DNA from: Vulcanimicrobiota bacterium
GTDB taxonomy: Bacteria; Vulcanimicrobiota; Vulcanimicrobiia; Vulcanimicrobiales; Vulcanimicrobiaceae
Direction: 5' to 3'
Assembly (NCBI GenBank): GCA_028287565.1
Contig: JAQBPK010000256.1
Location: 1 to 36,647 of the forward strand
DNA: 36,647 nt
Part shown: positions 1-36,647 of the stretch, piece by piece
Position numbering within the stretch: the first letter of the stretch is position 1
How the letters are laid out: every line of letters begins with the position of its first letter
Notes under the pieces: generated by a model
Told to the model about the DNA's origin: nothing
The model's database searches: none
The model's input: the letters and a program-made list of their open reading frames with translations, nothing else
Translations under genes and position numbers: made by a program

Positions 1-3000
1 GTCGTCGATCGCGGCCGCGCGCGCGCGCATCACCGAGCCGGCTTGCCGCAGCAGCATGCGCGCCGCGTCCGCGCGGCCGCACGCGAGCTCGACCTGCGCC
101 GCGGTCCACAGCCACTCCGACGGCTGCGGCGCGAGCCGGGGATTCGCGTCGTACAGCGCGAGCAGTTCGCGCGCCGCATGCGCGGCTGATTCGAGGTCGC
201 CCGCGCGCACGTGTGCGAGCGCGAGTGCGCAGAGGTTGTCGCCGAGCCGCGGCGTCGCGCCAGCGGGGCGCCGTAATTCGACCGCAGCTGTGAGATGCGC
301 GATCGCGTCGGCGTACGCGCCCAAGCCGCATTCCGCGGCGCCCAGCGTGCCGAGCGCGGCCGATTCGAGATGCTGCGCGCGGATCTCGCGCGCGAGTGCG
401 AGCGCCGATTCGGCGCACTCCTTGGCCTCGTGCAGCTCGCCGCGCAGCCGGCGGCAGTAGCTCGCGTCGATGCGCTCGACGCACGCGACGAAGCGGAAGC
501 CGAGCTCCTCGGCGATCTCGCGCGCTCGCGCGTAGAAGTCGAGCGCGCGGTCGAGCAGCCCGAGCTCGGTGTGGAACAACCCGAGGTCGACGAAGATGCT
601 CGCAAGCCCCACGCGGTGGCCGATGCGCTCGTAGAGCTCGAGCGCGCGCAGGTAGTACGACTCCGCGTCCGCGACCCGGAACGTGTACACCAAGCCGTTC
701 GCCATTGTGTGAAGCGCGAGCGCCTCGCCTTCGCGGTCGCCGGTGTTGCGGCTGACGTCGTGCGCTTCCGCGGCGAAGCGCGACATCGCGGCGTAGTCCT
801 GCTGCGCGAGCGCCGCGCGGGAGAACGCGATCAGCGTCCGCACGAGCGCGCCTTGGTCGCCGTCGGCTTGCGCGGCGGCGCGCACGTCGTCCAGCGCGCG
901 GTACGCTTCGTCGAGCCGGCCTTCGTAGATGTACGTGTCGGCGACCGCGAGGCGAGCGTTCGCGTGCGCGCCGCGGTCGCCGGTGCGCTCGGTGAGCTCG
1001 ATCAATTCCGCGAACGCCGCGCGCGCGCCGCCGAAATCGTTGATGCCGCGCCGGTAGCGCGCCTCGGCCGCGAGCCACGCGGCGTGGAAGCGGACGTCGC
1101 CCGAGCGGCGTGCGCGGCGCCGCAGCAGTGCTATCAGCACCCGCTCGAGCCGCCGCTCGCCGGTGACGTTCGCCAGCCCGATGCGCCGGTCGAGGACGGT
1201 GCAGAGCGCGTCCTCGTCATCGATCGAGCGCGCGAGCATGGTGAGCTCGGCCGCGATCTGTGCTTGCTGCGCGCGGTCTCCGTCGGCGGCGGCGATGCGT
1301 TCGCGGAGCAGCAGCGCGTCGAAGCGCACGCGGCGCGACGTCGCGAGCTCTAGCGCGCGCGAAAGATACCGCGCGGCGTCCTCGTTGCCGTAGACGCCGA
1401 GCGCGCGCCGCGCCGCGGCGAGATACCGCTCAGCCGCGAGCTCGGGCTCGCCGCCGCGATCCCAGTGCAGCGCGAGCTCGGCCGCGACGTCGTCCCCGCA
1501 GTCATCGTAGAGCTGCGTCATGACGTGCGCGATGCGGCGATGGCGGCGCGCGCGTGCCGCGGGCGCAGCGCTTTCGTACACCAGCGCTTGGATCAAGTGA
1601 TGCGTGAACGCGTAGTCGAAGCCGCCGCGCGCGCCGTAGTCGCCCACGATGCGCCGGTCCGTCAGTTCGCCGAGCGCGTCAAGAACGGTCGCTTCGAGCC
1701 AGCCCGTCGTCTCGCGCAGCAGGTCGACGTCGAACGCGCGCCCGATCACGGCGGCGACGTCCGCCAGCGATCGGGCGCGCTCGCCCAGGCGCGCGAGCCG
1801 CGCGGCGAGCACGCCGCGCACGGGCTGTGGCACGTCGCCGTAAGGACGATCCGGGTTTGCGGCTTCGCCGGGCACGTCATCGAGCGACCAGCGCCCGTCT
1901 TCGGTGCGCAACATCCCCGTCTCGGACAGATCGCGCAAGATCTCTTCGAGGAAGAACGGGTTGCCGTCGCTGCGCTGGTGCAGCCGGCGCGCGACTGCTG
2001 CCGGATCGTTCGAGTCGCCGAGCGCGCGCACGAGCTCTTCCACATGCCGCGCGTCCAGCCGCGACAGCGCGATGTGCGTCGCGCCGCCTTCGCGCTCGAG
2101 CCGCCTGCGCAACGCGCGCAGCCGGTGGTTCGCGTCGAGCTCGTCCTCGCGATACGTCGCGATCACGAGCACGCGGCCGCGCGCCGACCCGCGCGCGAGA
2201 TGCTCTAGCAGATCGAGCGTCGCGGCGCCGGCCCAGTGCACGTCTTCGATCGCGAGCACGACGGGACGCCGCGTGCCGATCGCTTCCCACACGTTCGCGC
2301 ACGCTTCGAAGAGCCGCACGCGCTCGCGCGCCGGATCGACAGCGGGCAACGGCGGTAGATCGCGCGCGTGCTCCGCGAGCGACGGCGCGAGCGCGGCGAG
2401 CGCGCTGAGCCAGAGCGGATCGATCGTCACCGTCGCGGCGAGCGGCGCGACGACGCGCAGCAGATCGACGAACGGCTGATACGGCACGGTCTCCGGAAAC
2501 GTGCTCGCGGCGCTGTATGCCTGCGCGCCGCGCGCCTCGCACGCCGTCGCGAACTCGCGCACGAGGCGCGTCTTGCCGATGCCCGCTTCGCCGCCGATGA
2601 GAACGAGGCCGCCATGTCCCGCCGCCATCGCGTCGAAGCGCTCGCGGAGCGCCGCGAGCTCCGCGGCGCGCCCGGCGAACGGCAGCGCGGCGATCGTTCG
2701 CCCCGTGATTCCGCCTGCGGTGCGCAGCTGCTGTGCCGTTCGCTGTGCGGAGTCGTGCAAGGCGGCACTACCGTCATGTGCGGACGCGTTTGCGGATGTG
2801 TGTGCGGATGTGAGTGCGGCTGCGCTCGCGGCGTCGTCGTTCGCGGGCGTGACGTCGCTCGCGATCGAGGCGTACGCGGCCTGCGTCTCCGCCATCGGCT
2901 CCGTGCCGAGCTCTTCGCGCAGCGCTGCTGCAAAACGCTCGTACTCCGCAAGCGCGCCGGCGCGGTCGCCGGCTTCATAGCGCAGGCGGATGAGCGTGCG

Positions 3001-3570
3001 CAGCACGTCGTCACGCCACGGATCGTCCACGAGCAGCCGCTGCGCGGCCGGAATCGCGGTCGCATAGTCGCGCGCCGCGCTCGCGCTCCCGACAAGCGCG
3101 CCGAGCGACGTGCGGTACAGCGCGCGCAGCCGCTCGCGCTCGGGTTCCAGCCACTCGTCCCCCGTGTCGGCAAGGAGCTCGCCGGCATAAAGCGCGACCG
3201 CGTCGCCGAGACGCTGCGGCAGCGCCGCGAGCCGCTCGAACTCCGCGACGTCCAGCCACAGATCGCAGGCGGGATTCCACTGGAGCCCGCCGCCGCCGGC
3301 GAGCACCCACGGGCGCCCGTCCGCGGCGGGCGGAAGAAGCGCGTGAAGATAGTTGAGGTGGCGGCGCAGGTTCGCGCGCGCCTCGTCTTCCGGCTCGTCC
3401 GGCCAGAGCGCGTTCGCGACCGCGCGGCGCGGCACCGCGGCGTGGCGGTGCAAGAGCAGATACGCCAGCAGCGGCACGACCTTGGGCCGGCCGCCGGCGG
3501 TTAACGGGACGTCGCCGAGCCACAACCGCGGCCGCCCGAAGAGCTGGACCCGCAGCATGGAAACGAGCAT
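1..3570 (-). CDS. BTAD / AAA-ATPase / TPR transcriptional regulator (partial, C-terminus cut by window edge)
   Basis: Open for 1190 codons on the minus strand, running off the left edge. Residues ~5-95 resemble the winged-helix OmpR-type DNA-binding domain of SARP-like activators (start LRVQLFGRPRLWLGD; LLAYLLLHR; RRAVANALWPDEPEDEAR). Residues ~100-245 are a bacterial transcriptional activation domain (AAQRLLVDDPWRDDVLRTL, LREELGTEP). An AAA_16-type ATPase follows with Walker A GGEAGIGKTR near position 2590 and Walker B-like VVLAIEDVHWAG. The remainder is helical TPR-like repeats (ALELYERIGHRVGLASIFVD). Family knowledge: cytoplasmic regulators that sense a signal through the NTPase/TPR part. 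ATG 3570 is preferred because GGGGC lies just upstream; ATG 3558 (MLRVQLFG) is in frame but has no ribosome site. It diverges from the FAD oxidoreductase, which it may control. Target and ligand cannot be told. Confidence 0.88.
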   Translation of the reverse strand, partial: MLVSMLRVQLFGRPRLWLGDVPLTAGGRPKVVPLLAYLLLHRHAAVPRRAVANALWPDEPEDEARANLRRHLNYLHALLPPAADGRPWVLAGGGGLQWNPACDLWLDVAEFERLAALPQRLGDAVALYAGELLADTGDEWLEPERERLRALYRTSLGALVGSASAARDYATAIPAAQRLLVDDPWRDDVLRTLIRLRYEAGDRAGALAEYERFAAALREELGTEPMAETQAAYASIASDVTPANDDAASAAALTSAHTSANASAHDGSAALHDSAQRTAQQLRTAGGITGRTIAALPFAGRAAELAALRERFDAMAAGHGGLVLIGGEAGIGKTRLVREFATACEARGAQAYSAASTFPETVPYQPFVDLLRVVAPLAATVTIDPLWLSALAALAPSLAEHARDLPPLPAVDPARERVRLFEACANVWEAIGTRRPVVLAIEDVHWAGAATLDLLEHLARGSARGRVLVIATYREDELDANHRLRALRRRLEREGGATHIALSRLDARHVEELVRALGDSNDPAAVARRLHQRSDGNPFFLEEILRDLSETGMLRTEDGRWSLDDVPGEAANPDRPYGDVPQPVRGVLAARLARLGERARSLADVAAVIGRAFDVDLLRETTGWLEATVLDALGELTDRRIVGDYGARGGFDYAFTHHLIQALVYESAAPAARARRHRRIAHVMTQLYDDCGDDVAAELALHWDRGGEPELAAERYLAAARRALGVYGNEDAARYLSRALELATSRRVRFDALLLRERIAAADGDRAQQAQIAAELTMLARSIDDEDALCTVLDRRIGLANVTGERRLERVLIALLRRRARRSGDVRFHAAWLAAEARYRRGINDFGGARAAFAELIELTERTGDRGAHANARLAVADTYIYEGRLDEAYRALDDVRAAAQADGDQGALVRTLIAFSRAALAQQDYAAMSRFAAEAHDVSRNTGDREGEALALHTMANGLVYTFRVADAESYYLRALELYERIGHRVGLASIFVDLGLFHTELGLLDRALDFYARAREIAEELGFRFVACVERIDASYCRRLRGELHEAKECAESALALAREIRAQHLESAALGTLGAAECGLGAYADAIAHLTAAVELRRPAGATPRLGDNLCALALAHVRAGDLESAAHAARELLALYDANPRLAPQPSEWLWTAAQVELACGRADAARMLLRQAGSVMRARAAAIDD

Positions 3571-3653
3571 TGCCCCGCGGCACTCGGCTTCCCTGGCGAT
3601 CGTAAAGGCCTGTGACATACGAACGGCTGAAGACGCGCCGTTGGGATGATGCG

Positions 3654-4853
3654 GTGCACGAACCGGCGAGCGCCGCCGTGATCGGTGGCGGAGTTACCGG
3701 CGCGACCGTGGCCGTGATCGGCGGCGGCGTGATCGGCGCGAGCGTCGCGTACCATCTCGCCGCGCGCGGCGTGCGCGACGTCGTCGTCCTCGACCGTGCG
3801 CCGCGGGCGGGCGAAGGCAGCACCGGGCGCGCGACCGGCGGATTCCGAGTGCAGTTCGCGACCGCGGTGAACGTACGGCTGTCGCTGCTCGCGCGCGAGA
3901 AACTGCGCCGCTTCACCGACGAGACGGGCGGCTATTGCGGCTTCATCCCCGCCGGCTATCTGTGGATCGCGCGAAATGAAGCCGAGCTGGCCGCGCTGCG
4001 CAGCGCGCTCGAGCTGCAGCGCGCAAACGGCGTCGATGATGCGGTGGAAGTAGACGCCGATGCGATCGCGCGATTAAACCCCGCGCTGCGGCGTGAAGAA
4101 ATCGCCGGCGGCACGTACTGCGCAAGCGATGGGTTCGTGGCCCCGCTGAAGATTCTTGACGGATACAGACGTGCCGCGGAACGGCTCGGCGTGCGGTTCG
4201 TGTGGGACGCGGACGTAATTGGCCTGCGCCGCGGACGTGACGGACGCATCACCGCGGTTTGCACTGCGAGCGGCGAGCTGTCCGTGGGGAACGTCGTGAA
4301 CGCGGCCGGCGCGTGGGCCGCGCACGTCGCCTCGCTCGCCGGCGTGGCACTTCCGGTGACGCCGCTGCGCCGCCAAGTCGCGGTGACCGTGCCGACTGCG
4401 GTGTTGCCGCAAACGATGCCGATGACGATCTACGCGGGCGACGGATTTCATCTGCGTGTCCGCGACGGCCGCGTGCTGCTATTACTGCCCACGGCCGGTG
4501 CGGCCGACGCGTTCGATGTGAACGTTGATCCCGGGTGGATCGATGCGGTCGAGCGGATTGCGCGCGCGCGCGTGCCCTGTCTAACCGGCGTCGTGATCGA
4601 CCGCGCCGCGTGCTGGGCGGGCTTGTACGAGATGTCGCCCGACGGGCACGCGATCATCGGCACCGCACGCAGTGTCCCGAACTTGTACTTCGCGAACGGC
4701 GCGTCGGGGCACGGCGTGATGCACGCACCCGCGCTCGGACAACTGCTCGCCGAGATCGTCGTGGACGGTGCGGCGACGTCGCTCGACGTGTCCGCGCTGC
4801 GCCCAGACCGCTTCGCGGATCTGGGCGCACAGCGCGCGTGCGAGCTGCTGTAG
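3654..4853 (+). CDS. FAD-dependent amine/amino-acid oxidoreductase (DAO family)
   Basis: DAO-fold flavoprotein resembling sarcosine oxidase beta subunit, glycine oxidase or D-amino-acid dehydrogenase; expected to oxidise a secondary amine or amino acid at C-N with FAD. Seen: GGGVIGASVAYHLAARG (Rossmann GxGxxG), acidic end of strand 2 (VVVLDRAP), STGRATGGFR after it, VVNAAGAWA in mid-protein, and the C-terminal FAD signature (MSPDGHAIIG ... YFANGASGHGVMHAPALGQLLAE). Length near 400 aa is normal. The start is uncertain. GTG 3654 has GGGA seven bases upstream; GTG 3612 is also in frame but has poor spacing to AAAGG; GTG 3708 would give the textbook N-terminus. Both longer starts include a duplicated nucleotide-binding motif. 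It diverges from the BTAD regulator and converges on a small membrane protein gene 9 bp away. Substrate not determinable. Confidence 0.85.
   Translation: MHEPASAAVIGGGVTGATVAVIGGGVIGASVAYHLAARGVRDVVVLDRAPRAGEGSTGRATGGFRVQFATAVNVRLSLLAREKLRRFTDETGGYCGFIPAGYLWIARNEAELAALRSALELQRANGVDDAVEVDADAIARLNPALRREEIAGGTYCASDGFVAPLKILDGYRRAAERLGVRFVWDADVIGLRRGRDGRITAVCTASGELSVGNVVNAAGAWAAHVASLAGVALPVTPLRRQVAVTVPTAVLPQTMPMTIYAGDGFHLRVRDGRVLLLLPTAGAADAFDVNVDPGWIDAVERIARARVPCLTGVVIDRAACWAGLYEMSPDGHAIIGTARSVPNLYFANGASGHGVMHAPALGQLLAEIVVDGAATSLDVSALRPDRFADLGAQRACELL
3675..3746 (+). repeat. 36-bp tandem duplication of the FAD-binding GxGxxG coding segment
   Basis: Two adjacent 36-base units, 3675-3710 and 3711-3746, differ at 6 positions by hand alignment. 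They encode AVIGGGVTGATV and AVIGGGVIGASV, so the dinucleotide-binding turn appears twice at the start of the oxidoreductase. Length is exactly 12 codons and the frame is kept. Confidence 0.85.
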
Positions 4854-4862
4854 CGGTCGAGG

Positions 4863-5096
4863 CTACGGCTTGGTCGGGGTCGTGCTGCCGCCGCTCGTCG
4901 AGCCGCCGGTCGTGCCGCCCGTCGTACCGGTGGTGGTGGTCGTCGTGCTGTTGCCGTTGGTTGTCGACTGCGTCGCGCTGGACGTCTTCCATGGCTGCCA
5001 GACGAAAAGCCCGATCGCCAGAAGTACCACGACAATGACGGCGATGAGGATCGGCGTCGAGTTGTTTGCCGAGGTGGAGGAGTCGCGTTCTACCAT
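4863..5096 (-). CDS. Small single-pass membrane protein with Thr/Ser/Gly-rich tail
   Basis: 77 aa. A short hydrophilic N-terminus (MVERDSSTSANNS) is followed by one strong membrane helix (PILIAVIVVVLLAIGLFVW) and a low-complexity tail of Thr, Ser, Gly and Asn (TTTTTTGTTGGTTGG). ATG 5096 is chosen because AAGGG lies nine bases upstream; the frame stays open to 5165 but without a better start. The tail would be exported if the N-terminus is inside. Family not recognised; many bacteria have such anchored small proteins of unknown role. It is read in the same direction as the thiolase 100 bp upstream and converges with the FAD oxidoreductase. Confidence 0.7.
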   Translation of the reverse strand: MVERDSSTSANNSTPILIAVIVVVLLAIGLFVWQPWKTSSATQSTTNGNSTTTTTTGTTGGTTGGSTSGGSTTPTKP

Positions 5097-5196
5097 GAGT
5101 GCTTGCCCTTTCGCGTAGTGTGCGATGCTGGGCTCGCTTACCCGCCGACGTGCAAAGAGAATCACGCGCCGCCGAGCGCACGGTCGCGGTACTTCG

Positions 5197-6372
5197 CTAC
5201 AGGCGCTCGATGATCGTCACGTTCGCGAGCCCGCCGCCTTCGCACATCGTCTGCAGCCCGTAGCGCCCGCCGCGCCGCTGCAGCGCGTGCAGCAGCGTGG
5301 TCATCAGCTTCGTTCCGGAACTTCCGAGGGGGTGGCCGAGCGCGATCGCACCGCCGTGCACGTTCAACTTCGCGGGATCGGCGCCGGTCTCGCGCACCCA
5401 CGCGAGCGGAACGGGCGCGAACGCTTCGTTCACCTCGAACAGATCGATGTCATCGACGGTGAGCCCGGCTTTTCGCAGCGCGCGCTGCGTGGCGGGGATC
5501 GGCGCTTCGAGCATGATGACCGGATCGTGTCCGAGCACGCTCATGTGATGGATGCGCGCGAGCGGCTTCGCGCCGAGTGCCGCGAGGCCGCGTTCGTTGA
5601 CGACCATGCACGCCGACGCGCCGTCGGCGATCTGGCTCGAGCTCGCCGCAGTGACGCGGCCTTCGGGCGCGAGCAGCTTCACCGACCGAATAGCATCGAG
5701 GCTCGCGTCAAAACGAATCCCTTCGTCCACCGCGTGCACCTGCGCCGGAACGCCATTGGCCGGCGCGATCTCGATCGGCAGGATCTCATCGTCGAACACG
5801 TGCGCCTGCGTTGCGGCGATCGCCTTGCGATGGCTCTCGTAACTGTACTCGTCGAGCTGGTCGCGCGAGAGATCGTACTTGCGCGCCATCATCTCCGCGC
5901 CGAGAAACTGGCTGAAATCAATGTCCGGATAGCGCTGCTCGATGTTCGGGCTCTTGTAATGCCCGAACCCGTTCTTCACGGGCAGCGCGACCGATAAGTT
6001 GATCGGAACCCGCGTCATGCTCTCCACGCCGCCCGCGATCACGACGTCCATCGCGCCCGACATCACCGCTTGCGCCGCGAAGTGCAGCGCCTGCTGGGAC
6101 GAACCGCACTGGCGGTCGATCGTGGTCGCGGGGACGCTTTCGGGCAAGGACGACGCGAGCACGGCGTTTCGCGCGATGTTCACCGCCTGCTCGCCGATCT
6201 GCACCACGCAACCCAAGATCACGTCGTCGATCGCGGCGGGATCGGCGCCGGCGCGCGCGACGATCTCGTCGAGGACCTTCGCGGCGAGATCGGCCGGATG
6301 CCACCCCGCGAGCTTGCCGCCCTTGCGGCCGCCGGCCGTTCGCACCGCCGCCACGATGTACGCTTCAGGCAT
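5197..6372 (-). CDS. Thiolase / acetyl-CoA C-acyltransferase
   Basis: 391 aa, full length for the thiolase family. It catalyses thiolytic cleavage of 3-ketoacyl-CoA or the reverse Claisen condensation of two acyl-CoAs. All catalytic landmarks are visible: nucleophilic Cys in TTIDRQCGSSQQAL (near residue 90), NEAFAPVPLAW, the active-site His in NVHGGAIALGHPLGSSG, and the second Cys in QTMCEGGGLANVTIIE at the C-terminus. FadA-type degradative thiolases and biosynthetic acetoacetyl-CoA thiolases look alike at this level; the VPLAW segment and the enoyl-CoA hydratase family gene elsewhere in the window slightly favour beta-oxidation. It diverges from the Rieske oxygenase. A TAGTGT hexamer ends five bases before the ATG, which suggests a nearly leaderless transcript. 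Confidence 0.93.
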   Translation of the reverse strand: MPEAYIVAAVRTAGGRKGGKLAGWHPADLAAKVLDEIVARAGADPAAIDDVILGCVVQIGEQAVNIARNAVLASSLPESVPATTIDRQCGSSQQALHFAAQAVMSGAMDVVIAGGVESMTRVPINLSVALPVKNGFGHYKSPNIEQRYPDIDFSQFLGAEMMARKYDLSRDQLDEYSYESHRKAIAATQAHVFDDEILPIEIAPANGVPAQVHAVDEGIRFDASLDAIRSVKLLAPEGRVTAASSSQIADGASACMVVNERGLAALGAKPLARIHHMSVLGHDPVIMLEAPIPATQRALRKAGLTVDDIDLFEVNEAFAPVPLAWVRETGADPAKLNVHGGAIALGHPLGSSGTKLMTTLLHALQRRGGRYGLQTMCEGGGLANVTIIERL

Positions 6373-6376
6373 GCGC

Positions 6377-6383
6377 TACACTA
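6377..6383. promoter_or_regulatory. Candidate bidirectional -10 element TAcacTA between thiolase and Rieske genes
   Basis: TACACTA reads TACACT on plus and TAGTGT on minus, both fitting TAnnnT. On minus it ends five bases before the thiolase ATG, so the predicted start of transcription is at the ATG. On plus it would give a leader of about 45 bases to ATG 6434. No good -35 box is visible on either strand. Confidence 0.4.
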
Positions 6384-6433
6384 CCGCGAGCGGCGGCGCG
6401 GACCTCCACCGGCCGGCGGCGAACGCACCGGCG

Positions 6434-7546
6434 ATGGAGGCCTTCGTCAAACCGCGCGTCGCCGCCGGAGCGCGCACGCTGGAAGCACGCTTCTACAACG
6501 CGCGCGACGTGTTGGAACAAGAGCGCGAACGTATCTTCGCGCGCGAATGGATCTGCGTAGGCCGCTTGGAGCAGCTGGAACGCGCGGGTGATTATTTCCT
6601 GGCGGAGATCGCGGGCGAAAGCCTGATCGTAACGCGCGGCAAGGACGACCGCGTGCGCGTATTCTACAACGTCTGCCGCCACCGCGGCACGCGAATCTGC
6701 ACGGAGCCGTCGGGCCGTTTCGCGGGTGCGATCCAATGCCCATATCATGCATGGACGTACGCGCTCAACGGCACATTGCAGTCGGCGCGCATGATGGGCG
6801 ACGTCTCGGGCTTCGACCGCGCCGATTTCCCGCTGCACGAAGCGGCGCTGGCAACGTTCGAGGGCTTCGTCTTCGTGAACATCGCGCAAGAGCCGCAGCA
6901 ATTGGAACAGGCGTTCGCGCCGCTGATCGGCCGCTTCGCGCGCTGGCACATCGCCGAGCTGCGCACGGCGCGTACGATCGCGTACGACGTCGTCTGCAAT
7001 TGGAAACTGGTGTTCCAGAACTACTCGGAGTGCTATCACTGCCCGTTGCTGCACCCCCAACTCGACGAGCTCTCCCCATCAGATAGCGGCCGCAACGACC
7101 TAACGGAAGGCCCGTTCCTGGGCGGCTACTCGGAGCTGCGCCGCCACGGCACGAGCCTGACGAAAACGGGCACCACCGCACGCGCCCCAATCGGCAGAAT
7201 CAACGGCGACGACGTGAACCGCGTGTACTACTATACGATCTTCCCGTCGCTGCTACTGAGCCTGCATCCGGACTACGTCATGGCGCACTACGTCCAGCCG
7301 ATCGCCCCGAACCGCACGAAGATCGTATGCGCATGGCTGTTCGACGCAGCCGAGGTCGCCGCGCCGCGCTTCGACCCAAGCGACGCGGTCGATTTCTGGG
7401 ATCTCACGAACCGCCAGGACTGGCGCATCAACGAGCAAACCCAGCTCGGCACGACGTCCCGCGCCTACACGCCGGGCCCATACTCCGACAGCGAAGGCTT
7501 ACTGGCCGCATTCGACCGTCACTATCTCGCGTTCATGCAAGAATGA
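6434..7546 (+). CDS. Rieske non-heme iron oxygenase, large (alpha) subunit
   Basis: 370 aa. The N-terminal Rieske domain carries Cys81-x-His83 (NVCRHRGTRIC) and Cys102-x2-His105 (QCPYHAWTY), the four ligands of a [2Fe-2S] cluster. The catalytic domain has the mononuclear iron site NYSECYHCPLLHP with His202 and His207, and a later Asp, probably in FWDLTNRQDW. Family knowledge: such proteins hydroxylate or demethylate aromatic rings, quaternary amines or sterols using O2 and electrons from a reductase. No reductase or ferredoxin gene is adjacent, so the partner must be elsewhere. ATG 6434 is chosen; ATG 6371 is also in frame and would add 21 residues but overlaps the start of the divergent thiolase and has no ribosome site. 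Substrate is not predictable. Confidence 0.9.
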   Translation: MEAFVKPRVAAGARTLEARFYNARDVLEQERERIFAREWICVGRLEQLERAGDYFLAEIAGESLIVTRGKDDRVRVFYNVCRHRGTRICTEPSGRFAGAIQCPYHAWTYALNGTLQSARMMGDVSGFDRADFPLHEAALATFEGFVFVNIAQEPQQLEQAFAPLIGRFARWHIAELRTARTIAYDVVCNWKLVFQNYSECYHCPLLHPQLDELSPSDSGRNDLTEGPFLGGYSELRRHGTSLTKTGTTARAPIGRINGDDVNRVYYYTIFPSLLLSLHPDYVMAHYVQPIAPNRTKIVCAWLFDAAEVAAPRFDPSDAVDFWDLTNRQDWRINEQTQLGTTSRAYTPGPYSDSEGLLAAFDRHYLAFMQE

Positions 7547-7556
7547 GCATCCTATC

Positions 7557-8444
7557 ATGAGTCTTTGGAAGCACCCGGGTTATTTTGGAATTACATCGCA
7601 GGGCGTCATCGCGATACATACCGATTGGCCTATGTATCCCGAGGAGCACGGCGCCGATCTTGCGCTGCTATGGCTCACGGCGTTTCCTGCCGGTACGATA
7701 TTCAAAGGCATCGATGACATCGATCAGTGCGTCTTATTTCTCGCCGGTCCTACGAAGCGCGATCCGTTTGACGAGCTGAACTATCACGTCGCTATTTGGC
7801 ACGAGGACCTTACGAAACTTAGTCGTGACGGACTGGTAACGGGCATGGAGTCCGTGACCGAACGAGCTTGGGAGGAAGCGCGCAGGAGGCACCGGGGTGC
7901 GGGCCCTTTTTACATCGAGTTTAATGGCCGCTTCAAGCAAATCGAAGAACCGAACTTCGATATCTATGACGACGAAGTGGAAACGTGGCCGCTACTTTCG
8001 GACGATGGTATCACCGTCTCACGTCTCGGGCGTACGCGAATCGGCGAGTTCTTTGCGGCGGTGCGCGATGATGACTTCAAAGTACTCGGTGAGCGAGTGC
8101 CACGGCTGCTTGCGCTTTCCTATTTCGATACGGCGGTTAGAGAGGCATGCGTCGCCATAGAGCACCAAATAAAGACCTGGCTCCAAAGTGACAGATGGGG
8201 TCAGGACCTCATCGCAGAATTCGTTTCGCGATTAGAACGGGACGAAGTCTTACTGAATACCGACCTGCGGGTGGTGCGAAGCGAAGTGCGGACCGCGTTC
8301 CGGTTTATCAGAAACGAATTCGCGCACAATGCCATCGCGATCGATGAGATCGAGTGTAAGGCCAAGCTTTTTCGATTGGCTCGTTTGAAGACCTCACTTG
8401 ATAGCATCACGAAGGCCACGCCACCAAATCGTGATGCGGTCTAA
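7557..8444 (+). CDS. Hypothetical protein with C-terminal HEPN-like R-x4-H motif
   Basis: 295 aa, not assigned to a family as a whole. The C-terminal ~110 residues are helical and contain RNEFAH (Arg252, His257), matching the R-x4-6-H catalytic motif of HEPN ribonucleases. Upstream helices (FDTAVREACVAIEHQIKTWL, LNTDLRVVRSEVRTAFRFI) fit the HEPN four-helix layout, which is also shared by the DUF4145/Ymh-type families. The N-terminal ~165 residues are mixed alpha/beta and unrecognised. Base composition is clearly lower in G+C (two hand-counted 60-base lines gave 53% and 57%, against about 68% in the thiolase), indicating transfer. It starts 10 bases after the Rieske stop, with no clear ribosome site. 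Its stop codon falls where the truncated SDR copy begins. Role in defence is inferred from motif and neighbourhood only. Confidence 0.75.
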   Translation: MSLWKHPGYFGITSQGVIAIHTDWPMYPEEHGADLALLWLTAFPAGTIFKGIDDIDQCVLFLAGPTKRDPFDELNYHVAIWHEDLTKLSRDGLVTGMESVTERAWEEARRRHRGAGPFYIEFNGRFKQIEEPNFDIYDDEVETWPLLSDDGITVSRLGRTRIGEFFAAVRDDDFKVLGERVPRLLALSYFDTAVREACVAIEHQIKTWLQSDRWGQDLIAEFVSRLERDEVLLNTDLRVVRSEVRTAFRFIRNEFAHNAIAIDEIECKAKLFRLARLKTSLDSITKATPPNRDAV

Positions 8445-8460
8445 GCGACGGATAGCGACC

Positions 8461-8808
8461 ATGCGCAACCTCCTGGTTGCCGGTGGTGCCGGTGGTGGTG
8501 GTGGGGAAGGGATCGTGCGCGCGCTGCTTGCGTCCGTGCCGGACGTGCGCGTTATCGCGACGTCGCGCAGCGCGGAGCGGCTCGTCCAGCTCGAGGCGCG
8601 CGTCGGCGAGTATGGCGATCCGACGCGGTTGATCGGGATCGTCGGGAACGCGGGCGATCCGCGCGGTGCCGAGACGATTCGCGACCGCATTCGCGCCGAG
8701 GCCGGCCCGCTCGACATCGCTGGTGCTTGCTCCGCGCGGGCCTTTCGTCATAACGGGCGCAGCTGCCGCACTGCATTTGAAAAACTTGAAGGATTTTTGG
8801 CGATGTGA
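8461..8808 (+). pseudogene. Truncated 5' copy of the SDR gene at 11642
   Basis: The first ~87 codons (from MRNLLVAGGAGG to AGPLDIA) match the intact SDR gene downstream. The match stops abruptly at base 8720. The frame then continues through unrelated sequence (GACSARAFRHNG...) to a stop at 8806-8808, so no dinucleotide-fold enzyme can be made. The copy has one extra Gly codon in the glycine-rich loop. Homology reaches back to about base 8443, where TAAGCGACG at the end of the previous gene resembles ATGAGCGACG at the intact start. It is best read as the left scar of an insertion or recombination event. Confidence 0.8.
8464..8720 (+). repeat. Left copy of ~255-bp diverged direct repeat (partner 11657-11910)
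   Basis: Hand alignment gives about 29 mismatches and one 3-base gap over 257 positions (roughly 89% identity). Most differences are at third codon positions. Both copies end at the shared string CCGCTCGACATCGC and then diverge completely. The 2.9 kb between them holds the anti-phage deaminase and three small genes. Confidence 0.85.
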
Positions 8809-8844
8809 CGTCATGATGGCACGCGCCTCTGGGAAAATGTCCTC

Positions 8845-10396
8845 ATGGCGGAAATTGTCGCTAGGGAGCAATCGGGTGACGAGCTTAAGCAGCCGGAACT
8901 CGTCTTTGGATTGATAGGTGCGCTCGGGGCGGACATCGGCGCCGTGGAGGGGTACGTTCGCGATCGCGTGAGCCGGCTCGGCTACACGGTTCCTGAAACA
9001 ATCAAGCTTACCGCACTTCTTCGCGAGCTCCGCGGCCCGGCGTTCGACGCACTGAAAAATGGGGCTGATGGAGGCAGCATCGCGGAGAAGATGGATGCGG
9101 GCAACGAGCTGCGGACCGTCACGAAGCGCGGCGAAGCAATGGCGATGCTCGGTGTTAACGGAATTCGGACGTACCGTGAAGAGCAGGGCCGAGAGCGAAA
9201 CGGCCCGCAGCCCACGGCCTTTATCATCAATTCGCTAAAGCATCCCACCGAAGTTCTCGCTCTGCGGAAGATTTACGGATCGGCCTTCGTCGCGATAGCT
9301 GTCTTCAATGAACGATCAGAGCGAACCAAGGCGGTGCAGGCGCGACTCGCCGACCGTCGGCGCCGAGGCGAGCTTGGTGACTTCGAATCGGAGGCGGTGG
9401 CGCTCATTCAGCGCGACCAGGACGAGCAGCGCAATCCGTATGGCCAGCACGTCAGCGAAGCGTTCGCCGTTGCGGACGTTATCGTCGGCGCATCCGACAC
9501 TCGAGATCTCAGACAGTCGACCGAGCGGTTCATCGACGCGTTCTTCGGTGATTGGACGCAAAGCCCGACCATTGACGAGTCGGGCATGTTCTACGCGCAA
9601 GGGGCTCGATATCGGTCAGCTTCAATGGCGCGCCAGGTCGGTTCAGCGATCCTTCGAACCGACGGTAACGGTCGTCGCGACCGGCACGAACGACGTTCCC
9701 AAAGCTGGTGGCGGCCTCTACGGAGAGGCCGACAAACCGGATGGACGAGATCATGCGCGCACCCAGCACAAGGACTCGAGCGACTTTTATAAACGCGAAG
9801 TCGTCATCGACTTTATGGAGCATCTATTCGACCTAGATCTTCTCAAAACCGACTCGCCGGAGAAGATCCTTGCTCTGGTCGATTCCATATTTGCATCTAA
9901 GGCGCTAAAGTATTCGATGCTCATGGGTACAATCGATTATGTCAGAGCGGTTCATGCGGAAGCAACCGCGCTCATGGACGCAGCTCGGCACGGGACTGCT
10001 ACCCAAGGGTGCACCCTTTACACCACGACATTTCCATGCCATGACTGCACGAAGCACCTCGTCGCTGCCGGTATCATGCGGGTCGTGTTCGTTGAGCCAT
10101 ACACCAAGAGCCTCACTTCGAAGTTATTCGCAGATTCGGTTTCTATCGACGAGCCGCGGAGTAGTGGAAAGGTGCAATTCTCACCGTTCGTCGGCGTTTT
10201 GCCCCGCCGCTATGCGGATCTTTTCGCCATGCACTCGGAGCGGAAATTTGTGGATGGAATGTGGAGAGAGTGGAAACCGGAGGACGCCTATCCAGTCCTT
10301 GGGGACTATGTCTCTCCAGTAGAAGCGCGTCTAGTCACTGAAAGCGTGGAGCTTGGCCACTTCAACAAGCTTCTCAAGATCAATAACCTCACATAA
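8845..10396 (+). pseudogene. AvcD-type anti-phage dCTP/dCMP deaminase, split by a one-base frameshift
   Basis: The N-terminal frame (8845 to ~9666) has a degenerate P-loop kinase-like domain (LVFGLIGALGADIG; FIINSLKHPTEVLALRKIYG; AFAVADVIV). Past the break, the C-terminal frame has the zinc deaminase site: HAEATAL (His and catalytic Glu) and PCHDC (two Cys). Family knowledge: AvcD/dCTP-deaminase defence proteins have this architecture and deplete deoxycytidine nucleotides during phage infection. Reading RQVGSAILRTDG in the first frame must be joined to TVVATGTNDVPKAGGG in the next; dropping one A of the AA at 9667-9668 gives an unbroken 516-residue protein, the expected length. The unrepaired first frame stops at 9792. 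Either an inactivating mutation or a sequencing error; no slippery heptamer is visible. One line counts 47% G+C. Confidence 0.85.
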
Positions 10397-10418
10397 CCAA
10401 CTTGGATCGGAGAAAACG

Positions 10419-10595
10419 ATGGAAGAAGGCTGGCTAGCTCGTGAAATTGAGCGTACCGAGAAAATCATCGACGCTATGCCAGGTGGCTGGGAAGCGGTCG
10501 AATCGGCGCGCCGTCGTGCTGAAGAAATGAACCGCGATGAAGCGGAGGCATACCGGCGCCAGCAAGAACGCAGAGATGCTCTTAAGCGAGGATGA
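10419..10595 (+). CDS. Small charged helical protein, unknown function
   Basis: 58 aa, starting MEEGWLAREIERTEKIIDAMP and ending in a run of Arg, Glu and Lys (RRQQERRDALKRG). It is predicted almost entirely helical with no membrane segment. ATG 10419 is supported by GGAG seven bases upstream and lies 22 bases after the deaminase stop, so the two are probably co-transcribed. Not recognised. It could be an accessory of the deaminase or an unrelated passenger of the island. Confidence 0.6.
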   Translation: MEEGWLAREIERTEKIIDAMPGGWEAVESARRRAEEMNRDEAEAYRRQQERRDALKRG

Positions 10596-10651
10596 TCCAC
10601 CTTCCGGTCGCAGCGGAACCGGCAGCCTAAGAATCGCGCCATCGACAGGAG

Positions 10652-10690
10652 AAAAAAGGAGCAAGTGCCTCAGCGAGGCACTTGCTCCTT
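10652..10690 (-). terminator. Strong intrinsic terminator, minus-strand orientation
   Basis: A perfect 15-bp stem, AAGGAGCAAGTGCCT (10656-10670) with AGGCACTTGCTCCTT (10676-10690), encloses a 5-base loop. A run of A at 10652-10657 gives a U-tract only when read on the minus strand, so it terminates the two minus-strand genes at 10861-11479. The hairpin also follows the plus-strand 58-aa ORF by about 60 bases and may act weakly in that direction. The 170 bases from 10691 to 10860 hold no gene that I can see. Confidence 0.8.
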
Positions 10691-10860
10691 CTAGACTAGA
10701 CTTTGGACTACGTCCTACCGCCTGTCAATGAGTCGGAGCAGTTCGCTGCGGCTTGGCTACTAGCGCCGAGGAGAGCCGGACCCCCAGCGATGCGGAGAAG
10801 CGATTGTCCGCTCCACTCGAAGGCGAGCCTGGCTCCGTGATAGATGCCCGGCGGATATCG

Positions 10861-11187
10861 TCATGACCAGATTGCCTCGCCTCGGGCCAAGTAGGACTGC
10901 AACATCTCCAGGACGTCGTCCTGGTGCTTGCGCAGCTTCATTGTCACGATGATTTCGGCGAGGTCCGCGGCTCCCTGGAGATCCTCGGCGATCGCTCCTT
11001 GGCGCCGGCACACGATCGCCAGCAGAAGTAAAGAGACGAGCCCATTCGCGCCACAGGAGCTCTCATAGGTCAGGAACGCTTCGCGCAGCAATCGTTCGGG
11101 CTCGCTGTTCGCTTTTCGTTTCCAGTCGATTCCGTAGCGTTCGAACGTCTCCGGGGCTTTGAATGGGACGACGTTGAATTTATTCAT
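10861..11187 (-). CDS. Hypothetical protein, second gene of minus-strand pair
   Basis: 108 aa (MNKFNVVPFKAPETFERYGI...). No family recognised. The N-terminal ~35 residues are charged, with KRKANSEPERLL. The middle, GANGLVSLLLLAIVCRRQGA, is a moderately hydrophobic helix that is more likely packed than membrane-spanning. The rest is helical and acidic (DLQGAADLAEIIVTMKLRKHQDDVLEML). It overlaps the upstream gene by 8 bases, so the two are translated from one message. The terminator at 10652-10690 closes the unit. Confidence 0.6.
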   Translation of the reverse strand: MNKFNVVPFKAPETFERYGIDWKRKANSEPERLLREAFLTYESSCGANGLVSLLLLAIVCRRQGAIAEDLQGAADLAEIIVTMKLRKHQDDVLEMLQSYLARGEAIWS

Positions 11188-11479
11188 GATCCGCCTCGGT
11201 CACGTAGCGATGGAAGCGGAAGTCGCCGAAGATGTACGCTTCGAAGTAGAACTGGACTTGGCGGACTGCGCGCCGGTCGCGGCGGAATGTCGGCATGTCG
11301 ATGCCGAAGCGGCGGCGGTAGCCGGCGAAGCTTGCCCGGTCATTTCGCACCAAGAGCGCGGTGAGACAGAACAGGCGAACCATTCTGCGTGCTGCGGCTT
11401 CGGCGCGAGCGTATTCGCGCTGCATGAAGCCGCGTGCCGGGGTGTTCGACGCGGGCGCGTCGAATCGGCGGGTTGTCAT
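11180..11479 (-). CDS. Small protein with DeoR/WYL-like helix-turn-helix segment
   Basis: 99 aa. The segment SFAGYRRRFGIDMPTFRRDRRAVRQ resembles the helix-turn-helix of DeoR and WYL-type regulators (pattern: cell-surface helix, turn, then T-x-R-R-D recognition helix), but the WYL sensor domain is absent. The N-terminus is Arg- and Ala-rich and may be unstructured. ATG 11479 is chosen because GGGAG stands ten bases upstream; the frame is open further to 11554 but would run through a hairpin. It is first in a two-gene unit. Palindromes just upstream could be its own operator. DNA binding is inferred, not certain. Confidence 0.5.
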   Translation of the reverse strand: MTTRRFDAPASNTPARGFMQREYARAEAAARRMVRLFCLTALLVRNDRASFAGYRRRFGIDMPTFRRDRRAVRQVQFYFEAYIFGDFRFHRYVTEADHE

Positions 11480-11505
11480 TCGGTGGATACTCCCATCGGG
11501 TGACG

Positions 11506-11601
11506 GACTCGGCCGGCGCTGCAACGCCGGCCGAGTCACCAAGTGTGTTTGCACGTTGAAACGTGCGCAGTTATTTTAGCATGCGTACGTGTGTTCGACA
11601 A
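11506..11601 (-). promoter_or_regulatory. Palindrome-rich divergent promoter region between HTH gene and SDR gene
   Basis: Minus-strand promoter candidate: TTGTCG (11601-11596), 17 bases, TAAAAT (11578-11573). Read on plus, the same spot is TATTTT (11572-11577) with TTGCAC at 11549-11554, again 17 bases away. Two perfect inverted repeats lie inside the minus leader: GCACGT-TGAA-ACGTGC (11551-11566), at the predicted transcription start, and a 13-bp stem GACTCGGCCGGCG / CGCCGGCCGAGTC (11506-11518 / 11525-11537). Either could be an operator for the neighbouring HTH protein; the longer one could also be an RNA hairpin. Confidence 0.5.
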
Positions 11602-11641
11602 GCTGTTTCGTGCGAGAAAAATGTGCGGTGAACGGGATTCG

Positions 11642-12373
11642 ATGAGCGACGATATTCGCAACGTCTTGGTTGCCGGTGGTGCCGGTGGTGTTGGAGAAGG
11701 GATCGTGCGCGCGCTGCTCGCGTCCGTGCCGGACGTGCGCGTTATTGCAACGTCTCGCAGTGCGGAGCGGCTCGCGCTGCTCGAGTCGCGTGTCCACGAG
11801 TATGCCGATCCGGCGCGGCTCATCGGGATCGTCGGGAACGCCGGCGATCCGCGCGGTGCCGAGGCGATTCGCGACCGTATCCGCGCTGACGTGGGACCGC
11901 TCGACATCGCCATTCCGTCGCTTGGCGGCTGGTGGGAGGGCGGGCCGCTTCTCGAAGTCGATCTTGCAACCTGGGACACGGTCATGCTCGAGATGCTCGA
12001 CATTCACTTCGTCTTTGCGCGCACGTTCGTCCCCGAGCTGCAGCGCCGCCCCGGCGGGTGGTATCTTGCGATCGGCGGCGGCGCCGCATTCTTTCCGGTG
12101 CCGAACGCGAGCATCGTATCGATCGCCGCCGCGGCACAGCTCATGCTCACGCGCGCGCTCGCCGCGGAGAACAAGCGCGGTGACGTCCGCATCACGGAGC
12201 TGGTCGTGAACGGTCCGGTGCGCACGCGCGAGTCCGAAGCGATCGCGCAGCCGGATTGGATCACCGCGGATGACGCCGGCGCCGTCGTCGCCGGCCTGGT
12301 GCGAACGGGCGAGTCGTCGTGGCCGCTGCGCCGGGAAGGGCCGATCTTGATCATGGACCCGCGCGGACGGTAA
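11642..12373 (+). CDS. Short-chain dehydrogenase/reductase family protein lacking the YxxxK pair
   Basis: 243 aa with an SDR Rossmann fold. The N-terminal glycine-rich loop is VLVAGGAGGVGEGIVRALL, the NAG-like turn is PSLGGWWEG, and the C-terminal VVNGPVRTRE matches the usual PG-x-V-x-T region. At the catalytic position, where Y-x3-K is expected, the protein has NASIVSIAAAAQLM: Tyr and Lys are both missing, and the usual Ser is replaced within AIGGGAAFF. It may bind a dinucleotide without being a classical dehydrogenase, or it may be a divergent enzyme. ATG 11642 gives MSDDIRNVLVAGG. Its first 90 codons are duplicated at 8461, and its last codons form the first unit of a tandem repeat. Confidence 0.8.
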   Translation: MSDDIRNVLVAGGAGGVGEGIVRALLASVPDVRVIATSRSAERLALLESRVHEYADPARLIGIVGNAGDPRGAEAIRDRIRADVGPLDIAIPSLGGWWEGGPLLEVDLATWDTVMLEMLDIHFVFARTFVPELQRRPGGWYLAIGGGAAFFPVPNASIVSIAAAAQLMLTRALAAENKRGDVRITELVVNGPVRTRESEAIAQPDWITADDAGAVVAGLVRTGESSWPLRREGPILIMDPRGR

Positions 12374-12446
12374 TTGATGGACCCGAAGGCCGGTAAATGA
12401 TGGACCCGAGCGGCCGGTAAATGACGGACCGCCGCGACCGCTAATA
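12353..12446 (+). repeat. Four degenerate 23-24 bp tandem repeats built on the SDR gene's last codons
   Basis: Units begin at 12353, 12377, 12400 and 12424. The consensus is ATGGACCCG, a variable triplet, then GGCCGGTAAATG. The first unit is the end of the SDR gene (MDPRGR-stop). The next two again encode ATG-started mini-peptides with stops (MDPKAGK, MDPSGR). The fourth is more diverged. The repeat fills the gap to the convergent barrel gene. Confidence 0.85.
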
Positions 12447-12483
12447 CGCCCCGCCGCCGCACGACGCCGCCGGCGCGTTCGGA

Positions 12484-14166
12484 TCAGCGCGCGACCAGGC
12501 CCAAAGAAACCGCGCGCTTCGCGTCGCGCCGCACGAACGAGCCGACCGTGAGCGCGTAGCGGCGGCCGACCGGAATGCGCAGGTTTCCTTCGAGCGCGTT
12601 CGCGCGCAGCAGCAGATCGAAGCGCGTGGACCCGTCCCACGTCAGCCACACGACGTCGCGGTCGAACCGCTCGGCGGTCGCCGCCGTTTGCTGCGGCCCG
12701 CCCGGATAGGGCGACGTCGTCACGTCGAACGCATCGACGTCGCGCTCGGACCATGCGCGCAGCGACAAGCGCGGCGCGATCTCCCAGCCGAGCGAAGCGG
12801 CGAGCCCGCGGTTCAGCGTGGCTAAAGCCATGGTGTGCTCGACATAGGCGATAAGCTCGGCGCGGACGCGGCGGTGATCGGCGTACGCGACGCTGGCTTC
12901 GAGCAGCGATGCGCGCGCGAGCGCGAACCCGGGCGTGCCGAGCGTCGACGCGCCGGCGCCGGCATGGACCGACCAGCTCGGGCCGAGCGGCGCGTCGAGC
13001 GAGAGCGTCGGCAGCAGCGCGAACGCCGACCGCGTGCCGAGCTCGGACTCGTGCTCGCTGCCGTACGCGAGCGCTACGGCCGCTGTCGCGCGCAAGACGT
13101 TGCCGCGCGTCGTGCCGAGCACGAGCGCCGCGTCGCGGTGCTCGTCGTCACCGCTCCCGAATGCACCGCGCTCGTCGCGCCAGCGCGCCCGCACCGCGAT
13201 CGCGGCGGGCCCGCGCCCGGACGCATCGAGCGACATGTCCGCGACGCTGCCGGCGTTGCGCACTCCGGCGGCACTGGCATCGTCGCCGGTGAGCGCGAGG
13301 TGGGCGCCCAGGTCGAGCACCCGCGTCGCCGCGCGCAGCTCGGCGCCCGCGCCGGCATAGTGCGTCCCCGGCGCGGAACCGGCCATCACGACGACGTTCG
13401 CGCTCACCGGCCCGACCGTGTCCGACACGCGCGCCGCGACGAGCCGGCGCGTGCCGTCCGGGTCCCACGAGCTCGCGGCCAGCACCGACGGATAGCGGCC
13501 CACCAGGAGCGCACCGTCGCGGCTCGTCGCGCGCGCCGTGTCGGCGCGGTCGAACAGCCGCAGGTCGAGGGTCCCGCCGCCCGCGCGGTCGCCGTACCAC
13601 GGCGCTTGCAGCGGATCGCGCACGTCCACCGCGCCGAACGCATGCGACGGGATCAGCGACGTCGCGTCGGCGCCGTCGCCGCGCCGGTAGAACGGCAGCC
13701 CCTCCACCGTCAGCACGCCGGTTCCGCCCGCCAGCCAGCGTTCGCTGACCGAGTCCGGAAACGTCACGCGGTACGGGATCACCGACGCGATCTCGCTCGG
13801 CGAGCCGGCGGGCAGCGCCGCGACGTCCACGACCGTCGGCACGAGGTCGGTCGCCCGGTGCCGGCGCACGATCGCCGCGAGCGGTGACCCGTCGGCGGGA
13901 ACGGGAAGGCGCAGCGGGTCGGCGTCGGCGGCGACGATCAGCACCGCGGACGGATGCGACGGCGCCGCGATTGCGAACGTTCCGTCACGGGCGGACCGGT
14001 CGCGCGCGAGCACGGCGCCGTTCGCATCGAGCGCGGTGACGGAGGCTCCGGCCACGATCGCGCCGTCCTGGTCGCGCAGCGCCCCCACGATCAGCTCATC
14101 GGCCCAAGCGGGCGCAGCCGCACCGGCAGCCGCGCAGACAAGCGCAAGGAACAAGGCGACCTTCAG
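12484..14166 (-). CDS. Outer-membrane TonB-receptor-like barrel with N-terminal carboxypeptidase-regulatory-like domain
   Basis: About 560 aa. A signal peptide (KVALFLALVCAAAGAAAPAWA) is followed by a beta-sandwich like CarboxypepD_reg (DELIVGALRDQDGAIVAGASVTALDANGAVLARDRSARDG, written here only as a pattern: D-G-x-I-V-x-G-A-x-V). A short plug-like part then has VEGLPFYRRGDG and VDVRDPLQAPWYGDRAGGGTLDLR. The rest alternates polar and hydrophobic residues as in barrel strands. It is shorter than typical TonB receptors (650-900 aa). No ATG, GTG or TTG start suits the signal peptide. CTG 14166, with GAAGG four bases upstream, gives a good one; the frame remains open to 14559 through unlikely sequence. 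Ligand unknown; the copper and cytochrome neighbours hint at metal uptake or efflux. Confidence 0.65.
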   Translation of the reverse strand: MKVALFLALVCAAAGAAAPAWADELIVGALRDQDGAIVAGASVTALDANGAVLARDRSARDGTFAIAAPSHPSAVLIVAADADPLRLPVPADGSPLAAIVRRHRATDLVPTVVDVAALPAGSPSEIASVIPYRVTFPDSVSERWLAGGTGVLTVEGLPFYRRGDGADATSLIPSHAFGAVDVRDPLQAPWYGDRAGGGTLDLRLFDRADTARATSRDGALLVGRYPSVLAASSWDPDGTRRLVAARVSDTVGPVSANVVVMAGSAPGTHYAGAGAELRAATRVLDLGAHLALTGDDASAAGVRNAGSVADMSLDASGRGPAAIAVRARWRDERGAFGSGDDEHRDAALVLGTTRGNVLRATAAVALAYGSEHESELGTRSAFALLPTLSLDAPLGPSWSVHAGAGASTLGTPGFALARASLLEASVAYADHRRVRAELIAYVEHTMALATLNRGLAASLGWEIAPRLSLRAWSERDVDAFDVTTSPYPGGPQQTAATAERFDRDVVWLTWDGSTRFDLLLRANALEGNLRIPVGRRYALTVGSFVRRDAKRAVSLGLVAR

Positions 14167-14187
14167 GAAGCCTTCACGTGGATGGGG

Positions 14188-14194
14188 TAGGATA
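14188..14194. promoter_or_regulatory. Candidate bidirectional -10 element TAggaTA
   Basis: TAGGATA reads TAGGAT on plus, seven bases before ATG 14201, and TATCCT on minus, about 22 bases before the barrel gene's likely start. On plus the AGGA inside it could instead act as a ribosome site, so the two readings compete. Confidence 0.35.
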
Positions 14195-14200
14195 TCGCGT

Positions 14201-14434
14201 ATGAGGAACCTTCGGCGCTCGGCTATCGCCGTGGTGCTCGCGCTCGGCGCGTGCGCGGGCGCTGCCGCGGGAGCGGAACTCCTCCTCGGCGACCCCAGCG
14301 CCTCGCTTGCTGCGAGCTCGTCCCCCTCACTGCTCGGACCCATCACGGAAAGCGGCCGCACGGGCTGGACCTGCGCCCCGGAGCGCGCGGCAACCGCCCA
14401 GACGGCGGCAATGGCCGGTCTCCCGCCCGATTGA
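14201..14434 (+). CDS. Small secreted protein, unknown function
   Basis: 77 aa. MRNLRRSAIAVVLALGACAGAAAGAE is a clear export signal: basic start, hydrophobic core, small residues before cleavage. GACAG could be a weak lipobox. The mature part is short and unstructured-looking (SLAASSSPSLLGPITESGRTGWTCAPERAATAQTAAM). No family recognised. ATG 14201 has AGGA eight bases upstream. The stop is one base before the GTG of the TPR protein gene, so the two form an operon. Confidence 0.6.
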   Translation: MRNLRRSAIAVVLALGACAGAAAGAELLLGDPSASLAASSSPSLLGPITESGRTGWTCAPERAATAQTAAMAGLPPD

Positions 14435-14435
14435 C

Positions 14436-15248
14436 GTGACGATCCGGGCGGCAGTCGCGGCGGCATCGTTGCTTGCATTCGCCGCCGTGGGTGCGGGAGC
14501 ATCGGCACAGACCTATTCCCGGCCGACGGCCGCCCCGCGCACCACCGATGCGAAGGCATTGGCGGCGCAAGCGCACGAGCGCGAGATCCACGAGCGCTTC
14601 AACCGCGGCGTCGCCGCGGAGGAGCGCGCCGACTGGAGCGCCGCGGCGACCGAGTTCCGCCGCGTCGTCGCGCTCGATCCGGCGGAGCCGCGCGGCTCGA
14701 CCGCCCGCTACGACCTCGCGCTCGCCGAGATCCATCTCGGCCACGACAACGCCGCGGCCGGGTTGCTCGACGAGGCGCTCCATCGCGATCCGGGTTTCGC
14801 GGCGGCGGCCGCGAACCTCGTCGCGCTGCACCTGCAGCGCGGCAATGTTGCCGCGGCACGCGCCGCCGCCGACCGGTTCATCGCGGTCGCGCCCGACTCG
14901 GCGCTCGCGCGCTACGACCGCGGCCTTGCGGCGCTGCGCGCCGGCGATCTCACCACCGCGCGCGCCGACTTTCGCGCGCTGATCGGCAAAGATGCGACGT
15001 ACGCGGTCGCGCACTACGACCTCGCGCTCGTGGAGCTGCGCGCCGGCCGCGACGACGCGGCGCGTGCCGAATTGGAGCAAGCGCTCACGCTATCGCCGGG
15101 TTACGCGCGCGCGCGCTTCGCGCTGGGCACGGTGTTGATGCGCGGCGGCCGGCGCGCCGATGCGCGGCTCGCGTTCGACCGCTGCGCGCGCGACGCCGCG
15201 GATCCCGCGCTGCGCGCGCTCGCGATCGACCTGCGCGACAAGCTCTGA
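14436..15248 (+). CDS. Exported TPR-repeat protein
   Basis: 270 aa. Signal peptide MTIRAAVAAASLLAFAAVGAGASAQ, then at least five tetratricopeptide repeats: EERADWSAAATEFRRVVALD, LGHDNAAAGLLDEALHRD, RGNVAAARAAADRFIAVA, AGDLTTARADFRALIGKD, AGRDDAARAELEQALTLSP and RGGRRADARLAFDRCARD. Family knowledge: periplasmic TPR proteins scaffold envelope complexes. GTG 14436 starts right after the stop of the small secreted protein and places the signal peptide at the very N-terminus. It converges with the SCO gene, 16 bases away. Partner unknown. Confidence 0.82.
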   Translation: MTIRAAVAAASLLAFAAVGAGASAQTYSRPTAAPRTTDAKALAAQAHEREIHERFNRGVAAEERADWSAAATEFRRVVALDPAEPRGSTARYDLALAEIHLGHDNAAAGLLDEALHRDPGFAAAAANLVALHLQRGNVAAARAAADRFIAVAPDSALARYDRGLAALRAGDLTTARADFRALIGKDATYAVAHYDLALVELRAGRDDAARAELEQALTLSPGYARARFALGTVLMRGGRRADARLAFDRCARDAADPALRALAIDLRDKL

Positions 15249-15264
15249 CCGCAGCCCCGGTTTT

Positions 15265-15801
15265 TCAGCCGCGCTGCGCGGCGCGCAGGAAGCCGAGCAG
15301 CTCGCGGTCGGCGCTCGTCGAGAGCATCACCAGCCGCGTTGGGAGCCCGCGCGCATCGAGCACGTACGCGAACGTGCCGTGGAACTTGTCGTCGAGCCGC
15401 GCGACGTTGAACGCGCCGAGCAGCCGGCGCACGTCGTCCGGGTTTCCGCTCGCCCAGCGCCAGCGCGACGCGTCGGCGCGAAAGGCGCGCGCCTTGGACG
15501 CCATCACGATCGGCCGGTCGAAGTCGGGATCGAGCGTCACGGTGAGCAAGCGCGCGTCGACGTGCGCGCGCGCCAGCTCGTCCGACAGCTTGGAGAACAG
15601 CGCTTCGGCGATCGGGCAGGCGTCGCCGCAGCGCGTCGCAACGAAGATCACCGCGGTCGGGCGGTGCAGATCGCGCAGCGTGAACGCCGCGCCATTCTGG
15701 TCCACCAGCGGCACGTCGCGCGCATCGCGCGACGTGCCGGCGGCGGCGGGCGTGCCGCACGCGAGGGCGAGCGCGGTCAGCACGAGCGCGATCGTCCGCA
15801 T
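15265..15801 (-). CDS. SCO1/SenC family copper chaperone / thioredoxin-like protein
   Basis: 178 aa. Signal peptide (MRTIALVLTALALACGTPAAAG), then a thioredoxin fold with the copper-binding CGDAC (C-x3-C) after VIFVATR. The family's later His is in DDKFHGTFAYVLDARG. The VTLDPDFDRP segment and FRADASRWRWASG fit the SCO pattern. Family knowledge: SCO proteins deliver copper to the CuA site of cytochrome oxidase or to other cuproproteins. No oxidase subunits lie nearby. Its ATG follows the stop codon of the cupredoxin gene with no gap, so a role in metallating the adjacent cupredoxin is a fair inference. Confidence 0.88.
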   Translation of the reverse strand: MRTIALVLTALALACGTPAAAGTSRDARDVPLVDQNGAAFTLRDLHRPTAVIFVATRCGDACPIAEALFSKLSDELARAHVDARLLTVTLDPDFDRPIVMASKARAFRADASRWRWASGNPDDVRRLLGAFNVARLDDKFHGTFAYVLDARGLPTRLVMLSTSADRELLGFLRAAQRG

Positions 15802-16407
15802 CTAGTACCCTTTGCCGTCCGGCGGCGCCGTTGCGGTCGGCGACGGCGGCGTTGCCTGCGGCCCCGGCGATGCGTTCGCGGCGACGCGGAGCACCGTGCG
15901 CATCTCGTCCGACGCATAGTGGAAGGCGCAGCCGATGTAGTACGTCCCCGCCGCGAGCGTGAATGGGCCGGCGAGTGCGCCGCCGTTGACCGTGCCCGTG
16001 TTGAACCCGGCCTGAATCGTCGTCCCGCCCGTCGCCGACGCGCTGAGCGCGGCGCCCGAGTCGAACGAGGTCGTCGAAACCACGCCCAGCGTGTGCGGGA
16101 CCGCGCCCTGGCCGTTGCGGATCATGATCTGCGCGCCGGGCGCGAACCCGAGCGTCTGCGAGTAGAACTGCTGCGTGAAGCCGCCGATCTGGCCGAAGCT
16201 CGCGTCGTTGAGACGGCCCATCGCGCTGCTCGGCAACGCCATCGTGACGATCTGCTGGGTGCTGATCGTCGACGTCGGTACCGGCGCCGGCGTGCTGCCG
16301 GGCGGAGTGATGACACCGGTTCCCGTGGTGCCGCCGCCGCCGCACGCCGCCAGCGCGGCGGCCACGGCGACCGCGCCGAGGGCGAACGGAGAACGAAGCG
16401 AGGACAT
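15802..16407 (-). CDS. Cupredoxin-like lipoprotein (predicted type 1 copper)
   Basis: 201 aa. The signal peptide ends in a lipobox (AALAACGGGG), giving a lipid-anchored Cys. A Pro/Thr/Ser linker follows, then a cupredoxin-like domain: PHTLGVV supplies a likely first His ligand, and IGCAFHYASDEMRTVLRV supplies Cys, His (+3) and Met (+9), the type 1 copper arrangement with a slightly long Cys-Met gap. The tail is Pro-rich (ATPPSPTATAPPDGKGY). Family knowledge: one-electron carriers of plastocyanin or rusticyanin type. It is first in an operon with the SCO gene and diverges from a two-component system. A paralogue lies at 18179. Confidence 0.78.
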   Translation of the reverse strand: MSSLRSPFALGAVAVAAALAACGGGGTTGTGVITPPGSTPAPVPTSTISTQQIVTMALPSSAMGRLNDASFGQIGGFTQQFYSQTLGFAPGAQIMIRNGQGAVPHTLGVVSTTSFDSGAALSASATGGTTIQAGFNTGTVNGGALAGPFTLAAGTYYIGCAFHYASDEMRTVLRVAANASPGPQATPPSPTATAPPDGKGY

Positions 16408-16519
16408 GCGACACCTCGGAAGAGCGATCTCGCGTCACCGTAGGCGCGCGGGCTGAAGCGGCGCTGAAGGCGCCCGGCGCCGGCCTTCAGGGATTCTTCA
16501 CACAAACGGAGCGCCGCGC

Positions 16520-17209
16520 GTGGGAGGCGAACCCCGGAGCGTGCGCATCCTCGTGATCGAAGATCAGCGCGAGATCGCCCAGGCGATCCGCGCGATGCTC
16601 GAACGCCGCAAGTACGCGGTCGACGTCGCGAGCGACGGCGAGAGCGGCTACGACATGCTGCTGCGCGGCACGTACGCCGCCGCCGTCGTGGACGTCGTGC
16701 TGCCCGGCCGCGACGGTTTCGCGATCTGCCGGCAGGCGCGCGCCGAAGGCGTCACGACGCCCGTGCTGTTTCTGACCGCGCGCGACGCGGTGGAGGACCG
16801 CGTGCGCGGGCTGGACGCGGGCGCGGATGATTATTTGGTGAAGCCGTTCGTCGAGGACGAGCTCGCCGCGCGCGTGCGCGCGCTGCTGCGCCGCTCGGCG
16901 CTGCCGATCCACGCGACGCTCGAGGTCGGCGATCTGGTCGTCGACCGCGGCGGGCGCGCGGTGCGCGTCGCGGGCCGCGAGGTTCCGCTGGGCGCGACGG
17001 AGTTCCGGCTGCTCGAGTACCTCGCCGCGAACGCCGGCATCGCCGTGACGCGCGCGCAGATCCTCGAGCGCGTGTGGGGCGACGACTTCGACGGTTCGAG
17101 CAACGTCGTCGACGTGTACGTCAGCGCCGTGCGCAGAAAGCTCGCCGCGGTCGGTGCGCGCGACCGCATCGCGACCGTGTGGGGAGTCGGGTACTCATTG
17201 CACGCGTAG
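16520..17209 (+). CDS. OmpR-family response regulator
   Basis: 229 aa. Receiver domain with the acidic pocket IEDQ, phospho-acceptor Asp58 in AAVVDVVLPGRDG, switch Thr in LFLTARD and Lys in DYLVKPF. The C-terminal winged helix has EVPLGATEFRLLEYLAANAG and VDVYVSAVRRKL. GTG 16520 has GGAG eight bases upstream; GTG 16541 is in frame but poorly spaced. It overlaps the sensor kinase gene by 31 bases, so the pair is coupled. It sits between two cupredoxin genes, which makes them likely targets. The signal could be copper, iron or redox state. Confidence 0.93.
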   Translation: MGGEPRSVRILVIEDQREIAQAIRAMLERRKYAVDVASDGESGYDMLLRGTYAAAVVDVVLPGRDGFAICRQARAEGVTTPVLFLTARDAVEDRVRGLDAGADDYLVKPFVEDELAARVRALLRRSALPIHATLEVGDLVVDRGGRAVRVAGREVPLGATEFRLLEYLAANAGIAVTRAQILERVWGDDFDGSSNVVDVYVSAVRRKLAAVGARDRIATVWGVGYSLHA

Positions 17210-18111
17210 TCGCGCGCTTGTGCGCGTCGTACCTGGCGGTACTGGTCGTGATCCTCATCGTGCTCGACGCGGCCGCATTCTGGTATCTTTCGGCACGCGA
17301 GCGCGACGTGCTGCAGCCGATCCTGTTCAGCGACATCGGGCGCTCCGTGTACGATGCCGCGCTGCGCAAGACTGCGCTCGGCCTCGCGCTGCTCGACGTG
17401 CCGCTGCTGATCGCCGCCGGCGTCGCGTCGTACGTGCTCGCCGTCGTCTCCGTGCGCCCGCTCGTCGCGGCGCGCGAGCGCGAGGCACGCTTCGCCGCTG
17501 AAGCCGCGCACGAGCTGCGCACGCCCCTCGCGCGCATCGCGAGCGTCGCGCAAACCGCCCGCGGCACCAGCGACGAGACGGCGCGCGACGAAGCGTTCGC
17601 GCGCATCGCGGCGATGGCGGTCGACGCGTCGGGGACGATCAGCGACCTCCTCTCGCTGGTGCGCGAAGAGCGCGTCGCGCCCAAGCTGTCCGAACCGGTG
17701 GATCTCGGGCCGCTCGTGCGCGGCGCCGTCGACGCGGCGCGCGGGAACGGGGTCGCGCACGACGTCGAGGTGACCGAAGGCTGCTGGGTGGAGGGCGACG
17801 AGCGGCGGCTGCGCCGGCTGGCCGAGAACTTGCTGGAGAACGCGAGCCGCTACGCGCAGACGACGATCCGCGTGCGGGTGGCGCCCGACGGCGAGCGCGT
17901 CGCGCTGAGCGTCGAGGACGACGGGCCTGGCGTCCCGGACGACATGCGCGAGCGCATCTTCGAGCGTTTCGTGCGCGCGGACGATGACGAGCGCGGCAGC
18001 GGCCTGGGCCTGGCGATCTGCCGCGCGATCGCGCGCGCGCACGGCGGCGACGTCGTGCTGGAGGACCGCAACCGTTTCGTCGCGCGCCTGCCGCGGTTCG
18101 TGCTGACGTGA
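17179..18111 (+). CDS. Membrane sensor histidine kinase
   Basis: 310 aa. Two membrane helices (YLAVLVVILIVLDAAAFWYL and LALLDVPLLIAAGVASYVLAVV) enclose a small extracytoplasmic loop of only ~35 residues. The dimerisation domain has His111 in AAHELRTPLARI. The ATPase has the N box NLLENASRYA, the G1 box DDGPGVP, FERFVRADD, and the G2 box GSGLGLAI. No clear HAMP domain. GTG 17179 overlaps the regulator gene and gives a short basic N-terminus before the first helix. The tiny loop suggests sensing inside the membrane or of a small ligand, as in copper-sensing CusS relatives, though those have larger loops. Confidence 0.9.
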   Translation: MGSRVLIARVVARLCASYLAVLVVILIVLDAAAFWYLSARERDVLQPILFSDIGRSVYDAALRKTALGLALLDVPLLIAAGVASYVLAVVSVRPLVAAREREARFAAEAAHELRTPLARIASVAQTARGTSDETARDEAFARIAAMAVDASGTISDLLSLVREERVAPKLSEPVDLGPLVRGAVDAARGNGVAHDVEVTEGCWVEGDERRLRRLAENLLENASRYAQTTIRVRVAPDGERVALSVEDDGPGVPDDMRERIFERFVRADDDERGSGLGLAICRAIARAHGGDVVLEDRNRFVARLPRFVLT

Positions 18112-18178
18112 GAAGAGTGTGAAAGCGTTCCGCGCGCCGCTTCATCCCGCTCTCACGCGCGGGTAGCACGATCGGCCG

Positions 18179-18655
18179 GTGCGAGTCGCAGCGCTGCTCT
18201 TAATTCCTTTGCTGGCCGGATGCACGTACGGCGCGCCCGCGGCCGGTGCCGGAAGCGGTGCTCCCGCCGGAGGGACCACCACCACCGCGGCGACGACAAC
18301 GATCGACGTCTCGCTGACCGCGGCGACGACGACCGCGACGCCGTACGGGAATGCCGGCGGTTTCGCACCCGTCGTTACGAACGTCGCGCTCGGCAGCATG
18401 GTGCGGTTCGTCAACGTGGACTCGTTCGCGCACACCGCGTCGTCGCTGAACGGGACGTCGTTCCCTGCGTCCTCGCCGCTAGGCGCGTCGGCGCTGAACG
18501 TAGCCGGCGCGACGCTGTCGGGCGGCTGGACGAGCGGGACGCTGGGTGCGGGAACGGGTTCGCAGACGCTGCTCGCGGACAAAGCCGGCACGTATCTGTA
18601 CGGCTGTTTCTTCCACTACGGATCGCCGATGCGCGGAGCGATCGTTGTCAAATAA
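18179..18655 (+). CDS. Second cupredoxin-like lipoprotein
   Basis: 158 aa. MRVAALLLIPLLAGCTYG is a lipoprotein signal with Cys15 as the anchor. After a Thr/Ala/Gly-rich linker comes a cupredoxin-like domain: MVRFVNVDSFAHTASS gives the first His, and YLYGCFFHYGSPMRGAIVV gives Cys, His (+3) and Met (+8). This is closer to the canonical type 1 copper spacing than in the paralogue at 15802. It starts 67 bases after the kinase stop and overlaps the porin-cytochrome start by 11 bases. The tight link suggests that it passes electrons to or from the cytochrome domain. Confidence 0.78.
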   Translation: MRVAALLLIPLLAGCTYGAPAAGAGSGAPAGGTTTTAATTTIDVSLTAATTTATPYGNAGGFAPVVTNVALGSMVRFVNVDSFAHTASSLNGTSFPASSPLGASALNVAGATLSGGWTSGTLGAGTGSQTLLADKAGTYLYGCFFHYGSPMRGAIVVK

Positions 18656-19805
18656 GCGCGCACCGTTCGCCGGGCTCGCGTTCTCCGTGGCGCTCGGGTG
18701 CGTCACGGCGCTCGCATGCGTGCTCGCGCCGCGCCCGGCACAGGCGATCCCGATCTTCGCGCAGCGCTACGACATGAAGTGCAGCGCGTGCCACTCCGTG
18801 CTGCCGGAGCTCAACCAGTTCGGCAACGAGTTCCGCAACCGCGGCTATCGTCTGGACGGCGTGCCGCGGCACGGCACGACCGTCGTCGCGCTGCGCGAGC
18901 AGATCGGCTACACGCCCACGCCCACCGACGGCACGACGCGTAAGACCGTCCCGGCCGGCATCGTGCTGGGCGCGCTGGAAGTCGGGCGCGTCGAAGCGTT
19001 CGTGCACGAGACGCTCGGCAGCGAAGGCAGCTCTTCATCGCTGTTCCTCGGCTATCTCGCGGTCCGCGACGCGCACTCGGGCGTGCTCTACCGCGCGGGG
19101 CTCGTCGAGTTGCCGCTCGTGCACTCGCCCGCGCAGCGCAATGACACGCTCACCACGTACGGCTACGAGGGAACGCTCGTCGGGCTGAACGATCTCACGC
19201 TCGCGACGCCGCGCTGGGGCCTCGAAGCGGAGCGCGACGTCGGCGTGGCGCGCGTCGCCGGGACCGTCTCGTTCGGCAACGCGACGGGGTCGGCGTACGG
19301 CGGCAAGCCGGTCACGACCGGCCGCAACGAAGGGTTCGCGGCGCCGGAGTTCGGGATCTTCGCGCGCGTTCCAATAACGGACGACATCCGCGTCGGATTC
19401 GACGGGCTGGCCGGAACGCGGGCGATCACGGTGACGGGCGCGCCGAGGTTTACGGATTCGTACCACCGCGCCGGCGTGTCGCTCGACGCGCGCCGCGGCC
19501 GCCTCGAGCTGCTCGCGCAGCAGTGGTGGGGCCGCGACGAGAACGCGGACGGGGCCGGCGGTCTCATCGACTCGACCGGCGGCTTCGTCCGCGTCCGCTG
19601 GCGCTTAGGCGCGCACGCGTTCGTCGGGTTGCGCGAGGACGGCGCCGCGGCGCCCGCCGCGACGCGCACGCTGCTGTGGTACGCGGAAACGCACGTCACG
19701 CCGCACGCGCGCCTGCTGATTCAGCAGCACCGCCCGATCCCCGGCGGTCCAACCTCGCTCGAAGCCGCGCTCACGATCGGCGCACCGTGGCCGCGCGGGC
19801 GCTGA
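18645..19805 (+). CDS. Monoheme c-type cytochrome fused to outer-membrane barrel (Cyc2-like porin-cytochrome candidate)
   Basis: 386 aa. A signal peptide (FAGLAFSVALGCVTALACVLAPRPAQA) precedes IPIFAQRYDMKCSACHSVLP, a single CxxCH heme c site near residue 45, then LNQFGNEFRNRGYRLDG. The remaining ~320 residues show no second heme and alternate like barrel strands (GVSLDARRGRLELLAQQWW, FVRVRWRLGAHAFVGLRED). Family knowledge: Cyc2 iron oxidases have this one-heme-plus-porin layout at about 400-440 aa. Other one-heme barrel proteins of unknown role share the FAxxxxxxCxxCH signature, so the specific function is inference. TTG 18645 has GGAG six bases upstream and is coupled to the cupredoxin gene; a low-efficiency start is notable. 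Confidence 0.7.
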   Translation: MSNKRAPFAGLAFSVALGCVTALACVLAPRPAQAIPIFAQRYDMKCSACHSVLPELNQFGNEFRNRGYRLDGVPRHGTTVVALREQIGYTPTPTDGTTRKTVPAGIVLGALEVGRVEAFVHETLGSEGSSSSLFLGYLAVRDAHSGVLYRAGLVELPLVHSPAQRNDTLTTYGYEGTLVGLNDLTLATPRWGLEAERDVGVARVAGTVSFGNATGSAYGGKPVTTGRNEGFAAPEFGIFARVPITDDIRVGFDGLAGTRAITVTGAPRFTDSYHRAGVSLDARRGRLELLAQQWWGRDENADGAGGLIDSTGGFVRVRWRLGAHAFVGLREDGAAAPAATRTLLWYAETHVTPHARLLIQQHRPIPGGPTSLEAALTIGAPWPRGR

Positions 19806-21356
19806 TCAGCCCGGCGCCGTACGTTCCAGCGCGCGGCGGATGTACGTCGCCCACAGCTCGCCCAAGAAGAAGCGCAAGAACTCGAACGTGACGTCCGGCG
19901 TCGTGTGCTCGGCGTCCGTGTCGATCGCGTGCATTCCGACGAGCAGCCGCACGAGATCCATGACGTTCAGATGCAGCACGCCGGCGCCGGCGACCGGTCC
20001 GCTCGCGTCCCGGCCTTCGTGGAGCACGATGTAGAGCGTCGTCGTGTCGGGCCACAGCTTGAGCACGGTGTGGTGCTTCACCAGCTTCTTGCCGGCCATG
20101 TAGTAGTCGCGCCCGCCGTGGCGGAAGCCCGCTTCGTACACCATCAGCTTGGTCGACGCGTCGTTGCTCGGCGAGAAGAGGTTGAACACGCCGCGCGTGG
20201 TGGGCAGCGACTCGCCGAACCCGGTCACGTCGAGATGCCCGTCGAGCGAGCCGCGGTGCGTGGGATCGCCGATGAACCGCGCCAGGTCGTGAATCGTGAT
20301 CGCCGCGTGCAGGACGATCGACGATCCGGCCGCGCGCCCGCGTTTCTCGCCGATGACCGGATCGTTCTCGCCGAGCGTGAAATAGCCGTGCATCACCTCG
20401 CGGAACGCGATCCCCGGCAGATTGTCGGTCATCGCCGTCGCCGCGGGCGTGAGCGGCGTCCCCTCGGGCGGGACCGCGTCGAGATACTGCGACGCGTCGG
20501 CATAACCCATGTCGACCAGCGTCGCGCCGGTGACGCGGCCGAGGAAGAAGTCGGGATCGAGCGGGATCGGCCGCTGCGGGCGCAAGACGTGCACGCGCAC
20601 GGGCTGGGTCCGCCCGCCGGGGCGTTCGCCGGCGGCGATGCGCTCGTTGAGTTCATTGATGCGCTCGAGCTGGTCGAACAGCCCCGCGTTCGCGCTCATC
20701 TCGATCATGTGCACGTACTGGTGAAAAGCGCCGTCGTGCCAGCGCGTCCCGTTGCCGATGCACCACACCACCCAGATCTCGTCCGCGCCGCGGCGCACCG
20801 CTTCCATGAGGTTCGCGTCGCGCATCCACACCGCGTCGGTGTACGCCTCGCCGTCGATCTCCACCGCCGGTAAAAAGATCGCCAGCGACAATCCCGCGAC
20901 CAGATGCTCCGGCCGCACGACGTCGTGCGGGATCGCTTCGAGCGTCTTGCGCGAGAAGTTCGCGACGTTGAACGTCCCCTCGACCTCACGCTGGCGGTTG
21001 ATGCGTCCGACGTCGATGCCAAGATGCGGAAAGACCTTCTCGACGATGCCGTCCGCCGTGCCGAGCGCCGGAAGGTCGAACGGCCGCAGCAGCCTGCGCG
21101 CCGGCCAGAACGTCGAGAAGTTCTTCACGTCGAGCGTCGCCCAGCGCCGGCCCATCTCGACCGGATCGATCCCCGACAACAGCATCCCGGTGTTCATGAT
21201 GCCGCCCGAGGACCCGTCGACGTGCGAGAAGCGGTATCCGCGCTCCCACAACGCGCGAATCGCGCCGGCCTGGTACGCAACGCGCATCCCGCCGCCGGCG
21301 AGCACGAGCGCGCGCCGCGGCTGCGTGCCCGGTGCGGCGGCGATCTCAATAGCCAC
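19806..21356 (-). CDS. Patatin-like phospholipase fused to a GMC-oxidoreductase-associated C-terminal domain
   Basis: 516 aa. Patatin domain: oxyanion loop LAGGGMRVAYQAGA, nucleophile elbow DGSSGG with Ser50 in G-x-S-x-G, and the dyad Asp probably in EAYTDAVWMRDANL ahead of EAVRRGADEIWVV, where the usual DG is DA. From ~330 on, a separate domain (HGYFTLGENDPVIG, HDLARFIGDPTHRG, RGVFNLFSPSND, WPDTTTLYIVLHEG, FLGELWATYI) resembles a domain that I know from the ends of GMC oxidoreductases of the cholesterol-oxidase type. GTG 21356 has GGAG seven bases upstream. Last gene of a five-gene overlapping operon; overlaps the previous stop by 11 bases. Predicted lipid acyl hydrolase. Confidence 0.85.
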   Translation of the reverse strand: MAIEIAAAPGTQPRRALVLAGGGMRVAYQAGAIRALWERGYRFSHVDGSSGGIMNTGMLLSGIDPVEMGRRWATLDVKNFSTFWPARRLLRPFDLPALGTADGIVEKVFPHLGIDVGRINRQREVEGTFNVANFSRKTLEAIPHDVVRPEHLVAGLSLAIFLPAVEIDGEAYTDAVWMRDANLMEAVRRGADEIWVVWCIGNGTRWHDGAFHQYVHMIEMSANAGLFDQLERINELNERIAAGERPGGRTQPVRVHVLRPQRPIPLDPDFFLGRVTGATLVDMGYADASQYLDAVPPEGTPLTPAATAMTDNLPGIAFREVMHGYFTLGENDPVIGEKRGRAAGSSIVLHAAITIHDLARFIGDPTHRGSLDGHLDVTGFGESLPTTRGVFNLFSPSNDASTKLMVYEAGFRHGGRDYYMAGKKLVKHHTVLKLWPDTTTLYIVLHEGRDASGPVAGAGVLHLNVMDLVRLLVGMHAIDTDAEHTTPDVTFEFLRFFLGELWATYIRRALERTAPG

Positions 21357-21753
21357 GCGCGTGCTCCGAACCGCCGCCGCTGCCGAGCTTGCCGAAATAT
21401 CCGATCAGCAGAAAGCACGAGACGAAGTCTTGGAACGCGACCATCAGCGCGAACCAGCCCAGCGCGCCGTGCACGACGCCGATCGTCACGGCGAGCGACG
21501 CTCCGAGCTTCTGCACCGCGCACCACCCGACGAGCGCGCGCGCTTCGGGCCCTTCGTTCGCCGCCTGCAGCAGCATCCCGCCGAAGAGCACCATGAACAT
21601 GCCGACCGTCGCCGCGAACTGCAGCGTGCCCGGCTCGGAGCCTGCGCCGATGAGCGCCGCGATGAAACCCGGCGCAAATGCCTGCACCGCGCCGGCGAGC
21701 ACGGTCAGCGCGCCGATCACGCGCGCGATCGTGCGCCAGGCGGCCCGGCTCAT
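21346..21753 (-). CDS. Small integral membrane protein, four predicted helices
   Basis: 135 aa. Hydrophobic helices at about 8-33 (IARVIGALTVLAGAVQAFAP region), 44-65 (AATVGMFMVLFGGMLLQA), 77-100 (LGASLAVTIGVVHGALGWFA) and 102-122 (VAFQDFVSCFLLIGYFG). The tail is Gly-rich. No family recognised. ATG 21753 overlaps the previous stop by ATGA, a coupling signature, so the protein is made with its operon partners. Probably a membrane subunit or anchor for the lipid-processing set. Confidence 0.7.
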   Translation of the reverse strand: MSRAAWRTIARVIGALTVLAGAVQAFAPGFIAALIGAGSEPGTLQFAATVGMFMVLFGGMLLQAANEGPEARALVGWCAVQKLGASLAVTIGVVHGALGWFALMVAFQDFVSCFLLIGYFGKLGSGGGSEHARGY

Positions 21754-22238
21754 CCGCCGCTGCCGGCGCGGAACTGCTCGAGCAGCAGATACCACATCAG
21801 CACGAGCCACATCACGGTGATGATGAGCGTGCGGATGCTGTTGAACCGCATCCAGCGCACGAGGTCGCTGGTGAGGTCCGCTTGGGTGACGCCGGGATCC
21901 TTGAGCGCGGTGTTGATCGGAAACACGAGCCAGTTGCCCACGTAGAACGACGCGCTCAGGAGCAGGAACGACGCGACGTGGAAGTACCGGTACGGCGTGT
22001 TCCACTGCAGCACCAGCAGCGCGATGATCATCAGGTACATCAGCACGACGACGATGGTGAAGAACTTGCGCGCGTGCCCGATCGGGCCGAAGAACTGCGG
22101 CCGGAAGTTGTCGACGGTCAGCTTCGTCCAATCCGGGAACCAGAAGAAGTGCAGGCCCCAGAACACGCCCAGGTACACCGACGAGCAGAAGAAGAGCACC
22201 GTGATGCAGGCGGCGACCGCGGCCGCGTAGGCCGTCAC
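21750..22238 (-). CDS. Integral membrane protein, four predicted helices
   Basis: 162 aa. Helices: residues ~3-25 (TAYAAAVAACITVLFFCSSV), ~60-80 (FTIVVVLMYLMIIALLVLQW), ~88-108 (HVASFLLLSASFYVGNWLVF) and ~138-155 (IRTLIITVMWLVLMWYLLL). A conserved-looking aromatic loop, FWGLHFFWFPDWTKLT, follows helix 1. GTG 22238 shares GTGA with the stop of the decarboxylase-like gene. Family not recognised with confidence. Position suggests a subunit of the same complex as the 135-aa membrane protein. Confidence 0.7.
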   Translation of the reverse strand: MTAYAAAVAACITVLFFCSSVYLGVFWGLHFFWFPDWTKLTVDNFRPQFFGPIGHARKFFTIVVVLMYLMIIALLVLQWNTPYRYFHVASFLLLSASFYVGNWLVFPINTALKDPGVTQADLTSDLVRWMRFNSIRTLIITVMWLVLMWYLLLEQFRAGSGG

Positions 22239-23119
22239 GACTCGTGCCCGTGGATCAGCGCGGGATCGGGCGGCGCGAGCCACTCCTGGCTCAGCCCCAA
22301 GCCGGCGACGCTCGACATCCCTTCGCGCGGAAGCTCCGGCGGAATGTCGCCGGCGAGGAACCACGACTCGAAGTAGTCGTCGAGCACGCCGTCCACCGAC
22401 TCGATGTAGCCGGCGAAGAACGGCTCGCGTGACACGTCCAGCTTTTTGAGCGGCTGCACGCGCGGCAGGTCGCCGATCACGACGCGTCCTGCGCCGTGGC
22501 GGAACAGCGAGAGCTGCAGCTTGCCGCGAAAGTGCAGATACGACTTCATGAGCAACCCCCGGAACGTGCAGTAGTTGGCGGCGCGCATGTCCATGGGCAC
22601 CGTCATGCGCGGCTTGGCGATCGTGACGTACATGCCGAGCTTGCCGTCCTCTTCGTACAGCGCGCTCACCGTGTCGGGCGTGTCGACGAAGTTCAGGTTC
22701 GCCTGGTGCTTGGGCATGCCCCAGATGCCCTTGCCGCCCTTGACCGAGATCTCGCTGCTGACGGGCAGGTCGAACACGAACTGCCCGACACCGTACTTGC
22801 TCTGCAGCAGCGCGGGGATCAGCGGCGGCGACGAGCGCGAGCCGTGCGTGCACGCGATCGCGATGCTGTACTCGATGTACTTGCCGATGTTCGTATTGCG
22901 GTAGTCGACGACGGTGACGATGAGCACGCCGCGGTTCCAGAGGCGGAACGGCGCCAGCTCCTTGCCGGGCAGCAGCTTCGCGGCCTCGGCGGCGTCGATG
23001 CTGAACGCGGCGAACAGGCACGGCGTCTCTTTGCAGAACACGGGCAGGGTGAACGGAATCCCGTCGACGACCGAGTGCAGCCCCGTGATGCGCTCGAGCC
23101 TCTTGCGGCTGGTGATCAT
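22235..23119 (-). CDS. Acetoacetate-decarboxylase-superfamily protein
   Basis: 294 aa. Features of the ADC fold: PFRLWNRGVLIVTVVDYRNTN, a central FVFDLPVSSEISVKGGKGIWG pattern (shown in part), and MPKHQANLNF, where the Lys after Pro lines up by eye with the Schiff-base Lys of acetoacetate decarboxylase; the following Lys of that enzyme is His here. Family knowledge: many members are not decarboxylases but bind or dehydrate related carbonyl substrates. ATG 23119 has AGGAG five bases upstream and lies 8 bases after the hydrolase stop. Second gene of the operon. Substrate unknown; a keto-acid or sterol-derived ketone would suit the neighbours. Confidence 0.75.
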   Translation of the reverse strand: MITSRKRLERITGLHSVVDGIPFTLPVFCKETPCLFAAFSIDAAEAAKLLPGKELAPFRLWNRGVLIVTVVDYRNTNIGKYIEYSIAIACTHGSRSSPPLIPALLQSKYGVGQFVFDLPVSSEISVKGGKGIWGMPKHQANLNFVDTPDTVSALYEEDGKLGMYVTIAKPRMTVPMDMRAANYCTFRGLLMKSYLHFRGKLQLSLFRHGAGRVVIGDLPRVQPLKKLDVSREPFFAGYIESVDGVLDDYFESWFLAGDIPPELPREGMSSVAGLGLSQEWLAPPDPALIHGHES

Positions 23120-23127
23120 ACCTGCTC

Positions 23128-24216
23128 CTACGCGGCGGCGAGCTCGCGAGCGATCAGCGGAAAGACGTCGGTGGCGGCATATTGCCCCATGAAGACGTCA
23201 AGGTGGCCGTACTGCGGCAGGATGTGGAGCGTATGGTCGGTGCGGCCGGTGTTCGCGCGCAGGTACGCGTGCGTGCGAACCTGGCTTTCGGGAAGGAAGC
23301 AATGGTTGCGCGCGCCGGCGAGCAGCGCGAAGCGCGCCGTGGTCTTCGGCTGCACGAGGTAGTCGGCCGGGATCGCGTTCGCGGTCGGGATCAGCTCGCC
23401 GGCGTTCACCGAGCGCGTGATCTGGTCGAAGAACGAGATCGGGACCCAGCCGAACTCGTCGCGCAGCCAGTCGTGCGTCGCGTCGTTGAGCAGCCGGTGG
23501 TCCCACAGCGCCGGGAAGCCCGCGCCGTACGTGAAGCTCACCAGCTTGCAGACGTCGTTCTCGCACTCGCGGTGCACGATGTCGACGCCGGCCCGAATGA
23601 GCGCGGGAAGTCCCGTCACGCGCTTCTTGCCCCAGCTCGGGTCGAGGTAGAACTGCTTGAGCGCGCGCAGCATGCCGACGGCATAGCGCAGCTTCGCATG
23701 CGACCACGCGGGGATGACCGGGTGCAGCGACACCGCGTTGCTGACGATGACGCTGACCCGCGGCAGCAGCCCCGCGGCGGCCGCCATCGCGAAGCTCGTC
23801 GAGCCCTGGCAGTGGATGACGGCGCGCACTTCCTCGGCGCCGGTGCGCTCGAGGATCGTCTCCACGGCGCGCGGGTGATCGTACGCCGCGGCTTCGTCGA
23901 GCGTCCACTCGCGCGGTTTGAAGTCGATGCACGCGCGCCAGTTCTCGAGCCAGACGTCCCAGCCGTCGCGCAGGAGATAGTCGACCAGCGTCTCGCGGAC
24001 CGGCGCGCGAAAGATGTTTGCGCGCACGCCCGCGCCGTGCACGAGCACGACGGGGCCGCGGCGCGGGCGGCGCGAGCCGCGGACGTGGATGAGCTCGCAC
24101 GCGACCCCGTCGTGCGAACGGACCGGCACGATCTCGTCGGTGCGCTCGGCAGCGGCCTTCACAGTCTCGACCGGATTGCTCGCGTGCGCTTGGACAACCT
24201 CCCGGACCTGGCGCAC
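23128..24216 (-). CDS. Alpha/beta hydrolase with Cys nucleophile, GMC-associated
   Basis: 362 aa. Oxyanion region VVLVHGAGVRANIFR, nucleophile elbow AVIHCQGST with Cys136 where most hydrolases have Ser, and a C-terminal catalytic His in YGHLDVFMG (about residue 338). The N-terminal topology (LVDYLLRDGWDVWLENWR) resembles the PhaC/lipase side of the fold. Cys at this position is known in PHA synthases and dienelactone hydrolase, where acyl transfer or slow hydrolysis occurs. First gene of the operon. GTG 24216 is only 29 bases from the divergent GMC gene start, with no ribosome site, so a nearly leaderless message is likely. Confidence 0.82.
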   Translation of the reverse strand: MRQVREVVQAHASNPVETVKAAAERTDEIVPVRSHDGVACELIHVRGSRRPRRGPVVLVHGAGVRANIFRAPVRETLVDYLLRDGWDVWLENWRACIDFKPREWTLDEAAAYDHPRAVETILERTGAEEVRAVIHCQGSTSFAMAAAAGLLPRVSVIVSNAVSLHPVIPAWSHAKLRYAVGMLRALKQFYLDPSWGKKRVTGLPALIRAGVDIVHRECENDVCKLVSFTYGAGFPALWDHRLLNDATHDWLRDEFGWVPISFFDQITRSVNAGELIPTANAIPADYLVQPKTTARFALLAGARNHCFLPESQVRTHAYLRANTGRTDHTLHILPQYGHLDVFMGQYAATDVFPLIARELAAA

Positions 24217-24233
24217 AAATCGCGAAATTCTGC

Positions 24234-24240
24234 TACGCTA
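24234..24240. promoter_or_regulatory. Candidate bidirectional -10 element TAcgcTA
   Basis: TACGCTA lies in a 29-bp gap between divergent starts. On plus, TACGCT ends six bases before ATG 24246, so transcription would begin at the ATG (leaderless). On minus, TAGCGT gives about a 12-base leader to GTG 24216. No convincing -35 is seen on either side, partly because it would fall inside coding sequence. Confidence 0.45.
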
Positions 24241-24245
24241 CGGTC

Positions 24246-25973
24246 ATGAGCGAGCATTTCGACGCCGTCGTGGTCGGTTCGGGATTCGGCGGTTCGGTGA
24301 CGACGCAGCGGCTCACCGGCGGCGGCCTGAGCGTGTGTCTTCTCGAACGCGGCAAATCGTACGGCCCCGGCGACTTCGCGCGCTCGCCCGCCGAGATGCG
24401 CGGCAACTTCTGGGACCCGCAGGACGACACGTACGGGCTCTTCGACATCTGGTCGTTCCGGTTCATGGAGGCCGTCGTGTCGGCGGGGCTCGGCGGCGGC
24501 TCGCTGATCTACGCCAACGTGCTGATCCGCAAGGACGAAAAGTGGTTCGTGCGCGACGGCTACCAGGGAACGGCGTACGAGTACTGGCCGATCACGCGCG
24601 AAATGCTCGACCCGCACTACGCCAAGGTCGAGCGCATGATGAACGGCCAGGTGTACCCGTTCGGGGATCCGCCGTACGACCGGACGCCCAAGACGCGCGC
24701 GATGCGCGACGCGGCGGAGCGGCTGGGGATCGGGATAACCGACCGCGACGCGATCGATTCGTCCGTGCCGCAGTGGTATCTGCCGCTGCTCGCCGTGACG
24801 TTCGCGAACGACGGCGAGAAGCCGATCCCCGGGCGCACGATCCGCGAAGCGATTCGCAACCTGCACGACCGTGACCGCCAGACGTGCCGGCTGTGCGGCG
24901 AGTGCGACATCGGCTGCAACTACGGCTCGAAGAACACGCTCGACTACACCTACCTCTCCGCCGCCAAGGCGCAGGGCGCCGAGATACGCACGCTCGCCGA
25001 AGTGAAGAAGATGCGCCCGCACCGCGGTGGTTACGAGGTGATCTACGCGGACCACCGCGAGGACGGGCGGCTGCGCACCGTCACGTGCGACAAGCTCGTG
25101 CTGGGCTGCGGAACGCTCGGAACGACATACCTGCTGCTGAAGAACCGCGCGGCGTTTCCCGCGATCAGCGAGCGGCTCGGCGACCGTTTCAGCGGCAACG
25201 GCGATCTGCTCTCGTTCGTGTTCGACTGCACCGAGGACGACCCGAGCACGGGAAAGACGCGCATCCGCCCGATCGACGGTTCGCACGGCCCGGTGATCAC
25301 GAGCACGTTCCGGATGCCGGACGACGCCGACGCGCCGGGCTCCGGGCGCGGCTTTTATTTGCAGGACGCCGGCTATCCCGGATTCGTCGACTGGCTCGTG
25401 GAGGTCGGCACCTCGGGCGAGAGCGGGATCAAGCGGATGGCGCGCTTCCTGCTCAACCGGCTCGTCGCGATGTGGAGCGACTCGCCCAAGTCGAGCATCG
25501 GCGGCGACATCATCGCGCTGCTGGGCGACACGCGCGTGTCGTCGTCGTCGATGCCGCTGCTCGGCATGGGACGCGATCAGCCCGACGGCCGGATGAGCCT
25601 GCGCAAGGACCGTTCGGGCGACGCCTGGCTCGCCGTCGACTGGCGCGACGCCGGCTCGAAGAAGTACATGAACCGCGTGATGCGGTTTTCCGCGGACATC
25701 GGCAAGGCGCTCGGCGGCACGTTCCTCGAGAACCCTGCAACGCAGATGCTGAACCGCACGGTCACGGTGCACCCGCTGGGCGGCTGCGTCACGTCGCGCA
25801 GCAGCGCTGAGGGCGTCGTCGACACGTGGGGGCGCGTCTGGGGCTACGACGAGCTCTACGTCGTGGACGGCTCCGCGATTCCGGGACCGGTCGGCGCGAA
25901 CCCGAGCTTGACGATCGCGGCGTTCGCCGACCGCTGCTCGGACGGGATCCTCGATCCGGCGCAGCGCGGTTAG
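24246..25973 (+). CDS. GMC-family oxidoreductase (cholesterol-oxidase-like) with four-Cys motif
   Basis: 575 aa. FAD-binding start VVVGSGFGGSVTTQRL, ribityl region GLGGGSLIYANV, and the C-terminal active site HPLGGCV followed by YVVDGSAIPGPVGANPSLTIAA. Residues 214-224 read CRLCGECDIGC, i.e. Cys at 214, 217, 220 and 224, a C-x2-C-x2-C-x3-C spacing like ferredoxin clusters; long-chain alcohol oxidases of this family have similar Cys-rich insertions. Expected to oxidise an alcohol or sterol hydroxyl with FAD. It lacks the C-terminal domain that here resides on the patatin encoded opposite. Diverges from the five-gene lipid operon and overlaps the end of the glycosidase gene by four bases, convergently. 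Confidence 0.92.
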   Translation: MSEHFDAVVVGSGFGGSVTTQRLTGGGLSVCLLERGKSYGPGDFARSPAEMRGNFWDPQDDTYGLFDIWSFRFMEAVVSAGLGGGSLIYANVLIRKDEKWFVRDGYQGTAYEYWPITREMLDPHYAKVERMMNGQVYPFGDPPYDRTPKTRAMRDAAERLGIGITDRDAIDSSVPQWYLPLLAVTFANDGEKPIPGRTIREAIRNLHDRDRQTCRLCGECDIGCNYGSKNTLDYTYLSAAKAQGAEIRTLAEVKKMRPHRGGYEVIYADHREDGRLRTVTCDKLVLGCGTLGTTYLLLKNRAAFPAISERLGDRFSGNGDLLSFVFDCTEDDPSTGKTRIRPIDGSHGPVITSTFRMPDDADAPGSGRGFYLQDAGYPGFVDWLVEVGTSGESGIKRMARFLLNRLVAMWSDSPKSSIGGDIIALLGDTRVSSSSMPLLGMGRDQPDGRMSLRKDRSGDAWLAVDWRDAGSKKYMNRVMRFSADIGKALGGTFLENPATQMLNRTVTVHPLGGCVTSRSSAEGVVDTWGRVWGYDELYVVDGSAIPGPVGANPSLTIAAFADRCSDGILDPAQRG

Positions 25974-28228
25974 TTCGCGCTGCGCCCCTGCACGATCTTG
26001 CGGTACGCGAGCGCGGCTTTGGTCTCGCAGCGCTTCAGCGTCGCGTCGTTGTCGAGGTCGATGTAGTAGAGCCCGAAGTTGCTGTTCTCGTCGAACTTCA
26101 GGCCCCACTCGCGGTTGGACGTGATCGCCCAGCACAGATAGCCGCCCACCGGGACGCCTTCGGCGCGCGCGCGCTGCACCTCGCTGACGTGGCGCTTGAG
26201 GTAGACGTCGCGCTTGACGCTGTCCGCGATGTCGACCGAACCGTTCTCGATCACGAACACGGGCTTGCCCGGGAACATCTTCGCGTGCTCGTGCAGCATC
26301 GCGCACAGCACCGCCGGCCACACCGGCGCGTTCGCGTACTTCTGCTCCGACGCGGCGAAGAGATGGCGAATGCGGTTGAAGCCGAGCGAGCTGATGCCCC
26401 AGTAGTAGTCGAGCCCGACGTAATCGAGCTTGCCTCTGCACTCCGGCGGGCACAAAACCGGCGCGAGCCGGCCGCTCAGCCCGAGATTCCACCAGTTCGT
26501 CGTGACGATCGTCGAGAAGACCGACACCACGCGCAGGATCGGATCCAGCAGCCGCCGCCACGACCGCACCGAGCTCATGCGCTCGCCGACGCTCACCTCC
26601 ACGAAGCGCACGGCGCGCGCATCGCCGCACACCTGCGCCGCGACGTACCGGGCGAGATCGGGTTCCAGCCCCGTGTAGTCGCCGTCCGGCGTTTTCGTGC
26701 ACAGGCCCACGATGCCGGGATGCACGGCCACCTTGAGAACCTTGCGCTTCTGCACCGCTTTGAGCGCGCTGGCGCCGTACGTCGGCGCCGCCGGCGTGTC
26801 GACGGGCGGCGCGTTCCGCGTTTCGCCGGACGCGTTTGCGCGCCGGCCGGTCTTGGGCGTCGCGAGCATCGCCGCCGGCGCACCGAGATGCGTCTGCACG
26901 GCGGCTTTCCACGGCGTCGAGTCGCCCGCGGGCTTCTCTTTGTACGCGCGAATCGCGACGTCGATCGCGTTGAGCAGGTCGCGGTTGCCGGGCGCGACGG
27001 CGGCGGCGTACGGCGCGTCGGTGTTCGCGATGGCGGTGAGCACGAGGCCGTCCGCCACGAACGGGCGCAGCACGACGTCGTCGTCGAGCACGAGCTCGAC
27101 ACGGCCGTCGCGCAGCTGCGCGACCGCGTCTGCCGTGCTCTCCGCGACGACGACCGCGGCGGCGGGAAAACGCGCGCGTGCTTCGTCGACGGCCGTCGTG
27201 TCGCGCGCCGCGGCGACGTGGCCGCGCCAGCCCTCGAACGCGCCGGCGGCGGGCGGCGCGCCGCGCGAGAGCAGCGCGAGGTGCGCGACGAAATACGCCT
27301 CCGAAAACTCGATGTCGTCGGTGCGGTCGAGCGTCAGCGTCAACTGCGCCATCACGACGTCCGCCTCGCCGGACTCGAGCAGCCGGCGTTCGGTGAGCTT
27401 GCGCGCCTGCTTCGCGAGGTCGTCCGCCGTGCGCACCTTCGTCGCGTTGCGGTCGACGAAGCGCTGAAGCCACGGCGGCAGCCCCAGCATCAGCGGGTTC
27501 GCTCCGATCTTAGGCTGCGGCCAAGCCGGGACGGCGGCCGCGTTGTCGCGGTGCACCGCGTGAATCGCGTCGTACGCGCGCGCGTTCGCGCGAAAGAGGT
27601 TCGGGATGAGCTGCGCGACCTTCCCGATCTGCTCGCCCGTGGTCGCGCCGATCTTCAAGCCCGGCGGCATGGGATACACGCGCGACCACCACGGCTTGAT
27701 GAACCCGTACACGAGCTGGTTCGGCTCGTTGAGCGTTACATAGTACGCGATCAAATCGCCGAGCCGCCGCGCGACCTCACGCGCGTACGCCTCGAACCAC
27801 ACCGGGAAGTCGCGATGCACCATCCCGCCGCGGTTTTCCACGTGGACCGGCCACGTGTTGTGGTGCAGCGTGACGAACGGTTCGAGATCGTTCTCGTGCA
27901 GTTTCACCAGCACGTCGCGGTAGTGCGCGAACGCCGCGTCGTCCCATACGCCGGGCTGCGGCTCCAGGCGCGCCCACGAGAGCGAGAGCCGGAACGCCGT
28001 GCAGCCGAGCCCTGCAGCGAGCGCCGCGTCCTCGCCGTAGCGGTTCCAAAAGTCGGTCGCCGCGCCGCGCAGCTGCAGCTGCCGCTTTTCTTCGTAGACG
28101 TCGCGGATGTCGCGGCCTTCCGGCGTGTAGGCTTCGCACTGATGGTCTGCCGTCGCGACGCCGAAGCGGAACGCGGGCGGCGCGGGAAACTGCGGATAGG
28201 TGCGCTTCGCCGAAAACAAAGGCCCCAT
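25970..28228 (-). CDS. GH1 glycosidase with an inserted, circularly permuted solute-binding-protein domain
   Basis: 752 aa; ordinary GH1 enzymes are about 450. Residues ~18-265 are the first half of a GH1 barrel (FRFGVATADHQCEAY, GCTAFRLSLSWARLEP, TLHHNTWP, acid/base Glu168 in TLNEPN). Residues ~553-745 are the second half (KLDYVGLDYYWG, nucleophile Glu661 in VIENGS, GYLCWAITSNREW). Between them, 280-430 reads as the rear of an SBP_bac_3 domain (LLESGEADVVMAQLTLT, IEFSEAYFV, LRDGRVELVLDD), and 495-552 reads as its front (VLKVAVHPGIVG, DGDYTGLEPDLARYVA, FVEVSVGERM). The front follows the rear, joined by a Pro/Ala linker (~450-490). No signal peptide, so probably cytoplasmic. Both catalytic Glu are kept, so it is plausibly active and gated by a small ligand. 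Confidence 0.85.
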   Translation of the reverse strand: MGPLFSAKRTYPQFPAPPAFRFGVATADHQCEAYTPEGRDIRDVYEEKRQLQLRGAATDFWNRYGEDAALAAGLGCTAFRLSLSWARLEPQPGVWDDAAFAHYRDVLVKLHENDLEPFVTLHHNTWPVHVENRGGMVHRDFPVWFEAYAREVARRLGDLIAYYVTLNEPNQLVYGFIKPWWSRVYPMPPGLKIGATTGEQIGKVAQLIPNLFRANARAYDAIHAVHRDNAAAVPAWPQPKIGANPLMLGLPPWLQRFVDRNATKVRTADDLAKQARKLTERRLLESGEADVVMAQLTLTLDRTDDIEFSEAYFVAHLALLSRGAPPAAGAFEGWRGHVAAARDTTAVDEARARFPAAAVVVAESTADAVAQLRDGRVELVLDDDVVLRPFVADGLVLTAIANTDAPYAAAVAPGNRDLLNAIDVAIRAYKEKPAGDSTPWKAAVQTHLGAPAAMLATPKTGRRANASGETRNAPPVDTPAAPTYGASALKAVQKRKVLKVAVHPGIVGLCTKTPDGDYTGLEPDLARYVAAQVCGDARAVRFVEVSVGERMSSVRSWRRLLDPILRVVSVFSTIVTTNWWNLGLSGRLAPVLCPPECRGKLDYVGLDYYWGISSLGFNRIRHLFAASEQKYANAPVWPAVLCAMLHEHAKMFPGKPVFVIENGSVDIADSVKRDVYLKRHVSEVQRARAEGVPVGGYLCWAITSNREWGLKFDENSNFGLYYIDLDNDATLKRCETKAALAYRKIVQGRSAN

Positions 28229-28231
28229 CGC

Positions 28232-28387
28232 TCAGAGGCGCCACTCGCGAACGAGCGCGCTCAGCTTCCACCGCGCGAGCAGCAGCGCGAGCCCGGCGAC
28301 GGTCCACCACACATATCGGCGCTTCAACGTGGGACGCTCCTTCGGCAACGGCGGGTCGGCGTCGTTCGGCGCCTGCTCGCCTTGCAC
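28232..28387 (-). CDS. Small single-pass membrane protein upstream of the GH1 gene
   Basis: 51 aa from GTG 28387 (MQGEQAPNDADPPLPKERPT), then a basic stretch KRRYVWW, one hydrophobic segment (TVAGLALLLARW) and a basic end (LVREWRL). The stop at 28234-28232 is three bases before the glycosidase ATG, which argues for coupled translation. No clear ribosome site and the start is uncertain; the hydrophobic stretch is short. Family not recognised. It could tether or regulate the glycosidase at the membrane. Confidence 0.4.
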   Translation of the reverse strand: MQGEQAPNDADPPLPKERPTLKRRYVWWTVAGLALLLARWKLSALVREWRL

Positions 28388-28473
28388 CTAGCTCGAGGCG
28401 GCGGAGCGTTCCGGCGAAACCGCTCGCGCGCGCTCCAGGTCGAACGTGATAGCCCGCACGAAACGGAGACCTC

Positions 28474-29262
28474 ATGCTCGCGACGACGCCGTATCGCTTC
28501 ATCCTTGCCGAGACCACGGACGACGGTGTCGCCGTCGTCACGCTCAACCGTGCCGAGAAGCGCAACGCGCTCTCGCTGGACGTGATGCGCGAGCTGATCG
28601 CCGTGTTCGGCGCGATCGGCGCCGACCGCACGATCAAGGTCGCGATCCTGCGCGGCGTGGGACCGGCGTTCAGCGCCGGACACGACTTGCGCGAGATGCT
28701 CGAGCGCAGCGCCGAGGAGTACCGCGCCGTCTTCGACATGTGCGTTCGTCTGATGGAAACGATTCAGTCGATCCCGCAGCCGGTGATCGCCGAGATCGCG
28801 GGCATCGCGACCGCGGCCGGCTGCCAGCTCGTCGCAACGTGCGATCTCGCCGTCGCGTCGAGCGCTGCGAAATTTGCGACGCCGGGCGTGAAGATCGGGC
28901 TCTTCTGCACGACGCCGATGGTCGCGCTCACGCGCGCGATCGGGCGCAAGCGCGCGATGGAGATGCTGCTCACCGGCGAGATGATCGACGCGCAGACCGC
29001 GGCGGATTGGGGCCTCGTCAACCGCGTCGTCGCGCCCGACGAGCTCGAGACCGCGACGCGCGCGCTCGCGGCGCAGATCGCATCCGCGGCGGGCTACGTC
29101 GTCGGGCTCGGCAAAGCGGCGTTCTACGCGCAGATCGATCTCGCGCAGCCGCAGGCGTACGCGTATGCGAAGGAAGTGATGACGACGAACGCGCTCGCGG
29201 AGGACGCCCAGGAGGGGATGGGCGCGTTCGTTTCCAAACGCAGCCCGGCGTGGCGAACCTAG
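28474..29262 (+). CDS. Enoyl-CoA hydratase/isomerase family protein (ECHDC3-like)
   Basis: 262 aa crotonase-fold protein. Seen: VVTLNRAEKRNALSLDVM, the oxyanion region FSAGHDLREM, and IAGIATAAGCQLVATCDLAVA, where AAGC replaces the common GGG. KFATPGVKIGLFCTTP and LLTGEMIDAQTAADWGLVNRVV complete the fold. The usual two catalytic Glu of hydratases are not evident at the loop positions, as in ECHDC3-type members, so the exact reaction (hydration, isomerisation or hydrolysis) is open. ATG 28474 has GGAG five bases upstream. It diverges from the glycosidase operon. It may act with the thiolase in acyl-CoA breakdown, though the genes are far apart. Confidence 0.85.
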   Translation: MLATTPYRFILAETTDDGVAVVTLNRAEKRNALSLDVMRELIAVFGAIGADRTIKVAILRGVGPAFSAGHDLREMLERSAEEYRAVFDMCVRLMETIQSIPQPVIAEIAGIATAAGCQLVATCDLAVASSAAKFATPGVKIGLFCTTPMVALTRAIGRKRAMEMLLTGEMIDAQTAADWGLVNRVVAPDELETATRALAAQIASAAGYVVGLGKAAFYAQIDLAQPQAYAYAKEVMTTNALAEDAQEGMGAFVSKRSPAWRT

Positions 29263-29382
29263 CTCAAATGGCCCCCTTGCTCGCTAGGCGAGGAAGCTTA
29301 CGGAGTCTTTACCGCGAGGCCCGCGCAGCACAAGGAATCACGCATCGAATTTTCCAATCATGCTGTCGTCAGGGATGTGGGT

Positions 29383-29441
29383 CGCGTCAATGAGACGCGC
29401 TTCAATCGTCGCCCACACCCGGTAGTAGGGCAACCTGCTAC
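29383..29441 (+). other. Structured intergenic RNA candidate (two hairpins before a terminator)
   Basis: CGCGTC-AATGA-GACGCG (29383-29399) and GTAGTAGG-GCAA-CCTGCTAC (29422-29441), the latter an 8-bp stem closed by a GNRA tetraloop. Eight bases later a terminator hairpin begins. An additional short stem CTCGC-TAG-GCGAG lies near 29278-29290. The 277 bases from 29263 to 29540 have no coding gene. They could be a small RNA, a leader of the downstream gene, or the 3' UTR of the hydratase gene. No known riboswitch class recognised. Confidence 0.35.
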
Positions 29442-29448
29442 GCGACGG

Positions 29449-29484
29449 CACCAAGGCCCGCTTCACGGCGGGTCTTGGTGTTTT
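29449..29484 (+). terminator. Intrinsic terminator
   Basis: CACCAAGGCCCGC (29449-29461) pairs with GCGGGTCTTGGTG (29468-29480), 13 bp including one G-U, loop TTCACG, followed at once by TTTTCT. Clear rho-independent terminator for plus-strand transcription, 187 bases after the hydratase stop and 57 bases before the DUF5693 start. Confidence 0.88.
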
Positions 29485-29540
29485 CTAAGGCGCGCGCGGG
29501 CCGAGCGGTTCCGGCGCGTCCCCGGCGAACAGGCGGGCCC

Positions 29541-31541
29541 GTGACCTACCGCCGTCTCCTGCTCGCCGTCCTCGCGCTCGGTTTGCTCGCGTGTCTGTAC
29601 GTCGGCGTACGCCGCGAGCGGCACGAGCACCGCGCGAACCGCGTCGAGATCGTGATGGACGACGCGGACTTCCAGTCGCTCGCGCGTTCGTACGCATACG
29701 AGCAACGCGCTTTCCTCATCGAGCTGCGGCGGGCCGGACTCACCTCGCTCGCGGTCCAGGAAGAGCTGGGCGGCCAAATCTCGACGTCGCCGAGCGCGGC
29801 GCTCTACGCCGGCCCGGCACTGCTCGATCAGGCCAAGCTGACCGGCTTCCACGATCCGGTGTTCGCGCGGCTCGCCGTGCACGGCATCCGCAGCGACGAA
29901 GTGTATCTGGTCGCCTACGACCGCGACACCGCGGCGCGCTACACGCAGCAGCTCTCGCTGAAGTTCTCGCCGCGCGCGGTGCGCGTGCTGCGCCGCGCGG
30001 ATCCCACCGTCTTCGCGATCCGCACGCAAGCCGACTACTTCAGCTCGATCGGCCTCGGCCTGCCCGGCGAGCGAGTCGCGCTCGCGCGCGCGATGGCGCT
30101 GAAGCTGGTCCCGCGGCTTCAGAACGACGAGCGCTTCAAGGCGCCGGAGATCGGCCTCGCGCTGGACGAGGCGGTGCGCGGCCACGACGCGCACACCGTG
30201 ATCTTCTTCGGCTTGCGCAACCAGGTGCTCGGATTTCCGGACAGCATCGACGCGACGGCGAAGGCGATGCGCGCGGACAACGTCGACTTCGGAACGGTCG
30301 AGACGTACGACGTGAAGCAGAACCAAGCCGGCAGCGAAACGCTCGCGAAGGATCTGCCCGACCGCACCGTGCGCGTGCAGGCGATCTCCAAGACCGAACA
30401 GGACAAGCTGCGGCCCGAGGACATCATCCAGCGCTACGACCTCGGCGTGCGCGAGCGCAACGTGCGCGTCGTGTACCTGCGGCCGTTCGCGCACCAGTGG
30501 GCCGGGCGCTCGATCGAGGCGACGAACGTCGAGATCGTGCGCCGGATCGCGGCGAACGTGCGCGCGGCGGGGCTGCGCGTCGGCACCGCATCGCCGTTCG
30601 AGCGCTTCGTGACGCGGCCGTGGGAGATCGTGCTGGCGTCGTTAGCGGTCCCGGCGGTGCTGCTGCTGTTGCTGGCGGAGTTCGGGATCGGCGACCGGCG
30701 CTGGCTGATCGCGTTCGTCGCCGCCGACGTCCTGCTGGTGCTGGCCGGGTTCGCGGTGCACCACGACATGGCGGTGCGCAAGCTGCTCGCCCTCGCGGGC
30801 GCCATCGCGTTTCCGGTCGCCGGGTTCGCGGCGATCGCGCCCGCGTTCACCGCTCCGCGCGCGCCGTCGACGGGCGCCGCGATCCTCGACGGCATTCGGG
30901 CGCTCGTCATCGCGACGCTGGTGACGCTGTGCGGCGCGCTCGTGGTCGTCGGCCTGCTTTCGACGCCGCTGACGATGCTCGAGGTCGACCGCTTCAGCGG
31001 CGTCAAGCTGGTCCTCGCCGCGCCGCCGGTGCTGTGCCTGCTGCTGTACCTGTTCACGCGGCGCTGGGGCTCGCAGCTCACGGTGAAACAGCTCGCCGCC
31101 TCGCCGGTCACGGTGGTCGCGCTCGTGCTGGGCGCCGTGCTCCTGGCCGTAGGATATCTCGTCCTCACGCGCAGCGGTAACCAGAGCGACATCGCGCCGT
31201 CGTCGCTCGAGCTGGCGCTGCGCTCGCACCTCACGACGCTCTTGCAGGTGCGCCCGCGCTTCAAGGAGTTCGTGGTCGGCTTCCCGGCGCTGATGCTGGC
31301 CGCGGCACTCATGCCCGGACACCGCGCGCGCTGGGGCTGGCTGCTGGCGCTCGCGATCGGCGTCGGCTTGGGCGACGTCGTCGACACGTTCTCGCACCTC
31401 CACACCGCGCTCGCCGTCTCGCTGCTGCGCCTGGCGAACGGGGCGATCCTCGGCATCATCATCGGTGCGGTCGCGATCGCGGTGTACCGGGCCGCCGTCG
31501 GGCGCGGAATTCCTTGGCGGGCGCGCAAGCAAACGGCGTGA
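29541..31541 (+). CDS. DUF5693-type multi-pass membrane protein, CsaB partner
   Basis: 666 aa. One N-terminal helix (LLLAVLALGLLACLYVGV), an extracytoplasmic domain of ~340 residues (NRVEIVMDDADFQSLAR, LTSLAVQEELGG, VRVVYLRPF), then about eight membrane helices (IVLASLAVPAVLLLLLAEF, VLALVLGA-type segments) to the C-terminus. The layout and its place directly before csaB match the DUF5693 family, often found beside csaB in Terrabacteria-type genomes. Role is not established; export or assembly of the pyruvylated wall polymer is a reasonable inference. GTG 29541 puts the helix at the N-terminus. It overlaps csaB by four bases. Confidence 0.82.
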   Translation: MTYRRLLLAVLALGLLACLYVGVRRERHEHRANRVEIVMDDADFQSLARSYAYEQRAFLIELRRAGLTSLAVQEELGGQISTSPSAALYAGPALLDQAKLTGFHDPVFARLAVHGIRSDEVYLVAYDRDTAARYTQQLSLKFSPRAVRVLRRADPTVFAIRTQADYFSSIGLGLPGERVALARAMALKLVPRLQNDERFKAPEIGLALDEAVRGHDAHTVIFFGLRNQVLGFPDSIDATAKAMRADNVDFGTVETYDVKQNQAGSETLAKDLPDRTVRVQAISKTEQDKLRPEDIIQRYDLGVRERNVRVVYLRPFAHQWAGRSIEATNVEIVRRIAANVRAAGLRVGTASPFERFVTRPWEIVLASLAVPAVLLLLLAEFGIGDRRWLIAFVAADVLLVLAGFAVHHDMAVRKLLALAGAIAFPVAGFAAIAPAFTAPRAPSTGAAILDGIRALVIATLVTLCGALVVVGLLSTPLTMLEVDRFSGVKLVLAAPPVLCLLLYLFTRRWGSQLTVKQLAASPVTVVALVLGAVLLAVGYLVLTRSGNQSDIAPSSLELALRSHLTTLLQVRPRFKEFVVGFPALMLAAALMPGHRARWGWLLALAIGVGLGDVVDTFSHLHTALAVSLLRLANGAILGIIIGAVAIAVYRAAVGRGIPWRARKQTA

Positions 31542-32659
31542 GCCCGCGTTTCCTGCTCAGTGGCTACTACGGTTTCGGAAATCTCGGCGACGAGGCGCTG
31601 TTGCAGGTGATCGTCGAGCAGCTGCGCGCGCGCTGGCCGGCGTGCGCGGTCGACGTGCTCAGCGCCGACCCGGCGGCGACCGCGCGCACCTACGGCGTCG
31701 AGGCGACGCCGCGGATGGACCTGGGCCGCGTCCGCGCGGCCATCGAGCGGGCGGACGTCGTTCTGTCGGGCGGCGGCGGGCTGCTGCAGAACGTCACCAG
31801 CCTCAAGAGCCTCATCTATTACGCCGGCGTCATTCGCAGCGCGATCGCCGCCGGGAAGCCGGCGATGGTGTTCGCGCAGTCGGTCGGGCCGCTCGATTTC
31901 TGGGGCCGCGCGGTGGTGCGCAACTTCTGCAAGGGCATCGCCGGCGCGACGGTGCGCGACGAGCGCTCGCGCGCGCTGCTGTCGTCGCTGCTGCCCGGCG
32001 TGCGCGTCGAGCGCGGCGCCGATCCCGTGTTCCTGTTCGAGCCCGGCGGCGAACAGCTGGATCTGGCGGCCGAAGGCCTGGCCGGAGACGACGCGCCGCT
32101 GGTCGTCGTGTCCGTCCGCAAGTGGCAGGGTGCGGATACGACGGCGCACACGCTCGCGCACGCGATCGACCGGCTCGCGGGCAGGCACGGGGCGCGCGTC
32201 GCGTTCCTTCCGCTGGGCGGCCCGCCCGATGCGGAGGTATCGACCACGATCATCCGGCGCTGCGCCTCGACGCCGGTGCTGCTTCCCGACTATCCGCTCA
32301 ATCAAGCCGCGCAGGTCATCGGCCGCGCGTCGCTCGTGATCGGAATGCGGTTGCACGCGCTCATCATCGCGGCGCGTCTGGGCGTGCCGTTCCTCGCGCT
32401 GCCGTACGATCCCAAGGTCACGGCGCTGCTCGAGGACCTGCGCTACCCGGCCCGGCCGCTGTTCATGCCCGGCGAGCCCGCGCCGCCGCCGAGCGAGATC
32501 GCGGCGCGCATCGACGACGCGTGGAAGCGCCGTGCCGAGCTCGCCGCACACTTGCAGAGCGTGCGACCGGAGATCGAGCGGCTCGCCGAGCGCAACTTCG
32601 ACGTCTTGAACGAACTCGTGACGCGAACCATGCACAAGGCGGCAGGCACGGAGCGCTGA
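31538..32659 (+). CDS. csaB: CsaB polysaccharide pyruvyltransferase
   Basis: 373 aa. Starts FLLSGYYGFGNLGDEALLQ, the hallmark of CsaB. Further marks are VLSGGGGLLQNVTSLKSL, FAQSVGPL, GATVRDERS and a C-terminal IGMRLHALIIAARLGVPFLALPYDPKV. It transfers pyruvate from phosphoenolpyruvate to a secondary wall polysaccharide, making the ketal bound by SLH domains. GTG 31538 is preferred: it shares GTGA with the upstream stop and gives the family's typical N-terminus; TTG 31514 is in frame eight codons earlier. In a diderm this suggests SLH proteins that tie the outer membrane to the wall. Confidence 0.93.
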   Translation: MSPRFLLSGYYGFGNLGDEALLQVIVEQLRARWPACAVDVLSADPAATARTYGVEATPRMDLGRVRAAIERADVVLSGGGGLLQNVTSLKSLIYYAGVIRSAIAAGKPAMVFAQSVGPLDFWGRAVVRNFCKGIAGATVRDERSRALLSSLLPGVRVERGADPVFLFEPGGEQLDLAAEGLAGDDAPLVVVSVRKWQGADTTAHTLAHAIDRLAGRHGARVAFLPLGGPPDAEVSTTIIRRCASTPVLLPDYPLNQAAQVIGRASLVIGMRLHALIIAARLGVPFLALPYDPKVTALLEDLRYPARPLFMPGEPAPPPSEIAARIDDAWKRRAELAAHLQSVRPEIERLAERNFDVLNELVTRTMHKAAGTER

Positions 32660-32680
32660 CGCGCGAACGGGCAGCCCACG

Positions 32681-33442
32681 GTGGCGCGGCAGACTCTCTT
32701 TCTCGGCCGTCTTTTCGACATTCGCGTCGGCGTGCACGTTTCGTGGCTCGCCGTCTATGCGTTTATGACGATCGCCTTGGCGCGCGCGCTCGGCATGCTC
32801 CCGCAACCGGAGGCGTACGCGTTCGGCGCGGTCTGCGCGCTCGCGCTGTTCGCGAGCGTCGTCGCGCACGAGCTCGCGCACGCGTTGGTCGCAAAGCATT
32901 TCGGCGTGCGGACCAACGCGATCACGCTGTTCTTATTCGGCGGCGTCGCGACGCTCGAGGAAGAACCCGCGTCGCCCAAGGCGGACGCGCTCGTCGCGCT
33001 CGCCGGGCCCGCGATGAGCGCCGCGCTCGCGCTGGTCGCGTTCGGCCTGCTGTTCGCGCTCGACCGCATGCTCCCGGACGGTGCCTTGCGCGACGCGCTG
33101 GGACTGCTCGGCACCTACGTCGTGCTCGCCAACGGCGTCCTCGCGGCGTTCAACGTCGTCCCTGCGTACCCGATGGACGGCGGCCGCGTGCTGCGCGCGC
33201 TGCTGTGGCGCCGCTCGCACGACCGCGACGCGGCGACGAACGCCGCCTCGCGCGTGGGCATCGTCTTCGCGCTGCTCTTCGTCGCCGCGGGCGTCCTGGT
33301 GGTCGCAGCGACGCACGACCTGGTGTACGGCTGGTACGTGCTCTTAGGCGCGTTCTTGCTGCGCCAAGGCGTCTCACAAGAACGCACGTCCCGCACCCTT
33401 CGCGGAGTCGCCCCAGACGCGGAAGCGGTAGCCGCGGCGTAG
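32681..33442 (+). CDS. Site-2 protease family zinc metalloprotease (M50)
   Basis: 253 aa, about six membrane helices. Zinc motif HELAH in VVAHELAHALVAKHFG (near residue 65) and the second site NVVPAYPMDGGRVLRALLW (Asp ligand) define a site-2 protease. No PDZ and no CBS domain are visible, so it is a minimal member. Family knowledge: cleaves transmembrane anchors, for example of anti-sigma factors. GTG 32681 lies 21 bases after csaB, so probably the last gene of that operon. Substrate unknown. Confidence 0.9.
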   Translation: MARQTLFLGRLFDIRVGVHVSWLAVYAFMTIALARALGMLPQPEAYAFGAVCALALFASVVAHELAHALVAKHFGVRTNAITLFLFGGVATLEEEPASPKADALVALAGPAMSAALALVAFGLLFALDRMLPDGALRDALGLLGTYVVLANGVLAAFNVVPAYPMDGGRVLRALLWRRSHDRDAATNAASRVGIVFALLFVAAGVLVVAATHDLVYGWYVLLGAFLLRQGVSQERTSRTLRGVAPDAEAVAAA

Positions 33443-33453
33443 TCGCGGACATG

Positions 33454-33483
33454 AAAACCCGCCGGCCCACGCACCGGCGGGTT
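33454..33483 (-). terminator. Hairpin with U-tract in minus orientation; possibly bidirectional
   Basis: AACCCGCCGG (33456-33465) pairs with CCGGCGGGTT (33474-33483), loop of eight bases. Four A at 33454-33457 give a short U-tract on minus. It sits between the protease gene and the minus-strand NYN gene, so it likely ends both. The next 169 bases (33484-33652) hold no gene that I can support. Confidence 0.6.
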
Positions 33484-33652
33484 ACGTCCCGCCGCGAACG
33501 GCGGACGGCTAGCTATGTCCTTCAGATAGTCAGCGAACGCCGACTTCGTAAGGGGCCCGCCGGTGAACGAAAGCACCCGCGGGGATTTTTCCGGCTCGAC
33601 TCACGTGCGAGACGGTCTAGCCGCAGAATCGTACCCACCGCTCACAGGGAAG

Positions 33653-34261
33653 TCAATACTCGAATCGCCGATACGGTGTTGCGCCGGAGCCGCGTAAGAT
33701 GAGCACCTTTGTGCGAGATCCGGGCGGTGCGCGATGCGTTTGCGGTACAGGACTCCCCGCACCCGGACTGCAGATCCCTCGCTCGACGAGTTCGCTAGGC
33801 TCCACGATCCTCGAAAGAATACGGGCCGCAGCGAGTCCTCTTGGAGGGACGCCGAGCAGATAGACGCGGAGGTCGGTCACCGTCGCGGCGATCTTGAGCG
33901 CGTAGACGTGGTCGCCGTCGCCTCCGATGACGACGAGGCGGTCGAAATGATTTGCGATCTTGCCATACAGCATATCGGCGACCAGAGCGACGTCAATCGC
34001 TTTCTCCTCGCCCGTGCTCGGATGCCGGTAACCCTCGAAGAAATCGAGCCCGTCAACGTGCCGGTTCGCCGCAACGAAAGCATGCCACCGGTGTCGCCAC
34101 GGTTCTCGTGCGGGCGGCGCGCCGTAGAACCGCGCGTACGCCAGATCGTCCGCTCCTCGCAAATCGTCGACCCACGGCTGGAGCGCCGGGTAACCGAGCC
34201 GCGCGCGGTACAGGGATCCGACGAGATTGCTTCCGTCGATCAAGATCGCAATGCGACTCAT
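33653..34261 (-). CDS. NYN-domain (PIN-like) protein, putative RNase
   Basis: 202 aa. The NYN/LabA-type fold shows its acidic sites: IAILIDGSNLVGSL (first Asp), EEKAIDVALVADMLYGK (second and third) and LVVIGGDGDHVYALK (fourth). These would bind a divalent metal for RNA cleavage. The last ~45 residues (SPGAGSPVPQTHRAPPGSRTK) look disordered and basic and are beyond the usual domain. ATG 34261 has GAGG five bases upstream; an earlier in-frame start at 34291 lacks one. It stands alone on the minus strand, between a terminator and a secreted-protein gene. RNA target unknown. Confidence 0.82.
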   Translation of the reverse strand: MSRIAILIDGSNLVGSLYRARLGYPALQPWVDDLRGADDLAYARFYGAPPAREPWRHRWHAFVAANRHVDGLDFFEGYRHPSTGEEKAIDVALVADMLYGKIANHFDRLVVIGGDGDHVYALKIAATVTDLRVYLLGVPPRGLAAARILSRIVEPSELVERGICSPGAGSPVPQTHRAPPGSRTKVLILRGSGATPYRRFEY

Positions 34262-34455
34262 CACTACCTCGAGAAGAGGCGCCACGAACAACGGCGCCAG
34301 CTATCCGGTAGTCAATCCCTCCAGATTTGCCGGCGGCAAGGGCATGAAAATCGAACTTTCCGACGTCGAGTATCCCGGACCGGATTCACCCGGTCGTGCC
34401 GCGGCAAGCATGCGCCGTGCTGGCAATGGCCCGTGCGACGGGCATTGTGAGGACG

Positions 34456-34875
34456 ATGCATTTTCGATCGCTCGTTATCGCCCTGACCACCGCCGGCATC
34501 GTCGCCGGCGGTTGCCCCGTGCTCGCGCAGCAAGCGGCGCCCGTTCCGAGCGCGTCGCCCGAATCGGCGCCATCAGGCGCGCCGGTGAGCACGCCCGCCG
34601 CGGCGCCGACCACCGAGGCTTCGGCCGTGCCGGCCGCGGAGCGGTCCGTTCCTCCCGCTGACGAAGCGTCGCCCGCGACCGTGCCGGGTTCTGGGCGTTC
34701 GCTCAAAGGGACGCTAATGTCGATCAAGGGGACCGTCGCGACGGTGAAGATGGCGAACGGGGCCGTTCAGACGTACACCGTCTCGACGAAGGTCGCGGCG
34801 GCGCTCAAGAAGAGCCTCGGGAAGAAGCTCTTGTTCCGCGTCGTCAAGGGCGCGCTCGACGTCGTTACACACTGA
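34456..34875 (+). CDS. Secreted protein with Ala/Pro-rich linker and C-terminal small domain
   Basis: 139 aa. Signal peptide (LVIALTTAGIVAGGCPVLAQQ), a ~60-residue linker of Ala, Pro, Ser and Thr, then a small beta-rich domain (SLKGTLMSIKGTVATVKMANGAVQTYTVS ending KLLFRVVKGALDVV; only the pattern is given). The repeated G-T-x-x-x-x-K/M-x-x-G pattern looks like an OB or SH3-like barrel of unknown function. GTG 34447 is an in-frame alternative start. ileS begins 57 bases downstream. The gap to the divergent NYN gene (34262-34446) shows nothing definite. Confidence 0.65.
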   Translation: MHFRSLVIALTTAGIVAGGCPVLAQQAAPVPSASPESAPSGAPVSTPAAAPTTEASAVPAAERSVPPADEASPATVPGSGRSLKGTLMSIKGTVATVKMANGAVQTYTVSTKVAAALKKSLGKKLLFRVVKGALDVVTH

Positions 34876-34932
34876 CGAATCGGCGCGGGCGGCGGGAGCG
34901 CGCCACCCCCGCGCCCGAAATGCAAGCGTTCG

Positions 34933-36647
34933 ATGTCCGAAACGACCGCGCGCGATTACCGCTCGACCCTGAACCTGCCCAAGACCGACTTCCCGATGCG
35001 GGCCGAGCTGCCCAAGCGCGAGCCGGACCGTGTCCGCTGGTGGGCGGAGCGCGGGACGTACAAACGCCGCTTGGAGCGCACGCGCGCCGAGGGCGGCAAA
35101 CCGTACGTGCTGCACGACGGGCCGCCGTACGCGAACAACGACCTGCACATGGGGACGTTCCTCAACCGCGTGCTCAAGGACGCGCTGGTCAAGATCCACC
35201 TGCTCAACGGCGAGTACTCCGACTTCGTGCCCGGCTGGGATATGCACGGGCTGCCGATCGAGCGCGAGACGCTCAAGCACTTGAAGCTCGATTTCCGCTC
35301 GGCCGATCCGCTGGAGCTGCGCCGCGCGTGCCGCGAGCGCGCGCTGTACTGGATGAACCGCCAGCGCGAGCAGATGCTGCGCATGGGAACGTTCGGGCGC
35401 TTCGACGACCCGTACATGACGATCGCGCCGGAGTTCGAGGCGACGATCGTCGAGACGCTCGCGGACCTCACCGAGCAGGAGTATCTCTACAAAGGCCTGC
35501 GCTCGACGCTGTGGTGCGTGTACGACGAGACCGCGCTCGCCGAAGCGGAGATCGAGTACAAGGACCACGTCTCGCCGTCGATCTACGTCCGCTTCCGCGC
35601 GAACGACGCACAGCGCCGTGCGCTGCTCGAGAAGTTCGGGCTCGACGACGACGGAACGCCGCTCTCGTTCGTCATCTGGACGACGACGCCGTGGACGTTT
35701 CCGGCGAACGTCGCGGTCGCGCTGCATCCGGAGGCGACGTACGGCGTCTACCGCAGCGGCGGCGAAGACGTGATCGTCGCCGAGAAGCTCGCCTCGCCGG
35801 TGCTCGCCCGCTTCGAGAACGGCGCGGGGACGCTGCGCGCGGAGATCGAGGGCAGCGCGCTCGACCGGCTCGCCGTGCGGCATCCGTTCCTGGACCGCGA
35901 CTCGGTCGTCGTGCTGGCGGAGTACGTCGAGCTCGAGACGGGCAGCGGCGTCGTGCACACGGCGCCCGGACACGGCGCGGACGACTTCGAGACCGGCGTG
36001 CGCTACGGGCTGCCCATCATCAATCCGGTCGACTCCGCGGGCCGTTTAACCGCGGAGGCCGGGCCGTACGCCGGGCTGCAGATCTTCGCGGCCAACGAGC
36101 GCATTGTCGAAGATCTGCGCGCTGCGGGCGCGCTCGTGTCGCACGAGGCGTACGAGCACAGCTACCCGCACTGCTGGCGCTGCAAGAACCCCGTGATCTT
36201 CCGCGCGACGGCGCAGTGGTTCATCGGGATGGACCGGCAGCGGCTGCGCGAGCGCTCCGAGCACGCCGTGCACGACGTGAAGTGGCTGCCGGCGTGGGGC
36301 GAGACGCGCATGTCGCAGATGATCGGAAACCATCCCGAGTGGTGCGTGTCGCGCCAGCGGGTGTGGGGGACGCCGATCCCAGCCGTGGTCTGCACGTCGT
36401 GCAACGAGTCGCTGCTCGACGCGACGCTGGCGCGCAACTTCGCGAAAGCGATGCGCGCGCGTTCGTTCGATGAGGGCAACGCGTCCGATCTGTGGTGGAC
36501 GCAGCCGCTCGACGCGTTCGCGCCGCCCGGCATGGCGTGTCCGAAGTGCGGCGGCACGGCGTTCGAGAAAGAGCGCAACATCGTCGACATCTGGTTCGAG
36601 TCGGGCGTCACGTGGCGCGCGGTGCTCGTCGAGCGCGGGATGAAGTA
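34933..36647 (+). CDS. ileS: Isoleucyl-tRNA synthetase (partial, C-terminus cut by window edge)
   Basis: 571 codons visible. Class I synthetase charging tRNA-Ile. The HIGH-type motif is PPYANNDLHMGTFLNRVLKD. The CP1 editing domain has WTTTPWTFPANVAVALHPEA and the editing loop APGHGADDFETG. Later come YPHCWRCKNPVIFRATAQWF and the pre-KMSKS region RQRVWGTPIPAVVC. The N-terminal TLNLPKTDFPMRAELPKREP is the normal IleRS start, so ATG 34933 is firm although no strong ribosome site precedes it. The KMSKS loop and anticodon domain lie beyond the window. Confidence 0.97.
   Translation, partial: MSETTARDYRSTLNLPKTDFPMRAELPKREPDRVRWWAERGTYKRRLERTRAEGGKPYVLHDGPPYANNDLHMGTFLNRVLKDALVKIHLLNGEYSDFVPGWDMHGLPIERETLKHLKLDFRSADPLELRRACRERALYWMNRQREQMLRMGTFGRFDDPYMTIAPEFEATIVETLADLTEQEYLYKGLRSTLWCVYDETALAEAEIEYKDHVSPSIYVRFRANDAQRRALLEKFGLDDDGTPLSFVIWTTTPWTFPANVAVALHPEATYGVYRSGGEDVIVAEKLASPVLARFENGAGTLRAEIEGSALDRLAVRHPFLDRDSVVVLAEYVELETGSGVVHTAPGHGADDFETGVRYGLPIINPVDSAGRLTAEAGPYAGLQIFAANERIVEDLRAAGALVSHEAYEHSYPHCWRCKNPVIFRATAQWFIGMDRQRLRERSEHAVHDVKWLPAWGETRMSQMIGNHPEWCVSRQRVWGTPIPAVVCTSCNESLLDATLARNFAKAMRARSFDEGNASDLWWTQPLDAFAPPGMACPKCGGTAFEKERNIVDIWFESGVTWRAVLVERGMK

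Follow-up and report, generated by a model that had tools for sequence, protein, structure and literature searches.

A circularly permuted SBP_bac_3 domain within the barrel of a predicted family-1 glycosidase

Overall architecture

Within the window, as we call the whole stretch of 36,647 nucleotides analyzed here, a single open frame without internal stop (positions 25970-28228, minus strand) encodes a protein of 752 amino acids. As judged from its sequence, this protein is a GH1 glycosidase whose barrel is interrupted at approximately residues 263-560 by one complete, circularly permuted SBP_bac_3 domain. An initial sequence-only reading of the same DNA had described a GH1 barrel with both catalytic glutamates, Glu168 in TLNEPN and Glu661 in VIENG, that is split by about 290 residues unrelated to GH1. 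The first point was borne out by Pfam and the translation, and the second holds as well, with the connecting helices included in the insert. The features referred to in the following are:

27443..28180, minus strand: N-terminal half of the GH1 barrel, residues 17-262, strands up to beta5 (Pfam stretch 17-228; profile-profile match to plain GH1)
27725..27727, minus strand: Glu168, predicted GH1 acid/base (translation; present in 49 of the 50 rows counted)
27383..27442, minus strand: connecting segment, residues 263-282, from barrel strand beta5 to the SBP domain (family alignment)
27269..27382, minus strand: SBP lobe 1 part b, residues 283-320, first here, after the N-terminal part in native SBPs (Pfam profile from position 53; hhalign)
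27323..27325, minus strand: Arg302, which we take to be the position of the ligand-carboxylate arginine of amino-acid SBPs (row counts)
27017..27268, minus strand: SBP lobe 2, residues 321-404, missing in nine relatives (boundaries deduced from the stretch absent in those nine)
27080..27082, minus strand: Asp383, presumably the position of the ligand-ammonium aspartate (row counts)
26921..27016, minus strand: return of the SBP to lobe 1, residues 405-436, native C-terminal part (hhalign to native SBPs)
26774..26920, minus strand: linker, residues 437-485, bridging the native C- and N-termini (of all segments the one with the highest dN/dS)
26561..26773, minus strand: SBP lobe 1 part a, residues 486-556, native N-terminal part, last here (Pfam profile 1-55; hhalign E 1.1e-17)
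25973..26560, minus strand: C-terminal half of the GH1 barrel, residues 557-752, alpha5 to the end (Pfam; hhalign)
26246..26248, minus strand: Glu661, predicted GH1 nucleophile (present in all 50 rows counted)
24246..25973, plus strand: GMC oxidoreductase resembling cholesterol oxidase but scoring below the family cut-off, placed tail to tail with the GH1 gene and a possible partner

The GH1 barrel and the site of insertion

Pfam assigned two stretches of the protein to GH1 (PF00232) with 146.4 bits against a cut-off of 22.6, while its match to the NCBIfam model TIGR03356 stayed below the cut-off of that model. Residues Q30, H123, N167, W700, E707 and W708 are present in all 50 counted rows and correspond, by motif and in our own reading, to the Gln, His, Asn, Trp, Glu and Trp named as the -1 subsite set of TnBgl1A in PMC3056771. 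The predicted activity is that of a retaining beta-glycosidase. As evidenced by the profile-profile match to plain GH1 and by the order of segments, the insertion point lies after barrel strand beta5, in the beta5-alpha5 connection; in TnBgl1A the residues that end beta5 line the +1 and +2 subsites (PMC3056771). A placement of the insert in the GH1 'loop B' was rejected, as an excerpt of PMC7817009 places this loop at approximately 213-220, shortly past the acid/base E194. In a tree that included 11 plain GH1 rows, the insert-bearing rows lay to the same side of a single branch (100/99).

A complete SBP_bac_3 domain in permuted order

With the Pfam model SBP_bac_3 (PF00497) the protein scored 42.9 bits, against a cut-off of 26.4. 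Two stretches were matched, and the better one, residues 283-432, corresponds to profile positions 53-119. The piece 486-556 matched profile positions 1-55 by itself with 20 bits and an E-value of 6e-4, below the cut-off when taken alone. The part from profile position 53 onward (283-432) comes first and the part covering positions 1-55 (498-555) comes last, and the native order of segments was not found in the 752-residue protein. Since both profile pieces are matched, the domain is complete, with a single split near profile position 54 and the two parts exchanged. A comparison by hhalign of the family alignment with ordinary SBPs of the same phylum aligned residues 272-440 with native residues 91-260 (probability 99.8, E 1.6e-29) and residues 486-560 with native residues 34-109 (probability 99.1, E 1.1e-17), and because both pieces align with native SBPs in swapped order, the permutation is not a product of chance. 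The swapped segments that had been claimed from the letters alone are thus confirmed by Pfam profile positions and by hhalign, and the profile search of the insert returned a complete domain in permuted order. The Pro/Ala linker postulated to join the native termini does bridge them and is rich in these residues in the window protein, but not in some of its relatives.

When the insert was put back into native order, it matched many amino-acid SBPs, among them the deoxyfructosyl-amino-acid SBP (5l9o, 5lom; E 5e-5), although other amino-acid SBPs scored better. Note that a 6hqh chain labelled MltF was also matched, with a score identical to that of SocA; it may be SocA and was not counted as kinship to MltF. 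AlphaFold2 with an alignment of four rows produced poor models (mean pLDDT 45 for the full-length protein, 51 for the isolated insert), and no geometry was drawn from them. Foldseek with the insert model gave, over all of the 50 matches listed, amino-acid SBPs and sensor domains of a related kind, with overall TM-scores that were low, mostly 0.2-0.35. The isolated domain 2 of ArgBP at rank 49 (E 2e-3, TMt 0.67, rmsd 3.3) provides a hint, and only that, of a lobe-like fold in the insert model.

Both junctions with the barrel fall into one and the same helix of lobe 1, the C junction near profile position 55 and the N junction near position 53. This bears on the mechanism put forward in the sequence-only reading, in which the barrel is strained or aligned, by way of the two junctions, when the domain closes around a ligand. 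A domain joined at both ends within the barrel would suit such a mechanism, but with both ends emerging from one lobe 1 helix (profile 53-55) the closure of lobe 2 need not alter the distance between them and no relative movement is required, so that the claim is weakened and strain on the barrel appears highly improbable.

Occurrence in other genomes

The genome is a fragmented draft of 399 contigs, which could raise the suspicion of an artefact of assembly or gene calling. The identical order of segments is however shared by all 52 aligned rows, named Roseibacillus records included, and the frame has no internal stop. The recurrence of the permuted order in other genomes refutes an artefact, to which we assign a practically negligible probability. 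Carriers of the permuted GH1/SBP protein were found in at least 51 of 149 genomes of the same phylum and in at least 7 of 387 sampled genomes of Verrucomicrobiota, both numbers being lower bounds because two candidates per genome were scored in one survey and up to seven in another. In the three Verrucomicrobiota proteins scanned with Pfam, SBP_bac_3 passed the cut-off once (30.0 bits), fell below it once (22.2 bits) and was not reported once, and the early part of the profile was not seen in any of them; the kinship of these proteins is based on the full-length alignment and on NCBIfam SBP models. Genome contigs were scanned once, by exact peptide patterns, an insensitive procedure. The viral contigs searched yielded no relative, and in none of 72,556 plasmid records did a match extend over 80% of the query.

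Ligand anchors and the loss of lobe 2

Amino-acid SBPs hold their ligand by a threonine or serine and an arginine in lobe 1, an aspartate in lobe 2, and acidic or aromatic residues past strand beta1. Most two-lobe rows of the same phylum retain the Thr/Ser, Arg and Asp anchors: Thr299 and Arg302 are conserved in 33 of 33 such rows and Asp383 in 29 of 33. The acidic or aromatic anchor past beta1 is replaced, in that the corresponding native segment ends with a phenylalanine in all 12 ordinary SBPs compared (YDAPPF in six), while the insert rows of the same phylum mostly show HPGxxGLC. In Verrucomicrobiota the arginine at position 302 is absent (0 of 8 rows), and aspartate is found in 8 of 8 rows both at position 383 and at position 505.

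By sequence, the window protein and 41 of the 50 counted rows possess two lobes, while nine relatives lack exactly lobe 2 and retain lobe 1. The one-lobe state requires four changes on the best tree, at least two of them forced by well-supported branches. Lobe 2 is also the least conserved folded segment, with a mean identity of 0.39; the lobe 1 pieces reach 0.51-0.55, and the two halves of the barrel 0.74 and 0.67. Pooled dN/dS values were 0.12-0.34 for every segment of the insert, 0.27 for lobe 2 (14 pairs, some with a row in common) and 0.08-0.09 for the barrel. Purifying selection acts on all parts of the protein, on lobe 2 more weakly than on the barrel, and with a value of 0.27 neutral drift of lobe 2 was set aside.

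Because nine natural relatives keep lobe 1 without lobe 2, a two-lobed trap is not required in every member, and because eight of these nine still have Arg302, this residue may serve another purpose. Note that for some type II SBPs an isolated lobe still binds ligand, according to an excerpt of PMC10601554. The nine relatives, the repeated change to one lobe, the low conservation of lobe 2 and the replacement of Arg302 in Verrucomicrobiota would all suit a purely structural role, with lobe 1 as a wall of the active site or a dimer surface, ligand binding lost or vestigial, and lobe 2 a dispensable remnant. Nevertheless, lobe 2 remains under purifying selection, it is present in 33 of 42 counted rows of the same phylum and in 8 of 8 from Verrucomicrobiota, and Asp383 is kept in 37 of the 41 two-lobe rows, so that we regard this explanation as rather unlikely.

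Genomic context

The sequence-only reading had held that no transporter is involved, and this fits our observations: no signal peptide or hydrophobic leader was visible by eye at the N-terminus, and none of the ten neighboring genes scanned encodes a transporter. The traits of an ABC-transporter SBP, secretion or a lipid anchor with permease and ATPase genes nearby, were thus not found for this protein and its locus. In 33 of 52 genomes the GH1/SBP gene has a dehydrogenase (SDR) gene as its head-to-head neighbor. The GMC oxidoreductase gene is directly downstream in two relatives as well, but a family-wide link was set aside, as among the loci fetched it is adjacent only in the window and in these two.

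A model for ligand control

Our preferred reading, to which we assign a probability of roughly 0.4, is that of a cytosolic family-1 beta-glycosidase in which the permuted SBP_bac_3 domain sits between beta5 and alpha5 on the catalytic face. Both junctions would anchor lobe 1 next to the aglycone side of the active site, with lobe 2 as a hinged flap. Regulation of the glycosidase by ligand binding is plausible on this arrangement, and the one-lobe relatives would lack such regulation or have it in a weaker form. The neighboring oxidoreductase genes suggest that the sugar or aglycone set free by the glycosidase would be oxidized next, which would make a product of this pathway a possible ligand. 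Points that speak against this reading are the nine relatives devoid of lobe 2, Arg302 being retained in eight of them, the replacement of this arginine in Verrucomicrobiota, the altered segment past beta1 in the rows of the same phylum, and the low conservation of lobe 2.

Alternatively, the permuted domain might be a module for substrate recognition. It would hold either the aglycone or the distal end of a substrate such as a glycosylated amino or carboxylic acid and offer it to the barrel, and there would be no regulatory ligand besides. The position after beta5 beside the aglycone subsites, as these are described in the excerpt on TnBgl1A, the match of the re-ordered insert to the deoxyfructosyl-amino-acid SBP, although outscored by others, and possible oxidoreductase partners that could act on a released aglycone are in line with this idea. 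Against it, lobe 2 is dispensable in some relatives, and we consider it unlikely.

Returning to the hinged flap, we tentatively propose, at somewhat less than even odds, a natural ligand-gated glycosidase with both ends in one lobe, whose free lobe gates the aglycone side and was repeatedly lost in sister lineages. The one-lobe versions are natural deletion controls and, if the gate is real, natural ungated controls. The system allows a direct test of whether such insertions originate as switches or as additions to the structure, and it offers starting points for ligand-controlled glycosidases.

Comparison with known systems

Protein engineers commonly construct switches by combining circular permutation with the insertion of a domain, and to our knowledge the plan of a Venus-flytrap domain with permuted ends set into a catalytic barrel that stays intact has so far been known only from such engineering. 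Evolution seems to have used the same recipe and to have kept it in two phyla. In the portions of the literature available to us, a GH1 enzyme with a permuted SBP_bac_3 insert was not found described, and no paper that combines SBP_bac_3 with Glyco_hydro_1 was found.

The protein shares both barrel halves, the catalytic pair and the -1 subsite residues with GH1 beta-glucosidases (PF00232), but its barrel is broken after beta5 by about 290 residues. With the SBPs of amino-acid ABC transporters it has in common both lobes, a strong profile match and, in most two-lobe rows of its phylum, the TxxR motif and the lobe 2 aspartate; unlike them it is permuted, lies inside an enzyme, and has neither a visible signal peptide nor a transporter gene among the scanned neighbors.

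The regulatory domain of the lytic transglycosylase MltF is SBP-like. According to an excerpt of PMC10746161 this N-terminal domain opens the active site when occupied by muropeptide, and MltF thus resembles our protein as a glycan-cleaving enzyme under the control of a ligand-binding domain, a control that is only proposed here. In MltF, however, the domain stands in tandem at the N-terminus and is not permuted or inserted; the catalytic fold is another one, and the enzyme is located in the envelope.

Among engineered proteins, the excerpt of PMC6335823 describes R-ncp-iGluSnFR1, a circularly permuted GltI with a non-permuted RFP that responds to glutamate. Here as there the new termini of a permuted amino-acid SBP connect it with an intact partner, the demonstrated ligand response being that of R-ncp-iGluSnFR1; that construct is however man-made, and its partner is a fluorescent protein in place of an enzyme. 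The xylanase-XBP and beta-lactamase-MBP switches in the same excerpt, in which the ligand alters activity, likewise join an enzyme and a binding protein by insertion fusion, but there the enzyme is inserted in the binding protein, while in the present case the arrangement is the reverse, and natural.

Anatomy of the interrupted glycosidase

The sequence-only reading of a GH1 barrel split by a circularly permuted solute-binding protein (SBP) domain was borne out by the order of Pfam profile positions and by swapped profile alignments of the following gene:

Window 25970-28228, minus strand: GH1-SBP gene, a single open frame of 752 residues

Pfam GH1 matched the protein in two stretches with a total of 146 bits (cut-off 22.6) and SBP_bac_3 likewise in two stretches with 42.9 bits (cut-off 26.4), the better of which, residues 283-432, corresponds to profile positions 53-119. 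Searched in isolation, residues 270-485 matched profile positions 53-119 (31 bits), and residues 486-556 positions 1-55 (20 bits, E 6e-4). The gene therefore encodes a single, complete SBP_bac_3 domain, split at about profile position 54 with its halves swapped. For comparison with native order, 11 ordinary SBPs of relatives and L003, an SBP locus of the window's own genome with permease-like frames downstream as judged by eye, were aligned and compared with the insert family by hhalign. Two segments of the window protein have native counterparts: residues 272-440 correspond to 91-260 (probability 99.8, E 1.6e-29), and residues 486-560 to 34-109 (probability 99.1, E 1.1e-17). With the whole insert as query both alignments were recovered, in swapped order with respect to native SBPs. 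In the latter this places the cut within the helix that follows the second strand of lobe 1; both new termini thus lie within lobe 1 and within one helix. GC content at third codon positions is alike in all parts of the gene (0.89-0.94), so that composition gives no mark of the insert as a recent arrival. A signal peptide is absent from the window protein, as judged by eye.

Both barrel halves of the family align with 11 plain GH1 proteins in a profile-profile comparison (probability 100, E 6.5e-57), and most of the insert remains unmatched between the KIGANPL and LDYVGLDYYWG strands. By the order of segments the insertion point is the beta5-alpha5 connection, which in a beta/alpha barrel lies on the catalytic face. 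In TnBgl1A the +1/+2 subsites are lined by residues at the end of beta5, according to the available text of PMC3056771. GH1 loop B as the insertion site is ruled out by the accessible part of PMC7817009.

Distribution and origin

A pattern scan of genome contigs returned three full-length relatives, all from Verrucomicrobiota (Roseibacillus persicicus, R. ishigakijimensis and one MAG) and 35-36% identical to the window protein. A four-row profile at 1e-30 matched in 53 of 149 Vulcanimicrobiota genomes, the window's own included; the insert is present in 51, because two matches are N-terminal only, that in G139 covering just the GH1 portion at the start of a 456-residue frame and that in G127 just the N-terminal half. 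This profile matched none of the ten further genomes that share the window's genus, several of which are incomplete. The full-length protein occurs in seven of 387 sampled Verrucomicrobiota, two of the seven being starting points of the search, and in 46 other Verrucomicrobiota genomes the match is confined to model positions 1-239, as expected of plain GH1. In Verrucomicrobiota the Pfam evidence for the SBP domain is weak: among three proteins, Pfam places it above the cut-off in one and below it in another, and does not report it in the third.

The search for homologues recovered the same architecture in both phyla: all 52 aligned proteins (44 of the 53 Vulcanimicrobiota genes and eight from Verrucomicrobiota) share one order of segments. 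In a tree with 11 plain GH1 rows the insert-bearing proteins all fall on one side of a branch (100/99), which would fit a single origin. The trees of barrel and insert disagree on the placement of the window protein, which sits on a long branch. Of eight chosen genomes, seven have no GH1 gene besides the interrupted one, the exception being G011; a further GH1 gene also occurs in G040 and in the window's own genome.

Sequence constraint and one-lobe relatives

Residues were counted over 50 rows, two broken rows being excluded. The nucleophile Glu661 and six residues of the -1 subsite are invariant, and the acid/base Glu168 is kept in 49. Within the 33 Vulcanimicrobiota rows with both lobes, the barrel halves have mean identities of 0.74 and 0.67 and the three pieces of lobe 1 of 0.55, 0.51 and 0.54; lobe 2 (0.39) and the linker (0.36) are the lowest. 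The dN/dS estimates, pooled from 14 close pairs (12 in the case of lobe 2), rise from 0.08-0.09 in the barrel through 0.12-0.20 in lobe 1 and 0.27 in lobe 2 to 0.34 in the linker. Purifying selection acts on every part, more weakly on lobe 2 than on lobe 1.

Lobe 2, the stretch between the hinge strands, is missing in nine rows, and the short joins differ:

One-lobe rows, by genome: G037, G038, G011, G123, G124, G125, G126, G027, G128

The best tree needs four changes for this state, and well-supported branches force at least two. These relatives show that lobe 1 is retainable without lobe 2. They support the two-lobe reading of the insert's anatomy and weigh against the idea that every member needs a two-lobed trap. 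Note that in the one-lobe locus of G125 (L081) Ala replaces Glu168 and a stretch of lobe 1a is masked; this enzyme is perhaps catalytically impaired.

Putative ligand site

Thr299, Arg302 and Asp383 occupy what we take to be the positions of the classical amino-acid anchors of SBPs; the first two are kept in all 33 Vulcanimicrobiota two-lobe rows and the third in 29. The segment after native beta1 ends in Phe in 12/12 ordinary SBPs (YDAPPF in six) and is mostly HPGxxGLC in the Vulcanimicrobiota GH1-SBP rows, and Arg302 is replaced in all eight Verrucomicrobiota rows, where Asp at position 505 is kept. HPGxxGLC and this replacement both count against an ordinary amino acid as the ligand, and our guess at a candidate is a carboxylate. 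Arg302 is retained in 8 of 9 one-lobe rows, where it may either have another role or serve binding by the isolated lobe, which some type II SBPs still show according to the available text of PMC10601554.

Genomic neighbourhood

For example L070:3489-4241 and L096:7056-7835 (loci of Vulcanimicrobiota relatives), divergent from the GH1-SBP gene: conserved short-chain dehydrogenase (SDR) genes
L070:6043-6885 and four more one-lobe loci, same strand, 6-35 bases downstream: DapA/aldolase-like gene (5/38 loci examined)
Window 24246-25973, opposite strand to GH1: cholesterol-oxidase-like GMC oxidoreductase gene, its end overlapping the GH1 stop by four bases

In 33 of 52 Vulcanimicrobiota genomes the GH1-SBP gene has a head-to-head SDR neighbour, the match edges lying no more than 150 bp apart. 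Of the 117 genomes in the class, 39 carry close homologues of this SDR (E at most 1e-60), and 37 of these 39 belong to the 52 (hypergeometric P 5e-16, shared ancestry ignored); the window's genome has none at 1e-60. The best NCBIfam models for the SDR, a general SDR and 'glucose 1-dehydrogenase', both remain below cut-offs. The GMC oxidoreductase recurs in two relatives. In G120 it lies downstream and co-directional; in G072, a genome with two GH1-SBP copies (L046 and L086), one copy adjoins a GMC oxidoreductase gene and the other an SDR gene. With such neighbours, oxidation of a released product is plausible as a next step. The DapA/aldolase-like gene directly follows the one-lobe GH1 gene in five loci of one genus.

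Elsewhere in the window, at 29475-32659, a DUF5693 gene overlaps a gene for the polysaccharide pyruvyl transferase CsaB (above the NCBIfam cut-off); the two may act as a pair in anchoring at the cell surface. At 1-3618, minus strand, lies a frame cut short by the window edge, whose similarity to TOMM-system kinase/cyclase and to SARP-type regulators stays below the cut-offs.

Possible mode of action

Structure prediction yielded two models, both of low confidence and uninformative as to where the cleft lies with respect to the active site. The earlier proposal that ligand closure strains the barrel through the junctions has lost ground: because both junctions lie in lobe 1, a movement of lobe 2 as a flap is the more likely coupling. 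Two rival readings, the permuted domain as a substrate-recognition module or as an exapted scaffold, both seem rather unlikely to us. Ligand gating of the GH1 enzyme by the permuted domain is the reading we favour, at a probability of roughly 0.4, because of its analogy to two known systems. An engineered sensor of circularly permuted GltI and non-permuted RFP, a counterpart of the permuted insert in GH1, responds to glutamate according to the available text of PMC6335823. MltF, as described in the accessible part of PMC10746161, resembles the proposed arrangement as a glycan-cleaving enzyme whose ligand-binding domain, there N-terminal, opens the active site.
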